Assembly: GCA_022605405.1 (NCBI GenBank)
Contig: JABYQQ010000014.1
Coordinates: forward strand, 1,116,001-1,180,000
Source of the DNA: Earliella scabrosa
Taxonomy: Eukaryota; Basidiomycota; Agaricomycetes; Polyporales; Polyporaceae
Length of the DNA: 64,000 nucleotides
Reading direction: 5' to 3'
The notes below the pieces were generated by a model. It was not told the origin of the DNA. It worked only from the letters and a program-made list of their open reading frames with translations, and ran no database searches. How positions within the stretch are numbered: the stretch's first letter is position 1; the number at the start of each line of letters is the position of its first letter. Both the position numbers and the translations under genes were made by a program. Below are positions 1 to 64,000 of the stretch, in pieces.

Positions 1-2040
1 CTGACGTCTCTCTTCCACAGGCTTCCATGTAATGATTCACGGCACTGTTATGATGCCTCTCCTTGACGCAGTCTCTATGGTGCATCATGCGAGTAGGTTT
101 TAACACGGACGAATAACCAGGATGACAATGATCCCGCAGAACCTTGGTCATCTGGCGTACGCTCTTGCGCTTCGCCCGCTATGTGGACGATGCTCAGATC
201 TATAATCATCCCACCTTCTCGTGTGATGACATCGTGCGGCTTGACTACGGTCGCCACTTCTTGACGGGCGCCCACCCGGAAAGTTCAGGTTACATACGAA
301 CCGCGTCCGTGGCGGCGATTCGAGATTCACAGCGCTCGTTCCAACCCCCAAAGGAGATGGGTACTGTTCCAGGTCCATCGAGCATGTACTGACCGATCGG
401 GCGATGTCCTACACGAAGCGATCGCGAGTTCAAGCTGTACGGGTTGACGCCAAAAAATCAGGTGTGTTCTTCGGCCGGCGCGCCCAGCGCGTTCTTCTTG
501 CCATACTCAATCGGACGACCGCACCCCATTCGCTGATTACAGCTTGTGCTACATCCGACGTCGCGCTCTCGCCGTTCCGGCACGAGAGCCTGGGCGCATG
601 GCAGGAGGTCTGAGAACCGCACCCTTTCCAGCTGGATGGTATCTCGGGATTGGAAGTCGCGAATGCCGCGGCATGGGAATTGGTCAGAGTTAATCGCCAA
701 ATGCGACGCTCTCCTGACCCTGCAGGACCCGCGCCGCCTGTCAATCCCTATAAACACGGATTCCTGCCGGCGAGACGCTGCCTGCTCCTTCCTTGCGTCC
801 GGCGACCCAGACTGGCCAGCTCGCGACCAGTCCTCCGGACTGCTCGTCCGGCTCATGGAAGACGGCGTCGGTAGGTATTCGTGCTCGTCCCATATGCGGA
901 ATGAGCTCATGGACTAAGGTCTGCCTTCAGTTAAGCATCCTCGCATTGTCTCATCCGAACACGAGCAAGAACCGAGCTGCGAGATCGAAGCAGATTTGCC
1001 AACATGTCTTCAAGACGATACAGCACGGCCTCTTCGACTACGTCTTCATACCCGTATCGACAATTCTCCTTGGAGATCCGTAATGGCGAAGAATATATGA
1101 CCATGCTCCCAGTGAGTTCAGGTTAGACCTTCCTATGAACCGTGCTGAGTGTATCCATGCAGCCAATGACCACCGAAGAGGACCTGCTACAAGAAGATCT
1201 CGTCAACCAGCCGATTTATACATCCTACGGCCCATTCCCTGAACGAAGGAGAAAGCCAAAGATTCTCCAGACCTTAGCGGTGAGTGAGTCCATCGCCCAC
1301 TCAAATACTTCGTGCTGACCGCGACATAGGAGTGGTGGCGGAAGCTGCGGCGAAGCCTCGCGAGACGTCGATAATTATGAGTCAAATAAATTAAATGTCC
1401 AACTCCGCCCATCCAAACACCCCCACCACCTCGTCTCGTCCCGTCTGTGATCCGGCCACATTCGGGTGCAGCAGCACGCAGCGATCGCACGGTTAGTGAC
1501 ATCCTCGTGTTCGAAATCTCCGCCCATGCCTCGTTTTCCAGCAGTGACAAGCGTCAATCTACGCATGGTGGACCAACCCACAGCCGCATCGCAAAGATGC
1601 CTTGACCAACCTCTTTGCTGGCACGTCTCCTCCGACGGGTCGGAGCTCAGTGAGGCGGACTCGTTTTAGCCAACCTGATGCCGGCATTCCCGAAGGATAG
1701 TGGCAGACGGAGTGCGAGGATGACAGCGACGGGACGCCGCGTACGGCATAGAGGAGGAAAGGATGAAACGACCAGCGCATTCGATTGTTCACATTGACAA
1801 GACTATACAGTACGAGTACGGGTACGGGCAGGTCGAGAGCGTCAAAGCGAGGTGCGAGACAGTACATTCACGAACGTCCGTGACAGAGGAAACTTCGAGA
1901 TTCAAGGATACAATATCGGCATAAAGACAAAGACTAGGACTGAGAAGGGGACCACACACAAGCCTAACTCACAGCACTCACCAACCACACCGCATCATCC
2001 ACCATCGTGCTCGATCAGCTCAGTGCTCAGCATTCAAATT
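1..2040. other. Intergenic, no supported gene
   Basis: Only short overlapping open frames on both strands, with no recognisable domain and no consistent splice-linked reading frame. The last part, roughly 1850-2040, is probably the 3' untranslated region of the SAP-domain gene, which ends at 2041 on the minus strand. Distal exons of a gene lying mostly outside the window cannot be excluded for the first few hundred bases. Confidence 0.4.
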
Positions 2041-5000
2041 TCAGGCCCCAGCAGCGGCCGCCTCGTTCTCGCTCGTGACACGGCTCTTGCGCCGGATATA
2101 CTCGCTCTGTCGCACCCGCTTCTTCAACGCAGCGCTGCTGATTTCCGAGCCCGTGCTCGCGCGACCTGCCTTGATGCCACCCAACGACCGCCGTGCACCC
2201 ATGCCCATACTCGAGCGCGTCCGGCCGCCTCCCACACCCGACCTTGCGCCTGGAGAGCCGAGCCCCGAGCCTTGTGCCACGGCAGCTCTCTGTGCGCCCA
2301 GCTTGGCGATGACGCGAGAGCGAGAGATGCGCGGCTTGCGGGCGACGAGCTGCTTCGGCTTTGGTGGGAGCACCGCTGGACGCGGGATCTTCGACGGGGA
2401 GCTCGCAGCGTCGACGGCGGCCGTGCCCATGATAGACGTTGCAGCGGCGGTCAACGAGGCGTGGGGCGCGGGCGATGTGCCGGACGAGGACGCTGGGCTG
2501 AGGAGGTTCGTCAGCGGCTGGCTGAAGATCCTCGTGGGAGGCGGCGACATCGGGCTGGTCGCACGAGCGATGGTCGCTTTGGAGGAAGAGGCGCGGGGTT
2601 GGATGATGCTCGCGCGCTTGGGCTTCTGTGCCTCAGCGACGGAGGGGAGGCCGGAAGTTCGTCCTGACATGGATGGCTTCACGGCAGCGGCCTTCGCGAG
2701 TGAGCTTGCGGTGGGAGCCAGGAGAGAGGAAGTGCGCTTCCGCACGCTGTTCTCGGGAGGGGACTTCCCGTCTGCTTTGCTCGAGGTGGACGATGCAAGA
2801 GTATTCGTGGTAGCGAGACTTCGACGTGTGCCGATAGATGAGGCAGCGGTGGAGGTCCCAGCCATGCTTGACCGTGTACCCATCGACGACACGGTACTAG
2901 TTCGAGTAGTCTGGCGAGAGGCAACGGTCCCGGTGACGGTACCATTGCTGCTGACACGAGACCGTGTTGTACCGACAGTGGTCGTAGACTTGACAGTACC
3001 AGAGGGAGCGGCGAAGGAGGGGATGGGAGAGCGTGCCCGTGAGCTGGAAGACTTCGTAGATGCCAGAGTACCTGTGGACTTCGGATCTGCCGGCTTCGGT
3101 TTGACCAGCTTGTTGGACGTAGATGACACAGAAGACGCAGGAGGCTGTGAGCCAGAAGCTTTCCGCGTGCCAGCCGCAGCAGATTTCGGCGCAGCCTCAG
3201 CCTTCGGCTTCTCCCCCTTCTTGCCTGCGGGTGCCGTCGGCGCCTTCGGGACAGGGATGTTGGAGGCGGAAGCAGGCTTAGCCTTGCTGCCCCCGCCCAT
3301 GTTCCACACATTGCGCACCAGCGACTTTGCAGAGGACAGGAAACCAAACCTTGACGTCTTAGCCTTGGCTATGGGAGAGCTTAGCGTATGATCCGCCGTA
3401 GTGTCCAGGGAAGACTCACTAGGCTGAGCACCAATGCTCGGTCGTCCACGGCTGCTCCTCCTCCTCGCCTTCGCGGCAGCAAGGTCGCGTTTAGTGGCCT
3501 CAAGCTCCTTCTGCTTCTTCTCCTCCTCTTCAGGAGGCAGGGGAGGCGCAAGCGACACCCTCTGTCCCCTGTGGACGTCCCACCCCTGCGTGATCTTGAT
3601 GCGCTTGCTCGACCGCCGCGCCCCAGCATCATCCTCATCTTCCTCCGCGCCTTCCCCAGCGCTCTCGTCCTCCGCCTCCCCGTCGCCACCAAAGCCTCCA
3701 GGAACGGCCATCTTCTTACGCGTCCCCGCACTGATCACCCGGGCGCCCGCCGCGCTGCTCCGCCTCTTCTGGCCCGCAACCGGGCGCGAGCCACCGGCGA
3801 CACCGAGCGCGTCCGACTTGCGCTTGTTCGGGCGCCGCGCGGCGTAGTGCGTCGCAATGGAGTCCATCTTGCTGAACTGGGCGTCGTGCGCCTTCGCGAA
3901 CCGGTCCTGCTCTTGCGTGGGTCCCGTCGCACCGAGCGTCAGGCCGCCGAAGAGCGGCTGGGCTTGCGGGAAGGCTGGCTTCGATGTGCTGGTCCCCCCG
4001 CCGCTTTGAGCCTTGCTGGCGTTGGCCTCGGCGAGCCGGCGGTGCATCTCCTCCAACACGGACTTCGCGACATTGTCGAACCCTGCGTTCGACAAGCCCA
4101 CCGTCGCGTCGTCCTTGTGGGCCGCCTTTACGCTCGCGGCTGGCTCGCGTCGAGGAAGAGGTGAGCCAAATAAGAACGGCGTGCTACGCGGAAGTGGCGC
4201 GTGGCTGGAGGAAGCACCAGGAGTGGCACCAGCACCGCTAGGCGCAGCACTCGGTTTCGCGGGAGAGAACATGTCGGGCTCGTCCACGGGTCCGGGTGTG
4301 CTCGTCGCCTTGGAGGCGAGCGTGAGGGACCCTTTGCCCTTCGCGGGAGTCTTTGCAGGAGTGGTCGTGGATATGCTCATGCCGCCCGGCATTTGGTCGG
4401 CCTTCTCGTCGTCCATGACGGGCTTCAAGTCTTCCAGGGGGAGCTTGGGGTATAGTGACCCCGTCTCTGCGCCTGCAGTGCGAGGAGACGCGGACCACAT
4501 ATTCAGTGTCCGGATGGTGCCAGGCGTGCCGACCGTGAGGTCGAAGTCGGTCTTGAAGACGGGCAGCTTGGGTGGACTCATGTACGCGTAGTCATTGCTC
4601 GCTTTCGGAGCGGCGGGATGTGACACCAGGCGGATCGTACTCTTCACGCCCGCGCCGACATTTGCGCCCAGGCGCGGAACCGATTTCGAGAGGGACTTTA
4701 CCTCGGGGTCGTCGCCACCCTCGCCGTCGGCATTCGCGTCCTCGTCCATGTCCAGGATGCTGGCATCGGGGGTGGAGAACTTGAAGTGGTCCGTCTCGGG
4801 CAACGAGTCTGAAGGCGGTATCTCTGAGTAGGGTTTCGCATGTTCAGCGAGCGAGTCGCGCGCCTTGATGCTGCCAAATAGTTTGCCGGGGGAGAATGAA
4901 GGCATCTTGTGTTCCTCGTCGTCGACTTCGATGTCTTCTGAGTGGTGGCTGAGCTTGGATGCGACGCGCTTGATACCTAGCGAGGTGGCGAGAGCCTTGA

Positions 5001-5972
5001 TGGAGGAAGATACAGAGGCTGGTAGGGAGGCCAGTGAGCATGGTCAGCACGGGAAGACTGTTTGCCGACAAACAAAGGGACAAAGCAGCATTGTGATGCC
5101 CGACTAATCGATTGCTGAGGGAAGAGTCGCAAATAGAATTGCATTGCGAAGTAAATCCTAGCAATAGCGTGGTACCAGGAAAAGCGCAACGACTTCAATA
5201 GAGGGAATTCGTGGGGTTTGTTGTGCATAAGAAGATGGGTTTGGATGGGCGCCTTGAGGGATTTCTCTTGATAGCGACGACGAGGAGACCGCGTCTGCCC
5301 ATAAAGCTTGACTTCTTGTGCGGTCATATACACAATACGTTGGAGCCACGCAATGCCTCCCACACGAGCGCAAGAAGAAACAAAGCAAGCCATACAGATG
5401 CGTGCACACTCACTCTTCGACGAATGTGTCCCAAACTCGCCATTCGACGCCGTCCGGAGGCTGTCTTTGGACGACCCGGTGCCCATCGCGCTCTCGTCCA
5501 CCTCCTCGATGTCGTCCATCACAACCTCCCACTGCTCGCTCGGCCGCGGAATCGCGAAGCGCGACGTCAGTACAACATCTTGCATGTCGTAGTCTTCGTC
5601 CACCCCGTTGCTGTCCGTGGAAGCCGGGACGGGGGGAGGGTCTACAGGCATACCTCCCGGCATCCCCTCGTCGTCATCATCATCTGCTTCTGCTTGCATT
5701 GGTTCTTGCTGCTGGTCCTGATCGCCTTGCTGACGTTGTCGCTCAGGCGCTTCTTCTTGAACGCCCTCCATCGCGACGTCTCCGTCCCCGTCAGGCGAAG
5801 CTTCGCGTGCCTCGGGAGGGAACTCCAGGGCGCGCTGTTTCAGCCGCTCAATGAGCTCCGAGCTCTTGCCGTTCGCCTTAATCGAGTGAATCTTGCAGAG
5901 CTTGACGAGCTGGTCGCGCTTGAGCGAGTGCAGCGCGGGCGAGTTGAAGAGGATCTGCGTTGTCGTCGCCAT
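2041..5972 (-). CDS. SAP-domain nuclear protein, 1178 aa, two exons
   Basis: Two exons on the minus strand, 5972-5414 and 5018-2041, joined by a 395-nt intron (donor GTGAGT, acceptor CCTACCAG). The lengths sum to exactly 1179 codons including stop. Residues about 13-48 (LHSLKRDQLVKLCKIHSIKA and on) match a SAP motif, a helix-turn-helix that binds AT-rich or scaffold DNA. An acidic, Gln-rich stretch follows. The remaining roughly 950 residues are low complexity, rich in Ser, Thr, Ala, Lys and Pro, with several basic patches (KRKSD, KRIKI) that look like nuclear localisation signals. A nuclear chromatin or RNA-associated role is inferred from the SAP motif only; the long tail matches no family I recognise. 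The intron is long for this genome, so an extra small exon inside it is possible. The start is the first ATG of the open frame and lies just before the SAP motif. Confidence 0.75.
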
Positions 5973-8900
5973 TATGCCGACATAGAGTGTTTATGCCGGG
6001 TCTTGAGGTCCAGTGTATGCGCGCGAGAGGTAGCAGAGAAGTCAAGCGTAGTGTTGTGGTAGGAGCGGTGTATAGGGTGCGAGGCGGGGTGGCGGGGCGG
6101 GAGGCGGGTGAAGGTTCGACGTTCGACTTCAACCCGATGACGCGCTTCTGCGTTCTCAACGCATACCACGATCACATGACTGCAACACCATACGCGTCGC
6201 GCTCTGTTTGTGCTCGCTTGGCACGGGGCGCTCAGTGGTGAGTGCGAATGTCTATAGGCGATCTCGTCGACCGTCAGTACGGTTATCTATAGCAGGGGTG
6301 TGAAGGGCGAGACTGAGTGCAGGGCCAACGCGTGGAAATCTCTGCTGTATCTCAGAGTGTGTACTTACTCCACGTTTCGGGTCGACTCTCACCACTTCAT
6401 TGCGGGTGTGAGCGATAAGTTCTAAGCTACCCTCTATCACCCGAGATTGCGCGAGAGACCGAGGTATTATTATGAGTGAACACTGAACACGAGGTGGAGG
6501 CACCAGTGACAAAGCCCGGAGGCTGTCCGGCGCTTTGACTGAGAACATACCGAATCCGGTAATGACCACGTTCTACATAAGACGCACCTCCGCCCCACTT
6601 GCGACTGCAACTCAACTTCCACCACCACCAGCATAACCTCTCCGACATGCAACCATCCTTCCACAGACGCGAAGCATAACAGCTTCACGGCATGAGAGAA
6701 CGACTCGCCCCACTGCCCCACGGCATTGCCCTGCTCGCGCAGGTCCGGTCAGCCCCAACCACCGCAACCATGGTGCCACCCCCCTAGCATTCCACCTCCT
6801 GTTATCCCTACCCCATTCTTGCGCTCTTCTCCAACGTCATCTCCCTAAACTATGACGGTCCGACACCGCTTCCTGGTTGTCGGGTCAATGGTGTCGGCTC
6901 CGTCGAAGAACAAAGAGCGGCTAACCATCGCAAGCCACCCGCCGTCCAACCCATGGCGAGCGGCCAACATCCATAACCAAAGGCTGCTGGGTCACGATAT
7001 GGGCTGTCGTCCCCGCCTGCCGATGGGATACATGCAGCGCTGCCGTGGTGGCCATCCGGTACCAGGTATACCTGGTGCTTGAACGACGCATACCTTTACC
7101 GAAATTGGCGACGGCCCCATCCAGCTCTGCAACCCGTCGCAAGGTTGAATTGTATCTGGCTGGACAACCTGGAAATCGCGGACGATTTCAAGAAGTACTT
7201 GTCAACTGCGGCTGCGATGGCCAAAGTCAAGAACTGGACCACCTGCATCGCGATCCTGCCAGGGATCATGTTGTTCGTCAGGACCCCTTCGATGCTGTTG
7301 GGGAACGAGTCGTAACTGGGAGTCTAAGATGTAGGTGAGTGAATGACTCGGTAGCCGTACATGCTAACCATTACAATACGTACCAGACCACGCGAAGAAA
7401 CACATACTCTATGCCATTGCCGATGGCCAGCAGTGAGCGCCGAACACCGAGCCAAACACGATACAGCTCGCCGTCATCACCGGCCTAGAACACAGCGCAA
7501 GTAGTGAGCGACCATGGGAAATCGACAGGGACGCCGGCAAATTAACGACTGACCGACCCAAAGTACAGTACATGGACACACACTTGCAATCGCGATTGCG
7601 AGTCCCGTTGCATCGATCGGGCGACTGGATGCAATACAGTCTACACATCGCTGCGCACAGGACCGATGCGACACAAGGTCGCTGTTTGGCAAGATCAACG
7701 CGTCATATCAAAGAACGTTCTACGGTCGTCCTCTCACCAGCTGCCGCTCAGGACAAGACCTCATCAAGATCCCCCGATTCGGAGTCCTCGCCTCTTGGCC
7801 ATTGCTGGCTGTTGAGTCAATGTGAAGTTCCAAGGTCTAAGACGTCGGAGCGTTGTATGCCGGTACCGGGTAACTCCAGACGAAGAACGCATGTGCAAGC
7901 CGGAAGAAGTTCGAGTGGTTGAAGCCTATCAGGAGCTTCAAGTCAATGAATGAGCCGACAGGTACCATTGAGGATGTGAACAAGAAGCTAGTCCGATGGA
8001 CCAACAAGACTATGGGAATGAAACATATGGGTGCAACATGCGTCCCACAATGCCCAACAACCTCGACTGTCTACAAACCCATGCATCTCCACGCGCAAGA
8101 TGTATCCGAGAGCGCGAAATGGTGCATATCTGCGCAGGACATGGCATCTCTTGACGTCCTAGAGGGCTTGGAGGAGATACAATCACTCATGCACATGAGT
8201 GGCGCAAAGGGCGAAAACGATGTTGAACGACTATCGTGAAAATTCGCGATTCCAAGCTCACAAGGGATGCCCTGTATGCGACTCGGCAAGTGATAGCCAG
8301 CATGGGTTCCTGCCCGGGTCGTCTCTTCCAAGAATTGTATTCAAGAGGTGAAAACATTGGGTGAGGTGCAAGAACGGGGAGTTTTGTCATGTTGCCACAA
8401 GCTGACTTCGGCACCGTAGGCAATGTACCAGCCGGACGCTGAGGCAAACCCATACTGAACGCGGTGGAGGCTATGGCCAGCCGCATCGTGGTCAACATGT
8501 GGCCTATGCAAACAGCCGTGTTGCCCATACCAAACTCAACGCGGATCCTACCAGCGGAATCCAAACACATGTCCAGCACATGTCTCTGGTCACTTGCTCA
8601 GCGGGTTCACAATGAATATACGGCAAGCCATCTTGTCGTATCAAATCGCTTTGGCGTGTTGGATGACAAGAACGGGGAAGAAAAGAAGACAATTGAGAAG
8701 ATAATCGCCGCAAAAACATACCGTGTCAAAGCGGATTAATCCTCCCGACCAATGCCATGTCCCCTATGCCCATCCAGCTGCAGGGAGGCAGCCTGCTCCG
8801 GATATGGCAGCCACATACTTGTTCATCGTACATGCGGTGCGTTCCGAGCATGTCATGCGTTGTTGGGCCACACTGAAACTGGCAAGCTTAGGAGGAGAGG

Positions 8901-9222
8901 GGCGGGCTAGACCGGCAGCTAGAGACAGCCGAGGAACAGCAGACGCTCGCATCGTCGCTTGCAGATGTCTTGCTGAGCGAAGGAGGAGCAAAGACAAGGA
9001 GACAAAAGGACGCTTTGGCGGATTGCAAGGATTGCAGTAGGCGGAGGGCGCGTGATGGAAGAGAGGTGCAAGGTGGGCGCACAAGTTTCCAGGTTGGGCA
9101 GGTCCGCCAAAGGCACGCCCACGGAGCCAAACATCCGCCTACAGCGGGAAGCCCAATCCAAAGCAATTCTGCAATCGCGTTACGTAACCGTGTGCGTCTC
9201 CCCTCTTCAACCTCCTCCGTGC
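5973..9222. other. Intergenic, no supported gene
   Basis: More than 3 kb without a convincing gene. The stretch 5973-6240 is probably the SAP gene promoter. Open frames near 7079-7315 (+), 7919-8239 (+) and 8187-8579 (-) read partly protein-like but have no recognisable domain, start or splice partner. They could be decayed gene remnants. No inverted or long tandem repeats were seen. Confidence 0.35.
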
Positions 9223-9228
9223 TTATAA
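9223..9228 (+). promoter_or_regulatory. Putative TATA element of the first Clp1-like gene
   Basis: TTATAA sits 95 bp before the ATG at 9323, in a pyrimidine-rich leader, a usual distance for a fungal core promoter. The assignment rests on motif and spacing only. Confidence 0.3.
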
Positions 9229-9322
9229 CCCGCCCAATGCCGCCCTGGGATCCCCAGCACGCCCCGCCTCCTCATACTCAACGCCTCCTCTCCATCCCGC
9301 CCCTGCCTTTGCCGAACACACG

Positions 9323-10671
9323 ATGTCGACCATGCTCATGCAGCCCCTCGGCAAGCGCTTCCTCATGCGCAAGAGCTCAAACGCCGAGAACCTCCCGCCC
9401 TCAGCTCACTCGAAGAAGGCAGACGCACTCGTCTCTGCACGTGAGGCCTCTCGCCGGAGGCGCGCCCGCGTCGTCAGCGGTGCGCTCCCTCTCAAGGTCA
9501 AGAAGGTCGTGCAGAACGCGCAGCGACGCGCCAGCAAAGCGCAGCTCGCGTCCAAGCCCATCAAGGCGGTGGCCCCCGAGCCCATCCAGGTCGTTGCACC
9601 TTCCGAGCCCCTTGAACTCGTAAACGAGACTCAGCAGCCTTCTCAAACTACCACTACCTCCACCTCCACGAAGCCGCAAGCCGCTCCGAGTATGTGGCAC
9701 TTCCCCCGTTACCTTCGTCGCCCCCCTCCCCAGGTGTGGCCCGTCCCCGTCCGCCGCGAGAACATCGACGCGTGCGACCCCGGCCTGGTCGACACGCGCA
9801 TCGACTACATCATGCGTGGATTGGAGGTTGCCGGCGAGCCGTACGTGTTCTCTCTTTTCTCTTCTCGCCTCCTATCCTCATGCCTTCCGTTCACAGGATG
9901 TGGAACCTCGTGAAGAGCGCACACATTGATTCTTCCTCCATGGGTCACCGCGCCGCACTCCCGGACGAGATCAGCGTCATCATCGCAGACCATGCGAAGA
10001 TGCAATCTGCCTCGCTGCTCCCTCCCTCACACCCCACTCACGTCCTTGCCATCTGGGACCTCCCTGTCTCGCAGTCGGTCCAGCCCGGATCCGGTGTCAA
10101 CCCCGAGACTGGCCGCCGCAAGGTCTCCCTCATCGCCGCCCACAACCTTGTCCTCGCCACGCACTGCGCGAAGTGGTTCCCTCTCCCATCCTCCCCGAAC
10201 GTCCAGGAGCGCCACGTCTCGAACGGCGCCGGCGTGTCCGGTACCGCGCTCAACCTGCCCGTTGTGCCCCTGGCGGTGCCGCACCCTGCCTCGTTCATGT
10301 ACCTCCTCCAGACGATGTACACGCACAAGGTCTCGTGGCTGCTCGACCAGCTCGTGCCCGTGCCCAAGCCGACGATCGTCTTCCCGTCCGCGGAGAACCC
10401 GCAGCCGAGCAACCCGCACTACATCGCCGAGACCGGGCGCCGCCTCGCCGCGCGCTACACCCCGCAGGCGATCGTAGGCATGATTGGGACCGTCATCGGC
10501 CTCTGGCAGAACGCCATCTACCTCGGCGTGAGCGACAAGCGGCTGTGGGTCGGGATTGACTGGAGCTACGACATGCTCCTCACTGGCCTTGCGTTCGCCC
10601 TCGGCCGCCCGGACCTCGTCCCCCGCCCCCAGCCGCAGATGCAGTGGCCCGGCTCCGCCGTCAAGGCGTGA
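9323..10671 (+). CDS. Clp1-like (clampless1 family) protein, 430 aa
   Basis: Two exons, 9323-9840 and 9897-10671, with a 56-nt intron (GTACGT...TTCACAG); the lengths give 431 codons including stop. The N-terminal ~120 residues are basic and low complexity. The C-terminal ~260 residues carry the pattern I associate with the basidiomycete Clp1 family: a THVLAIWDLP segment, LVLATHCAKWFPLP, VVPLAVPHPASFMYLLQ, a segment leading to LLDQLVPVP, then LAARYTPQAIVGMIG and GLWQNAIYLGVSDKRLW. Clp1 of Coprinopsis cinerea is required for clamp formation downstream of the A mating-type genes, and Clp1 of Ustilago maydis acts with the bW/bE pathway. A role in dikaryon development is inferred from the family only, since Agaricomycetes often carry several paralogues. 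A second member lies at 18217-19444. Confidence 0.75.
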
Positions 10672-12542
10672 GCTTGCTGCGACGCCTTGCTCTGCTGTGC
10701 GATTCTCACTTTCGTTCTTATTTCGGTGCGGGCGGCACCCCGGCGCGGTCTCCTTGTTCATGTCCTGGCTACCTTCAATCCTCTCACACGTATATGCGCC
10801 TTTCCATCGACACATAACACTATGCCTTTTCCCTCTATGCACCCTCGACGTCCTATGCTCGTCGTCATACATATATGCCTTACCTCTCCCTCTCACTCTG
10901 CGCCACCCTGCCCGCCGCTCGTCGCTCCGCACCATATCCTTATTGTCTTCTCGTTTGTTTATCTTTGCTATCCCATCGCTCTCGTCTGTCTGATTTCGGG
11001 GGGGGGGGGGGGTTCGTGCTAGAAGAAAGTCGAAGTCGTTACTGTACTGTAGTATTCGCAATGTAGGTCTAGTAGATAGTGTACGTACAAAGCAACAAGC
11101 GTTTGTTGATCTATCTCGGTCTGCTTCACTGTGTGCATCCTTTCAACCTCAAAACTTGGAGAACACCGCGACATGGATGTTGAGGAAGACTCTGAAGAGG
11201 TTCTGGTACAACCTGACATTCGGCCGGACCGTGAGCGCCTCTCGGGTTACCGTGGTAACAACCTTCCGAATTCCAGCAGTACTTACCATCGACACTGACG
11301 CGTACAGAACCATTCGAAGTCGTCAACGTGTCAACCCTTCCTGTGCGATGCGTGGACTATGTATGCTATGTCTTCTACTCAACACAGCGCATGAAACCAG
11401 AGACACCTCGCCAGGGACCCCACAAAAGGGTCGTTGGGTCCAAAAATTGCGTGCAGGGCGGTCCCGGGGCAGCAGCGCAGCGCAGCGGCCCTCAGAACCA
11501 TCCGCAACCTCTCGTACTCGACGTAAGCAAGAAGGGCCAACCCCTACACGCCAGAGCGCTCCCCAGAGGACAACTGCACCCAACCTCTACCGATACCAGC
11601 TCAAAACTGCACACCCCTCGTGGAGCTACGTGCCGGGCAAACATGTGCAGTCTGGCCATCGACTGCGACCCGGCATAATGCACCACGACCTATGGCGGGC
11701 GTGCACGGATTTGCCTCAGGTAGGGCAAACAGGTGTAGCTATGGTGTCCAGTGCACGAGGCACCGTCTGCACGCCGACGAGGGGCGTTACGGCGCCTGCA
11801 TGCCGAGGAACGGGTGGCGTTTCTTCAAGACGGCGCATACGCACAACGAAGCGATGCGGCCGAGCGTCGAGCGATAAGGTGCGCGGGCGATCAGAGAGGA
11901 CGCGTACGCACTTGCGAGGCTGACGTGTCCCGGGACTAGGACCCACAACGCCCTCTGCAACCGCCGAGGTGCGTCTCCGGGCGAGCGAGTCGGATCTGCA
12001 AGTAAGTACCTGTCGAAGGTCGCCGAGGATGACCGCGAGCGGTGGCCTGTGCGAGAGCGATTGGGCGGGCATATGTGTGGGTATGGTAGGGATACTATGG
12101 GGCGGTATGATGGTTGGTACCGCTCACTCAAGGTTTAGGTTTGAGTTCCGTCCCACGCTTGTTCTGCCAGTCCTGTCCATGTGGCAATCGCGGAATCCCT
12201 CTACCAATCAAGTCAACACAGGCAGCATCTCGTTAGTCCTTCATCTTGGCGTTCAAGTTGACACCCGCATCAGACAATTTCCTGCACTGAGGTCTCCGCA
12301 TCTGACTAGTGGTTCGAATGATGAGTTGTCCGCTTACTGCTGCGATACTTACCAGTGGGGACCAAGCCAAGCGAACAAGCGTGGCAGACAACGAGGATGG
12401 TAGTCGTATTCTTGGGCGCCGCGTGGTATGACTACAGCCGCTGGCTGAATTCTATAAAGCTTGAGTGGAGGTGGAATGCAACTTCAACCTCCTGATCCAC
12501 CCTGCATCATCATCGATCATTCCTCGTCAGCGAACCTGCCTG
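10672..12542. other. Intergenic, no supported gene
   Basis: Holds the probable 3' region of the Clp1-like gene, with pyrimidine-rich sequence to about 10980, and a run of 15 G residues at 10998-11012. The open frames at 11126-12403 on both strands overlap each other and show no domain. Confidence 0.4.
10998..11012. repeat. Poly-G homopolymer tract, 15 nt
   Basis: Fifteen consecutive G residues about 330 bp downstream of the Clp1-like stop codon. The run is prone to length errors in sequencing and could form a G-quadruplex. Confidence 0.9.
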
Positions 12543-12601
12543 GTACGTCCTATATGTTTCTTGTTATATGGGATGGTACTGATCATGAGGCTACTTTGTA
12601 G
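12543..12601 (+). other. Probable 5'-UTR intron of the F-box gene
   Basis: A 59-nt stretch with donor GTACGT and acceptor TTTGTAG, ending 17 nt before the ATG at 12619, and of typical length for this genome. No upstream in-frame coding exon was seen, so it is read as an intron in the leader. Confidence 0.5.
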
Positions 12602-12618
12602 CGCCACCACCTCCCGAG

Positions 12619-14538
12619 ATGAACCAAGTCACCATTGACTTACTCCCAGTTGAAGTACTATCGCGCATACTCAATCTTGTTTACGAAGCCATCTTCGACG
12701 ACGCACATGCCTGTCGCAACCCCCAGAATCAGGATAGCTGGCTGCCGGTGCTTACAGTCTGTCGTGGGTGGCATGACTTAATCCAGTCATCTCCCAGTCT
12801 GTGGCGTTTCATCACCGTCGAGCACGGAAGATTCGGGCTGAATTGGCTGGAACATTGCCTTTCTCATGTCACCAACGGCCCAGCAGCGAATGCAGTGCTC
12901 CACATACAATACCAAGTGCTGCACAGCATGGACCCGTCTCCGACTTGGGCCAAAAGAGACATAGACCTGAAGTTGAAGAGAGATGAACTGTTCAAACGCT
13001 GGCACTCCATCCTGCATCGGTATGCCTCAAATATTCGCCGCCTCTCGTTCGAGGTCAGACCAGAGGATGGCACAGAATTCCTCCTGCGATTCCTCACAGT
13101 TCAACTACCTATCACCGAGCTCCATCTGGGGAGGGCCGTCGATGATTGTGCCGACCCTACAGAACTGGATGAAGATCAACCGTTTGATAGCCTGCTTCGA
13201 GTCTCAAGCTATGTGCGCCACTTTCCGACCCTGCGTTTGCTCAGTCTGGAAGGGTTCAGGCCCCAACTTGAATTTCCGCTGGAAGCCAGCCTCATGCCAT
13301 GGTACGCCCAGCTGCGGACCCTTGAACTGAAGAAGTGTGATCCTGTCCTTTCATGCCGCGGACTACTGGATATCCTCAAGGTCTGTCAGGAGCTGGAAGT
13401 GCTGATCGTGATGGATCGCTTGAACGGGACCGAGCCAGTGGACACGGGCAGCGAAGACACTGATCCGTCCAGTATACGCCTTTCCGCCCTGCGCACCTTC
13501 AAGCTAGGATCTAACAGCATCGGGCCTAAGGACCTCGCCCGGCTACTGCTCGCCCGGCTGGAGTTGCCGGCTCTGACCAACTTCTCCATTCAGACTTCCA
13601 CCTCGAACTTCATATCATACCGCACAGTTCAGACAAGTTCCGGCTCGGATGACGTGCCTTGGGAATACGAACAACAAGTACTGGGCCGGGATACGAGTCT
13701 GACAGACGTGTTGCCTGGGTCAAGTGACGTGTCAGACTGGCAAAACCAGTTCATTTCACCTATCCTGTCCCGCATTCATCCGTCCGCCACCGTGACGCTG
13801 CATATGCAGAAGGGCACATACCGTATCGCCGCTGGCACTGGCACTGGAGATCATGACGGAACGTGTTCCTTTGAGCTGATCAGCACAACGGACTTGCGGT
13901 CTTTTCCGGAGTGGGATTGGTCGCATCATTTCCCGTCTGGTCTGGAGACCCTTTCGCAATGGCAAATTACGCGGGACCCCACGGTGGCGCAGAACATCAC
14001 TACCTTGGAGTTCATTACAGGGGAACTTGACGGCTCCGTCAGCACTGAATCGCAGTGGCGGGAGACCTTGATGCATTTTCCATGCATCACAGTCATCATA
14101 GTTGCAGGCTATGGAACAGGCTTGGAGTCGTTCTGGAAAGCAATCGCCCCGGCAGACGAACAACATGCTGCGGGTACCGTCGTTCCCTGCCCGCACCTCC
14201 GGTCGCTCTTCCTCCGAGGTATCAAGGTCAGAGTACAAGGCTCGATCACGGAATCGGATCCTGTGTCTCTCCAACTGAGGGTCTCCTATACGGACTCTGA
14301 GGACGTCTTCAAGGTTTTTGATATCTCGGAGGAGCTTCTAACACTGATGGGAGAGATTTTGGGTGCTCGCACCACTGCGGGATCTCCACTCGAGAATCTC
14401 GCACTTCCTTGCAGCGTGGCGGAAAATAACGAGAAGGGGCTGCGCCGCGCGCTGCCAGCCACTGTGCGCATCGAACTTGAAGGCGTAGGGGTACTATCTG
14501 ATACCGATGCTAGAGTCCTGCCCGCCAGTGTAGCGTGA
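12619..14538 (+). CDS. F-box-like protein, 639 aa, single coding exon
   Basis: One uninterrupted frame. Residues about 8-65 (LLPVEVLSRILNLVYEAIF, then VLTVCRGWHDLI and SPSLWRFITVEH) match the F-box-like motif, which binds Skp1 in SCF ubiquitin ligases. The rest contains leucine-patterned segments such as LRTLELKKCDPVLSCRGLL and ITELHLGRAV, as expected for irregular leucine-rich repeats that recruit substrate. Agaricomycete genomes carry large F-box families of this type, mostly without known substrates. It is not a close paralogue of the F-box gene at 14764-16715. Role inferred: substrate receptor for ubiquitination; target unknown. Confidence 0.75.
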   Translation: MNQVTIDLLPVEVLSRILNLVYEAIFDDAHACRNPQNQDSWLPVLTVCRGWHDLIQSSPSLWRFITVEHGRFGLNWLEHCLSHVTNGPAANAVLHIQYQVLHSMDPSPTWAKRDIDLKLKRDELFKRWHSILHRYASNIRRLSFEVRPEDGTEFLLRFLTVQLPITELHLGRAVDDCADPTELDEDQPFDSLLRVSSYVRHFPTLRLLSLEGFRPQLEFPLEASLMPWYAQLRTLELKKCDPVLSCRGLLDILKVCQELEVLIVMDRLNGTEPVDTGSEDTDPSSIRLSALRTFKLGSNSIGPKDLARLLLARLELPALTNFSIQTSTSNFISYRTVQTSSGSDDVPWEYEQQVLGRDTSLTDVLPGSSDVSDWQNQFISPILSRIHPSATVTLHMQKGTYRIAAGTGTGDHDGTCSFELISTTDLRSFPEWDWSHHFPSGLETLSQWQITRDPTVAQNITTLEFITGELDGSVSTESQWRETLMHFPCITVIIVAGYGTGLESFWKAIAPADEQHAAGTVVPCPHLRSLFLRGIKVRVQGSITESDPVSLQLRVSYTDSEDVFKVFDISEELLTLMGEILGARTTAGSPLENLALPCSVAENNEKGLRRALPATVRIELEGVGVLSDTDARVLPASVA

Positions 14539-14763
14539 TTTATGCCTCACTGATTTCCGGTTTGAGGAGGGAGCCTGCTCCTCAATACGGTGTTTGCTGT
14601 AGGGACTCATGTGTGACCGTCGCTGCACGCACATGTATGCAAGAGGCTAGGATGTATGACCTGCATATCACACTACATCTTGAAGAGTCCATCACGCATA
14701 GGTGGGCGCCGAGTTCACGAAACGGCACAGAACATGCTCCATGTAGTGCTGCACAGTCCGCGC

Positions 14764-16715
14764 TCACGGCCACTTACGCCTGTCCCTCCCTAAAAGTTTC
14801 GGGAAATCGCCCTCCATGCACCTCTGCCACAACACGCCATAGTCGCAGGCTGTACGCGGCTGGTGCTGCTGCGGGCGCGCGCGCTCTACGGCGCGGAACT
14901 GCTCGTGAGACTCCTTGTCGGCGTCGTCGTACTCCGCCCAGACGTCCCGGCGCAGGACGGAGATGGTCTCGACGCCATGCGCGTTCTGCAGCGTGTACTC
15001 TTGCGTGTTGTACGGGCTGCAGTACGTCACGCGCTTGAGCGGGTAGCCCCTCTCTGCGCGCCGGGCGGTCGCGCGGAAGAGGATGTCGGCGGCAGACATT
15101 CGGAAAGTATGGTCGGCGACGGAGATGTAGACGATGGTGGTGAGGTTTGGGCAGAGGATGACGTCGGGGTACTCGAGCATGGCTGACAGGTTCAGGAGGA
15201 GCTCCCGTCGCCAGAAGTCGTGCAGGACGAGCTCGGTAAGGAACGGGGTGTACCCGGTCAGACGGGAGAGCACGTTAGTCTTCAAGGACCATTGGTATGA
15301 GCTGTGGATGCGCAGGCGCTGCACGCTCTTGAGCAACGCTTCGCTTCCCGGGAAGGGGCTGGCATGGGGTGGAGGCGGAGGATAGTGAGAACGGGTGACA
15401 CCGGAACTAATTCGACCAGCGTAGGTTATGCTATACGTCGTTGAATCTCCTCGGGTCGTCACCAAGGTGTTCTCGTCCTCGATGGTAAGGGAAGTGACAG
15501 GATGGTGACCTATCTGGGGCATGACCAGGCGAGGCACATGATCCCGAGAGTATCTACTGTTCTGGTTGATCACAACTGTGGCTCCCCGAGGGAAGACAAT
15601 GTGAGATAAAATGTCAGATATCAAGGACTGCTGTCCTTGAGCAAATGGAGATGATAGTGACATGATGCGGAAGTGCTGGATAGAAGGAAGAGGGATCGGC
15701 CCAGAACCCCAGTTAGCCTCGTCCATTCTTGTCCAATATTCATCACGGTCAGTGGCCAAAGCGAAGGTCTGTAGTGAGGATGAGTTGCGGAAGAGGAGAG
15801 GAAGGTCATTGAAGAGCTGCCCATGCCAGAAGCCCGAGAGATGTAGATGCAAAAGGACAGGGAAGCTGTCCGTTGGTACCAACGCGTACCCGCTCGAAAT
15901 CGTGAGGGATTTCAGGGAGGTGGCGTGTCCTCCGAACAGGGAGAAAGGGACGATGTGACTGTCCATGTCGGCCTGTCGACGACTGGCGTTGCGTACATCG
16001 ATCGTGAGTGTCTCCAGCGACCCAGCTACCTCCCTGAGCAGCTTGCGAAACAAGGCGAGTTGTGGTGTAGAGTCCGCCGTGAGGTGAAGGACGCGAAGAT
16101 GGGGACGAAGCCGCCCAAGGAGCTTCATCTGCACCTTCAGCATCTGCCCACGAACGACGGCCGCCGATGCCATGCTGATGCGTGCACCTCGCGCCCGGTC
16201 CACGAACACGGGGGCAGAGCTGGAGTGCACGGCGACGTGTGTCCATAAGGAGGCAGTGTCCAGGGCGACTGTGCGCCAGGCACTGCAGACGTGCGTGACC
16301 GCGATGAGTGAACGGAGATCAAGTGCTGCCAAGTTCTTGTCATCGGAGAAGTTCCATGGGGTTTGCGTCGTGCCACATCGGACGTGGTCGAAGATAGCAG
16401 TGAGGATCTCGGGTGGAAACTTGTTAATAAGTGCATCCTGGTTGCGGCGCGTGCGGACCGCGACAAGTGCGGAAGTGAGGTATTCGTCCAATAGACGGAG
16501 CTGAACGAAGCACGTCAAGATTCTTGTCTGTTCCCGCATACAGGAGCATCATGCTTACGACAGCGCTCCTGCACGGAAATGGCGGGCAGGTTAGCTGATG
16601 AGAATCTCATATCTACAAACAGTGGTTCGACTGAGACTTACTCAAGGAGTTTCAATTCGACGGGCAGAACAGCCGCTAGCTCGCGCAGCAAGGCTACAGG
16701 TCTTGGCTCAAGCAT
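14764..16715 (-). CDS. F-box-like protein, 606 aa, with a 10-nt microexon
   Basis: Minus-strand exons 16715-16642 (74 nt), 16568-16559 (10 nt) and 16500-14764 (1737 nt) give 607 codons including stop. A single long frame from 16539 exists, but splicing the 58-nt intron after the microexon (GTAAGC...GTTCAG) and the 73-nt first intron joins MLEPRPVALLRELAAVLP in phase to LRLLDEYLTSALV. The paralogue at 27071-29039 supports this, with the same three-part start. The F-box lies at about residues 54-120 (NKFPPEILTAIFDHVR, then VTHVCSAWRTVALDTASLWTHV). Leucine-rich segments follow (LRPHLRVLHLTADS, SLKSLTISSGYALVP). Likely an SCF substrate receptor with unknown target. The tail is well conserved in the paralogue (LKRVTYCSPYNTQEYTLQNA). 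Confidence 0.8.
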
Positions 16716-18216
16716 ACTGATTGTTTCGACCTGGTTTCGACGGAGTTGAAGCAAGGAAGCGATGCAGAGTACTAGACGCGCACGCCGGTAAGAGATGAGG
16801 ATGTGGAGTTAAAGTTGAGAACATGCGAGGGTGCACACTGGCTTTTCAATGACTCTCGGGCCATCTTGTGCTGCAGCAGCTCCACTGCGGTACACGAGGC
16901 TGCGGCTTCCTCAGCGTCTGCGACATCCTCAGCGTCTGCCACAGTACTCGGTGGTGGGTTACTTGAACATATGAGGCTGAGCTGGAATTGTATCGCTGCT
17001 GCGGTAGGCTGACCTGCAGCAATATATGATTGGGATGGCCATGGAAGACGGTGAAGCTTAGAGGCTTACTAAGTAAGGGCCACCGTCGTGCATGTCGCGT
17101 GCGTTCTGACTCAGACCAGTCGGAGCATTAATCGGGTTGTCGGACCGAAGTTGCATCACAACCGCTCTGTCGTCAGGACTATAACAACTCCCGAAAAGAC
17201 CTCTGTCAAACGTAGTAAGTAGCTCGAATGTAAGCACCTAATACTAGTACTTCTCACTTCTCGCTTTTAATCCAAGATGACCGCTGCGCCTTGCACGCTA
17301 GCAAGGACCTGGAACAGTCCGCGACGCTACTCAATAGAGTACTCATCAGTCCGCGTCCCAGCAGTACTGGCCACGTCCACCTTGGGATCGGTCCAGGATC
17401 GGTCTTCATACGAGCGTAGTTCTAGGACCATGTGGAATCGAGCGACGAGAACGAAGGCTGAACCACGTTTTCTTGAAACGCGTTGCATTCGGACGCCTTG
17501 ACAACGCTGGACTGTTGTCAAGGGTTGAAGGAGATTGCGCGGCACCGAACCGCCTAAACTGGGTCATATTTGAGTAGCTCGATCCTCCAGCTCGTACGGC
17601 AACTAAACAGATTCCACTGCAGCCGGCCGTGATGTCAATTCATGAGCGGCTGCTGCCGTGATGGGTGAGAAATTGGGGGAGAGACATCCCGGTAACGGGC
17701 AGCTGCTGGGCGAAGAGCAGGGATCTGGCAGGAATACCACTCCGAGCGTTGGACTCTGAGGAACAACGCACGGACGCATGCATATGGATGGTGGGCGAGT
17801 GGGAAGAGGCCGCAGGAGGAGAGCGTGCGAGCGGAACTCAGTCGAAAGATGATGGCGGAGGTCGATCAACCTCGTGGTGCAACGAGATTGGGCATTCGGC
17901 GCCGAGAGGTCGGCAGTGATGGGAAGAACTGGACGCGATCCTGCTCGATATCGCGTCGAGCATCTACCCTTGACGTCTCTCCCGCGCGTCGGCCATATTG
18001 GCAGGGACGCGCAGTGGTGCGTCACTTCCCTCCTCGTCTCTCCTCTTGTCTCCTCCGTGTTTCCTCCTCGCCCTTCATTCCTTTCCAGCTGTATTATACT
18101 TCAAACGACACGTCTTCAAACCCGGCACGGTCAGTTTCCAGTTTATGACGTGTTGGTATTCGCGTCTGACTGTCCATTATTCCAGAGCTTTCTGTGTGTC
18201 TCCGATATCGCGCTAT
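16716..18216. other. Intergenic, no supported gene
   Basis: Lies between the divergently oriented F-box gene (minus) and the second Clp1-like gene (plus), so it probably holds both promoters. No domain-bearing frame or repeat was seen. The stretch 17998-18216 is pyrimidine-rich, as expected for a fungal leader. Confidence 0.4.
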
Positions 18217-19444
18217 ATGGATGGTCAGCCTCGACAGACTTCGCCTCAATGGACACCACGACCGCTTCAGCCTTCGCCATGGAACACGCCACAAGTGTCT
18301 CCCCTTGAGACGGGCCCACCAGATCTGATACCCGACATTCCTCACATCCCTCCCTTGTACCTGTCTACGGTCGCACGACCAATGCAAGAACCTAACGAGT
18401 ACGTTTCCTCGTGCGGAAGAGACAATATTGTCTCTGCCAGAGCCTGACCACACGCACAGCCTTATCCACGATTATTACAACGTTGGGCCCGTGCCGTTTC
18501 GGCTTGAGAAGGATGGCAGCATACCAAGAACAGTAGAGATGCCATTGCTCCGTCGCGCTGACAGTCGGCCCACGCATGCTCTCGCCATCTTGAGCAACCT
18601 CGGGCGTCCTGCCAGTCCCGGCCACACACTCGCAGTACCCTCCGAGCCGCCCACTTCCCCTCTTCCACCACCAAGTCCGTCAACGCCGTCTTCTCCCTAC
18701 TCCCCTGTGCACGCCGAACCATTCGTGCTCCCCATCGACGCGCCTCTGTTCTGCGCAAAATTCGGACACAACGTAGCACGATCTCTCGCAGCCGGGCTAC
18801 TCATCCGAGCCGCCAATCCGCTCGTCAGCCGAGACCGTCTAACGGGCGCGCAGCTGCTGACTCTGCCACTCATTCCGCTCTATGTTCCCCATCCGCCCAG
18901 CGTACCGCACTTGCTCCTGTATGGACAGGGACTGCCCCTCACTCCGACGCGGCAGCGCGATCCACCCAACTACTCGAGGCCGACTACGACACGCCCTCCG
19001 GCCAGCCCTAGCCCCAGCACGCTCGCGACATACCTCCTCCCCATCCCCGCCATCGAGGAGTTTCCTTCCGCACCAGCCATGGCGGAAGCAATGGTGCGGT
19101 GTTGCTCCGAAGAGGCGCTCCGAGACCACATCGTGTTCAACCAAGGCCTTTGGCGCAATGTCCTTCTCCTCGCCCCGACGGATGCAAGTCTGGTCGACCT
19201 AGCACGCGTTGCGTGGAACGTTACCGCCGAAGCCCGCAAGATCCGTGACCGACAGCGTATTGCGGCCGCGCTGATATACCCACCACGAAGCCCGGCTAGA
19301 GGAGAAACGGAGCTACCTGCGGTGAGTGTGCAGTACGCCGAGATGACGCGGACACGGGGAAGGAGCGACACTGTACACCTACTGCCCGTTCCGCCGAGCA
19401 GGAGGCCTACGCACCGGCGGAGCCAGAAGAACCTACGGGCGTGA
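18217..19444 (+). CDS. Second Clp1-like protein, 388 aa
   Basis: Exons 18217-18398 and 18460-19444, with a 61-nt intron (GTACGT...GCACAG), give 389 codons including stop. The order of motifs parallels the Clp1-like protein at 9323: a THALAILSNL segment, then PLIPLYVPHPPSVPHLLLYG, YLLPIPAIEEFP, and HIVFNQGLWRNVLLLAPTDA followed by ARVAWNVTAEARKI. Those blocks align with THVLAIWDLP, VVPLAVPHPASFMYLLQ and GLWQNAIYLGV of the first gene. A Pro/Ser-rich insert (PPSPSTPSSPYSP) separates them. The assignment to the Clp1 family is by this pattern and is weaker than for the first copy. An upstream in-frame ATG at 18145 would add 24 residues. Confidence 0.6.
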
Positions 19445-20992
19445 CCGACGCGACCTCTTGCCTTTCCCTGCTGCTCACCAGCGTCGCAAATTACGTCTTG
19501 AACGACATCATCATTGGATTTACGATATGATCTCTCCTAATGCCCTCTCCTTCGTGCCAATCGCCTCTGACCACCTTGTTGCCTATTGTAGCCTATCCTT
19601 AGTTCTCTTGCACGACTTCTTGCATATATAGCGGACTCAATCCCGTACATCCCCTCGCATCTGACACTCGTTAATACCGAACCCTGCACTCGCCGTGCTG
19701 ACCTCTCGCTGCATACTGTATACCGCGCCCTACGATACCCCTCGCTAGTGCTCGCCCACCGTTATTTGGACTCGCATCCACACTCCACCTAATGACCTTA
19801 CAATTTCCCGATGATCTGCATGTTCGGTCCCTTCCACTGTCATCGTGACGAGACCTACCCCGCAAAACTGCCAGTTGCGCATGCATATGTGAGTACAGTG
19901 GCTACCGGCGTACGGAGAAGTCCCGTCGCCCGACAGTCGACTCATTGCCCCCGCGCAATCAGCATCCGCGAAGATTTCACGCTGCTCATGTTTGGCTCAT
20001 GTTTACGTCTCTTCGGGCTGCATCTTGATCTCTGCAGATTGCCGACTCGTCTTAGCCCGCCTCCCGACAGGCCGAGCGAACAGGAGCGAACGCCGCGTAA
20101 GAAGTAGCGTGGGATGACGTTGATGGCGCGCTGTTCGCGATCCGAGCCCGACTTTACGAGGGTGACTCTCGCTCTGAAATTGAGAAGCCGTTTGCACCGG
20201 ACCTCCGCCATGGGGGACCCTGCTCTACCTCGAGCTCTTCAGGCTAGGACGGCTTCTGGAGTCCTTACGCCCGACGCCCGACGATGGGCCGTTTGATGCC
20301 ACTATAGGACGCTGGGAGACCCGGAGAATCCCCAGTAACGAGAACTCACAGGCACCCGAGACGACAGCGCAGTGCCACGGGAGGCTCAAGTCCATTGGGA
20401 CCGCGACAGCTGGCGGCTTATCGTCTGCATTCATGTGGTGAGTAGATATACTAGAGTCAGTGCCCTGTGTTTCATCATACTCATAACTTGGTTGATTTTT
20501 CGTCGGCGGGATCGGAAGCTTGCCAGTGCCGCCACGTCGTCAGGACTCAGTACGGACGGCACGACGCACTTTGTGGCATGTATCAGACCGCACTTGCGTC
20601 AGCCTGAGACCGGGGATGTGGTCCAGACTCTGTGCGGGGATTGCTCCGAGGTTTCTATGCGGCTACCGAGGAGGCTAAGTTAGTCTTCTTCGCGAAGTTA
20701 ATGCGCGTTGCGACCACCAAGACGCTGTCGGATACAGTGGCTCTCACCGAGAGCCCTCCCTGAGCATCCGCGGTGCGTTTCAAGACATGGAAAACCAAAC
20801 CGAGGGCCATCCGCCATCTACGTATTTACAAATAGTATATTGCTCCGCAGCGTATATTCTACCGCGCTTTCGCGGCAAGCACGGTAAGTACAGTTCACTT
20901 GATGGCATAGATATATGGGAGACTTACACGTTGCTTATTACATGCCGACCACGTTGAGATGATGTCAATCGCAGTAGCTTTCACATTAGCGT
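19445..20992. other. Intergenic, no supported gene
   Basis: Contains the 3' regions of the convergent Clp1-like and oxidoreductase genes. Short frames, for example 20372-20683 with a hydrophobic stretch, have no domain and no splice support. No repeats were seen. Confidence 0.4.
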
Positions 20993-22409
20993 TCACAAGA
21001 AGCGCGACGGCTTCAATCTGGCCAGGTTAGCGCACTTGACCTTGCCCTCCATGACAAGTTCCGCGAGAGCCTTTGCCGTGCCGGGAGCGTTGCAGATACC
21101 CTGTCAATGAACGTCGTCAGTGGACCATATACTCCTGTCACCCGGCCCTTGCTCGCCTCCGAACAGACACCATTAGCATACCCTCTTCGTCACCTGTCGG
21201 ACATGCCACAGCAAGATCAGAGAGCAAGGTACGCACCCAGCATGTATGTCCTGTCGCAATTACCAATCCTTTCGCTATCGTGTCCGCCGCACCGACAATC
21301 GGGCCTCCACCAACGCTCGCGACGGGGAGGAAGCACGCCTGGCGCCGGTCTACCGTGCCCGCACGCAGCTCCGCTGAGATGCTCATGACATGCTCCCGGA
21401 TGCTCTCGCATGCCTCACCATCGACTTGGACGTCGTCGACCGTGTCCGGTACGGGTGAGTCGTCCCCTGGCCCGCAGCAGTACACCTCGTCCGTTGGGCG
21501 CGCGTAAATCTCGGGGCTGACGTGCCGCGGCCCGCCTGGTGCGACGCCCGCCGGGAGCGCGATTTCGGTGAAGAGCACGTATGGGGCGATGCGCGTGTCT
21601 GGCGGCGGGATGATCGTGATGCTGTGGGCGCGAGTGCCGATGATGGGCAGGGAGGAGAGAATCTTGGGGGACCAGGCGCCGGCGGCGAGGATAACGTGAG
21701 TGGCGGGGATTGTCTGTGGACCTGAGGATGCTGCTGCATCTGCGGCGGCGTCCGTGGAAGTGGGCGCAGGTGTGTAGGTTACGCTGGTGACATGAGGGCC
21801 GCCGGACTGGTCGATGTCGATGCTGGTGACTTTTCCTGAGACGTACTTGACGCCCTTCTCCTTCGCGAGCTCCATCATGCTTGTCGTGAAGAGGTATGGG
21901 TGGACCTGGGCGGTCGCGCCGTGTGGAGCCATGGGCGAGTACGACTCTGTGAGTTCGGGCTTGACCCAGTTGAGGTCGTCCGGAAGTCCAGTCGCCTTTC
22001 TCGACTTCTGCGCGGAGGCAGCGTCCAAGCCGAGGGTCTTCTCGAGGCTTTTGCGCTTTCCGCCCGCGCCGACGCCAGTACCCGAGTCTGCGAACGGCTC
22101 GCCGCGCCCCTCCCAGCTTCCGCAGTTGACGAGCCGCCAGCCCCAGCGCTCTGTGCCGTTGTGCTCCTTTGCGAGGCGGACGTGTTCGGGGAAGGAGACG
22201 TTTACGAGCTCCTTGGGGTAGGCCCACTTGGCGACGAGACCGCCGGCCTTCCCAGACGCTCCTTGTGCAACGCCGTGCTTTGATGCCTCGATGAGGGTGA
22301 TAGTTGCTGATGAGGCTGCAAAGCGTGGGTGCGAGGCGAGATAGAACGCAGTCGTGCAGCCTATAATGCCGCCGCCGACGATGACGATGTTCTTGACCGT
22401 GTCCGACAT
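20993..22409 (-). CDS. FAD-dependent oxidoreductase (DAO fold), TDA3-like, 426 aa
   Basis: Exons on the minus strand, 22409-21237 and 21100-20993, are joined in phase 0 across a 136-nt intron (GTGCGT...CATTGACAG). Residues about 8-25 (IVIVGGGIIGCTTAFYLA) form the Rossmann GxGxxG FAD-binding loop of the D-amino-acid-oxidase superfamily, followed by an acidic strand end (TITLIEAS). Near the C terminus IATGHTCWGICNAPGTAKAL is the second dinucleotide-contact region, and it becomes continuous only after the intron is removed, which fixes the gene model. Length and pattern fit the fungal family that includes yeast Tda3, linked to late-endosome-to-Golgi transport; its substrate is uncertain. It shares a 449-bp intergenic region with the divergently transcribed TPR/DUF4470-like gene at 22859. 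Confidence 0.8.
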
Positions 22410-22858
22410 GGCAGATGGAAGATCGGCGCTGGTATCGATGTTAGCGAGCCTAAGAGTAAAGTTGTAAGTACTCTCAAACAACTGCTCACTTCCTTTCAGT
22501 TTGATAATTGTTTGCAACCTCTACTTGCTAGGTAGGTCTAGCAGAGACATGCACGATGGTTTGTGTCCAGGTCGAAGTGGGAAGGCTGACTAACTTTCAC
22601 CCAGAAAGAACAGTGACGTCAGAGGCGGGCCGGGCGCCGGTGCTCGAGCCGCCTTCCATATCGGGTGTTGGCGGGGCTTACGTACGACGCAACACCGACG
22701 CGACGGCCGCGCCTTGGGCTTGGACGCGTATTCGCGCGTATCTTGCCTCTCCTCACGCGTCTTCCACTGTCAGATGCTGGACTTGCTATCCAATCCGCTG
22801 CGTTGTATCAGCTCCGCTCATTAGGTCACAATCACTTAAGTCGTCGAAATCAAGCACA

Positions 22859-25800
22859 ATGTCGGATGCGGCAGCGCTGAAGGTGCAGGGTAACGAGGCC
22901 TTCAAGGCGGGGCAAATGGCCAGGTATGACACTCGGCTCAACATATGCGCAGGACCACACTCATCGCCTCGAAAAACGCGTCGATAGAGCGGCAGCGTTG
23001 TACACAAAGGTTGGTTTGCTCATTCCGTACTTGTATCAGTGAAGTTTTTCCGCGTGAACCTACACATGTAGAAGATTGTTGATGCCACAGATGCGGCCGG
23101 TCTGATCCTACTCTTAGGCAGAACAAGCTGCTCCCAATGACCCGATCTACCCTTCGAACCTCAGTGCCGCTCTTTTCGAAATCGGAGACTACGCCGGATG
23201 CGCTCAAGCGGTGCTGCGCTCCTGGACGCTCCTCAGAGACAAGTCCGACGCAAAGCCAGAGCTCCTCGTGAGACTATCCACACGGTTGGCCAAAGCTCTC
23301 TGCCATGGCGCTCGTGCAGGCAAAATTACTCGAGAATATCTTGCCGCACAGCAGGCCGACATCCAACAACTACATGATCGGAGTGCCACTAGCACGTCGT
23401 CAACAGCCCCCAGTACGGAGCTTAGTAAGGTCTGGGAGGAGTGGGAGGGGATGCAGACAGAGGTCAGCGATTACATCGCGAAGGGGCCCGCATGCCTTAG
23501 TGGCCTGTCACACTTGCCATTGTTCTGCAAGCCGCTGTACGTCCTAACCCCCTCCAGCACGATTAATCCATATTCACCACTTTGTCGCGCAGCGATCCCA
23601 CCAAGGAGTTCTTTTCGGTATGTCCATCCGTCCGTCCGTATGATTCTGACTCTCATCCGGAATAATCCAGATCGGTACCGACGATATCATCGACTTAACT
23701 GAGGGATGGAGTCCGCGCGACCGCTTCCCACTCGACTTCCACAAGCTATCCCCGAATACGCTCTCACGGGTCTCATTCCTCTTTGGAGGAGTCGGCGACG
23801 GTCAGTATCGTGCCCTCTACATTCGGTAGATCAACGCTGAGAAGTTTCATACAGGCAGACATGTTCTCGGTACTTTGTCAGGGCTTCACACTGCGTACAA
23901 GAAGCTGTCCGTGGCGAAGCAGTCCCAGTTTCACGCACACCTCACGCTGCTTGACTTCCATGACGCCACCATCGCACGGGATCTGTGCGTGCTCATGCTA
24001 CTTCACTGGCTGAACAACACAACAGACACGATTGAGCAAGCCGAGATCAAGGCAACGCTCATGTACACCTTCTGTGGGGTTGCCATGCCCGACTACTGCT
24101 ACGATCGGTGGGTAAAATCCTATGCGCGTCACTATATGCGCTCATATGCGACTACCCAGGTTGCGTTCTGTTGTTCAAGACATCCGCAAAAGACTCTCTA
24201 CGACTCCACCTACGCTGCCACCATACTTCCACGTCGTATCCGACACGACTCCCGTCATCCTGAAAAACCTCGACTTCTGGCTGTCCCTGAACAAGTCGAC
24301 GCGTCGCATGCTCGCCGACCACCAGCACATGAGCCCGATGGAACGCGCCGATGCGGCCCAATTCCGACTCATGCCGGGCGCGAACCCGGACTTCAAGCGT
24401 AAGCTCGAGGAGAACATCGCGGCAGAGCGCAATGCCTTCCGTCAGCTGTTCTTGAATCCGACCACGGAGGATCTCCTCAAATGGGGCTTCATCGAGGAGG
24501 GCGAGGACCCGACGCGGGCGCGCGAGTATATGAGGGAGCATGTGGAGGAGTTCGTGGACGCCATGCAAAATGCGACTAAGCATGGCAAGATGCTCGCGGA
24601 CGAAGAGAATTGGTACTCCACGTTCAAGGTGTTCCTGCCTCCCGAGAAGCTGTGGAGACGGCATCCCGGACTTTCGCAGGCCTGGTCGCAGTTCCGACAG
24701 AGTGGAGAGGTCGAGCGGACCTTGGAACAGAAGGTGCGCAGTCCACAAGCTACTGCATGGAATGCTCACGCTTACTCGTCACCGGTTGTGCAGCTCACGG
24801 CGCACATAGAGAGCAAGTGGAAGCCGAACATTACGATGTTTGTAGGTGTTGTTGCCTCGTCCGCGCACATAGCTCCGAGTTGACCACCTTCCTCATGCTA
24901 TCAGGACCTCAAGTGCGCAGACCCAATGGTGTACTCCGACGCAGACGGGTACCCAGGGCTGCAGCTCAATATGTTCGGTACAATTGATTACTTCGACCAG
25001 TTCAACCACCGTCAAAGGCCGCGTGCACGGGATGCCCGTTCAGACCTCGATAGGATGGCGTGGCGAGCATGCGATGCCTTTTTCGAGGAGGCGGCAGTAG
25101 CACTCAAGGCGCTCCAGTCGCACGTCACCTTTGAGTTCATCTGCGGTGGACTGTCCGAGGAGCTGGCGAAGATGCGCTTCAAGGGCGACTCGACGCGTCC
25201 GAAGGAGTTCCCAAGGAAGTACACGAGGATGTGGTTGAGCAACGTCCCGTGAGTTGTTCCTACTCTCGTGCAGCCTACTGGACACAACAATCTGACCTCC
25301 GAGCACGCTGTAGTGACTACACGCACGGGCCCATGAACATGATTCTCTATGTGGTACCGAATTTACAGGAAGACGAGCCCCAAGCGGCTGTGGCATGCAA
25401 CTCGATGTTCAATGTGAGCGCGTGGGCTAATGACGAAGAATTTATCCACACGTAAGTCGAACTGAACCCTCTCGGGTTGTTCGTAAATTCATCGCTTCTT
25501 CAGGTATACGCTGCTGCTCCCCGAAGAGATTCCAAGATACCTCGCATGTCGGGTCATCGACTCTCGTGCAGTCTTCGATGTCCTTGTCCTGGGTGTGATG
25601 TCTCACCCGCGCCCACTTTCCGAACTCGCAACGCGCGACGAGATCACTACCTATCTCACGCGCGTGCTCTTCAACACGTTCATCCCTGGCCATTCGAAGC
25701 TCCGGCCGACTCACGTCCGCCTCCCGCACAATCTCGTCGCTTTCTTCGGCCTTCTCATGTACCTTCATCGGGTCGGCTACCCGGGGCACTGGCTCTCCGA

Positions 25801-26488
25801 CTTCCTCGCGCGCGTTCTCAGCGGGCGCATGGTGTCCGATGTGCGCCCCTACGACGACTTCTACCCCATTCCCGTCAGCGAGCGGACGCGGCGCGTTCCC
25901 AAGCGCACGGTGCGCACAGACCCGTGGCTCGTCGAGTTCGAGACGATCCTCGCGACAGCATACTACGCCGTCCCGTTCCCCATATCCGGCGCCCTCCCTG
26001 CGGACTTTTCGCGCGACGCGGCAGACATTGCGGTGTGGGAAGTGCGCGTGCGGCCGGCGCGCCTCTTCCCCCAGGGGGCGTTCATGAACTTCAACCACCC
26101 ACGCGACCCGCGCACGCAGCTCCTGTTCTGGCGCGGGGACGTGGCGCGGAGCCCGATGGCGCTCGTTGAGAAGATGGGGGCGATCTTTGAGGGGAAGAGC
26201 GAGCCGCGGCCGGGGACGTTCTTTGTGCTGACGGCGCAGGAGTATGTGCAGTACGAGACGTGTGTGAGGTTCAAGCTGAGCAGGAGGAGGGTGGAGAGGA
26301 TGAGAGGCGAGAGCGGGAAGTGGTATGTGATCGCGTATCGGAACGATACTGCGCAGCAAGGTGAGCGGTTTAGTGAGGGGATTGCGAGATGTTGGAGATG
26401 GGTTGCTGATGATACCTGTGCCCTTATAGCGACGCTGCCGGTTCCTATCGACAAGTGGATGCTCTACAATGAGAAGGGTGATGTGTAG
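22859..26488 (+). CDS. TPR/DUF4470-like protein, copy A, 977 aa, 12 exons
   Basis: Exons: 22859-22923, 22988-23009, 23118-23536, 23593-23617, 23671-23800, 23855-24107, 24160-24733, 24794-24841, 24905-25248, 25314-25451, 25504-26360 and 26430-26488. They sum to 978 codons including stop, and every junction keeps phase. The N terminus (LKVQGNEAFKAGQMAR, then YTKAEQAAPNDPIYPSNLSA) is a tetratricopeptide-like repeat pair. Around residues 210-300, LFGGVGDGRHVLGTLSGLH followed by LLDFHDATIARDLCVLMLL resembles DUF4470, a domain often found in fungal MYND or TPR proteins. No MYND zinc finger is visible. The C-terminal half (PRPLSELATRDEITTYL, HNLVAFFGLLMYLHRVGYP) is well conserved in copy B but not recognised. 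Function unknown; the TPR suggests a protein-interaction scaffold. Copy B at 29360 has the same 12-exon layout. Confidence 0.8.
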
Positions 26489-27070
26489 CTCTTGGCACTG
26501 CAGACGGGTTAGCGGGGTCACGATTGTCAAACTTATATTCTTGTAGCTCAATGTGTGGTAAGTTGTATTGGATCGATGGTTGTGTTGGAGGCCACTGACA
26601 TCCGAGAGCACAGTAGCCATATGTATACGTGCTTCCATCCATATCGAACTTCTTGTTGCAGTATGTTCTGGGAGCTCAAAGTTCCTCAACCATTTTGAAG
26701 CGGCGCGTGTACCACTGCGTAGGGTTCTCTCCTCTCTCAGTCCACCAGATGTCGATTCGAGTCCGTCGCGTCACACTCCGTGATGTCCATGCAAACGCGC
26801 TCGCACGCAGGAGATCTCCGGTGCGTCATGTTGTGCTTCAAGTCAAAGTTCTTACTTAAATGGGCCCAGTCAGGTACCTTACCGCAGCAGCGTTATGGCA
26901 GCTCCCAACTCTGGCTGAGCTACTACCGCTCTCAGACCACGATTACCGCAGCAGACAGGGCAGCAAGAGTCAAAAGGCGTCGTGAGATTACACCGAAGAC
27001 TATGTTGCTTATTCAACTGCTGCCGACGTGCGGTGCCTCCCGAGTCTAACACTGCATCCTCCCCTTCATT
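26489..27070. other. Intergenic between copy A and the F-box pseudogene
   Basis: About 580 bp holding the 3' region of copy A and the upstream region of the F-box paralogue. Nothing else was recognised. Confidence 0.5.
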
Positions 27071-29039
27071 ATGAGCATGCTTGAACCGAAACCTGTGTCC
27101 TTGCTGCGCGAGCTAACCGCAATCTTGCCCTCCGAAATAGAGTCTCTTGGGTAAGTCTCGGTCCGCCAACTATTCTGAAGCGTGAGCTGACTCCGTCCCT
27201 TTCTCTTGCAGGAGCGCTGTGGTATGGATTCCATCGGCTTCCGGATTAACGCAGGAGCCCTAACGAGTTTCGTTCAGCTCCGTTTATTGGACGACTGTCT
27301 CACTTCCGCACTCGTCACGATCCGCACACGCCGCAACCAGGATGATGCAGTGACCAACAAGTTTCCTCCCGAAATCCTCGCTATAATATTCGACCACGTC
27401 CGGTATGGCACGATGGACACCCGCGCTTCCGACAACAAGCAGGCAGCACTTGACGTCCGCTCGCTCATCACGGTCACGCACGTCTGCCGCTCCTGGCGCA
27501 CACTCGCCCTGGATACTGCGTCCCTCTGGACACACGTCGCTGCGTGTTCCAGCTCAACACCAGCGTTCGTGGAACGGGCGCGCGGCGCACGCATCGATGA
27601 AGTATCCGAGGGCGGCCGTTCTGAATGGGCAGTTGTCGAAGGCGCAGAAGAACGTCCTTTGGCAATTCCGTCCGCATCTTCGCGTCCTCCACCTCACGGC
27701 GGACTCTATCAAACAGCTCGCCGTGTTCCGAAAGCTACTGAGGGAGGTAGCTGGGTCGCTGGAGACTCTCACGATCGGCGTACGCAACGCCAGTCGTCGA
27801 CAGGCCGACATGGACAGTCACATTGTCCCTTGCTCCCTGTTCGGAGGACGCGCCAGATCGCTGAAGTCCCTCACGATTTCGAGCGGGTACGCGTTGGTAC
27901 CGACCGACCGCTTCCCTGCCCTCTTACATCTCCATCTCTCGGGCTTCTGGCACGGGCAGCTCTTCAACCACCTTCCTCTCCTCTTCCGCAACGCATCCGC
28001 GCTCATGACCTTTGCTCTCCATATTGAATGCGACAGCCGCAGGACCAGGATGGGCGAGGCTGATTGGGGCTCAAGGCCAATCGCCCTCCCTTCAATGCGG
28101 CACTTCTGCATCATGTCTCTGCCGCCTCCATCTTTTCAGAGTGGACACGAGACCCTAATCCCCGGTATCCTATCCAACCTCGTCCTGCCCCCCGATGTTA
28201 CAGTTGCTATCAAGCAGAGTAACATGCCCCGGCCCTTTCGGCTCTTTGCTCATCGCATGTTTGTCCCCCAAGGCGGTCACAATCTTGCCACTTCTCTTAC
28301 CATGGAGGACGATACGACGATTGCAACAACGCGGGAGGATTCCACAACGTATAGCATAATTTACGCTGGTCGGATTACCCCCAGGTATCATGGTATATTC
28401 GACACCCCGCCCCATTTCCACGCGCATGCTTTCTCAGGAAGCGAAGCATTGCTCAAGACCGTGCAGCGCCTCCGCATCCAGAGCACGTTTTACTGGTCCC
28501 ACCCAAGAGACGTGCTCTCCTGTCTGACCGGGCACACGCCGTTCCTTACCGAGCTCGTCTTGCGCGACTTCGGACGGCGCGACCTCCTGATGAACCTTTC
28601 GGCCATGCTCGAGCATCCCAACGTCATCCTCTGCCCCAACCTCACTTCCGTCGTCTACATCTCCCTCTCCAAGCACTCTGGGATCGGCGCGTCCGCCGCA
28701 GACATCCTCTTCCGCGCGACCGCCCGGCGTGCGCAGCGGGGCTACCCCCTGAAGCGCGTGACGTACTGCAGCCCGTATACCGCACAAGAGTACACGCTGC
28801 AGAACGCGCACGGCGTCGAGACTGTCTCCGTTCTGCGCCGGGACGTCTGGGCGGAGTACGATGACGCCGACAAGGAATCCCGTGAGCACTTGCGCGCTGT
28901 GCAGCGCGCGCGCTCGGAGCAGCATCGGCCGCGCAAGACCTGCGACTATGGCGCGTTGTGGCAGAGGTGCCTTGAGGACGAGCTGCCAGTGTCGAAACGG
29001 GGATATGGCAGATATGGGCACCAGCATAGGTGGCCGTAG
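27071..29039 (+). pseudogene. Frameshifted F-box gene, paralogue of 14764-16715
   Basis: First exon 27071-27150 (MSMLEPKPVSLLREL), 10-nt microexon 27212-27221 and a third exon from 27278 reproduce the start of the paralogue in the same phases. The F-box is intact (NKFPPEILAIIFDHVR, VTHVCRSWRTLALDTASLWT). At about 27592-27598, after ARGARI, the sequence lacks two bases relative to the paralogue (ATC-GATG against ATCAGCATG) and the conserved protein continues in the next frame (LRPHLRVLHLTADS region onward) to a stop at 29037-29039. No GT-AG intron can absorb the shift. The downstream frame is otherwise open and closely follows the paralogue for some 480 residues, so the lesion is recent or is a sequence error. 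It sits between the two TPR/DUF4470-like genes. Confidence 0.7.
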
Positions 29040-29359
29040 TAGGCGTACCAGTGGATAGTCGGAAAATGTGGTAGGGAGTTGGATCTTGACACTGGTCATA
29101 GGTAGAAGCTATGCAGTCTTTCTCGTCGATCCGTAAGTAGCCTTTGTATTCGCAGAACCGTCCACAATGCAGCTTCATATTGTTGGGTTCACGGTGCAAA
29201 GTTGTGTTGTGGCCAAAGCACCATGACAATGCTCAGGGTCTTGTCTTAAGCGAACTCCGCGGGCGCTTCCGCACAGTTTATAGCTCGAGCCTCGAGGTGG
29301 CCAAGTCAGGTCGTTCTCCTACAACCACAAGCAGACACGCTCTCTCATACATCTCTACC

Positions 29360-32300
29360 ATGCCACCACGACGCAAACGTCCCACTGGAGCCCCGTCGCC
29401 GAGTCTGGCAGTCACACAGGCAGCGAAGGACGCGGCCGCCAAGCTGAAGCAACAAGGCAACGAACAATTCCAGGCGGGCGATTTTACCAAGTGCGTACCT
29501 TGAGTTGGGACTCGACGGTCGCGAAATGCTGACTCGAGTGATATCGCAGGGCTTCAGAGTTGTATGACAAGGTATGTGGATCCAGCTCGCAGACGCTCGA
29601 TCATGGAGGCGCGCTCCTCACGCGCGACTGTGGCCGACGCGTCTTCCACTCTGCGCACGAGCCACTGATCATCATCATCTCACAGGCAGAGAAGACGAAT
29701 CCGCAAGACTATGTGTATCCGTCGAACCTCAGCGCCGCTCTCTACGAACTGGGCGACTATACTGGCTGCGCGAAAGCGGTAGCTCGTTCATGGAAGATCC
29801 TGAAGGAGGTACCAGACGCGAAGCCAGAGTTGATCGCAAGACTGTCGACTCGTCTCGCCAAAGCGTTGTGTCACGGCGCGTGTACCGGGACACTCTCTCA
29901 TGACGTGGTCAATGCTCTTCGAGAGGACGTCTCACAGATACGCACTACCGCGGCGAACAGCGCCACTGTCAATGAGGAGCTGATTCGTGTCTGGAAGGAG
30001 TGGGATACTTGCGAAGCCGAGATGAGCGACTACGTCGCGAAGCGCGACGGGTGCCTAGCTCGATTCTCGCGTCTTCCGATCTTCTGCAAGCCTCTGTGAG
30101 TATCAAACAACTCATGGATCATAACTTGACGAAGGCACTTACTGTTAACCGCGTCGACCAGGTTGCCTGAGATAGAGCTCTATTTCTCAGTGCGTAATAC
30201 GTGCAACTACATGGAAGTCTTGGGAAGCTGATGTATCATGTGTAGATTGGCCACGACAACCTCATCGACCTCACGCAAGGGTGGCTGCTGGAGTCGTATC
30301 CTTTGGACTTGAACAAGCTCTCGCCCCAACAGCTCTCAAACATCTCCTTGCTCTACGGCGGTGTTGGCAATGGTGAGTGAACCTTGTTACCCTTTGCTAA
30401 CGTCCGGAGCGACTGATGCGAGCTCCTTACATAGGGCGACATGTTTTTGCAACTCTGTCCGGCCTGCATTCCGCGTACAAGAAGCTCACGAAGAAGAAGC
30501 AGAACCAGTTCCATGCCCATCTTACCCTCCTAGACATCCACAACACCATCATCGCCCGCGACCTCTGCGTGCTGATGCTCATTCATCAGCTCAACACAAC
30601 GGAGAACGACTCAGAGAAGCTAGAAATCCACGCGACCTTGATGTACACGTTCTGTGGCCTTGTCATGCCCCCTTATTGCGATGAGAGGTAAGCATTCTCT
30701 GACAGATCTGGGCGACTGATAGTCTGAGACCTGTGATAGACTGCAGAACGTCATTCACGATCTGCGTCGACGTCTAACAATGACGCCTCCAGACCTCCCC
30801 CCGTGGTTACACGTTGTTTCCGATGGGATTCCGTTCATCATGGAATCTCTCGACTTCTGGACGAAGACAACCAAGTCCACCCGTCGTTTCCTTGCCACAC
30901 ATCGACACGTACGCCCTGGAGGAGCGATGCAGACGCCCTGGGCAAACGACGACATGCGGCGGCGCTACGAGCAGAGCAGGGACTCCCACCGCGAGCAGAC
31001 TAAAGAGCTCCTGCTGTCAGCCTCTGACGAGGCGCTCATGTCCTGGCAGTTTTTCCCCAACGGAATGTCGGCGCGCCAGAGACGCAAGTTTCTGGGTGAG
31101 AACTTGGACGCGATCGTCGACATGTGGCAGGAGATGTTCCCGAAGAACATGATCCCGCTAATGGAGGAGGATTGGTATGACACGTTCAAGGTGTACCTCC
31201 CGCCCGAGGAGTTCCATCGCCACCATCCGGGCTTCGACGCTGCTTGGACCTGCATCAAAGAGCAGAGGGACATTGGACGCGCGACTCAGCGACAGGTAAG
31301 CACAGTCCCAATACAGCCTCCCCATGTCCTTTGACTCAGCGTGTCTCATAGGTCACAGAACATATCGAGAGCGAATGGAAGCCTAACATTACGCTCTTCG
31401 TGAGTATCATGTGAACGTTCCGCCGCCATGCACTCATAGACTTTCATGCAGGATATGAAGTACGCGAACAGACGACTTTGTCCGGACGGGGATGGTTACC
31501 CAGAGCCGAACTCCGACATGTACCACACAATCGGTATCTTTGAGCACTTCAGCCGCCGCAACGGACCCGACGCTGGTTGGGAGATACGTCGCGATCACAA
31601 TATTCTCGCATGGCGAGCATGCAGTGCATTCTTCGGGGAAGTCGCCGCAGCGCTTAAGGCTCTTGGCAGCGGAAAGGTGACTCTGGAGATGGTCTGCGGA
31701 GGACTTCCTGAAGAGCTTGCGAAGATGCGAAACAACCGCGACTCATCTCGGCCCAGGAAGTTCCCGAGGTCCTACATGAGAATGTGGCTCAGCAACGTTC
31801 CGTGAGGAAACTCTCCTCGATCGCGCGTGTCGTCCTCGGAGAGCTCACCCCCCTTACAGAGACTACACCCATGGACCCATGAATGCTATTCTCTATGTCC
31901 TCCCCTCCCTGGAGGTCGACCCGCAGGCAGCTGCAGCTTGTAACTGCTTGTTCAATACGGGAGCGTTCATTGACGACGCAGAGTACATTCACACGTATGT
32001 TTGACCTGATCGTCTTTTGAGACTCGTAGCATGCTGACGCCCTCGTTACCGGATATGTCTCCCTCAGATATACCCTCCTTCTTCCTAACGAGATTCAGAA
32101 GTACCTGGGTTGCAAGATCGTCAAGTCTGGTCACGAGTTGCGTCAGGAACTGGTTCTCAAGCCTCTCGACCTCCCTCGACCCCTTTCGGAGTTGGCTACG
32201 CGTGAGGATCTCAAAGTCTGGCTTACCCGTCTCCTCTTCAACACTCTCGTCTCTGGTCAAGGCAAAATGCGACCCAGTCAAGTCATTCTGCCTCATAACC

Positions 32301-33161
32301 TGACAGCGTTCTTCGAAGTGCTCTTGCGTCTCTATCGCGTGGGCTATCCAGCACACTGGCTCTCGGACTTCCTCGCCAACGTCCTAAGTGGGAGTGTGAA
32401 ATCTTCAATCGCTCCCTACACGGGCGTGTATCCGATACCCATCAGTGAGCGCAATCGCCGCGTACCGCCTCGGAAGGTCCGCACCGATCCCTGGCTCATA
32501 GACTTTGAGAACATCATCTCGTCTGCTCGCCATGCCATCCCCTTCCCGCTCTCCAGCGCGCTTCCTCCCGACTTCTCACGAGACCCGGACGACATCGCAG
32601 TATGGGAAGCGCCCGTGCAATCTGCCCAATGGTTCTCGCCAATGCCGTTCAACAACCTCAACTCTCCGTACGACCCGCGGACCCAGTTGCTGTTCTACAA
32701 CTCCAGCGTTACGACCCCGCGCGCCCTCATCGACGACATGCAGAAGATCTTCGAAGGGAAGCCGACCCCGCCCCCAGGCTCCTTCTTTGTCCTGACGATG
32801 CAGGAGTACGTGCACTACGAGGAGTGCGTCCGCTTCAGGATGAGCAAGGCGCGGGTGGAGAGGATGCGGAAGGAGAGCTGGAGTATGGTCGCTTACCGAA
32901 ACGATACAAAGCAACAAGGTCAGTGCCTCTGCTATAGTACTGGTAATGTCGTCGTCTCACCGCCATGCTCTAGCGACTCGCCCGACTCCAATTGAGAAGT
33001 GGATTTTGTTCGAACAGAATTTGGAGACCCAACGAAAGGGCCCTGATCTTTCCTATCGTCCCTCGTTCTCGCCGTTGAGTGCTGAATTCGAAGGTCAACT
33101 TCGCAACTTAGGGGCGGCTCTCCGAGACACTGGCACTGGCGAGGAGTGTCGGATTGTCTAG
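29360..33161 (+). CDS. TPR/DUF4470-like protein, copy B, 1032 aa, 12 exons
   Basis: Exons: 29360-29490, 29550-29571, 29686-30095, 30162-30189, 30246-30372, 30435-30687, 30740-31295, 31352-31399, 31452-31801, 31860-31994, 32068-32918 and 32974-33161. They sum to 1033 codons including stop. Exons 2 (22 nt), 6 (253 nt) and 8 (48 nt) have exactly the lengths seen in copy A, and all intron phases agree, so A and B are duplicates. The N terminus has an extra basic and Pro-rich leader (MPPRRKRPTGAPSPS) before the TPR-like repeat (LKQQGNEQFQAGDFTK). The DUF4470-like block is near residues 230-320 (LYGGVGNGRHVFATLSGLH, LLDIHNTIIARDLCVLML). The last exon is longer than in A. Function unknown. Confidence 0.8.
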
Positions 33162-33432
33162 TTCTAGATCATGATCAATTACATACCTTTTGGTTACCTG
33201 TATCCTCTATAGTAATATGAGCTCATGTCAGTGTTACATTATGGCACCGAACGCGTGCTCGTTCAGTAGTTGGTACGAACTTGCACGCACCCTGCCGAGG
33301 CGGCGGCGCTTGCCGAATGCTCGCGTGGCATGTTGAGCTCGAGATCTTGAAGTTGAAGTGACACTGCACCCTGTGCTCTTACCATCTCTCTGGCCTAACC
33401 GTATCAAAGCAAACACGTCAAATTGCTGTCAA

Positions 33433-33665
33433 ATGAGTACAGATGCGGCAACCCTGAAACAACAGGGCAATGTGCTCTTCAAAGCGGGAAACATGATCGA
33501 GTACGTTGCTCAGGTCAACCACAGGGCTTTGGGGATACTAATGTTTTATTCAGAGCTGCGAATAAATACAGTCAAGTGAATTTTCTAATTCCTTTCATGC
33601 TGTAGTAGCATCTCAATTGCTGCTCCTGTTGCAGGCAGAGAGAGCACAAGTGACTTCAGCAAAGC
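33433..33665 (+). pseudogene. Truncated third copy of the TPR/DUF4470-like gene
   Basis: Exon 1 at 33433-33500 encodes MSTDAATLKQQGNVLFKAGN, exon 2 at 33554-33575 is 22 nt long as in both full copies, and exon 3 starts at 33635 after TGTTGCAG with GCAGAGAGAGCACAAG, matching the start of exon 3 in copies A and B. Similarity stops near 33660 and no later exon is found downstream. The rest was probably lost by deletion or insertion. It lies about 270 bp after copy B, so the family was at least a three-gene tandem array. Confidence 0.65.
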
Positions 33666-34168
33666 CGGATTAACTTTCCATGCTAAGCTCTGTTGGGCGT
33701 TAGATCAAAACGCCTGTTAAGAAATAAATAGACGCCCTGCAGGATTATTTTCGGTGCGCGCAGAGCCCTCGGTCTGTTTAGCGCCCGGCGAGATAATCCG
33801 GGGGATCATCCCCTGCGCGCTTCTACTCCACCGCGCGACCGCCTCGCCTCACGATTATCCTCAGATAATCCTCCCCCGGCGTCTTTCTTCCCTCGTGCGT
33901 ATCCCCACACCGCCACACATGATAATCTTCAAGATGATCCTTCCCTAGGCGTCTCTCCCTCCAGGGACCATTTGCACATTCTTTCGCGTGCGTGCCCCTC
34001 GAAGAGCACAGCGTATACTTATGTTGTCAAATAAACAAGCCATTGTACTTATCGCACTCGCTACTCTCCCTATTCTCCCTATATCCTGTACGCTCCAAGA
34101 TCCATTCCGTAATTGACCTATTTCTTCCTCCGTACGCTACAGTACTCAAGAAAACTTCGTTCTTCATT
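33666..34168. other. Non-coding stretch rich in GATAATC-type motifs
   Basis: From the break in the truncated gene onward the sequence contains repeated motifs on both strands: GGATTATT at 33742, GATAATCCGGGGGATCATCC near 33790, CGATTATCCTCAGATAATCC near 33850 and GATAATCTTCAAGATGATCC near 33920. No gene was recognised. It may be a remnant of a small transposon or LTR, but no terminal repeats or target-site duplication could be defined. Confidence 0.35.
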
Positions 34169-34610
34169 TCATCCCGACCACACCAAACGTGCCAAGACCA
34201 GCAAGATAAACCCCAACACGCCCATCGTCCAGAGAAGCACGCGAGCCACCGCCCACATCCAGGTCAACAGCCGATGGAGGCTGTATCCGATGAATACCAG
34301 CGCTACAATGGCGCAAATGAGCATAGTCTTCCACGTAGTCGACATATTTGCGATCGAACGGATAGGGCGACCAGTCTGGAAGCTCGTCTGAGCTTCGACT
34401 GCTAGGAATGCGCTTGTCTCGTCGCACTCACCTGATACTGTCCCTCCTGAATCACCGGATGCCCTACTCCCGAGACGTGCGCACGGCCCTTGGATGTGAT
34501 GGGCACGTTTGAGGCTTGCAGCTCGCGATCGGAGGGCTGCAGAACGCGACTTGGATATCGTGAAGGCGACAGCGGGCGATTGATGTGCGGAGGGTGGTGT
34601 GCAGACCCGA
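34169..34610 (-). CDS. Small predicted membrane protein, 5' end unresolved
   Basis: Two exons are supported, 34610-34432 and 34387-34169, with a 44-nt intron (GTGAGT...AGCTCAG) in phase 0. The joined reading runs from VPITSKGRAHVSGVGHPVIQ through GRPIRSIANMSTTWKTM into two hydrophobic helices (MLICAIVALVFIGYSLH and VLLWTMGVLGFILLVLARLV) and stops three residues later. The exon probably starts after CCCCCACAG at 34611, preceded by a 55-nt GTGAGG intron. A further upstream exon may contain the ATG at 34800 (MSYRPAVVSCTLPSPP), but the phase does not close, so the N terminus is left open. No family recognised; a tail-anchored or two-pass membrane protein is inferred. Confidence 0.4.
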
Positions 34611-34800
34611 CTGTGGGGGTCCAGCACGCGTAGGCCGGGGGTCTACAAGCGATGGCAGGCCTCACCACCCGATCACGCTGTGTATCAGGCGATGGGGAGG
34701 GGGGGGGGTCCACGTTGTCACGCCGGGTGTGTCAAACACGTACCCAGCCTGCTGGTGGTGATGGGAGGGTGCAGGAGACGACGGCGGGTCTGTAGGACAT

Positions 34801-35446
34801 GTACACCGTCAGTGCACGACCAGCAAGCCAGGGCGCGGTAGCGTGAGCGAGGGCGTGGTAGCGTGAGCGCAGAGTTTCAACTGCTGCAACAGGGACAGGG
34901 GTAAAGACAGAGGAACGACTCTTACTCACCTTGCAGGCCAGATTACAACTCAGCAGCTGAACGACTGCTGCCCCCTCAGCAGGCCAAAGGCCGCCTGCAG
35001 TTCCGCCTCACTGGGAGTGGTAGCCAGATCGCGAGCGAGGGTCTCCAGGGAACGCAGGAAAAGCGAGAGAGATCACAACAGAGTCGAAGAGTGGGAGACA
35101 GAACGACAGAGCCAGATACACTGGCAGGGTGCCCCAGTTCAACTGCCCAAGCGAACACGTCACACACCGTCACCGCAGCACGTGTATTCACGTATCCTAT
35201 TCTTGCTCCTACTCCCGCCCTTCCCCTCTCGCGCTTCTGCGAGCGCGCGCCTGCTCTCGCCTCGCCTAGCCAGCCTACCCAAGCTTTCCAATTCCCGCTG
35301 GGTCGGCTGGCTACGGTGCACTGCTCGCACTGTCCTGGCCTCACTTGAACCTCAGTCCACGCACTGACCCCGATGCCCTTCTCTCCTCGGGCTCTCGCTC
35401 GGAGTCAGGACCGCGTGCGGATGCGAGTCTGGGGCGGGGGCTTGAC
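34801..35446. other. Intergenic, left flank of foldback element 1
   Basis: GC-rich sequence with short overlapping frames on both strands and no domain. It ends at the direct repeat that flanks the palindromic element. Confidence 0.4.
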
Positions 35447-35454
35447 GTTCAGCC
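35447..35454. repeat. Target-site duplication of foldback element 1, left copy
   Basis: GTTCAGCC directly before the terminal sequence CACCTGTGGTCACC; the same octamer follows the element at 38619-38626. The duplication may be read as 7 bp (TTCAGCC), because the terminal G/C is ambiguous. Confidence 0.65.
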
Positions 35455-35519
35455 CACCTGTGGTCACCACTTTATTTTAAAAAACCCAGACCTTTGTGCT
35501 AGAATCCCATCTTATCTGT

Positions 35520-35950
35520 CCAGACGAATTACAGAGTTGGCTGTAATAACTGTGCAGGACATTCAAATACAGAGTGTTGGGGCTCTGTAATTGACTGTCC
35601 AGACGTTCAATTACAGAGTCCGCATTCTGTAATTGACTGTCCAGACGTTCAATTACAGAGTCCGCATTCTGTAATTGTGGTCCTGGACATTCAATTACAG
35701 AGTGCAGACTCTGTAATATTTGTCCAGGACGTTCAAATACAGAGTGCGAACTCTGTAATAACTGTCTCTGTAATTGCGGTCCTGGACATTTAATACAGAG
35801 TGCGAACTCTGTAATAACTGTCCTGGACATTCAATTACAGAGCCTGTACTCTGTAATTGCGGTCCTGGACGTTTAAATACAGAGTGCGAACTCTGTAATA
35901 ACTGTCCTGGACATTCAAATACAGAGCCCTGCACTCTGTAATTGATGTCT
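35520..35950. repeat. Hairpin array in the left arm of element 1
   Basis: Tandem imperfect units of about 45-55 bp in which ACAGAGT...ACTCTGT pairs alternate with GTCCAGGAC or GTCCTGGAC linkers. Each unit is itself a dyad that can fold into a small hairpin. Apparent Gln/Ser-rich reading frames here are translations of the repeat, not genes. Confidence 0.8.
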
Positions 35951-38019
35951 AGGACATTCTAGAACATGCAGACCCTATTAGATAACGGAATGGGCGCCTT
36001 TTTAACGGTCAAATGCGGTATCTGACCTAATAGGGATGCCCACTGGCGCGTCCTCTAGCTCCCTCACTTCTTTACCTATGGGCATGTATGTGGGTGCGTT
36101 GGATTCGCAGTGAGAGCCTCTATCTAATGGTGCTGCAAGCATAAGGAATTACAGGGGGCGTGCTACATGCAGCTGTATATAGCCACTGCTGTTTACTACT
36201 CTATTGCACGGTCAATAAAAAGCTCACCGAAATTTCACGTCCAAGGTACTGTTAGATGGGGAAAAATCAGGGCTTTCCAACGCACCCTACATCATAGTCT
36301 GGCATAAGCTAGCAACAAAGATATGGTGTAATACATTTTCGCAAAATGTTGCACTTATGTTTGCGTGAGATCTTGGGAACCAGTGCAATCTATGTCACAC
36401 CCCATATACCATCATATTGGCGTTGAGCAGGGCTTTCCAACGGTACCCTGATCACCCCAATCGGTGGTGGTCACTTTACCCTTTCCTCCTGAACCCATTC
36501 CCATTAATTGTCTCATAGCTCCACCGCCACTCATTCTTGTGGTCTGCAAATTTGTAGTAAGGGTGCCTGAATGTGCATCTTATGGTGTACAAAGTATCAG
36601 GAGCTGGTACCACCTACAGCCCGTGTTCTGGACCTAACACACTAAACATCACTCCAACAATGTTTGACCTATTGTGGGATCAGTACCTTATCGATCTCCG
36701 AGATCATTGCTGCATTCTATAGAGATGACTTGAAGCAATGTTGGTTCAGCTCCAGGTACTCAGAGGTGTCTTTGATCTTGATAGAATCTCTTATCAGTGC
36801 TCTCCCTTCCCCCTCATCTAGCTATAGATCCTGCCAATATTTCTGTGGCACAATCTCAGATAAGACAGTTACAAGTATTATGTATAAGATGCAAAAAGAA
36901 TCGCGCAATTTGACCTGGTATTGGCCAAGCTATGACAAAAGTGTTCCGGAAGACACCAAGTGTATACTGTAGTTGCATACAGTTTCATTCAATGCTACTG
37001 CAAACAGGCATGTAAACACACATTCTGGAATATCTCACCCATTTCTGAACAGATTTGACTGATTCTTTTTGCATCTTGTAGGTGATGTCTGTGACTGTCC
37101 TATCTGACATTATGGTACAGCAATATTGACAGGATCTATAGCTAAATGAGGGGGAAGGGAGAGCACTGATAAGAGATTCTATCAAGATCAAAGACACCTC
37201 TGAGTACCTGGAGCTGAACCAACATTGCTTCAAGTCATCTCTATAGAATGCAGCAATGATCTCGGAGATCGATAAGGTACTGATCCCACAATAGGTCAAA
37301 CATTGTTGGAGTGATGTTTAGTGTGTTAGGTCCAGAACACGGGCTGTAGGTGGTACCAGCTCCTGATACTTTGTACACCATAAGATGCACATTCAGGCAC
37401 CCTTACTACAAATTTGCAGACCACAAGAATGAGTGGCGGTGGAGCTATGAGACAATTAATGGGAATGGGTTCAGGAGGAAAGGGTAAAGTGACCACCACC
37501 GATTGGGGTGATCAGGGTACCGTTGGAAAGCCCTGCTCAACGCCAATATGATGGTATATGGGGTGTGACATAGATTGCACTGGTTCCCAAGATCTCACGC
37601 AAACATAAGTGCAACATTTTGCGAAAATGTATTACACCATATCTTTGTTGCTAGCTTATGCCAGACTATGATGTAGGGTGCGTTGGAAAGCCCTGATTTT
37701 TCCCCATCTAACAGTACCTTGGACGTGAAATTTCGGTGAGCTTTTTATTGACCGTGCAATAGAGTAGTAAACAGCAGTGGCTATATACAGCTGCATGTAG
37801 CACGCCCCCTGTAATTCCTTATGCTTGCAGCACCATTAGATAGAGGCTCTCACTGCGAATCCAACGCACCCACATACATGCCCATAGGTAAAGAAGTGAG
37901 GGAGCTAGAGGACGCGCCAGTGGGCATCCCTATTAGGTCAGATACCGCATTTGACCGTTAAAAAGGCGCCCATTCCGTTATCTAATAGGGTCTGCATGTT
38001 CTAGAATGTCCTAGACATC

Positions 38020-38560
38020 AATTACAGAGTGCAGGGCTCTGTATTTGAATGTCCAGGACAGTTATTACAGAGTTCGCACTCTGTATTTAAACGTCCAGGA
38101 CCGCAATTACAGAGTACAGGCTCTGTAATTGAATGTCCAGGACAGTTATTACAGAGTCTGCACTCTGTATTTGAATGTCCAGGACCGCAATTACAGAGTA
38201 CAGGCTCTGTAATTGAATGTCCAGGACAGTTATTACAGAGTTCGCACTCTGTATTAAATGTCCAGGACCGCAATTACAGAGTGCAGGCTCTGTATTTGAA
38301 TGTCCAGGACAGTTATTACAGAGTTCGCACTCTGTATTTGAACGTCCTGGACAAATATTACAGAGTCTGCACTCTGTAATTGAATGTCCAGGACCACAAT
38401 TACAGAATGCGGACTCTGTAATTAAACGTCTGGACAGTCAATTACAGAATGCGGACTCTGTAATTGAACGTCTGGACAGTCAATTACAGAGCCCCAACAC
38501 TCTGTATTTGAATGTCCTGCACAGTTATTACAGCCAACTCTGTAATTCGTCTGGACAGAT
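38020..38560. repeat. Hairpin array in the right arm of element 1
   Basis: Inverted counterpart of the array at 35520-35950, with the same ACAGAGT/ACTCTGT dyads and GTCCAGGAC linkers. It is about 100 bp longer than the left array, so unit number differs between arms while the rest of the arms stays nearly identical. Confidence 0.8.
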
Positions 38561-38618
38561 AAGATGGGATTCTAGCACAAAGGTCCGGGTTTTTTAAAAT
38601 AAAGTGGTGACCACAGGT

Positions 38619-38626
38619 GTTCAGCC
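38619..38626. repeat. Target-site duplication of foldback element 1, right copy
   Basis: GTTCAGCC immediately after the right terminus, matching 35447-35454. Confidence 0.65.
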
Positions 38627-39201
38627 AGAGTCTGGGGTGCGCGTCCACGGCCGGTTCGCCCTTTCTCATGCACGTTTTGTAGTCTCCGAGACAGCGCTCC
38701 CGCTGTGCATGCACATCCGTGCGCAAGTGGGATCGTTGCTCGCACAACTGCGACTGAGACGGGACCAGGTCGCAGCACTCCCGGATGCGCTGCGATTTGC
38801 GCACTGAGAGTTGTTCCGATCCTGGCGCGCCTGCTATGACATTGACAGACCGCGCTATCATCCGCCGCGTTCATCGTCGTGCGATGGCGAAGCCTATGTC
38901 TGGCGAGGTCACTTGCATACCGCATCCCGGGCCCGCGTGCATTTCATCCTCTCATCCACCTCGGCGGCTCTCTGTTCTTCGCGCGCCCCTCCCTTGCTCA
39001 GGGCGCCCCCGCGTTCTCGCTCTCTCACTCTCCCTCTGCCAGATCCGCCCCATCGACAGCGCTGAGAAGGCCGGGCACAGGACCCCCAGTCGCGCTCTGG
39101 GTCCATCGCCACGATCCCGCTCATGCTCTTTGACGTGTGAGCTCTCTACCACGCGCCCATCGCGAACCCCATCCGCGGCAACGCAGTCATCGTCCTAGCG
39201 T

Positions 39202-39380
39202 GATGGCGATTCCCCAAGCTCCGGCTCGACTATCAGCTTCCCGCCCATCGCCTTCACGCCGCCACCCCCGCCCTCTGTGGACAGGTTCTGCGGCGATGCA
39301 TCCGTTGTCCGCAGCGCGATGGGGATCCCCCAAGCTTGCGCTCGACGATTAGCCCCCCACCCATCGCCTTCACGCCGCCA
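39202..39380. repeat. Direct repeat, two 63-bp copies
   Basis: Copies at 39202-39264 and 39318-39380 both begin GATGGSGAT, contain CCCCAAGCT and CTCGAC, and end CATCGCCTTCACGCCGCCA, with a few mismatches. Confidence 0.75.
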
Positions 39381-39823
39381 TCTCTCCTCGGCCCATGGCT
39401 CACAAGCCTCGGCCGCTCAAGGTCGCGCCATCCTGTCTTGGGTGCTCTCTCCCTCGCCTTGTCCCTTGCCCTGAATCTCCTGCCGCCTACTGGCTGTCTA
39501 TGGGATGCAGCGCATCGCTTTGGCGCTCCGTTGCCCTCCGCGACAGCGCTCCAGGCGTGTGCGTGTGCCCAACGCCCGAATGCGCTCTCGCTGCTCGCTC
39601 CCCTCTCCATCCTCGCTGGGTCCATGCTGCCATTGCGGCGCCGCAGGACGAGTTTGGGGCACCCCTTCCGCAAACACACGTACAAGACAGACGCACCTGC
39701 CCCTCAACGTTGTTTCCGGCCGGCGTTGCGAGCGTGCATGCTGGTAGCTGCTACGCACTTCCTTAGTCTACTCGCTCGATGGCTCAGATGATCTTCTTCA
39801 GCGGGACAGGGCCCTGAGGTGGG

Positions 39824-40037
39824 CTGCGATGAGAACACTTCGAGCAGCTTCGATGAGAAGATGCGGGGGAACTGCGATGAGAAGACGTGGAGCGGCTGCG
39901 ATGAGAAGACGTGGAGCGGTTGCGATGAGAAGACGTGGAGGACTGCCGCACCTCAAGCAGTTTGCTCTCTCGCTTTGTCGGGCTGGAAGGGCTGTGCAAT
40001 GAGACCACGAGGAGGACTGCCGCACCTCAAGCGGTTT
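39824..40037. repeat. Tandem 24-bp repeats and a 74-bp-spaced direct repeat
   Basis: About five units of 24 bp (TGCGATGAGAAGACGTGGAG plus GCGG or a variant) lie at 39824-39942. A GGAGGACTGCCGCACCTCAA block then occurs at 39937 and again at 40011. Confidence 0.8.
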
Positions 40038-40654
40038 TCTCTCTGCCATTGGAACGGCTGGGAGGCGCGACGAATCTGCTACTACGACTGGTGCTCGCTT
40101 GATCCATAGGCTGGTGTTCTTTCGCGACCCGGGGCCATGAGATCACCAGATTGAGACACCCATACCTTCCACCGGCACAGGCTTGCATAGTTCACCTGAT
40201 GTTATTTGGTATAAGTATTGGACTGTCGGCGCGCTATTCTATCGCCTTACCTACCCTCTCTTTCTTTCAATCCCCTGATCTGCCACGCGCCGCATGAGTG
40301 TCATAGTATCCCGATTGATGTTGTGTGCAACGTACTCTCTCGCCAGGGCGCATTGTGCGTACCATCTTCTGTCTATTCCCCTACTCTCAGCTAGGTTAAC
40401 AGGTTAGCAAGCGCGATGCATGCCTTTGTGGGTCACACGTGGGAATGGCCCCAGCTTCGGTTCGCAAAGAAGCATGATACGCGATCGCATTCGATACACA
40501 TTACGGCACGACAACTTAACCTAGGACAGTGAACCTCCGTTCAACGGCGAGCGCCTTGACGAGTGCGAGGCTCGCGCTGACTGGCAAGGGTGGCTGTCAA
40601 GGGCCTGCGATCTCTCAGAATCCTGGCGCTCATCCCCGAGACGTGGGCTCAAAC

Positions 40655-43609
40655 TCACCGGGATGCGCCCCCACTGCGGCGCGGCTTCTTCGCAGCCGGC
40701 ATGTTCTCCTCTGCAGCCCCGCGTTTCTTCGAGCCCTCGACCTCCGGCGCAGTCTGCGTCGCCGGGTTCTCCTTGCCCGCGGCCGATGAGCGAGTGATGC
40801 GCTTCTCCGAAGGAGCCGAAGCCTTGACGCTCTTGGTTCGAGCCCGGCTGGGTGGGGCATTCGCGTGGGTCGCAGCTTGGAACGCTGCCGCCGAGAACTT
40901 GATCTTCAGAGGTTGTACACCAGGTGCGACGGCTTCGGAGGCTTTGGGTGCCACAGAAGGGTGCTGGACGGTCGCCTCGGTATCAGCCGCGTTCGCTGAT
41001 GAACCCACGGCTGCTGATGTCCGGTCGACCCCCGAGTCGTCCTCCTTTGCCATTTCGTCATCGTGCGCCGTTGGGGACACGTCGCCAGCGGCGCACGATA
41101 CCCGCGCGGGTTCGGGAGCGTCCCCAGCCTCCGTCATTCGCACATCTCCCTCCGCGACTCCGTCTTGCGTGGGCGCTGTCTCCACCTCTGCAGCGCCCAC
41201 ATTCGCGGGGGCGTCGGTCGCAGCAGAGTCTGCCATTGGTACTGGCTTGTCCGCAAGCTCACGACGCGCGGTGTCCGGGGATGTCGTCATGGGCTCATCA
41301 CCCGGGCCGGAGGTAGGAGGCACTGGCGCGCAGTGAGTTCCAGGTCGCGTCGAATACGAGTCGTCCATCGGGACATCGTCAGAGTTGTCGCCGCTCTCTG
41401 CTGGAGACACGCTGCTTGGCGCGTCTTGTGGCGCCGACGCAGCGGAGGTGGGCTCTCGGTCAGCGCCAGGCGGCGTCGACCAGCTGTCGTCCATCGGGAC
41501 GTCCTCAGGTATGGGCAGTTGTTCGGGCGAACCCCCGCTGCACCCGTCGTCGTCCTCAGGGACATCACGATCACTTTGCGTGTCGACTGACTGCTCCTCG
41601 ATAGCCCCGTCGTTCAGAGCGTAGTTGCGAGGCTGCGGCGTCGGAGTGGTCTCGCGACTCTCCACGCGGTCCTCCTCTTCTCCAAACTCGGAGATGGACG
41701 GCATGAGACCGCTTCCTTGTGTGCCCACGTCGCTGGGCGTATGCAATGAGGATGGACAGACCGTGGACGATGGGGTCCCTGGCCCTTGGATACGAGGGGC
41801 TGGCGTGGTCGGTAGAGGCGTGGTGTGGCGAGTGGCGGGAGTTCCCGGGAGTGGTGTTGGTCGACGGCTAGTAGGCTTTGTCGGCGTGGCGAACACTGTC
41901 AGGCGACGCGTGTGCGCTGCAACCTCGGGGTGGAACGCGAAAGGCGCGCCTGTGTTCTGGCTGTGCATCAGCAGGCGGAAGGCTGAGATGGCGTCGAAAT
42001 GATCCCAATCCTCCACCCTCCTCATAAAGACGCTTTGGAACACCTGCGGCACATACATCCCGAGGTTCTCTTGCACGTCGTTCCAAACGAAGACAGACGT
42101 TCGCCCGGACTCTTCTGTAGACATGCTCAAAGCGCCGCATTGGTGACTCGAACAGCAGACACTTACTCCACTTCGCCGCCATGTATTCCATCATGACGTC
42201 CTTCGCCAGCTCAAAGTCCTGAGTGTAAGGAATGTCAGGAAGCAGGGCGTGACCGTTGGCATCGAAAATGAGGTAGGTCTTGGGGATGTGTGCATGCCCT
42301 TCCGAGTTCGGGTATTGCGCTGCACGGAAGACATCGCTTGGTCAGACGTTCCGCATCCGCCATCCCTGGGTCTACTCACGCGTCACCACAGCAGCCCAAT
42401 TCTGAAACCGCCTCCCGTTCTCCTCTGCGCCCGAGCCAAACCTCGCGAACGGGACCGATTGCGGGTCGACAGTCACCGAGATCCTGCCCAAAACGCTGTC
42501 AGCTCATGAGCATGCAGCCGCCTCGGGTCCTCACTCACTCTGCAAACTGCAAGTCCCCCTCCCTGTCGCGATGCGCGTAGCTCAGCGCGAACGCCGCCAT
42601 GCCAACCCCATCCTTTTTGCATCCGAGGAGCCCCGACAGCACATGCCCTAAGATTTCCAGGGCGACCTCTTGATTGCTAGTTGTCCGTGGTGTCAGACTA
42701 GTATTGGACCCAATGCAAGGAAACCTCACTCGAAGTATTGGTCCTCTTCTCCAGAGTCTCCCGCTCCCTCGGCCTTCGCCTCCCAAAAGTCCTGCTCGTC
42801 CTGCGGAAGATCCTTGAAGAGCTCTTTGGCGAAATGGGAGAAGTTCCCGATCTTCTTGTTGCCCGCGGCGGCGTGGACACGGTCCTTGTTGGCGCTCGCC
42901 CACATACGCATCGCGCTCGCTCGCCGGGATGCCATCGCGGCGATCATATTGTGGCATTTTTGCTTCAGCGCCGTCCATTTTTTGCTCGATTTTGCAGTGG
43001 ACTCATTCGCGGCTCGGTTCTTGTACCAGTTGGTCACCGCCTAATAGGGGTTGGTAACAGCGGCAAGGACACTCAGGGATCACTCACGTTGGTAATGTCC
43101 GCCGCGCTTTGCTGTTTCTTCGCCTTCAATTCCGCCCCGTACTTCGCGTATATATCCTTGCTGATCTCGTCGATGATGGGACCAACGGGTTGCCCTCCCT
43201 CCTTCGCGGCTTGCACGCGAGCGCGGTTGGCTTCCAAGATTTGGGTCGGTCCCGGGAACTTCTTCCAATCGAGTCGTACCTTGCGGGACGCGCCCTCCGC
43301 GCGGATCCTACGATCTTCGGCGTACAGTTGAGGATCGATATTCGGGTCAGGGGAATCATCCTCTTCCTCGTGCTCGTCGTCTGGTCCTGGGGCTGTTGTC
43401 GAGGCGGTGCCCTTGCTCGGCTCGCCTGGCATGATGTCGCCGTTGAGGGCAGACGCGTCGTGGTTCGGGGGCCCTGTCGCCGACAGCGGTACCGCGGTCA
43501 CGGTGGCAGCGAGCTGTGGGACGGTCGCATGGGCGGTGACGTCGGGTGCCGAGCCATTCGTCGCGTCGGATGGACTGATGGATGTCGACGAGGCAGACTG
43601 CGAGGACAT
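40655..43609 (-). CDS. Uncharacterised nuclear-type protein, 895 aa, six exons
   Basis: Minus-strand exons 43609-43088, 43040-42730, 42676-42539, 42483-42380, 42319-42167 and 42114-40655 sum to 896 codons including stop, with consistent phases. Residues 1-174 are acidic then helical (LDWKKFPGPTQILEANRARV). Exon 2 is basic and helical and ends IGNFSHFAKELFKDLPQDEQ followed by DFWEAKAEG, which recalls the last helices of an HMG box, though no full HMG domain is visible. A conserved-looking middle follows (GRTSVFVWNDVQENLGMYVP, FQSVFMRRVEDWDHFDAISA). The C-terminal ~350 residues are low complexity and acidic, with a repeated VPMDDSxST motif, ending in a basic PAAKKPRR that looks like a nuclear localisation signal. 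No family recognised. It is the leftmost gene of the transposon-rich cluster. Confidence 0.65.
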
Positions 43610-43971
43610 TGCGGCGGCTGAGCAAGCTGCAAGGCAGTGGGCAGTGACGGCGACTGAGAGTTGAAAGTAGACGGGGTGGGAAATGGCGGCAGGACCAAGG
43701 AGGGCGCGTTCAACGTACACGGTGTGGGAAATGGGCGCAGGAGCAACCAGGTCCCGCCGTGCAGCCCCAAAGTCGCGCCCAGCGCGTCGGACCAGATCTG
43801 GATTTCGGGTACGGCGCGCTTTCTTGGTCACTCGTATCAACGCAATTGATAGGTTTCACTAAGTTCTCCGATGCGTCGGTCACCACGTTGCCCGTCACGC
43901 ACTCCGCATTGACTGTTCAGAGCAATACATGTGCAAACATGGCGCGGAACCTCCGATTCGCTCTCCAACCT

Positions 43972-44344
43972 CTACACAGTCATCTGTCCCATCGCTCCCA
44001 CCAACATTCCGTCGATCATCGTGGCCGGTTGGGCGCGGGCCCGCATCCATCTGTTCACGAACTGTAGGCCGTGCCGTGAATAATGCGGCTGGAGCTGTCC
44101 AAGTCGGAATGCGTACCTCGGCAATGTCGTCGGCGGAGAGGTCCAGATGTTGCACAGTGCTTGGGAAGCGCACCATGATTTCGTAGGCTATCTCGCGTAC
44201 TAGGTGCCGGCGTTCGCCGCCGGAGGCCTCGCAATAGCGGAGGAGTTGGTTGCGCAAGAACATGGCGAGGCGTCCATTACTGATCAACCGCCAGCCACGG
44301 GTCAGGCGAGTGGCAGGGCGCAGGTGCGAGGTCGGAGCAGGCAT
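43972..44344 (-). CDS. Small two-exon protein, 105 aa, unknown
   Basis: Exons 44344-44117 and 44061-43972, with a 55-nt intron (GTACGC...GCCTACAG) in phase 0. The second exon extends the frame from LDLSADDIAE to FVNRWMRARAQPATMIDGML and stops after 29 residues. The protein is compact and helical with a basic N-terminal half (RLTRGWRLISNGRLAMFLRN). An in-frame ATG at 44428 would add 28 residues. No family recognised. It lies 363 bp upstream of, and in the same direction as, the 895-aa gene. Confidence 0.45.
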
Positions 44345-44428
44345 GACGAGGGACGGCAAATGGTAGGCAGAGTGTCCTGGCGCACGCTGTCCGCCTTGCA
44401 GGATTATATCTCCAACTGCCCGCCCCAA

Positions 44429-44814
44429 AGGATCTCCACACCAGATTGACGAACGGCTGAAATCGGGTTGCTTGCAACCCTATTCTTGGCACGGCGTAAG
44501 GGCCCTGGCTCGCAACGCTGAGGCTGGACGATCGAGCCCAAACGGCCGTCGGTTGTCGCCCGACCGGTTGGGTGAGCTATCTGTCGCGCGACGATCTAAT
44601 CGTGCGCCGAATGTTCCAGGTCGCGAAGGCTCACACGAGGATTTCGGCGAAGTAAGACACAACGGGATATTACGGACATAAATGAGCGCGTGTCAGGTCG
44701 AAGGATGGCAGGATGAAGGAGCGTCTATGGGCCAGGGGTAACAGTACGGCAGACGTGAAAGTGGGTCTAAGAACTAGGAGACAGGAGCGTCGGAGTGTTG
44801 GATCATACGTATGT
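44429..44814. other. Intergenic, no supported gene
   Basis: GC-rich sequence between the small two-exon gene and the AT-rich block. No domain or repeat was recognised. Confidence 0.4.
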
Positions 44815-45990
44815 CCGTCGTCGGAAATATCTACTTGGTTTGAAATGGGCCATAATGGCAAAAACGATTGATGAGATTTTGGTATATCACTGTTTGAAGT
44901 TTGCACACAATCTGTTTTTTCATTTAACTTGTCTGTCTAACTGAGGTTTTCTATGTAATCCCCAGATGCACTTGGTATTGTTGCTGTGTCACTAATATCA
45001 TTGATAACTACCACATTCAGTGATGAATAATATTTTGGCACTCAAGTGAGCCTCAAGCAGTGAAGCAAACTGATGAAGTACTTCAATTAATGCTTCTGTT
45101 GCCCAATTATTCAATACTATTTTTGACTTGCTGGTGAAGTTGATGGCTGGACAACTAATGCAAAACCTCTCTTTAGAATGCACATATGAAACAGTTTGTG
45201 GATATTTCTCTATAGTCATGATTGAAATTGTATGCATTTAATAACACTAACTCAGATTTCCAGCATGAACAGATGCATATGACCTTGTGTGTATAGCACC
45301 ATCAGATAGAGCTCATTTTTGTGATCTTTATGACATATGATATCATATTTTTTGCTAAGCAAACAAAAGTGATAGGCAGTGTTTACTTGTTTATAAACCG
45401 GCGTTATACACAAATATTACATAAGCAACTTGTAAAAGACCGCCTATTAGATGCGCTTCTAATGATATATAACAAGTCTATATATACATAGAGATCTAGT
45501 GACATGGAATCTCACTTGAAGCACTGCAGTCAATTATGTAAGTCATGTGACCGCAAAATAAGCGCCCGACGGCCCGGAAAATCCGAATGGTCGCGGTTTC
45601 GTTTGCAAACGAAACCGCGACCACGTGCTATTTTTAGCGAACAGGCACTGTAGTGCGACAGATTGTATAAACACTGTTGTGGCCATATCTCAGCCAGTTC
45701 TTATCCAAACATCATGAAAGTGGACTCATTTTGACGGCCTTTAATAGAGCTATGATTGGATCAATACTGATAATTACTGCCACAGCTAGTAGCGATACAA
45801 AGGCAAGCTGTGCTCAGGGCGTCAATGTGACCCTAATAGCGCCTGCCCTAACCCTGTGTCAGGGTTTGATGGTAATAAACTTTGTTACTGGCGCTTATGT
45901 CATGTCTTAGCACAGCATAAGTAGAGAGTAAGCGGAGTCTGAATGTTGTTCCCACGGGGTCGAAAAGGCGTTTGGCGTCTAAGTGGCAAT
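44815..45990. mobile_element. AT-rich block, possible relic related to the foldback elements
   Basis: An abrupt shift to AT-rich, gene-free sequence within a GC-rich region. It contains GCACCATCAGATAGAGCTC (near 45297), matching GCACCATTAGATAGAGGCTC in foldback element 1 (near 37831), and ATATCTCAGCCA (45685), like ATATCTCAGCAACCA in element 2 (53811). No terminal repeats or flanking duplication could be set, so the boundaries are approximate and the relationship rests on short motifs. Confidence 0.35.
45589..45622. repeat. Perfect 34-bp palindrome
   Basis: The half-site GGTCGCGGTTTCGTTTG is followed immediately by its exact reverse complement, with no loop. It lies in the AT-rich block. It could be a terminus-to-terminus junction, a protein-binding dyad or a cruciform-forming site. 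Confidence 0.9.
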
Positions 45991-46242
45991 GTCACCCCCT
46001 AAAGAACGATTTCTTCGGTACCCTCATCAATCGTAATAAGTACAGGAAGCTCGCCCGGGTATGCAGTACGTGCGTCGCCACACGGAAGAAGGCCAGGAGG
46101 TAGGTTTAGTGAAGGCGCATTAAAAATATTGGTAGGAATAGCGGTACGAGTGCGCACGGAATGCCAAAATGTATCCAACAGAAACAAAGAGTCCAAGCAA
46201 AGGTATCCCCTAGAGCGGCGTGGACGGTGGACAATCATCGCG

Positions 46243-48101
46243 TCAATCGACGAGGGTCACATCAGAATCGTAGCCGGTGGCGTTGTCAACTGCCCGCTCC
46301 TTGCCTTTGCCGCGGGGAGCGGACTCATTGTCGTCGCTGATCACGATGACCTTGTGGTCTTCCGGGGCGTGGTCGACCGCCCGCTGCTTCCCTTTGCGAC
46401 GCGCAGGCTGTCCGTCGTCGTCGCTGATCACGATGACCTCTTGGTCTTCCCGAGGAGGCACGCGTTCACGCTTGACACGCTTGGACACACGGGACGGCCC
46501 AGCAGAGCCTCGCGCACGCTTCTCGCCTCGGGCGGACACGTTGGCTTCCCGCACCTCGTTCTCCGTTCGCGGGGCGGGCTCTTCGTCGGAGTCGCCGGTC
46601 AGATCAAAGAATGACCGCACAGGCGGCGTCGAGCGCGAACTTCCAGTCCCAGCCGCAGCGTACAGCGTCGAGGACGATCCACCGGTCGCCGCGGTGATTC
46701 CGCGAACGCCGCGGGAGAAAGGCTTGGGGACGCTCGCTGGCAGCGAACGACGGGGACGGGCTTGTTGGGAAGGACCGGGGAGCTCGCCCTCGCCGGGATC
46801 AGCTCGGGGATCAGCATGGACGGTCGGCCGCGAGTGGATGGCGTTGTTGTCGATGGTGGCAGGCAGGGATGCTCGGGCGCGTGGACGCTTGCTCTCCGAG
46901 ACCGGCGTCGGGTTCACGTCAGGCACAGGTGCGGCACGAGCTCTCCTGGCGACCGGAGCGTCCTGCAGGCCGTCCTCAACGGGTGGCGCGCTGAGCGCGG
47001 GTATAGTGACAACGCCGCCATGCATGAAGGGAGGCAGCATATCGGCGACGGCCTGCTTGAGGCGCGGCATCACGGTCACATCAATACGCTTCATCACTAC
47101 TCCTTCGCCGACCCACAGCGTGTGCTCTTGTGACGCTGAGAACAATGGAGGGGTCCAGTTGTCCAGGATGGGAAGATACATTTGATACTTGCAGAGCTCG
47201 CTGCGGTCGCGCGCGGAAACGCCCATATGTTTGATGACTGAGTCCTGCCGCCAACGCCAGTAGACCTGGGATCCAATCTTGCGACCCTTGGTCACAATGC
47301 GCGTTGGACCAATGGCATTCTGCAGAGTGTGTCAGCATGGCGGGTGGCGAACGGTTCATCCAGACTTACCTTGATGAAGGCTAGCACGATGACGTCCACC
47401 TCCTCCTCCTGGGCAGTGGCCGGGGCGACGGTGCGACCAGCGGCTTGTCCAGATGCCATGGAGCAGTTGCCGCCCCGGATCCGAAGGGTCGAGCCTGCGC
47501 CCGACGAAGAGTCACCGACCATGGCCTTGACCCATTGAAGAAAGCCGGCCGTCGAGCGAACCTCGCTTCCAGCGCGCTGATGTCCTTGGGGCTTGCCACG
47601 TGCAGCAGAGCTGTTGGAGAGGTCGTCCAGAGAGAGGACCCGCTTCGGTTGCCCGCCCGCAGTGTGTGTCACCAGACACTTCAGCACGTCACCGGGCTGC
47701 CCGCCGTGCACCTGCGACACTATCCAGCAGGCGAACCAGAGGTCGCGATAGGGCTGGTACGGCATGTCGGAGAGTTCGGCCAGGAACGTGCGGAAGACGT
47801 CGGGCTTCAACTGCAGCGGATGGAGCTGCCCGTGGTGTTCGCACGGGGGAAGACCGTCACACTGGATATGCTCCAGGTCAGTCAACGTCGTCGCCGGGCA
47901 GTGAGGGGGTTCGCTCACCATTTCAAACAGCTTGCCAATCTGCTCGCGGGGTAGCGTCTCGCCGTAGTGAACGGACCAGCCGTGCGGACCATGGCCGCGC
48001 GGGCACACATGTGCAGCCGCGGCGAGTTGGTCGGAGGAGGGAAGATGTGCGTCCAACAGTGCTCGCACTCGGGGGTCCGCCTTCGTCGAGCCGGAGGCCA
48101 T
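46243..48101 (-). CDS. Uncharacterised protein with SUMO-interacting-like motifs, 602 aa
   Basis: Exons 48101-47370 and 47319-46243 with a 50-nt intron (GTAAGT...CTCTGCAG), phase 0, 603 codons including stop. The first ~240 residues hold a Cys/His-containing segment (HVCPRGHGPHGW, then CDGLPPCEHHGQLHPLQL) that might bind metal, and an aromatic stretch (YQPYRDLWFACWIVSQVHGG). Exon 2 starts with NAIGPTRIVTKGRKIGSQVY. The C-terminal half is disordered and basic, with three hydrophobic-acidic cores typical of SUMO-interacting motifs: FFDLTGDSDEE, EVIVISDDDG and KVIVISDDNES. Basic clusters (KRVKRER, RRKGKQR) suggest nuclear location. Family not recognised. The start codon chosen is the internal ATG (MASGSTKADPRV); an open frame continues upstream to 48302 but reads as low-complexity leader. 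Confidence 0.65.
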
Positions 48102-49064
48102 GGCCAGGCGATGTTTGCTGAGCAAGGACAAGAGGAAGAGGGAGAGGCGTAGGAGGTGAGACGGTAAGGAGCGACAACGCACAGACGATGAGTGTGATGG
48201 AGGTGGGCAAGAGCGAAAGACGTCGCGCGCTGAGGAAGGCCGTTGGGGGACTCGGCGTGACACTTGGGGATAGCGGGAAGGTCTTCTCCTTGGGGAGTTC
48301 ACAGGAAACCCTGGAACGTCGCCGAGTTTCGGGACCGTCCCAAGCGATGGGCGCCAGGTCCGTTGAAGGTTTGGTTGGAACTGGCGCTACGCGCTTCGTC
48401 GTCGGTAGGGTCGCCCGTTTACGCATCAATGAGCTCTGTGACGGTGAAGATTCTTGTGTGGACGATGGATCTGGCTGTGGCCCGCGTTCCAACAAGCGGC
48501 CCTCGGTCCTTCGGCCACGAGGCTAGCGAACGGAAGTATGGGTCACGGCATCACGATATCCTTCTCTGGGACTCGAAGTCGTCAGAGACGATGTATGCGA
48601 ACACGAAGTCGGCAAGTGATGCAGAGACCATGGACCCTCCGTTCGCCACGCCGCACATTGGCCTTCGCCTGGAGCAATGCAGGCAATCTTGCTCACCTCA
48701 GGCGATACTCTTTCACAGAGGTCGTCCAAAACCATTCCACCATGTGTCGCATGTCCATTGTCGTCCTTTCATCTGGCGCGGACCGAGAGTTACGAGTTGG
48801 CACCATGATTGTCTGTGTCGTAGCAGGGCAAAAACACCCTTGTCGTCCGACGCGCGAAGTGCGCTGGCAAGCGCGCGCGTCGGCGCAGCGGGCACAGCTT
48901 TGCGCATGCCGAGGCGGCAGCCAGCGCTCCCCTGCGTCGAACTTCTCACTGCAAACCACATCTAGATTGTGTAATCCAAGGTCCGTCCACCATTGGCATG
49001 ATAGACGCATCTGGGACACTCATGCCATGCGTTTGAAGCAGATACTCACACCCGCGCGATCGCA
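48102..49064. other. Intergenic, shared upstream region
   Basis: Separates the minus-strand 602-aa gene from the plus-strand split gene at 49065, so it probably holds both promoters. A long plus-strand frame here (48454-49638) overlaps the start of the next gene in another frame and is treated as chance. Confidence 0.4.
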
Positions 49065-50206
49065 ATGGACACTCAATTTGATATCCACACCATTATCAAT
49101 CCTACTGGTACGTCTGTGGCTCCCAGCGGCGTCATTGTCACCGGTTTCTGTAGCTGAAGTTTGGGACACCCAGCTACCAAGCTCACGTTCTGTGATGGAC
49201 AGGTTGGAGCACTCTGCTCAGACGCTAGCGTGCTGGTCACTACGCCCAACGCCGACTACATCCCGGAGATCACCGATGGCTTCGTCACCGTCCAGTTGCG
49301 CGCGGATTGTCTGTACGCCCACACCGATCCTCTATTATGGCCGCAGATCCACACGGAGAAGTATCCCTACCTCGCGGCTGTCCCCAAAACGCGGACTCCC
49401 CCTCAGGCTCACTGGGTCATGTGGAGCATGCCTACCCTCGCAAACTTTCTCCCTCTCACCGGCACGCCTGTCAAGGGGTTTGGTAACCTCTCCCCATCTT
49501 TCCTGTCTCCCTTGCAGAGTGAGGTGGCTGAAATGTCCACGCGGGTCCGCGCGCACCTCCTATCTCATCCCCCGTCCGCGCAACGCGAGCAGTTGCGATG
49601 GCACGAGCTTGCCATGCGCCAAGCTCTTTCACGACTAAGACACCTCCCCGCCACGTTCGACGACCAGCGCCTCCAGGTCAAGGAGCTGCAACGACACTGG
49701 ATCATGGCCCACGCTTTCCTCGAGTACCACCAACGCATGCGCGCCGTTGCCGTGGACGACCTCCCACCGCAATATGATCCTATGGCGGTGGGCGCGTGGT
49801 CCTCCAATCCTGCAGTGGTGCAACGCCTCCTTCTGGCCGGTCTACCCGTGTGGTTTGTGCGATCGCCACAGAAGGTGGACACCACCCATGTCCGCATCCT
49901 CCGCGAGGTACAGCCGTCTCTACCGCAGTGCTCCGTCACTCCCTTCCGTGGCCTTTCACCGGCTTACAGGGGCCTGGCGGGCGAACGCCATCTCGACATC
50001 ATGTTCCAAGGCGCAGCGACTTATCACGACCTCGGCGAGAACCAGAGCGTCCGCGCTAGCGCGGTTGAACTCTTCTGTGCGCCCGTCCCCGAGCGTAAAG
50101 TGGCCATCTCAAGCACAGCGACGTCTCCGTCGACGGGCACGCGCGCGTCAGGCGCTGTTCGCACCCATGCCGTTCACGCGTCTCGCGTTCGCGGGTCCAA
50201 TGGCCG
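49065..50206 (+). pseudogene. 5' part of a gene split by foldback element 2
   Basis: Exons 49065-49107 and 49174-50206 with a 66-nt intron (GTACGT...CACCCAG). The protein (MDTQFDIHTIINPTATKLTF, then SVLVTTPNADYIPEITDGFV) is collinear with the intact minus-strand paralogue at 58816-60936 (LVTASPNAEYVPQVVQGIVE) through SPAYRGLAGERHLDIMFQ. Reading is interrupted at the octamer AATGGCCG (50199-50206), the left target duplication. Beyond it the frame enters the element and stops within about 15 codons. The remaining third is at 57762-58777. Function of the family is unknown to me. The start exon matches the position and phase of the first intron in the paralogue. Confidence 0.75.
50199..50206. repeat. 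Target-site duplication of foldback element 2, left copy
   Basis: AATGGCCG, repeated in direct orientation at 57762-57769 on the far side of the 7.55-kb palindrome. Confidence 0.75.
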
Positions 50207-50299
50207 AGCCCATTCAGTCAACTTCCCCATGATCATTGCCCAAAAACCTTGACACTTGCCCACGATCATGGACCAGTGACCACCGGCTGACGATCAAAG

Positions 50300-51715
50300 T
50301 AAGCCACAGTAGTGGAGCAGCTGATCGCTGTCCATGGGTGCCATAGTCATGCAGCAGTTGCTGGGTGGCCGTGTGCCCAGGTTAAATGACTGGTTAGGAG
50401 TGGTACATCAGCTGGTGACTGATGTGTCCATAAATATATGTCAGCTGATCCCTCATCGTGCAACTGCTCACAGGACATTGCCATGGTTGTGTGTCAGCTG
50501 ATCGACTGATGTGTCCATAGATATATGTCAGCTGATCCCTTGTCGCGCGACTGGCCATGGGATATTGCCACAATGATGTGTCAGCTGATTGATTGTCACG
50601 CAACTGCCCACAGGACATTGCCATGGTAGTGCGTCAGCTGATCGCTCATCGTGTGACTGTCCACAGAACATTGCCATGGTCATGCGTCAGCTGATCAGTC
50701 GTCGTGCAACTGGTCCTAGAATGTTGCCATGGTGGTGCGTCAGCTGATCGCTTGCTGCGCGAGTGGCCACAGGACATTGCCATGGTTGTGCATCAGCTGA
50801 TCGGTCATCATGCAACTGCCCACAGGATGTTGCCACAATGATGTGTCAGCTGATCACTCGTCGCACAACTGTCCACAGGACGTTGCCATGGCCATGCGTC
50901 AGCTGACCGCTCGTCGCACGACTGTTCACGGGATGTTGCCATGGCTGTGCGTCAGCTGATCGCTCGTCGCACGAGTGTTCACGGGACGTTGCCATGGTCA
51001 TGCGTCAGCTGATCGCTCGTTGTGCAACTGCCCACAGAACGTTGCCATGGTCATGCGTCAGCTGATCGCTCATGGCGCAATTGTCCACAGGACGTTGCCA
51101 CAATGATGCGTCAGCTGATCACTCGTCGCACGACTGTTCACGGGACGTTGCCATGGCTGTGCGTCAGCTGATCGCTCATCGTGCGACTGTCCACAGGACG
51201 TTGCCATGGCCATGCGTCAGCTGATCCGTTGTGCAACTGCCCACAGAACGTTGCCATGGTCGTGAGTCAGCTGATCGCTTGTCGCACGACTGTCCACAGA
51301 ACGTTGCCATGGTCATGCGTCAGCTGATCGCTCATGGCACAATTGTCCACAGGACGTTGCCACAATGATGCGTCAGCTGATCACTCGTCGCACAACTGTC
51401 CACAGAACATTGCCATGGCCATGCGTCAGCTGACCGCTTGTTGCACGACTGTTCACGGGACGTTGCCATGGCTGTGCGTCAGCTGATCTCTCGTCGCACG
51501 AGTGTTCACGGGACGTTGCCATGGTCATGCGTCAGCTGATCGCTCGTTGTGCAACTGCCCACAGAACGTTGCCATGGTCGTGCGTCAGCTGATCGCTTGT
51601 CGCACGACTGTCCACAGAACGTTGCCATGGTCATGCGTCAGCTGATCGCTTGTCCCACGACTGGTCATCTTCATGTTCATCCATCAGGTGATCACTGGTC
51701 ACATGACCCACCATA
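50300..51715. repeat. Tandem array in the left arm of element 2
   Basis: Roughly 25 units of about 50-53 bp, each with GCGTCAGCTGATCGCTCGT, a CACGACTGTCCACAG or CAACTGCCCACAG segment and a GTTGCCATGG block. Every unit has a CAGCTG palindrome, with point differences between units. Confidence 0.85.
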
Positions 51716-51969
51716 GGATGTTGCCATAGTGGTGCATCAGCGTATTTTTGATCGTGCCCACTTTTCATAGTATCTCAGTACCTAACTCCGGATTCAGAAA
51801 AACTCAGAAATCGTAAGAGAGACTCTCACAATAGTTTCATTCAGTCACCAATTCATCTGCTTCTCAATCTGTAAGAGTGCTCACTATACTGCAGAGATAC
51901 TAGATGGTACAGCATATATATGTATATGATACAGGTGTCTCTTTCTATGGGCAATGCAACCAATACTAA

Positions 51970-52420
51970 TGTGCCCGACATTATTGAACAATCTCCTCTG
52001 CATGTGAAACATGGGTGAGGCTGGCCTTAACCTCAACTACATTATGCATATATATGTACAAAAGTGGAATGTGGCCAACAGAGAATGTGCCCGACATTAC
52101 TGAACATACTTGTCCACATGGGCAACACAGAACAAGCTGGCCTCAATCTCAACCACAATATGCAATGCAAAACAACAAATCTGTGCCCGACAATTTTGAA
52201 CAATATCATCCATATGTGGAGGACAGAACATGCTGGCCTCAATCCCAACCACATTATATAGATGCATCTTTCTAAGTGCAATGCAACCAAAAGAGAATGT
52301 GCCCGACATTATTGGACAATCTCATACATGTGCAGCACACAGTAATGTTATATAGATGTCCCTTTAAAAGTGTAATGCAGCCAGATAGATGTGCCCGACA
52401 TTATTGTCACAACTTGGAAT
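51970..52420. repeat. Dispersed GTGCCCGACATTATTG repeats, left arm
   Basis: The motif GTGCCCGACATTATTGAACA or a close variant recurs near 51971, 52087, 52183, 52300 and 52392 at about 100-bp spacing. Inverted copies occur at the mirrored positions in the right arm (about 55880-56320). Confidence 0.8.
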
Positions 52421-55400
52421 TTGTGAAAATCTGTGGAATATATATGTCTGGTGTTATTGAACCAATGTTGTCATAACAACAACTAGTATTGATTCAGAAG
52501 TCTTTCATAGGTGACAAAACTCTACCAAAACATGTATTTGTGAATTGCAGCCCGACATTACTTTGGATCCAGACATATCATGCAGCGTAATTGATCTCTG
52601 TGAACTATGGCCATGGGTAAACACTGAGCTAACCATATCTTTCATTGAGGCAGCAATCACAATTTACAAGAATGCTTAAGAAAGTTCACAAGCCAGAGGC
52701 AGAGCTTAAAGTCGGGCACACAATATACTGTGAGCAGTGTTCTTGATCTAGCTGTACCAGATTGCAATCATTATCTGCTGCATATAGAATGATGCAGGTT
52801 TTTACCTATATCATTCTATGCCATGGCTATGTCTTGCTACAGAAGTCTATCCTCTTGGAGTTCATTATGTCGGGCATATTGTGATGGTCAGTGTGCATCA
52901 AGTGAATTCAATGGCTAAGAAGAATAAACAAGTGAATATATGATCCAAACAGCGAATCCTCCCAGGCACTATGACCCCTGTAGTGTCAAGATTTGTATTA
53001 CAAACCACCACAGATGTGGTCCAAATGTTGCGTAGTTTCTGGCTGTTCCGTACATTCATTATAAGATCTGCCTATAATCTAGATCATATCACTAATGGCA
53101 CAGAAGCTTACCTAATGACTTGGGCGCTTTTTTGACATCCAAATGCAGTAATCACTGCTGGGGGGGGGGTTACTGACCTGATCTATAGCTCCATCAGTAT
53201 TGCACCTATTCCCATGTATGTAGATGCAATAGATGTGCAATTTTATACTCTATTAGATGGTGCAATGCTGCAAAAAATGATCATCTGATGGAACAGCCAT
53301 GCCTTCAATACTCTAGCAGCCCTCTAGCCAGGGATATCTCTTGCTCTGCTCTAGGATAACATGGGCATCTATGCTCATGAGCAAAATACCATCATATAGG
53401 GATATCCTAGAGCTACTGAACGCATTTTTGTTCAGTGTGTTACATGCAGTATTGATGAAGATATGATGTATTTCATTTTCGCAAAAAGTGGCCACTTTGT
53501 TTGGTCCATTACTTGGGTACTCCTGGGTGCCCTACCATGCCGTTACCACCACTGTGTAGAGATTAAGAAGGGCTTTCCAACGGTATATTATACATCCCAA
53601 ACCATCCATCTCCACCCACCCTCTCCTCCTGACCCCCTTCCCATCAATCTCCTCATATATCCCTTCAGGGGCATCGGATCAACTCGCAACTTTAGAAATA
53701 TATACTACACATATATTGCAGTCTGTTTTTAGGACATGACATGCCACAGTTGCCTACACTGTTCCAGTCATAGCAAACAATTCTCTGCATGCACATTGGT
53801 TGTTTCCCCTATATCTCAGCAACCAGATCATCAATAAGCATGCAGTCTTTTGCAGTCTTTTCATATATTATAGCACCACTTACATACCCATTTTTTGCTC
53901 CCAGAGATGTGTGGATCTGTCTGCATAATCCTATCAGTGGTGAACAGAGATAACCACTTGGTATTAGATCTAGTGTGATTTACATCTCCATAGGTTCAGA
54001 TAGAGATCTCCTAAGTGCCCTGTATTGAATGCAAAAAAAATCACGGAAAACGGTGCAGTACTTGTGGTGATATGGCAAAAGATGTGCCAGAAGGCAGTTA
54101 TGTGAATAGTGCAGCTGCATGTGCTGTGCAGAGTTCATGAAAGGCCATCCAGCACATCTTTTGCCATATCACCACAAGTACTCAACCATTTTCCATAATT
54201 CTTTTTGCATTCAATGCAGAGCCTTTATGAGACCTCTATCTGAAGATGTGGGGGTGTATGGCACACTAGATCTAGTACCAAGTGGTTATCTCTGTTCACC
54301 ACTGATAGCATTGTGCATATAGATCCACACATTTCTGGGGAATAAAAGCTGGTACAGATATAGCTCCATCATATATTGACAGACTGCAACAAACTGCATG
54401 TCAATTGGTGATCTGGTTGCTGAGATATAGGGGGAATATCCAATGTGCATGCAGAATATTGTTTGCTATGACTGGAAAGGTGTAGACAGCTATGGCATGT
54501 AGTATTCAAATAGCAGACTGTACTATGAATCTAGTTTATACACGGAAAATTTCAAGCTGATCCAATGCCTCTAAGGGAATATATAAGGGGATTGATGGGA
54601 AGGGGGTCAGGAGGAGAGGGTGGGTGGAGGTGGATGGTTTGGGGTGTATGATATACCGTTGGAAAGCTCTGCTTAATCCCTACACAATGGTAGTAAAGGC
54701 ATTGTGTGGTACCCAGGGGTACCCAAGTAATGGACCAGACAAAGTGACCACTTTTTGCGAAAACAAAATACATCATCTCTCCATCAATACTGCATGAATC
54801 CCATCACAGGAAACTGTGTTCAGAAGCTCTATAATGTATCTATACAATGGTATAATTTTCATAATGATTTTCTCCCTGGTTCCCCCATCAAAGGGCAAAG
54901 GGGGCTCTCTGCCTAAGGGGTTACCAGAATGTATGCAGTATTGCTACCCAATCAGAGCACACATATATGGATACATTCCACCATTCAATGGAGCTTAGTG
55001 ATGCAAAGCTATTGCAACCACACACTTGTGAATATGTGCAGAATTGAGAGGGTTACAGGCTATCCAAATAATGTCGGGCATGAGACATATGCAGTGGTAT
55101 ATATATCACCCCAAGCACTCAGAGTTCATCTGACTACTGTATAGACATCCAATACAGCTGAGCTTCAAACAGTTGTAAAGAATATTGAACATAACAGCAT
55201 CATTCAATGCAATCAAGGGATACAGTGAAGTCATCAAAAATTGCAGCATTGTTGGCTGTATAGAGACTTACCAGACCAATAGAGAGGAAGCACCAAAACC
55301 ATGTGAGGATACTGCCTGGGAGGATTTGCTGTGTCTGGATCATATATTCACTTGTTTATTCTTCTTAGCCATTGAATTCACTTGATGCACACTGACCATC

Positions 55401-56564
55401 ACAATATGCCCGACATAATGAACTCCAAGAGGATAGACTTCTGTAGCAAGACATAGCCATGGCATAGAATGATATAGGTAAAAACCTGCATCATTCTATA
55501 TGCAGCAGATAATGATTGCAATCTGGTACAGCTAGATCAAGAACACTGCTCACAGTATATTGTGTGCCCGACTTTAAGCTCTGCCTCTGGCTTGTGAACT
55601 TTCTTAAGCATTCTTGTAAATTGTGATTGCTGCCTCAATGAAAGATATGGTTAGCTCAGTGTTTACCCATGGCCATAGTTCACAGAGATCAATTACGCTG
55701 CATGATATGTCTGGATCCAAAGTAATGTCGGGCTGCAATTCACAAATACATGTTTTGGTAGAGTTTTGTCACCTATGAAAGACTTCTGAATCAATACTAG
55801 TTGTTGTTATGACAACATTGGTTCAATAACACCAGACATATATATTCCACAGATTTTCACAAATTCCAAGTTGTGACAATAATGTCGGGCACATCTATCT
55901 GGCTGCATTACACTTTTAAAGGGACATCTATATAACATTACTGTGTGCTGCACATGTATGAGATTGTCCAATAATGTCGGGCACATTCTCTTTTGGTTGC
56001 ATTGCACTTAGAAAGATGCATCTATATAATGTGGTTGGGATTGAGGCCAGCATGTTCTGTCCTCCACATATGGATGATATTGTTCAAAATTGTCGGGCAC
56101 AGATTTGTTGTTTTGCATTGCATATTGTGGTTGAGATTGAGGCCAGCTTGTTCTGTGTTGCCCATGTGGACAAGTATGTTCAGTAATGTCGGGCACATTC
56201 TCTGTTGGCCACATTCCACTTTTGTACATATATATGCATAATGTAGTTGAGGTTAAGGCCAGCCTCACCCATGTTTCACATGCAGAGGAGATTGTTCAAT
56301 AATGTCGGGCACATTAGTATTGGTTGCATTGCCCATAGAAAGAGACACCTGTATCATATACATATATATGCTGTACCATCTAGTATCTCTGCAGTATAGT
56401 GAGCACTCTTACAGATTGAGAAGCAGATGAATTGGTGACTGAATGAAACTATTGTGAGAGTCTCTCTTACGATTTCTGAGTTTTTCTGAATCCGGAGTTA
56501 GGTACTGAGATACTATGAAAAGTGGGCACGATCAAAAATACGCTGATGCACCACTATGGCAACA

Positions 56565-57410
56565 TCCTATGGTGGGTCATGTGACCAGTGATCACCTGAT
56601 GGATGAACATGAAGATGACCAGTCGTGGGACAAGCGATCAGCTGACGCATGACCATGGCAACGTTCTGTGGACAGTCGTGCGACAAGCGATCAGCTGACG
56701 CATGACCATGGCAACGTTCTGTGGGCAGTTGCACAACGAGCGATCAGCTGACGCATGACCATGGCAACGCCCCGTGAACACTCGTGCGACGAGAGATCAG
56801 CTGACGCACAGCCATGGCAACGTCCCGTGAACAGTCGTGCAACAAGCGGTCAGCTGACGCATGGCCATGGCAATGTTCTGTGGACAGTTGTGCGACGAGT
56901 GATCAGCTGACGCATCATTGTGGCAACGTCCTGTGGACAATTGTGCCATGAGCGATCAGCTGACGCATGACCATGGCAACGTTCTGTGGACAGTCGTGCG
57001 ACAAGCGATCAGCTGACGCATGACCATGGCAACATCCTGTGGACAGTCGCACGACGAGCGATCAGCTGACGCATGGCCATGGCAATGTTCTGTGGACAGT
57101 TGTGCGACGAGCGATCAGCTGACACATCATTGTGGCAATGTTCTGTGGACAATTGTGCCATGAGCGATCAGCTGACACATCATTGTGGCAACGTCCTGTG
57201 GACAATTGCGCCATGAGCGATCAGCTGACTCATGACCATGGCAACGTCCTGTGGACAGTTGCATGACGAGCGATCAGCTGACGCACAGCCATGGCAATGT
57301 TCTGTGGGCAGTTGTGCGAAGAGTGATCAGCTGACGCATCATTGTGGCAACGCCCCGTGGACAGTCGCGCGACGAGCGATCAGCTGACGCATCATTGTGG
57401 ACCAACCACC
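56565..57410. repeat. Tandem array in the right arm of element 2
   Basis: Inverted counterpart of the array at 50300-51715 with the unit CGATCAGCTGACGCATGACC plus ATGGCAACGT and TGTGGACAGT segments. It holds only about 15 units, so array length differs between arms. Confidence 0.85.
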
Positions 57411-57761
57411 AACAAGCTGATCCATGATGGTGAGCACTTTTTCTTTCTGCCATGATCAGCTGACACACAACCCTGGATGCCATGTGTTGATCAACTGACA
57501 CATCTCCATGGGTCCTGTGATGTTGCGTCTGAGCACCGCTCACACCCATACTCCAGTCTGTCACCTCACAGACCACTCATTTCAACCAGGTGCATAGCCC
57601 CACAGCAACTGACATACGCTTATGGGTCTCACCCATGGCGATCAGCTGTTCTACTACCATGGCTTACTTTGCACATCAGCTGGTGGTCACTGGTCCATGA
57701 TAGTGGGCAAGTGTCAAAGTTTTTGGGCAATGATCATGGGTACCATCTACTGAGTTATGTG

Positions 57762-57769
57762 AATGGCCG
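57762..57769. repeat. Target-site duplication of foldback element 2, right copy
   Basis: AATGGCCG, the second copy of the octamer at 50199-50206. Confidence 0.75.
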
Positions 57770-58777
57770 CGCGCGCACTGTTCCATGTAAGGCTTCGTGT
57801 GCTCCCCGAAAGCTGTCTGAGTGCGATAACTCCACCTAGATCCTCCCTCCCAACCTCACGCGTCCCATGTACGTGGGCGCGACAAGTTCATCGACGTCGA
57901 GCATCCCTGGATGCCTCCTCAGTTGACCGCATGGAAGCGGGCGATGTCGGGCGTTGATCGGTCCGGTTGCGCCAGACCTGCATGTGATCTCTGGGGATAT
58001 TGGATTCCCGAACCAGCCCTCATCGTCGGGCCGGCTCAGGCGGAGCGCACTCAGCGATATATACTCAATTGGCTGCGAGCACAACCCATTTGGCTGTACG
58101 TTCTGCGGGTCCCCGATGCTACGCCGCTCAAGGTCGCTCCTCAAGCGTGGCGCACCTTCCTTAACGGGGTACCAGATGACGGTAGCAGTCTCACTCGGTG
58201 CGGCCGCCGCGGCTTTGAAATCAAGGCTATATTCGGGTCCGTCTTCTCACAGGAGGATTTCGACCCGACCACACAGGAACCAGTTCAGTGGCATGACCTG
58301 GTGCTTACGCATGTGTCCGATGCCCAGGCGCCGTGGGTCCTTTGGGAGATGTTTGAATTGGGGTTCCGCCATGAGCTCTTGGCATTGGATCGCTATCTTC
58401 GCCCGACTGCTGGACGCCGTGGGGAGGCCAGACGTGAAGAACAGTTGTCGCAGGTTTTTCCCGGGCAAACTTTGCACGCGGTCACCTCGCTGCCGACCTC
58501 ATCCTCCCCTGGCCTATTTTCTCCCGTAGTGCACCGCCGAATCAATGCGCTCAACGCGTTTCGCGAAGTGCTCTCTGAGTGGCCCGGCTGTCCGTCCGAC
58601 GTCGCGGACATATCCCGACCGCTGCGCGGGTCCGATTCTGAGGAGATGATCGAGGAGATGGAGTTTCAGGTGGTCGTTTCTACGTCGCAACCTTTTTCTC
58701 TCATTCCGGGCGCGCTCCCCTGGTTCCCCATTTATCACCGGCCCCTATCTCATGATGTCTGCTGCACCCAGTTGTAA
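57762..58777 (+). pseudogene. 3' part of the gene split by foldback element 2
   Basis: After the octamer the exon continues to 57786, then a 53-nt intron (57787-57839, GTAAGG...CCACCTAG) and a last exon 57840-58777. The intron sits where the intact paralogue has its second intron, in the same phase 1. The encoded part (EHPWMPPQLTAWKRAM, WGYWIPEPALIVGP, VLWEMFELGFRHELLALDRY) aligns throughout with HRWMPPQLDAWATAL, WGYWIPHPHLLLGP and VIWEAYELGFRYELLALDRY of the paralogue. Summed with the 5' exons, counting the octamer once, the coding length is 2031 nt, exactly 677 codons. As it stands the 3' part has no promoter of its own and is probably silent. Confidence 0.75.
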
Positions 58778-58815
58778 TCCTCGAATCCATTAGACTTGTT
58801 GGGATCAGTCCGAAG

Positions 58816-60936
58816 CTACAATGCACCCAGCGCAGGCTTCGGGAGACCGCGCGGCAACACGGGCGCTCGCCCTGAGTGCCGGAAGAACGTATCTACATAG
58901 AAAGATGCTATATCAAACTCCCGGCGTTCGATCGCGCTAATGTCGTCGCTTAGGCGAAGCGGGGCGGCAGCGACTAGATGCGGACATCCGGGCCACCTCA
59001 TGACAACGGCGCGCAGCGCATTCAGCGCGGGGACTCTCCTGCAGACCAGTGACGCGAACAGCCCGCACTGGTCTGTTTCCGGCAGCCATGGAACGGCGCG
59101 GAGAGACCGTTCCGGAAAGACCGCGCCGAGCAGTTCTTCGCGAGCCAGGTCTTGGTGCGGTCCGTGACAGGGTTGGAGATAGCGGTCTAGAGCCAGTAAT
59201 TCGTATCTAAAGCCAAGCTCGTACGCCTCCCAGATGACCCAGGGAGCCAGGTCGTCTGGAACGACATCGAACGTTCGTCCATGCCAAGTCACCGCGTCGT
59301 GGTTCGCTGGGTCCAGGTCGTCGTCTTGGAATGCGCCACCGAAAAGATGCTTGATTTCCAAAAACCGTTTGCATCGTACAGTGTGAGTGTTCAGGTCGGC
59401 AGGAGCTCCGTGAAGATATGTTCGCCAACACTGGGTGGACATTCGGGTCGGATTGGCGTCAGGTGTGCGTAGCAAGTGCAGCCAGGCGGGGAGGGCTCGG
59501 ACCCAATTGTTTAGATAGGTCCTGGCGCGAGAGTCGGCGCGCGGACCCAGGAGCAGGTGGGGATGCGGAATCCAGTATCCCCACCACTCCCCGGGTTTCC
59601 TTAGGTGCGCCGACGTGTGTGCTCGGGCTAGCGCAGTCGCCCACGCATCCAACTGCGGTGGCATCCAACGATGGGCCAGTTCGTGGAATTTGTCGCCCGC
59701 GGTCACCGACGGCCTTGTGGCCGTCGCCTTTCCTAAATCGGCAATTGAGTACGGGTTGGGCGTCTGGCGGTCAGGCCAGGACCGTACTCACCTTGCAGCC
59801 TCGTATTTGGAGCAGCATCGCGCTTGGTGGGCGTGCACCTGTCATCCATAGAGAGCAATTGATCTCTAGCAGTCGCCGCTTTGCTCTCAAGTTGCGAGAC
59901 CGGAGTGGGATAGTGGGTGGGGCTGAAGAAGTTGGACGTGGGACAGCGTGACATGTCTACATAGTGGTTTCCCGGGCGAAGGGCGACGTCCAGATGCGCT
60001 TCTCCAACCAAGCCTTTATACAACGGCCTGGCGTCGTCCAAAAGCAGCGGCGGTGTGGATATGCCCTTGAGGACGCACATGGAGGGTAGGACTTCACAGC
60101 CGTCAGGCACCAGCTGCGCCGAACCTTTGTGTACGAACCACACAGGTACCCCAAGTGCGCTCAGGAAATCCACGACGGCGAGATCTGATGTCCAAGCGCC
60201 CATCAGGTCGGTGCGAGAAGGTTGGGAAGCGTCGGGAGCCTGGAGGGTGATCATCCCGTACCATTCCAAGAAGGCCCAGGCGAGTAGCCAGTGCCTTTGA
60301 GCCTCGGTGAACTGCAACACCGCGTCCCGAAATGATGACGGGATCTGAAGTAGACGGCGAGCGGCCGCGCGCATTCCATAGCCGAACCAACGCAGATGGG
60401 TGAGCGAAGGAACACCTGCTGGAGGTTGCGCAACAAAGGCTTCAATGCGCTCGTCCATTTGGTCCACGCAACGTCTGAGGCGTTCAGTCGCTTGCGGCGC
60501 CAATTGGCCAAATCCTCGGATTGGGCATCCGCCACAGGGGACAAAGTCGGCGACATCAGGTAACGTCCAGATGGGACTGTCGGGATGGGGAGAGCACCTG
60601 CGTTTAGGTATGGCCACCAGGAAGGCATACTTCGGCGTATAAATCTGCGGCCATTGGAGCGGATCGGGGTATCCGTATCGCCCATTGGCGTGCAACTGGA
60701 TTTCGACGATACCTTGAACGACTTGTGGAACGTACTCCGCATTGGGCGAAGCGGTTACCAAAGACCCGCATTGTGACACGGTAGCGCCGCGCAGGCGGGT
60801 CCCAGGATTGGCTACGAATGGGCTTGCTGTTAGCTTTGGCCGATAATTGTCAGTGCCAACCAGGCTCACCTATAGTACTCGGGTGTTGGAGAGGTCTCTG
60901 GGTTTCAGCGTGCGCCTGGCCCTGAGAGAACCGCAT
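58816..60936 (-). CDS. Uncharacterised protein, intact paralogue of the split gene, 667 aa
   Basis: Minus-strand exons 60936-60870, 60811-59792 and 59732-58816, with introns of 58 nt (GTGAGC...TTCGTAG) and 59 nt (GTGAGT...GATTTAG), give 668 codons including stop. The protein is rich in Trp, Pro and Arg, with conserved blocks LQWPQIYTPKYAFLVAIPKR, AQRHWLLAWAFLEWYGM, LGVPVWFVHKG and ARPLYKGLVGEAHLDVAL in the first two thirds, and WGYWIPHPHLLLG and ELGFRYELLALDRYL in the last third. I recall similarly built uncharacterised proteins in many Agaricomycetes but cannot name a domain. It lies convergent to the split copy, only 38 bp from its stop, and about 300 bp from the transposase gene, so it may be cargo of a transposon. 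Confidence 0.75.
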
Positions 60937-61254
60937 GGAATCGGTTGCTATAAGGTCGCACTGTGAAGGTTATGTTCAGCCTGGGCTTACGCAATCGAAA
61001 TTCATGCCCACCTCTAGCTCTCAGTTTACTGGGTGCGGTGTCACTCAGCTGAGCTTGTCCAATCGCAACCGACGCTGATACCTGTTGGTGCTTGGCTCGC
61101 GGGTTGGAGCGGCGTACTAAGTGAGTGGTGGCCACCTGAGAAAGGCCCTCCAGCGCTCAAGGCTCGCGGGCGCCGGCGAGTCGGCCTGCGGGCGCTCCCA
61201 GAATGTGCACATCGTCGCGCGAAGTCATCTACCGTTCTAGTAGTACTACATCAT
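60937..61254. other. Intergenic between the 667-aa gene and the transposase
   Basis: About 320 bp holding the promoter of the 667-aa gene and the 3' end of the transposase gene. No terminal inverted repeat was recognised. Confidence 0.4.
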
Positions 61255-64000
61255 TCAACATCCCTGGGTACTCAGACGTGAGACAACAACAGCCCAATCC
61301 TCCTTCGACTTGGCATTGTCCCCATGTTCCAGCAAAGGCATAACGGGCTGAGTTGGCGCAGTGAGCTAGCGTGATTGACCCGTGAAGCATCCAACCACTT
61401 ACCAGTGAGTAATCAAGTCGATCTTCCGTAATCTTGATATCTTTCTGCAGGCTGACGAACGCGCGGAAGAGCGCGTGCTCCTCAGGGCTCGCGCTCTTCT
61501 TGCCCATCATGTCGAGGATACTGGCGGTGACTGCGCTGAAGACGCCGCTCGACATCCGCAGCCATGCGATCGAACATGTCAGCCTTTTCCAGGGCATACG
61601 CTTTGGACCCCGGAGTGTGGTACTTGGGGAGACCTTCCACGCAACGACGCCACTCGCGAGCCGCAGTTCGGAATCCGGCTCGCGCCCGCCAGGCATCAGC
61701 AATCAATAGATTCACCTCCTCGTCTGTCCGGAGCTTCGCCGCCCATGTCCGGAACCAATCGACTCGGCGAGCTGCAGGGAGAGCGTCTCAGCAAACGGAG
61801 AGTCCTTGGCAGCACGCCCTGCCACTCACTCTCTTGCTCCCAGTCCGCCCGATCGTCTACACTAGACGAACGCGGCCCGACCACATGGAAGATCCACGAG
61901 CGTGTCCTCTTGCTGTCCCCTGCATTTCTAGTCGCCTTGAGCGAGGTGACTTGGAGATCCTTTTGCGTATCGATGCGGCGCAGTGGCTCAGGAATCCAGG
62001 TGCCCTGCGGCAAGGGAGGGAGACACGATTGCAAGGTAACGAGGCGGTCGAAGTTGTGGTTGTAGATGTCCGCGACCGCGACGGCGTCCTTGGCGGTCGC
62101 GCTGATATCCTTCTTGCTTCGGAGGTTGGCTGCCTGACCGCGCACATGCTTGTCCTTGACCTGAATGAGCACAGCGCGGTGACGCACTTTCGTGCGTACG
62201 TCCGCCAGTAGATCGTACGCCTGCCCGATGCGAAGAGTGAGCTCGTATGTGGCACATAACATCGCCCATTCGTCCCGCAGGGTCTCCTTGGACCAAGACG
62301 AGGGCAGACCCAACGTCTCACCCTCGGGAGCGCCTGGATCCAGTTGCTCCTCGTCAAGGTCGTCCACGAGAAGTTCCATGTCGTCCGAGCTGTCGTCTTC
62401 AAGACCTAAATCGGACAGAACGCCGTCTAGGCACTTCCGGAGCTCGATTCTCCATGCTCGGATGCGCCCCCGCAGCATGCGACGGCTAGACCCAATGCTG
62501 TTGCGCCACATCTCCAAAGAGTGCGTTCCATCCTCCAACAATTCCTCTCCGCGGCGACTTCCCTGGTACCGTTTGATGCGCTGCTGGAGCTTCAGCCTGT
62601 GTCATACTTAAGCATGCATGGCGTAGTAGAAAAGAGAGATGCATGCGCGTACTGCTCGGCTTCCAACTCGACGCCCTGTCGAAAACATTCGGCGATGGCA
62701 ACCGACGGGCTTCGAACAGTGCTGCCCGCGGGTCTTTCGCAGCCGACGCCTGACCCTCTGCCGCCTGAGGGGGCTCGCTCGACGTCCTCGCACACTGTGA
62801 CAGAGCAGTCGGGGTGCTGTTCGGGAGCGGGACTGGGTTGGGAAGAGCCAGAGCACCCGCTATCCCGCTGGTTCGCCGACAGCGCCGGCGCCTCGCCCTC
62901 CGGGCCGCTTGGCTCCGGGTTAGACGTCATAGCGAGCGCTGCGTGCAGGTTCGCGGTGGAAGTGCCCGCGTCGCTGGAGAGCAACTGGGCCAACGCCTTG
63001 CCTTTACTAGGAACTTACGAGTGGCGCAACATCAGTCCACTATCTTGCAGTCAAACGGCGAAGGAACCTCACCGTGTGTCTCGTCAAGGACAAACACGCT
63101 GCGCTTGGCGGTCTTGCGTGGTTTGTAGGTGGACGGCGTCGGGGCTTGGTCGTCAATTTCCAGCGCCAACCACTGTTTCACAACCTCGAGGCCTGCTTCC
63201 TCTGTGAGAGCGGCCAGATCCATGGTTTGCTTGAGCTGCAGAAGCAACAGCTCCTTGATCTTGCTGGCGATGTACCGGGCTGTCACAATGTGGCGCGTGA
63301 GAATCATCCCAAGACAGATGCGGCGATGGGAGAGTACCTCGGGTTACGTTCTTGTGCCAATTCCATCGATTGAAGTGGTCGCATATGATGTCGTGGCGGC
63401 ACCCGCCGTTCATTTCCTTGGTGCATCCACCCACCGCGTTGTGCTCAGCCCATCCTTGTTCCGGAGTCTCTCCATTGGATTGCCCGCAGCCCTGCTTGTA
63501 CCCCAAACAGTACTCGCGCTGACAGGATTCCTGGTGCGCGAGGATGTGCATCTGAGGAAGCAGGATCTTGAGCTCCTCGATGATCTTCTTCTGCTCAGGG
63601 GGGAGCTTCCACTGATCCCACCGTGCCAGGATCTTAGCGATGTACTCGCATCCCACGTCGTACGTCAACACATGCTCCACGAGATCTTCGCTGCCCTCTA
63701 ACGCGCCTGAGACAGCTAGATCCACGATGGGAAACCTGGTGGATATCATCAACTCCGAAGGCAAGCCACGGGACATGGCGGCACGTACTGTTCGCCACCC
63801 AACAGGTCTACGACTCCTCGAGCGCGGTAGCATCCGTGTCTGATGCAGCACACTCCTACCACTCCGGAGATCTCCACGTTGCGAAACTTACCCACACGCT
63901 GGGAGCGAGTAACTTTGAATCCACTGCATGTCTGGACCTGCATCAGACGGGAGGGTGTTAGGAGGACTCCACAATGGCGGTGGGCCCACTGACCGGTTGC
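61255..64000 (-). CDS. KDZ-family transposase, C-terminal 759 aa, cut by the window edge
   Basis: Minus-strand exons 63937-63789, 63735-63338, 63279-63073, 63013-62653, 62596-61830, 61771-61600, 61535-61403 and 61347-61255 sum to 760 codons including stop; earlier exons lie beyond 64000. GVVGVCCIRHGCYRARGVVD, LTYDVGCEYIAKILARWDQW, ILLPQMHILAHQESC, YCLGYKQGCGQSNGETPEQG and WAEHNAVGGCTKEM are the signature blocks of Kyakuja-Dileera-Zisupton transposases. The Asp of YDVGC and the Glu of GETPEQGW are likely catalytic residues of the RNase H fold. A helical C-terminal region follows (TDEEVNLLIADAWRARAGF). The 64-nt intron 61599-61536 is inferred because the frame changes there; a frameshift is the alternative. 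The CxC zinc-binding N terminus common in the family is off the edge. Confidence 0.85.

Follow-up and report, generated by a model that had tools for sequence, protein, structure and literature searches.

A gene-free giant palindrome inside a gene of the wood-decay fungus Earliella scabrosa, probably a foldback transposon of the KDZ superfamily

Foldback elements of the Drosophila FB or Mutator type have long inverted arms that consist of short units in tandem, and their target duplications are about 9 bp long. Giant foldbacks as such are already known from Galileo, a member of the P superfamily in Drosophila with 7- or 8-bp duplications (PMC4168063, PMC3573991). Galileo copy 112 of Drosophila willistoni is 9,021 bp long, has arms of 4,246 and 4,680 bp with tandem repeats and a foreign transposon, and carries no transposase (PMC4168063). 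In the KDZ superfamily, the TET+ Kyakuja elements have 7-bp duplications and 5'-CA..TG-3' termini without terminal inverted repeats, and are the only kind reported from Polyporales (Kojima 2025, PMC12730594). For Zisupton, also a KDZ transposon, 8-bp duplications were reported (PMC12730594). We found no giant foldback of the KDZ superfamily in the literature available as open-licence full texts.

Here we describe a giant palindromic element of 7,556 bp, without genes, inserted in a gene of E. scabrosa (Table 1). The window analyzed was a 64-kb stretch (C14:1116001-1180000) of a 51.67-Mb assembly of 48 contigs (C4, C18, C36 and similar labels are contigs). The element had the structure of the foldback class, with long inverted arms and internal tandem repeats. 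Its best inverted self-match scored 3,448 bits, whereas none of 50 Markov-1 simulations exceeded 38.3, and the arms 51227-52951 and 55332-57056 (1,725 nt) were 99% identical. The sequence-only reading had recognized a long palindrome at this position, and this was confirmed, but the arms were not uniform. The AT-rich arms were 99.9% identical, with 1 mismatch in 1,219 compared positions, a count from which assembly polishing could mask a few differences. In the array parts adjoining them the two sides were 98.3% identical; in the outer parts identity fell to 84.7%, and 157 of 760 columns were gaps. The central 2.35 kb formed a separate, decayed palindrome, whose own arms were 81% alike. An encoded protein was considered and rejected: the longest ATG frame had 97 aa, compared with a mean of 121 and a maximum of 238 in 100 block-shuffled copies. 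Rfam gave no matches at gathering score within the 64-kb window.

Table 1 Coordinates of the interrupted gene, the inserted element and their parts, given as positions in the window.
Feature	Position	Strand	Basis
Host gene, 5' part	49065..50205	+	Paralogue match 49161-50033 (E 1.5e-59); P0012; ATG at 49065 from the sequence-only reading
Target duplication AATGGCC, left copy	50199..50205	+	7-bp length from kin copies
Whole element, 7,556 bp, starting GAGCCCATTCAGT and ending CTACTGAGTTATGTG	50206..57761	+	Flanking duplication, ends, kin copies
Left end	50206..50440	+	98.7% identical to C36 copy, 95.3% to C18 element
Left array, 53-bp unit	50441..51741	+	Tandem Repeats Finder: 21.5 copies, 50527-51663
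Left AT-rich arm	51742..52972	+	Matched elsewhere in the genome on C36 only
Central nested decayed foldback, CACC..GGTG group	52973..55320	.	Terminal repeat recognizable from 52975; core 53072-55059
Right AT-rich arm, inverted copy of the left	55321..56542	-	1 mismatch and 2 gap columns in 1,221 columns
Right array, 53-bp unit, inverted	56543..57392	-	14.6 copies, 56620-57392
Right end	57393..57761	+	Last 102-103 bp 85% identical to right end of C18 element
Target duplication AATGGCC, right copy	57762..57768	+	Flanks the right end of the element
Host gene, 3' part	57769..58777	+	Paralogue match 57869-58729 (E 4e-86); codon phases; tail of P0012
Intron GTAAGG..CACCTAG in host gene 3' part	57787-57839	+	
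Intact paralogue of host gene, 38 bp away	58816..60869	-	Open frames; matches to both gene halves

Both halves of the host gene matched the neighboring paralogue in order and on the same strand, and their codon phases were compatible with the loss of the element plus one octamer. A protein search with the 5' half retrieved a public protein (P0012, from ENA), encoded on a contig of 16,393 bp. Up to the junction, 342 of its 347 residues were identical to the host gene. Past the junction it reads ARTVPCKASCAPRKLSECDNST, which is the translation of window positions 57771-57836 (22/22 residues). Because this identity holds on both sides of the junction, another strain or a close relative has, at protein level, the host gene uninterrupted, as a single target without a trace of the element. 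The sequence-only reading had proposed a foldback transposon in a protein gene, flanked by a target duplication, and had pointed to an empty allele as the way to check it; the proposal was right, and P0012 provides the empty site at the level of the protein. Within the same 51.67-Mb assembly there was no empty allele, the 5' half of the gene being found once. Pfam domains were absent from the host-gene pieces scanned, and the named relatives were hypothetical proteins of Ganoderma leucocontextum and E. scabrosa.

The octamer AATGGCCG occurred only twice in the window, at 50199 and 57762, and had been taken as an 8-bp target duplication. The flanks of related copies corrected this length. The C35 copy had CAGAGAA followed by GAGCCC on the left, and CAGAGAA followed by T on the right. 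The C8 copy had CCCCATG on both sides, the next base being the G of the element on the left and T on the right. Because these two pairs of flanks agree over 7 bp only, the duplication in the window is the 7-bp AATGGCC, and the G at 50206 is the first base of the element itself, as it is in 18 of 18 related left ends (≤3 mismatches). For the C26 copy (flanks TTTCCGG) and the C18 element, the base after the right flank is a G by chance, as in the window. All five members whose two ends were both examined (window, C18, C26, C35 and C8) had exact 7-bp duplications.

The left end of the element recurred at two other places in the assembly, on C36 and C18. The one on C36 is a second copy of the element, known from its left side: it leaves the contig start about 190 bases short of the palindrome center, so its right half is missing, and the assembly held no second matching right end elsewhere. 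This copy was 96.9% identical to the window element in the AT-rich arm and 97.8% in the left part of the inner element. Its having both parts indicates that the composite predates the split of the two copies. The C18 element is 27.3 kb long, with ATGCACC on both flanks, and its two distinct ends both matched those of the window element. On the left side the likeness stopped at 51741, and on the right it covered about 100 bp. Between these ends lie exons for a KDZ transposase domain (E 5e-28), together with CxC2 (2.2e-28), Tet_JBP (3.8e-14) and other open frames. No P-element family was found in the C18 frames scanned; the transposase there was of the KDZ type.

In a tree of the genome's own KDZ pieces, the C18 transposase grouped with those of C26, C35, C37, C24 and C4 (support 99/100), apart from the transposases of CACC-type elements on C28 and C36. 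Of 31 loci compared with the C18 piece for this tree, 22 matched; one of these was dropped (<81 residues) and 21 were kept beside C18. In each of the six members of the group a Tet_JBP match lay about 3 kb away from that to KDZ, a pairing judged by position outside C18. Over the 3,567 bases compared, the copies on C26 and C35 were identical, and C37 differed at five of them. Outward from these copies there were ends like those in the window, GAGCCCATTCAGT on the left and CTACTGA..TATGTG on the right. Searched across the assembly, the left pattern gave 18 hits (≤3 mismatches) versus one for its reversed control, and the right pattern 18, 14 of them exact, versus four; the window, C36 and C18 elements have ends too diverged to be counted among these hits. 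By position and strand the hits formed 16 end pairs, with two left and two right ends unpaired. Four pairs enclosed both KDZ and Tet_JBP matches: C26 (20.6 kb), C35 (20.9 kb), C37 (20.1 kb) and C24 (25.6 kb), the last with ends matching the patterns with 3 and 2 mismatches. The other pairs were ten of 7.1-8.8 kb and two on C7, of 3.5 and 6.7 kb. The ten were considered as further giants and rejected, since a 121-bp stretch from C8, the one stretch tested, was present once in each, without an inverted partner.

The center of the palindrome belongs to another KDZ group, whose ends are CACC..GGTG. Its core was 81-82% identical to the core of a CACC..GGTG foldback on C6. Of 15 loci of this group, the ten with both ends available were counted and five were dropped; exact 7-bp duplications flanked seven of the ten and none flanked the other three. 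Nine further CACC..GGTG end pairs gave six exact 7-bp duplications and three without, and three of these nine pairs, 10.9-11.1 kb long, had a KDZ match inside. The right terminal repeat of the inner element was not recognizable in the window element. We rejected on this account the idea that the central foldback had simply inserted and made a 7-bp duplication of its own, and also because the bases at its edges, ACTATGA and GGATACT, are not repeated.

Since its two distinct ends recur in the C18 element, which carries KDZ and TET/JBP genes, the window element most likely derives from a TET+ KDZ transposon, as a non-autonomous foldback. It has no KDZ transposase of its own (no frame >97 aa), and can therefore belong to the superfamily only as a non-autonomous member. 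We consider it very probable that the KDZ family to which this non-autonomous foldback transposon belongs is one with TET/JBP genes in its full-length members, and that the length of the duplication puts it closest to Kyakuja. The statement that no named family fits the element fails at the superfamily level, because of those same two ends. From its ends we infer that the element would have moved in trans: a KDZ transposase from the 20-27-kb elements would have recognized the two different ends, excised the element and inserted it in the gene by cuts staggered by 7 bp. The palindrome itself may have originated when an inverted copy of the left half, comprising the 53-bp array and the AT-rich stretch, was placed beside the right terminus; the pivot would have been an old foldback from another KDZ group. 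Gene conversion may have maintained the near-identity of the arms. The window arms differed from C36 at 38 and 40 positions (about 3% each) and from each other at one, which suggests that, after the split from the C36 copy, either gene conversion homogenized them or the right arm came into being.

The same difference would fit a history in which a non-palindromic element was inserted first and the right arm was made locally by a later inverted duplication, either arm being much further from the C36 copy than from the other arm. Gene conversion explains this arm identity equally, however, and a proper right terminus abuts the target duplication, so that the inverted copy would need to have spared the last 370 bp. 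We regard such a late origin of the arm as improbable. Even less credible, indeed scarcely so, is a false palindrome produced in assembly by a read folded back on itself. The near-perfect AT-rich arms and the break of the C36 contig about 190 bases before the same palindrome center are both typical of palindromes that are hard to assemble, and short-read polishing could hide differences. Against an artefact, the outer arms are only 84.7% identical and the arrays differ in length, the two ends differ from each other and correspond to those of the C18 element, and the target duplication lies on both flanks of a site known in its empty state.

Mobilization by another superfamily, with the KDZ and TET genes of C18 as passengers or nested elements, would agree with the unusual length of the C18 element (27.3 kb) and its other open frames, and with a left terminus in GA.. 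where CA.. is given for Kyakuja in the description of its termini (PMC12730594). It is nevertheless very improbable: the KDZ and Tet_JBP matches lie within four independent end pairs (C26, C35, C37 and C24), three of them, C26, C35 and C37, near-identical in the compared stretch, and the C18 transposase clusters with the transposases of these four. A non-autonomous element mobilized by KDZ transposase remains our preferred reading.

Repeats near the ends are found in many DNA transposons, and by analogy the 53-bp arrays may be candidate binding sites for the transposase. Two KDZ groups in this genome have gene-free foldbacks, GAGCCC..TATGTG (TET) and CACC..GGTG. A distantly conserved palindromic core is present in the C6 family, at 35455-38619 of the window and in the center of the window element, while ends and arrays differ. 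Long palindromes could be a standing product of KDZ transposition rather than an accident, with arms in concerted evolution and the hairpin or core as the working part, but we think this unlikely. If true, the hairpin or core could, for example, be a substrate that aids the action of KDZ transposase in trans.

Compared with the TET+ Kyakuja of Agaricomycetes, as far as these are described in PMC12730594, the full-length kin of the window element agree in the KDZ transposase, the TET/JBP gene and the order of the host, and the window element itself in the 7-bp duplication and a 3' end in TG. It differs in the left terminus, GAGCCC instead of CA, in a short imperfect inverted motif at its ends, and in being a gene-free palindrome, a form without description in the relevant sections of that paper (PMC12730594). 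With Zisupton it has the KDZ superfamily in common, but the duplication is 7 bp here (CAGAGAA on C35, CCCCATG on C8) and 8 bp in the account given there. The build of the arms is like that of the Drosophila FB and Mutator-type foldbacks, from which the element differs by its 7-bp duplication and its KDZ kin. In build the nearest analogue is Galileo, as portrayed in the copy cited above, likewise a giant foldback with tandem repeats and a foreign element; Galileo belongs to another superfamily and another kingdom, and has its foreign insert in both arms, whereas here a foreign foldback occupies the center. The present element would now place a giant foldback in the KDZ superfamily, and points to TET-carrying KDZ elements as movers of gene-free passengers into host genes. 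An empty site is known, and the genome has a second copy as well as near-identical kin of full length; together these offer a system for studying how the arms of a transposon become, and stay, palindromic.

The window holds a second, complete foldback, flanked by an exact 7-bp target duplication, TTCAGCC. Its core is distant kin to that of the C6 foldback, a gene-free foldback of the CACC-type KDZ group (70% over 152 columns and 67% over 206 columns), and shorter segments of it are also related to the central part of the giant, the 7,556-bp gene-free foldback. The KDZ transposase piece in the window belongs to a different lineage from the transposase of the 27.3-kb KDZ + TET element on C18.

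Coordinates of the features in the window and elsewhere in the Earliella scabrosa assembly (G000)
Feature	Location	Details
Second foldback	window 35455–38619	3,165 bp; ends CACCTGTGGTCACC; 42-bp arrays
KDZ transposase piece	window 63156–63887, minus strand	PF18758, E 8.2e-26
CACC-type elements without duplications (2)	C4:838497–841478; C4:857304–860359	
Near-identical KDZ + TET elements (3)	C26:342559–363163; C35:36597–57531; C37:272–20378	
Relatives with giant-like ends (10)	C1, C4, C8, C11 (two), C17, C18, C21, C22, C30	7.1–8.8 kb

At window 45001–46000 the G + C content was 40%, against ~57% in the surrounding DNA; no notable inverted repeat was found there.

The flanking bases of one C4 CACC-type element are the reverse complement of those of the other, as if a single insertion had been copied within an inverted duplication. 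The pair is not independent when elements with missing duplications are counted. The three KDZ + TET elements, with 0 and 5 differences over the 3,567 bases compared, look recently active.

Each of the ten relatives had exactly one CACCTGTAG-type terminal repeat, 2.2–2.35 kb from the left end, an arrangement resembled by that of the giant, with its one such repeat at 2.77 kb.
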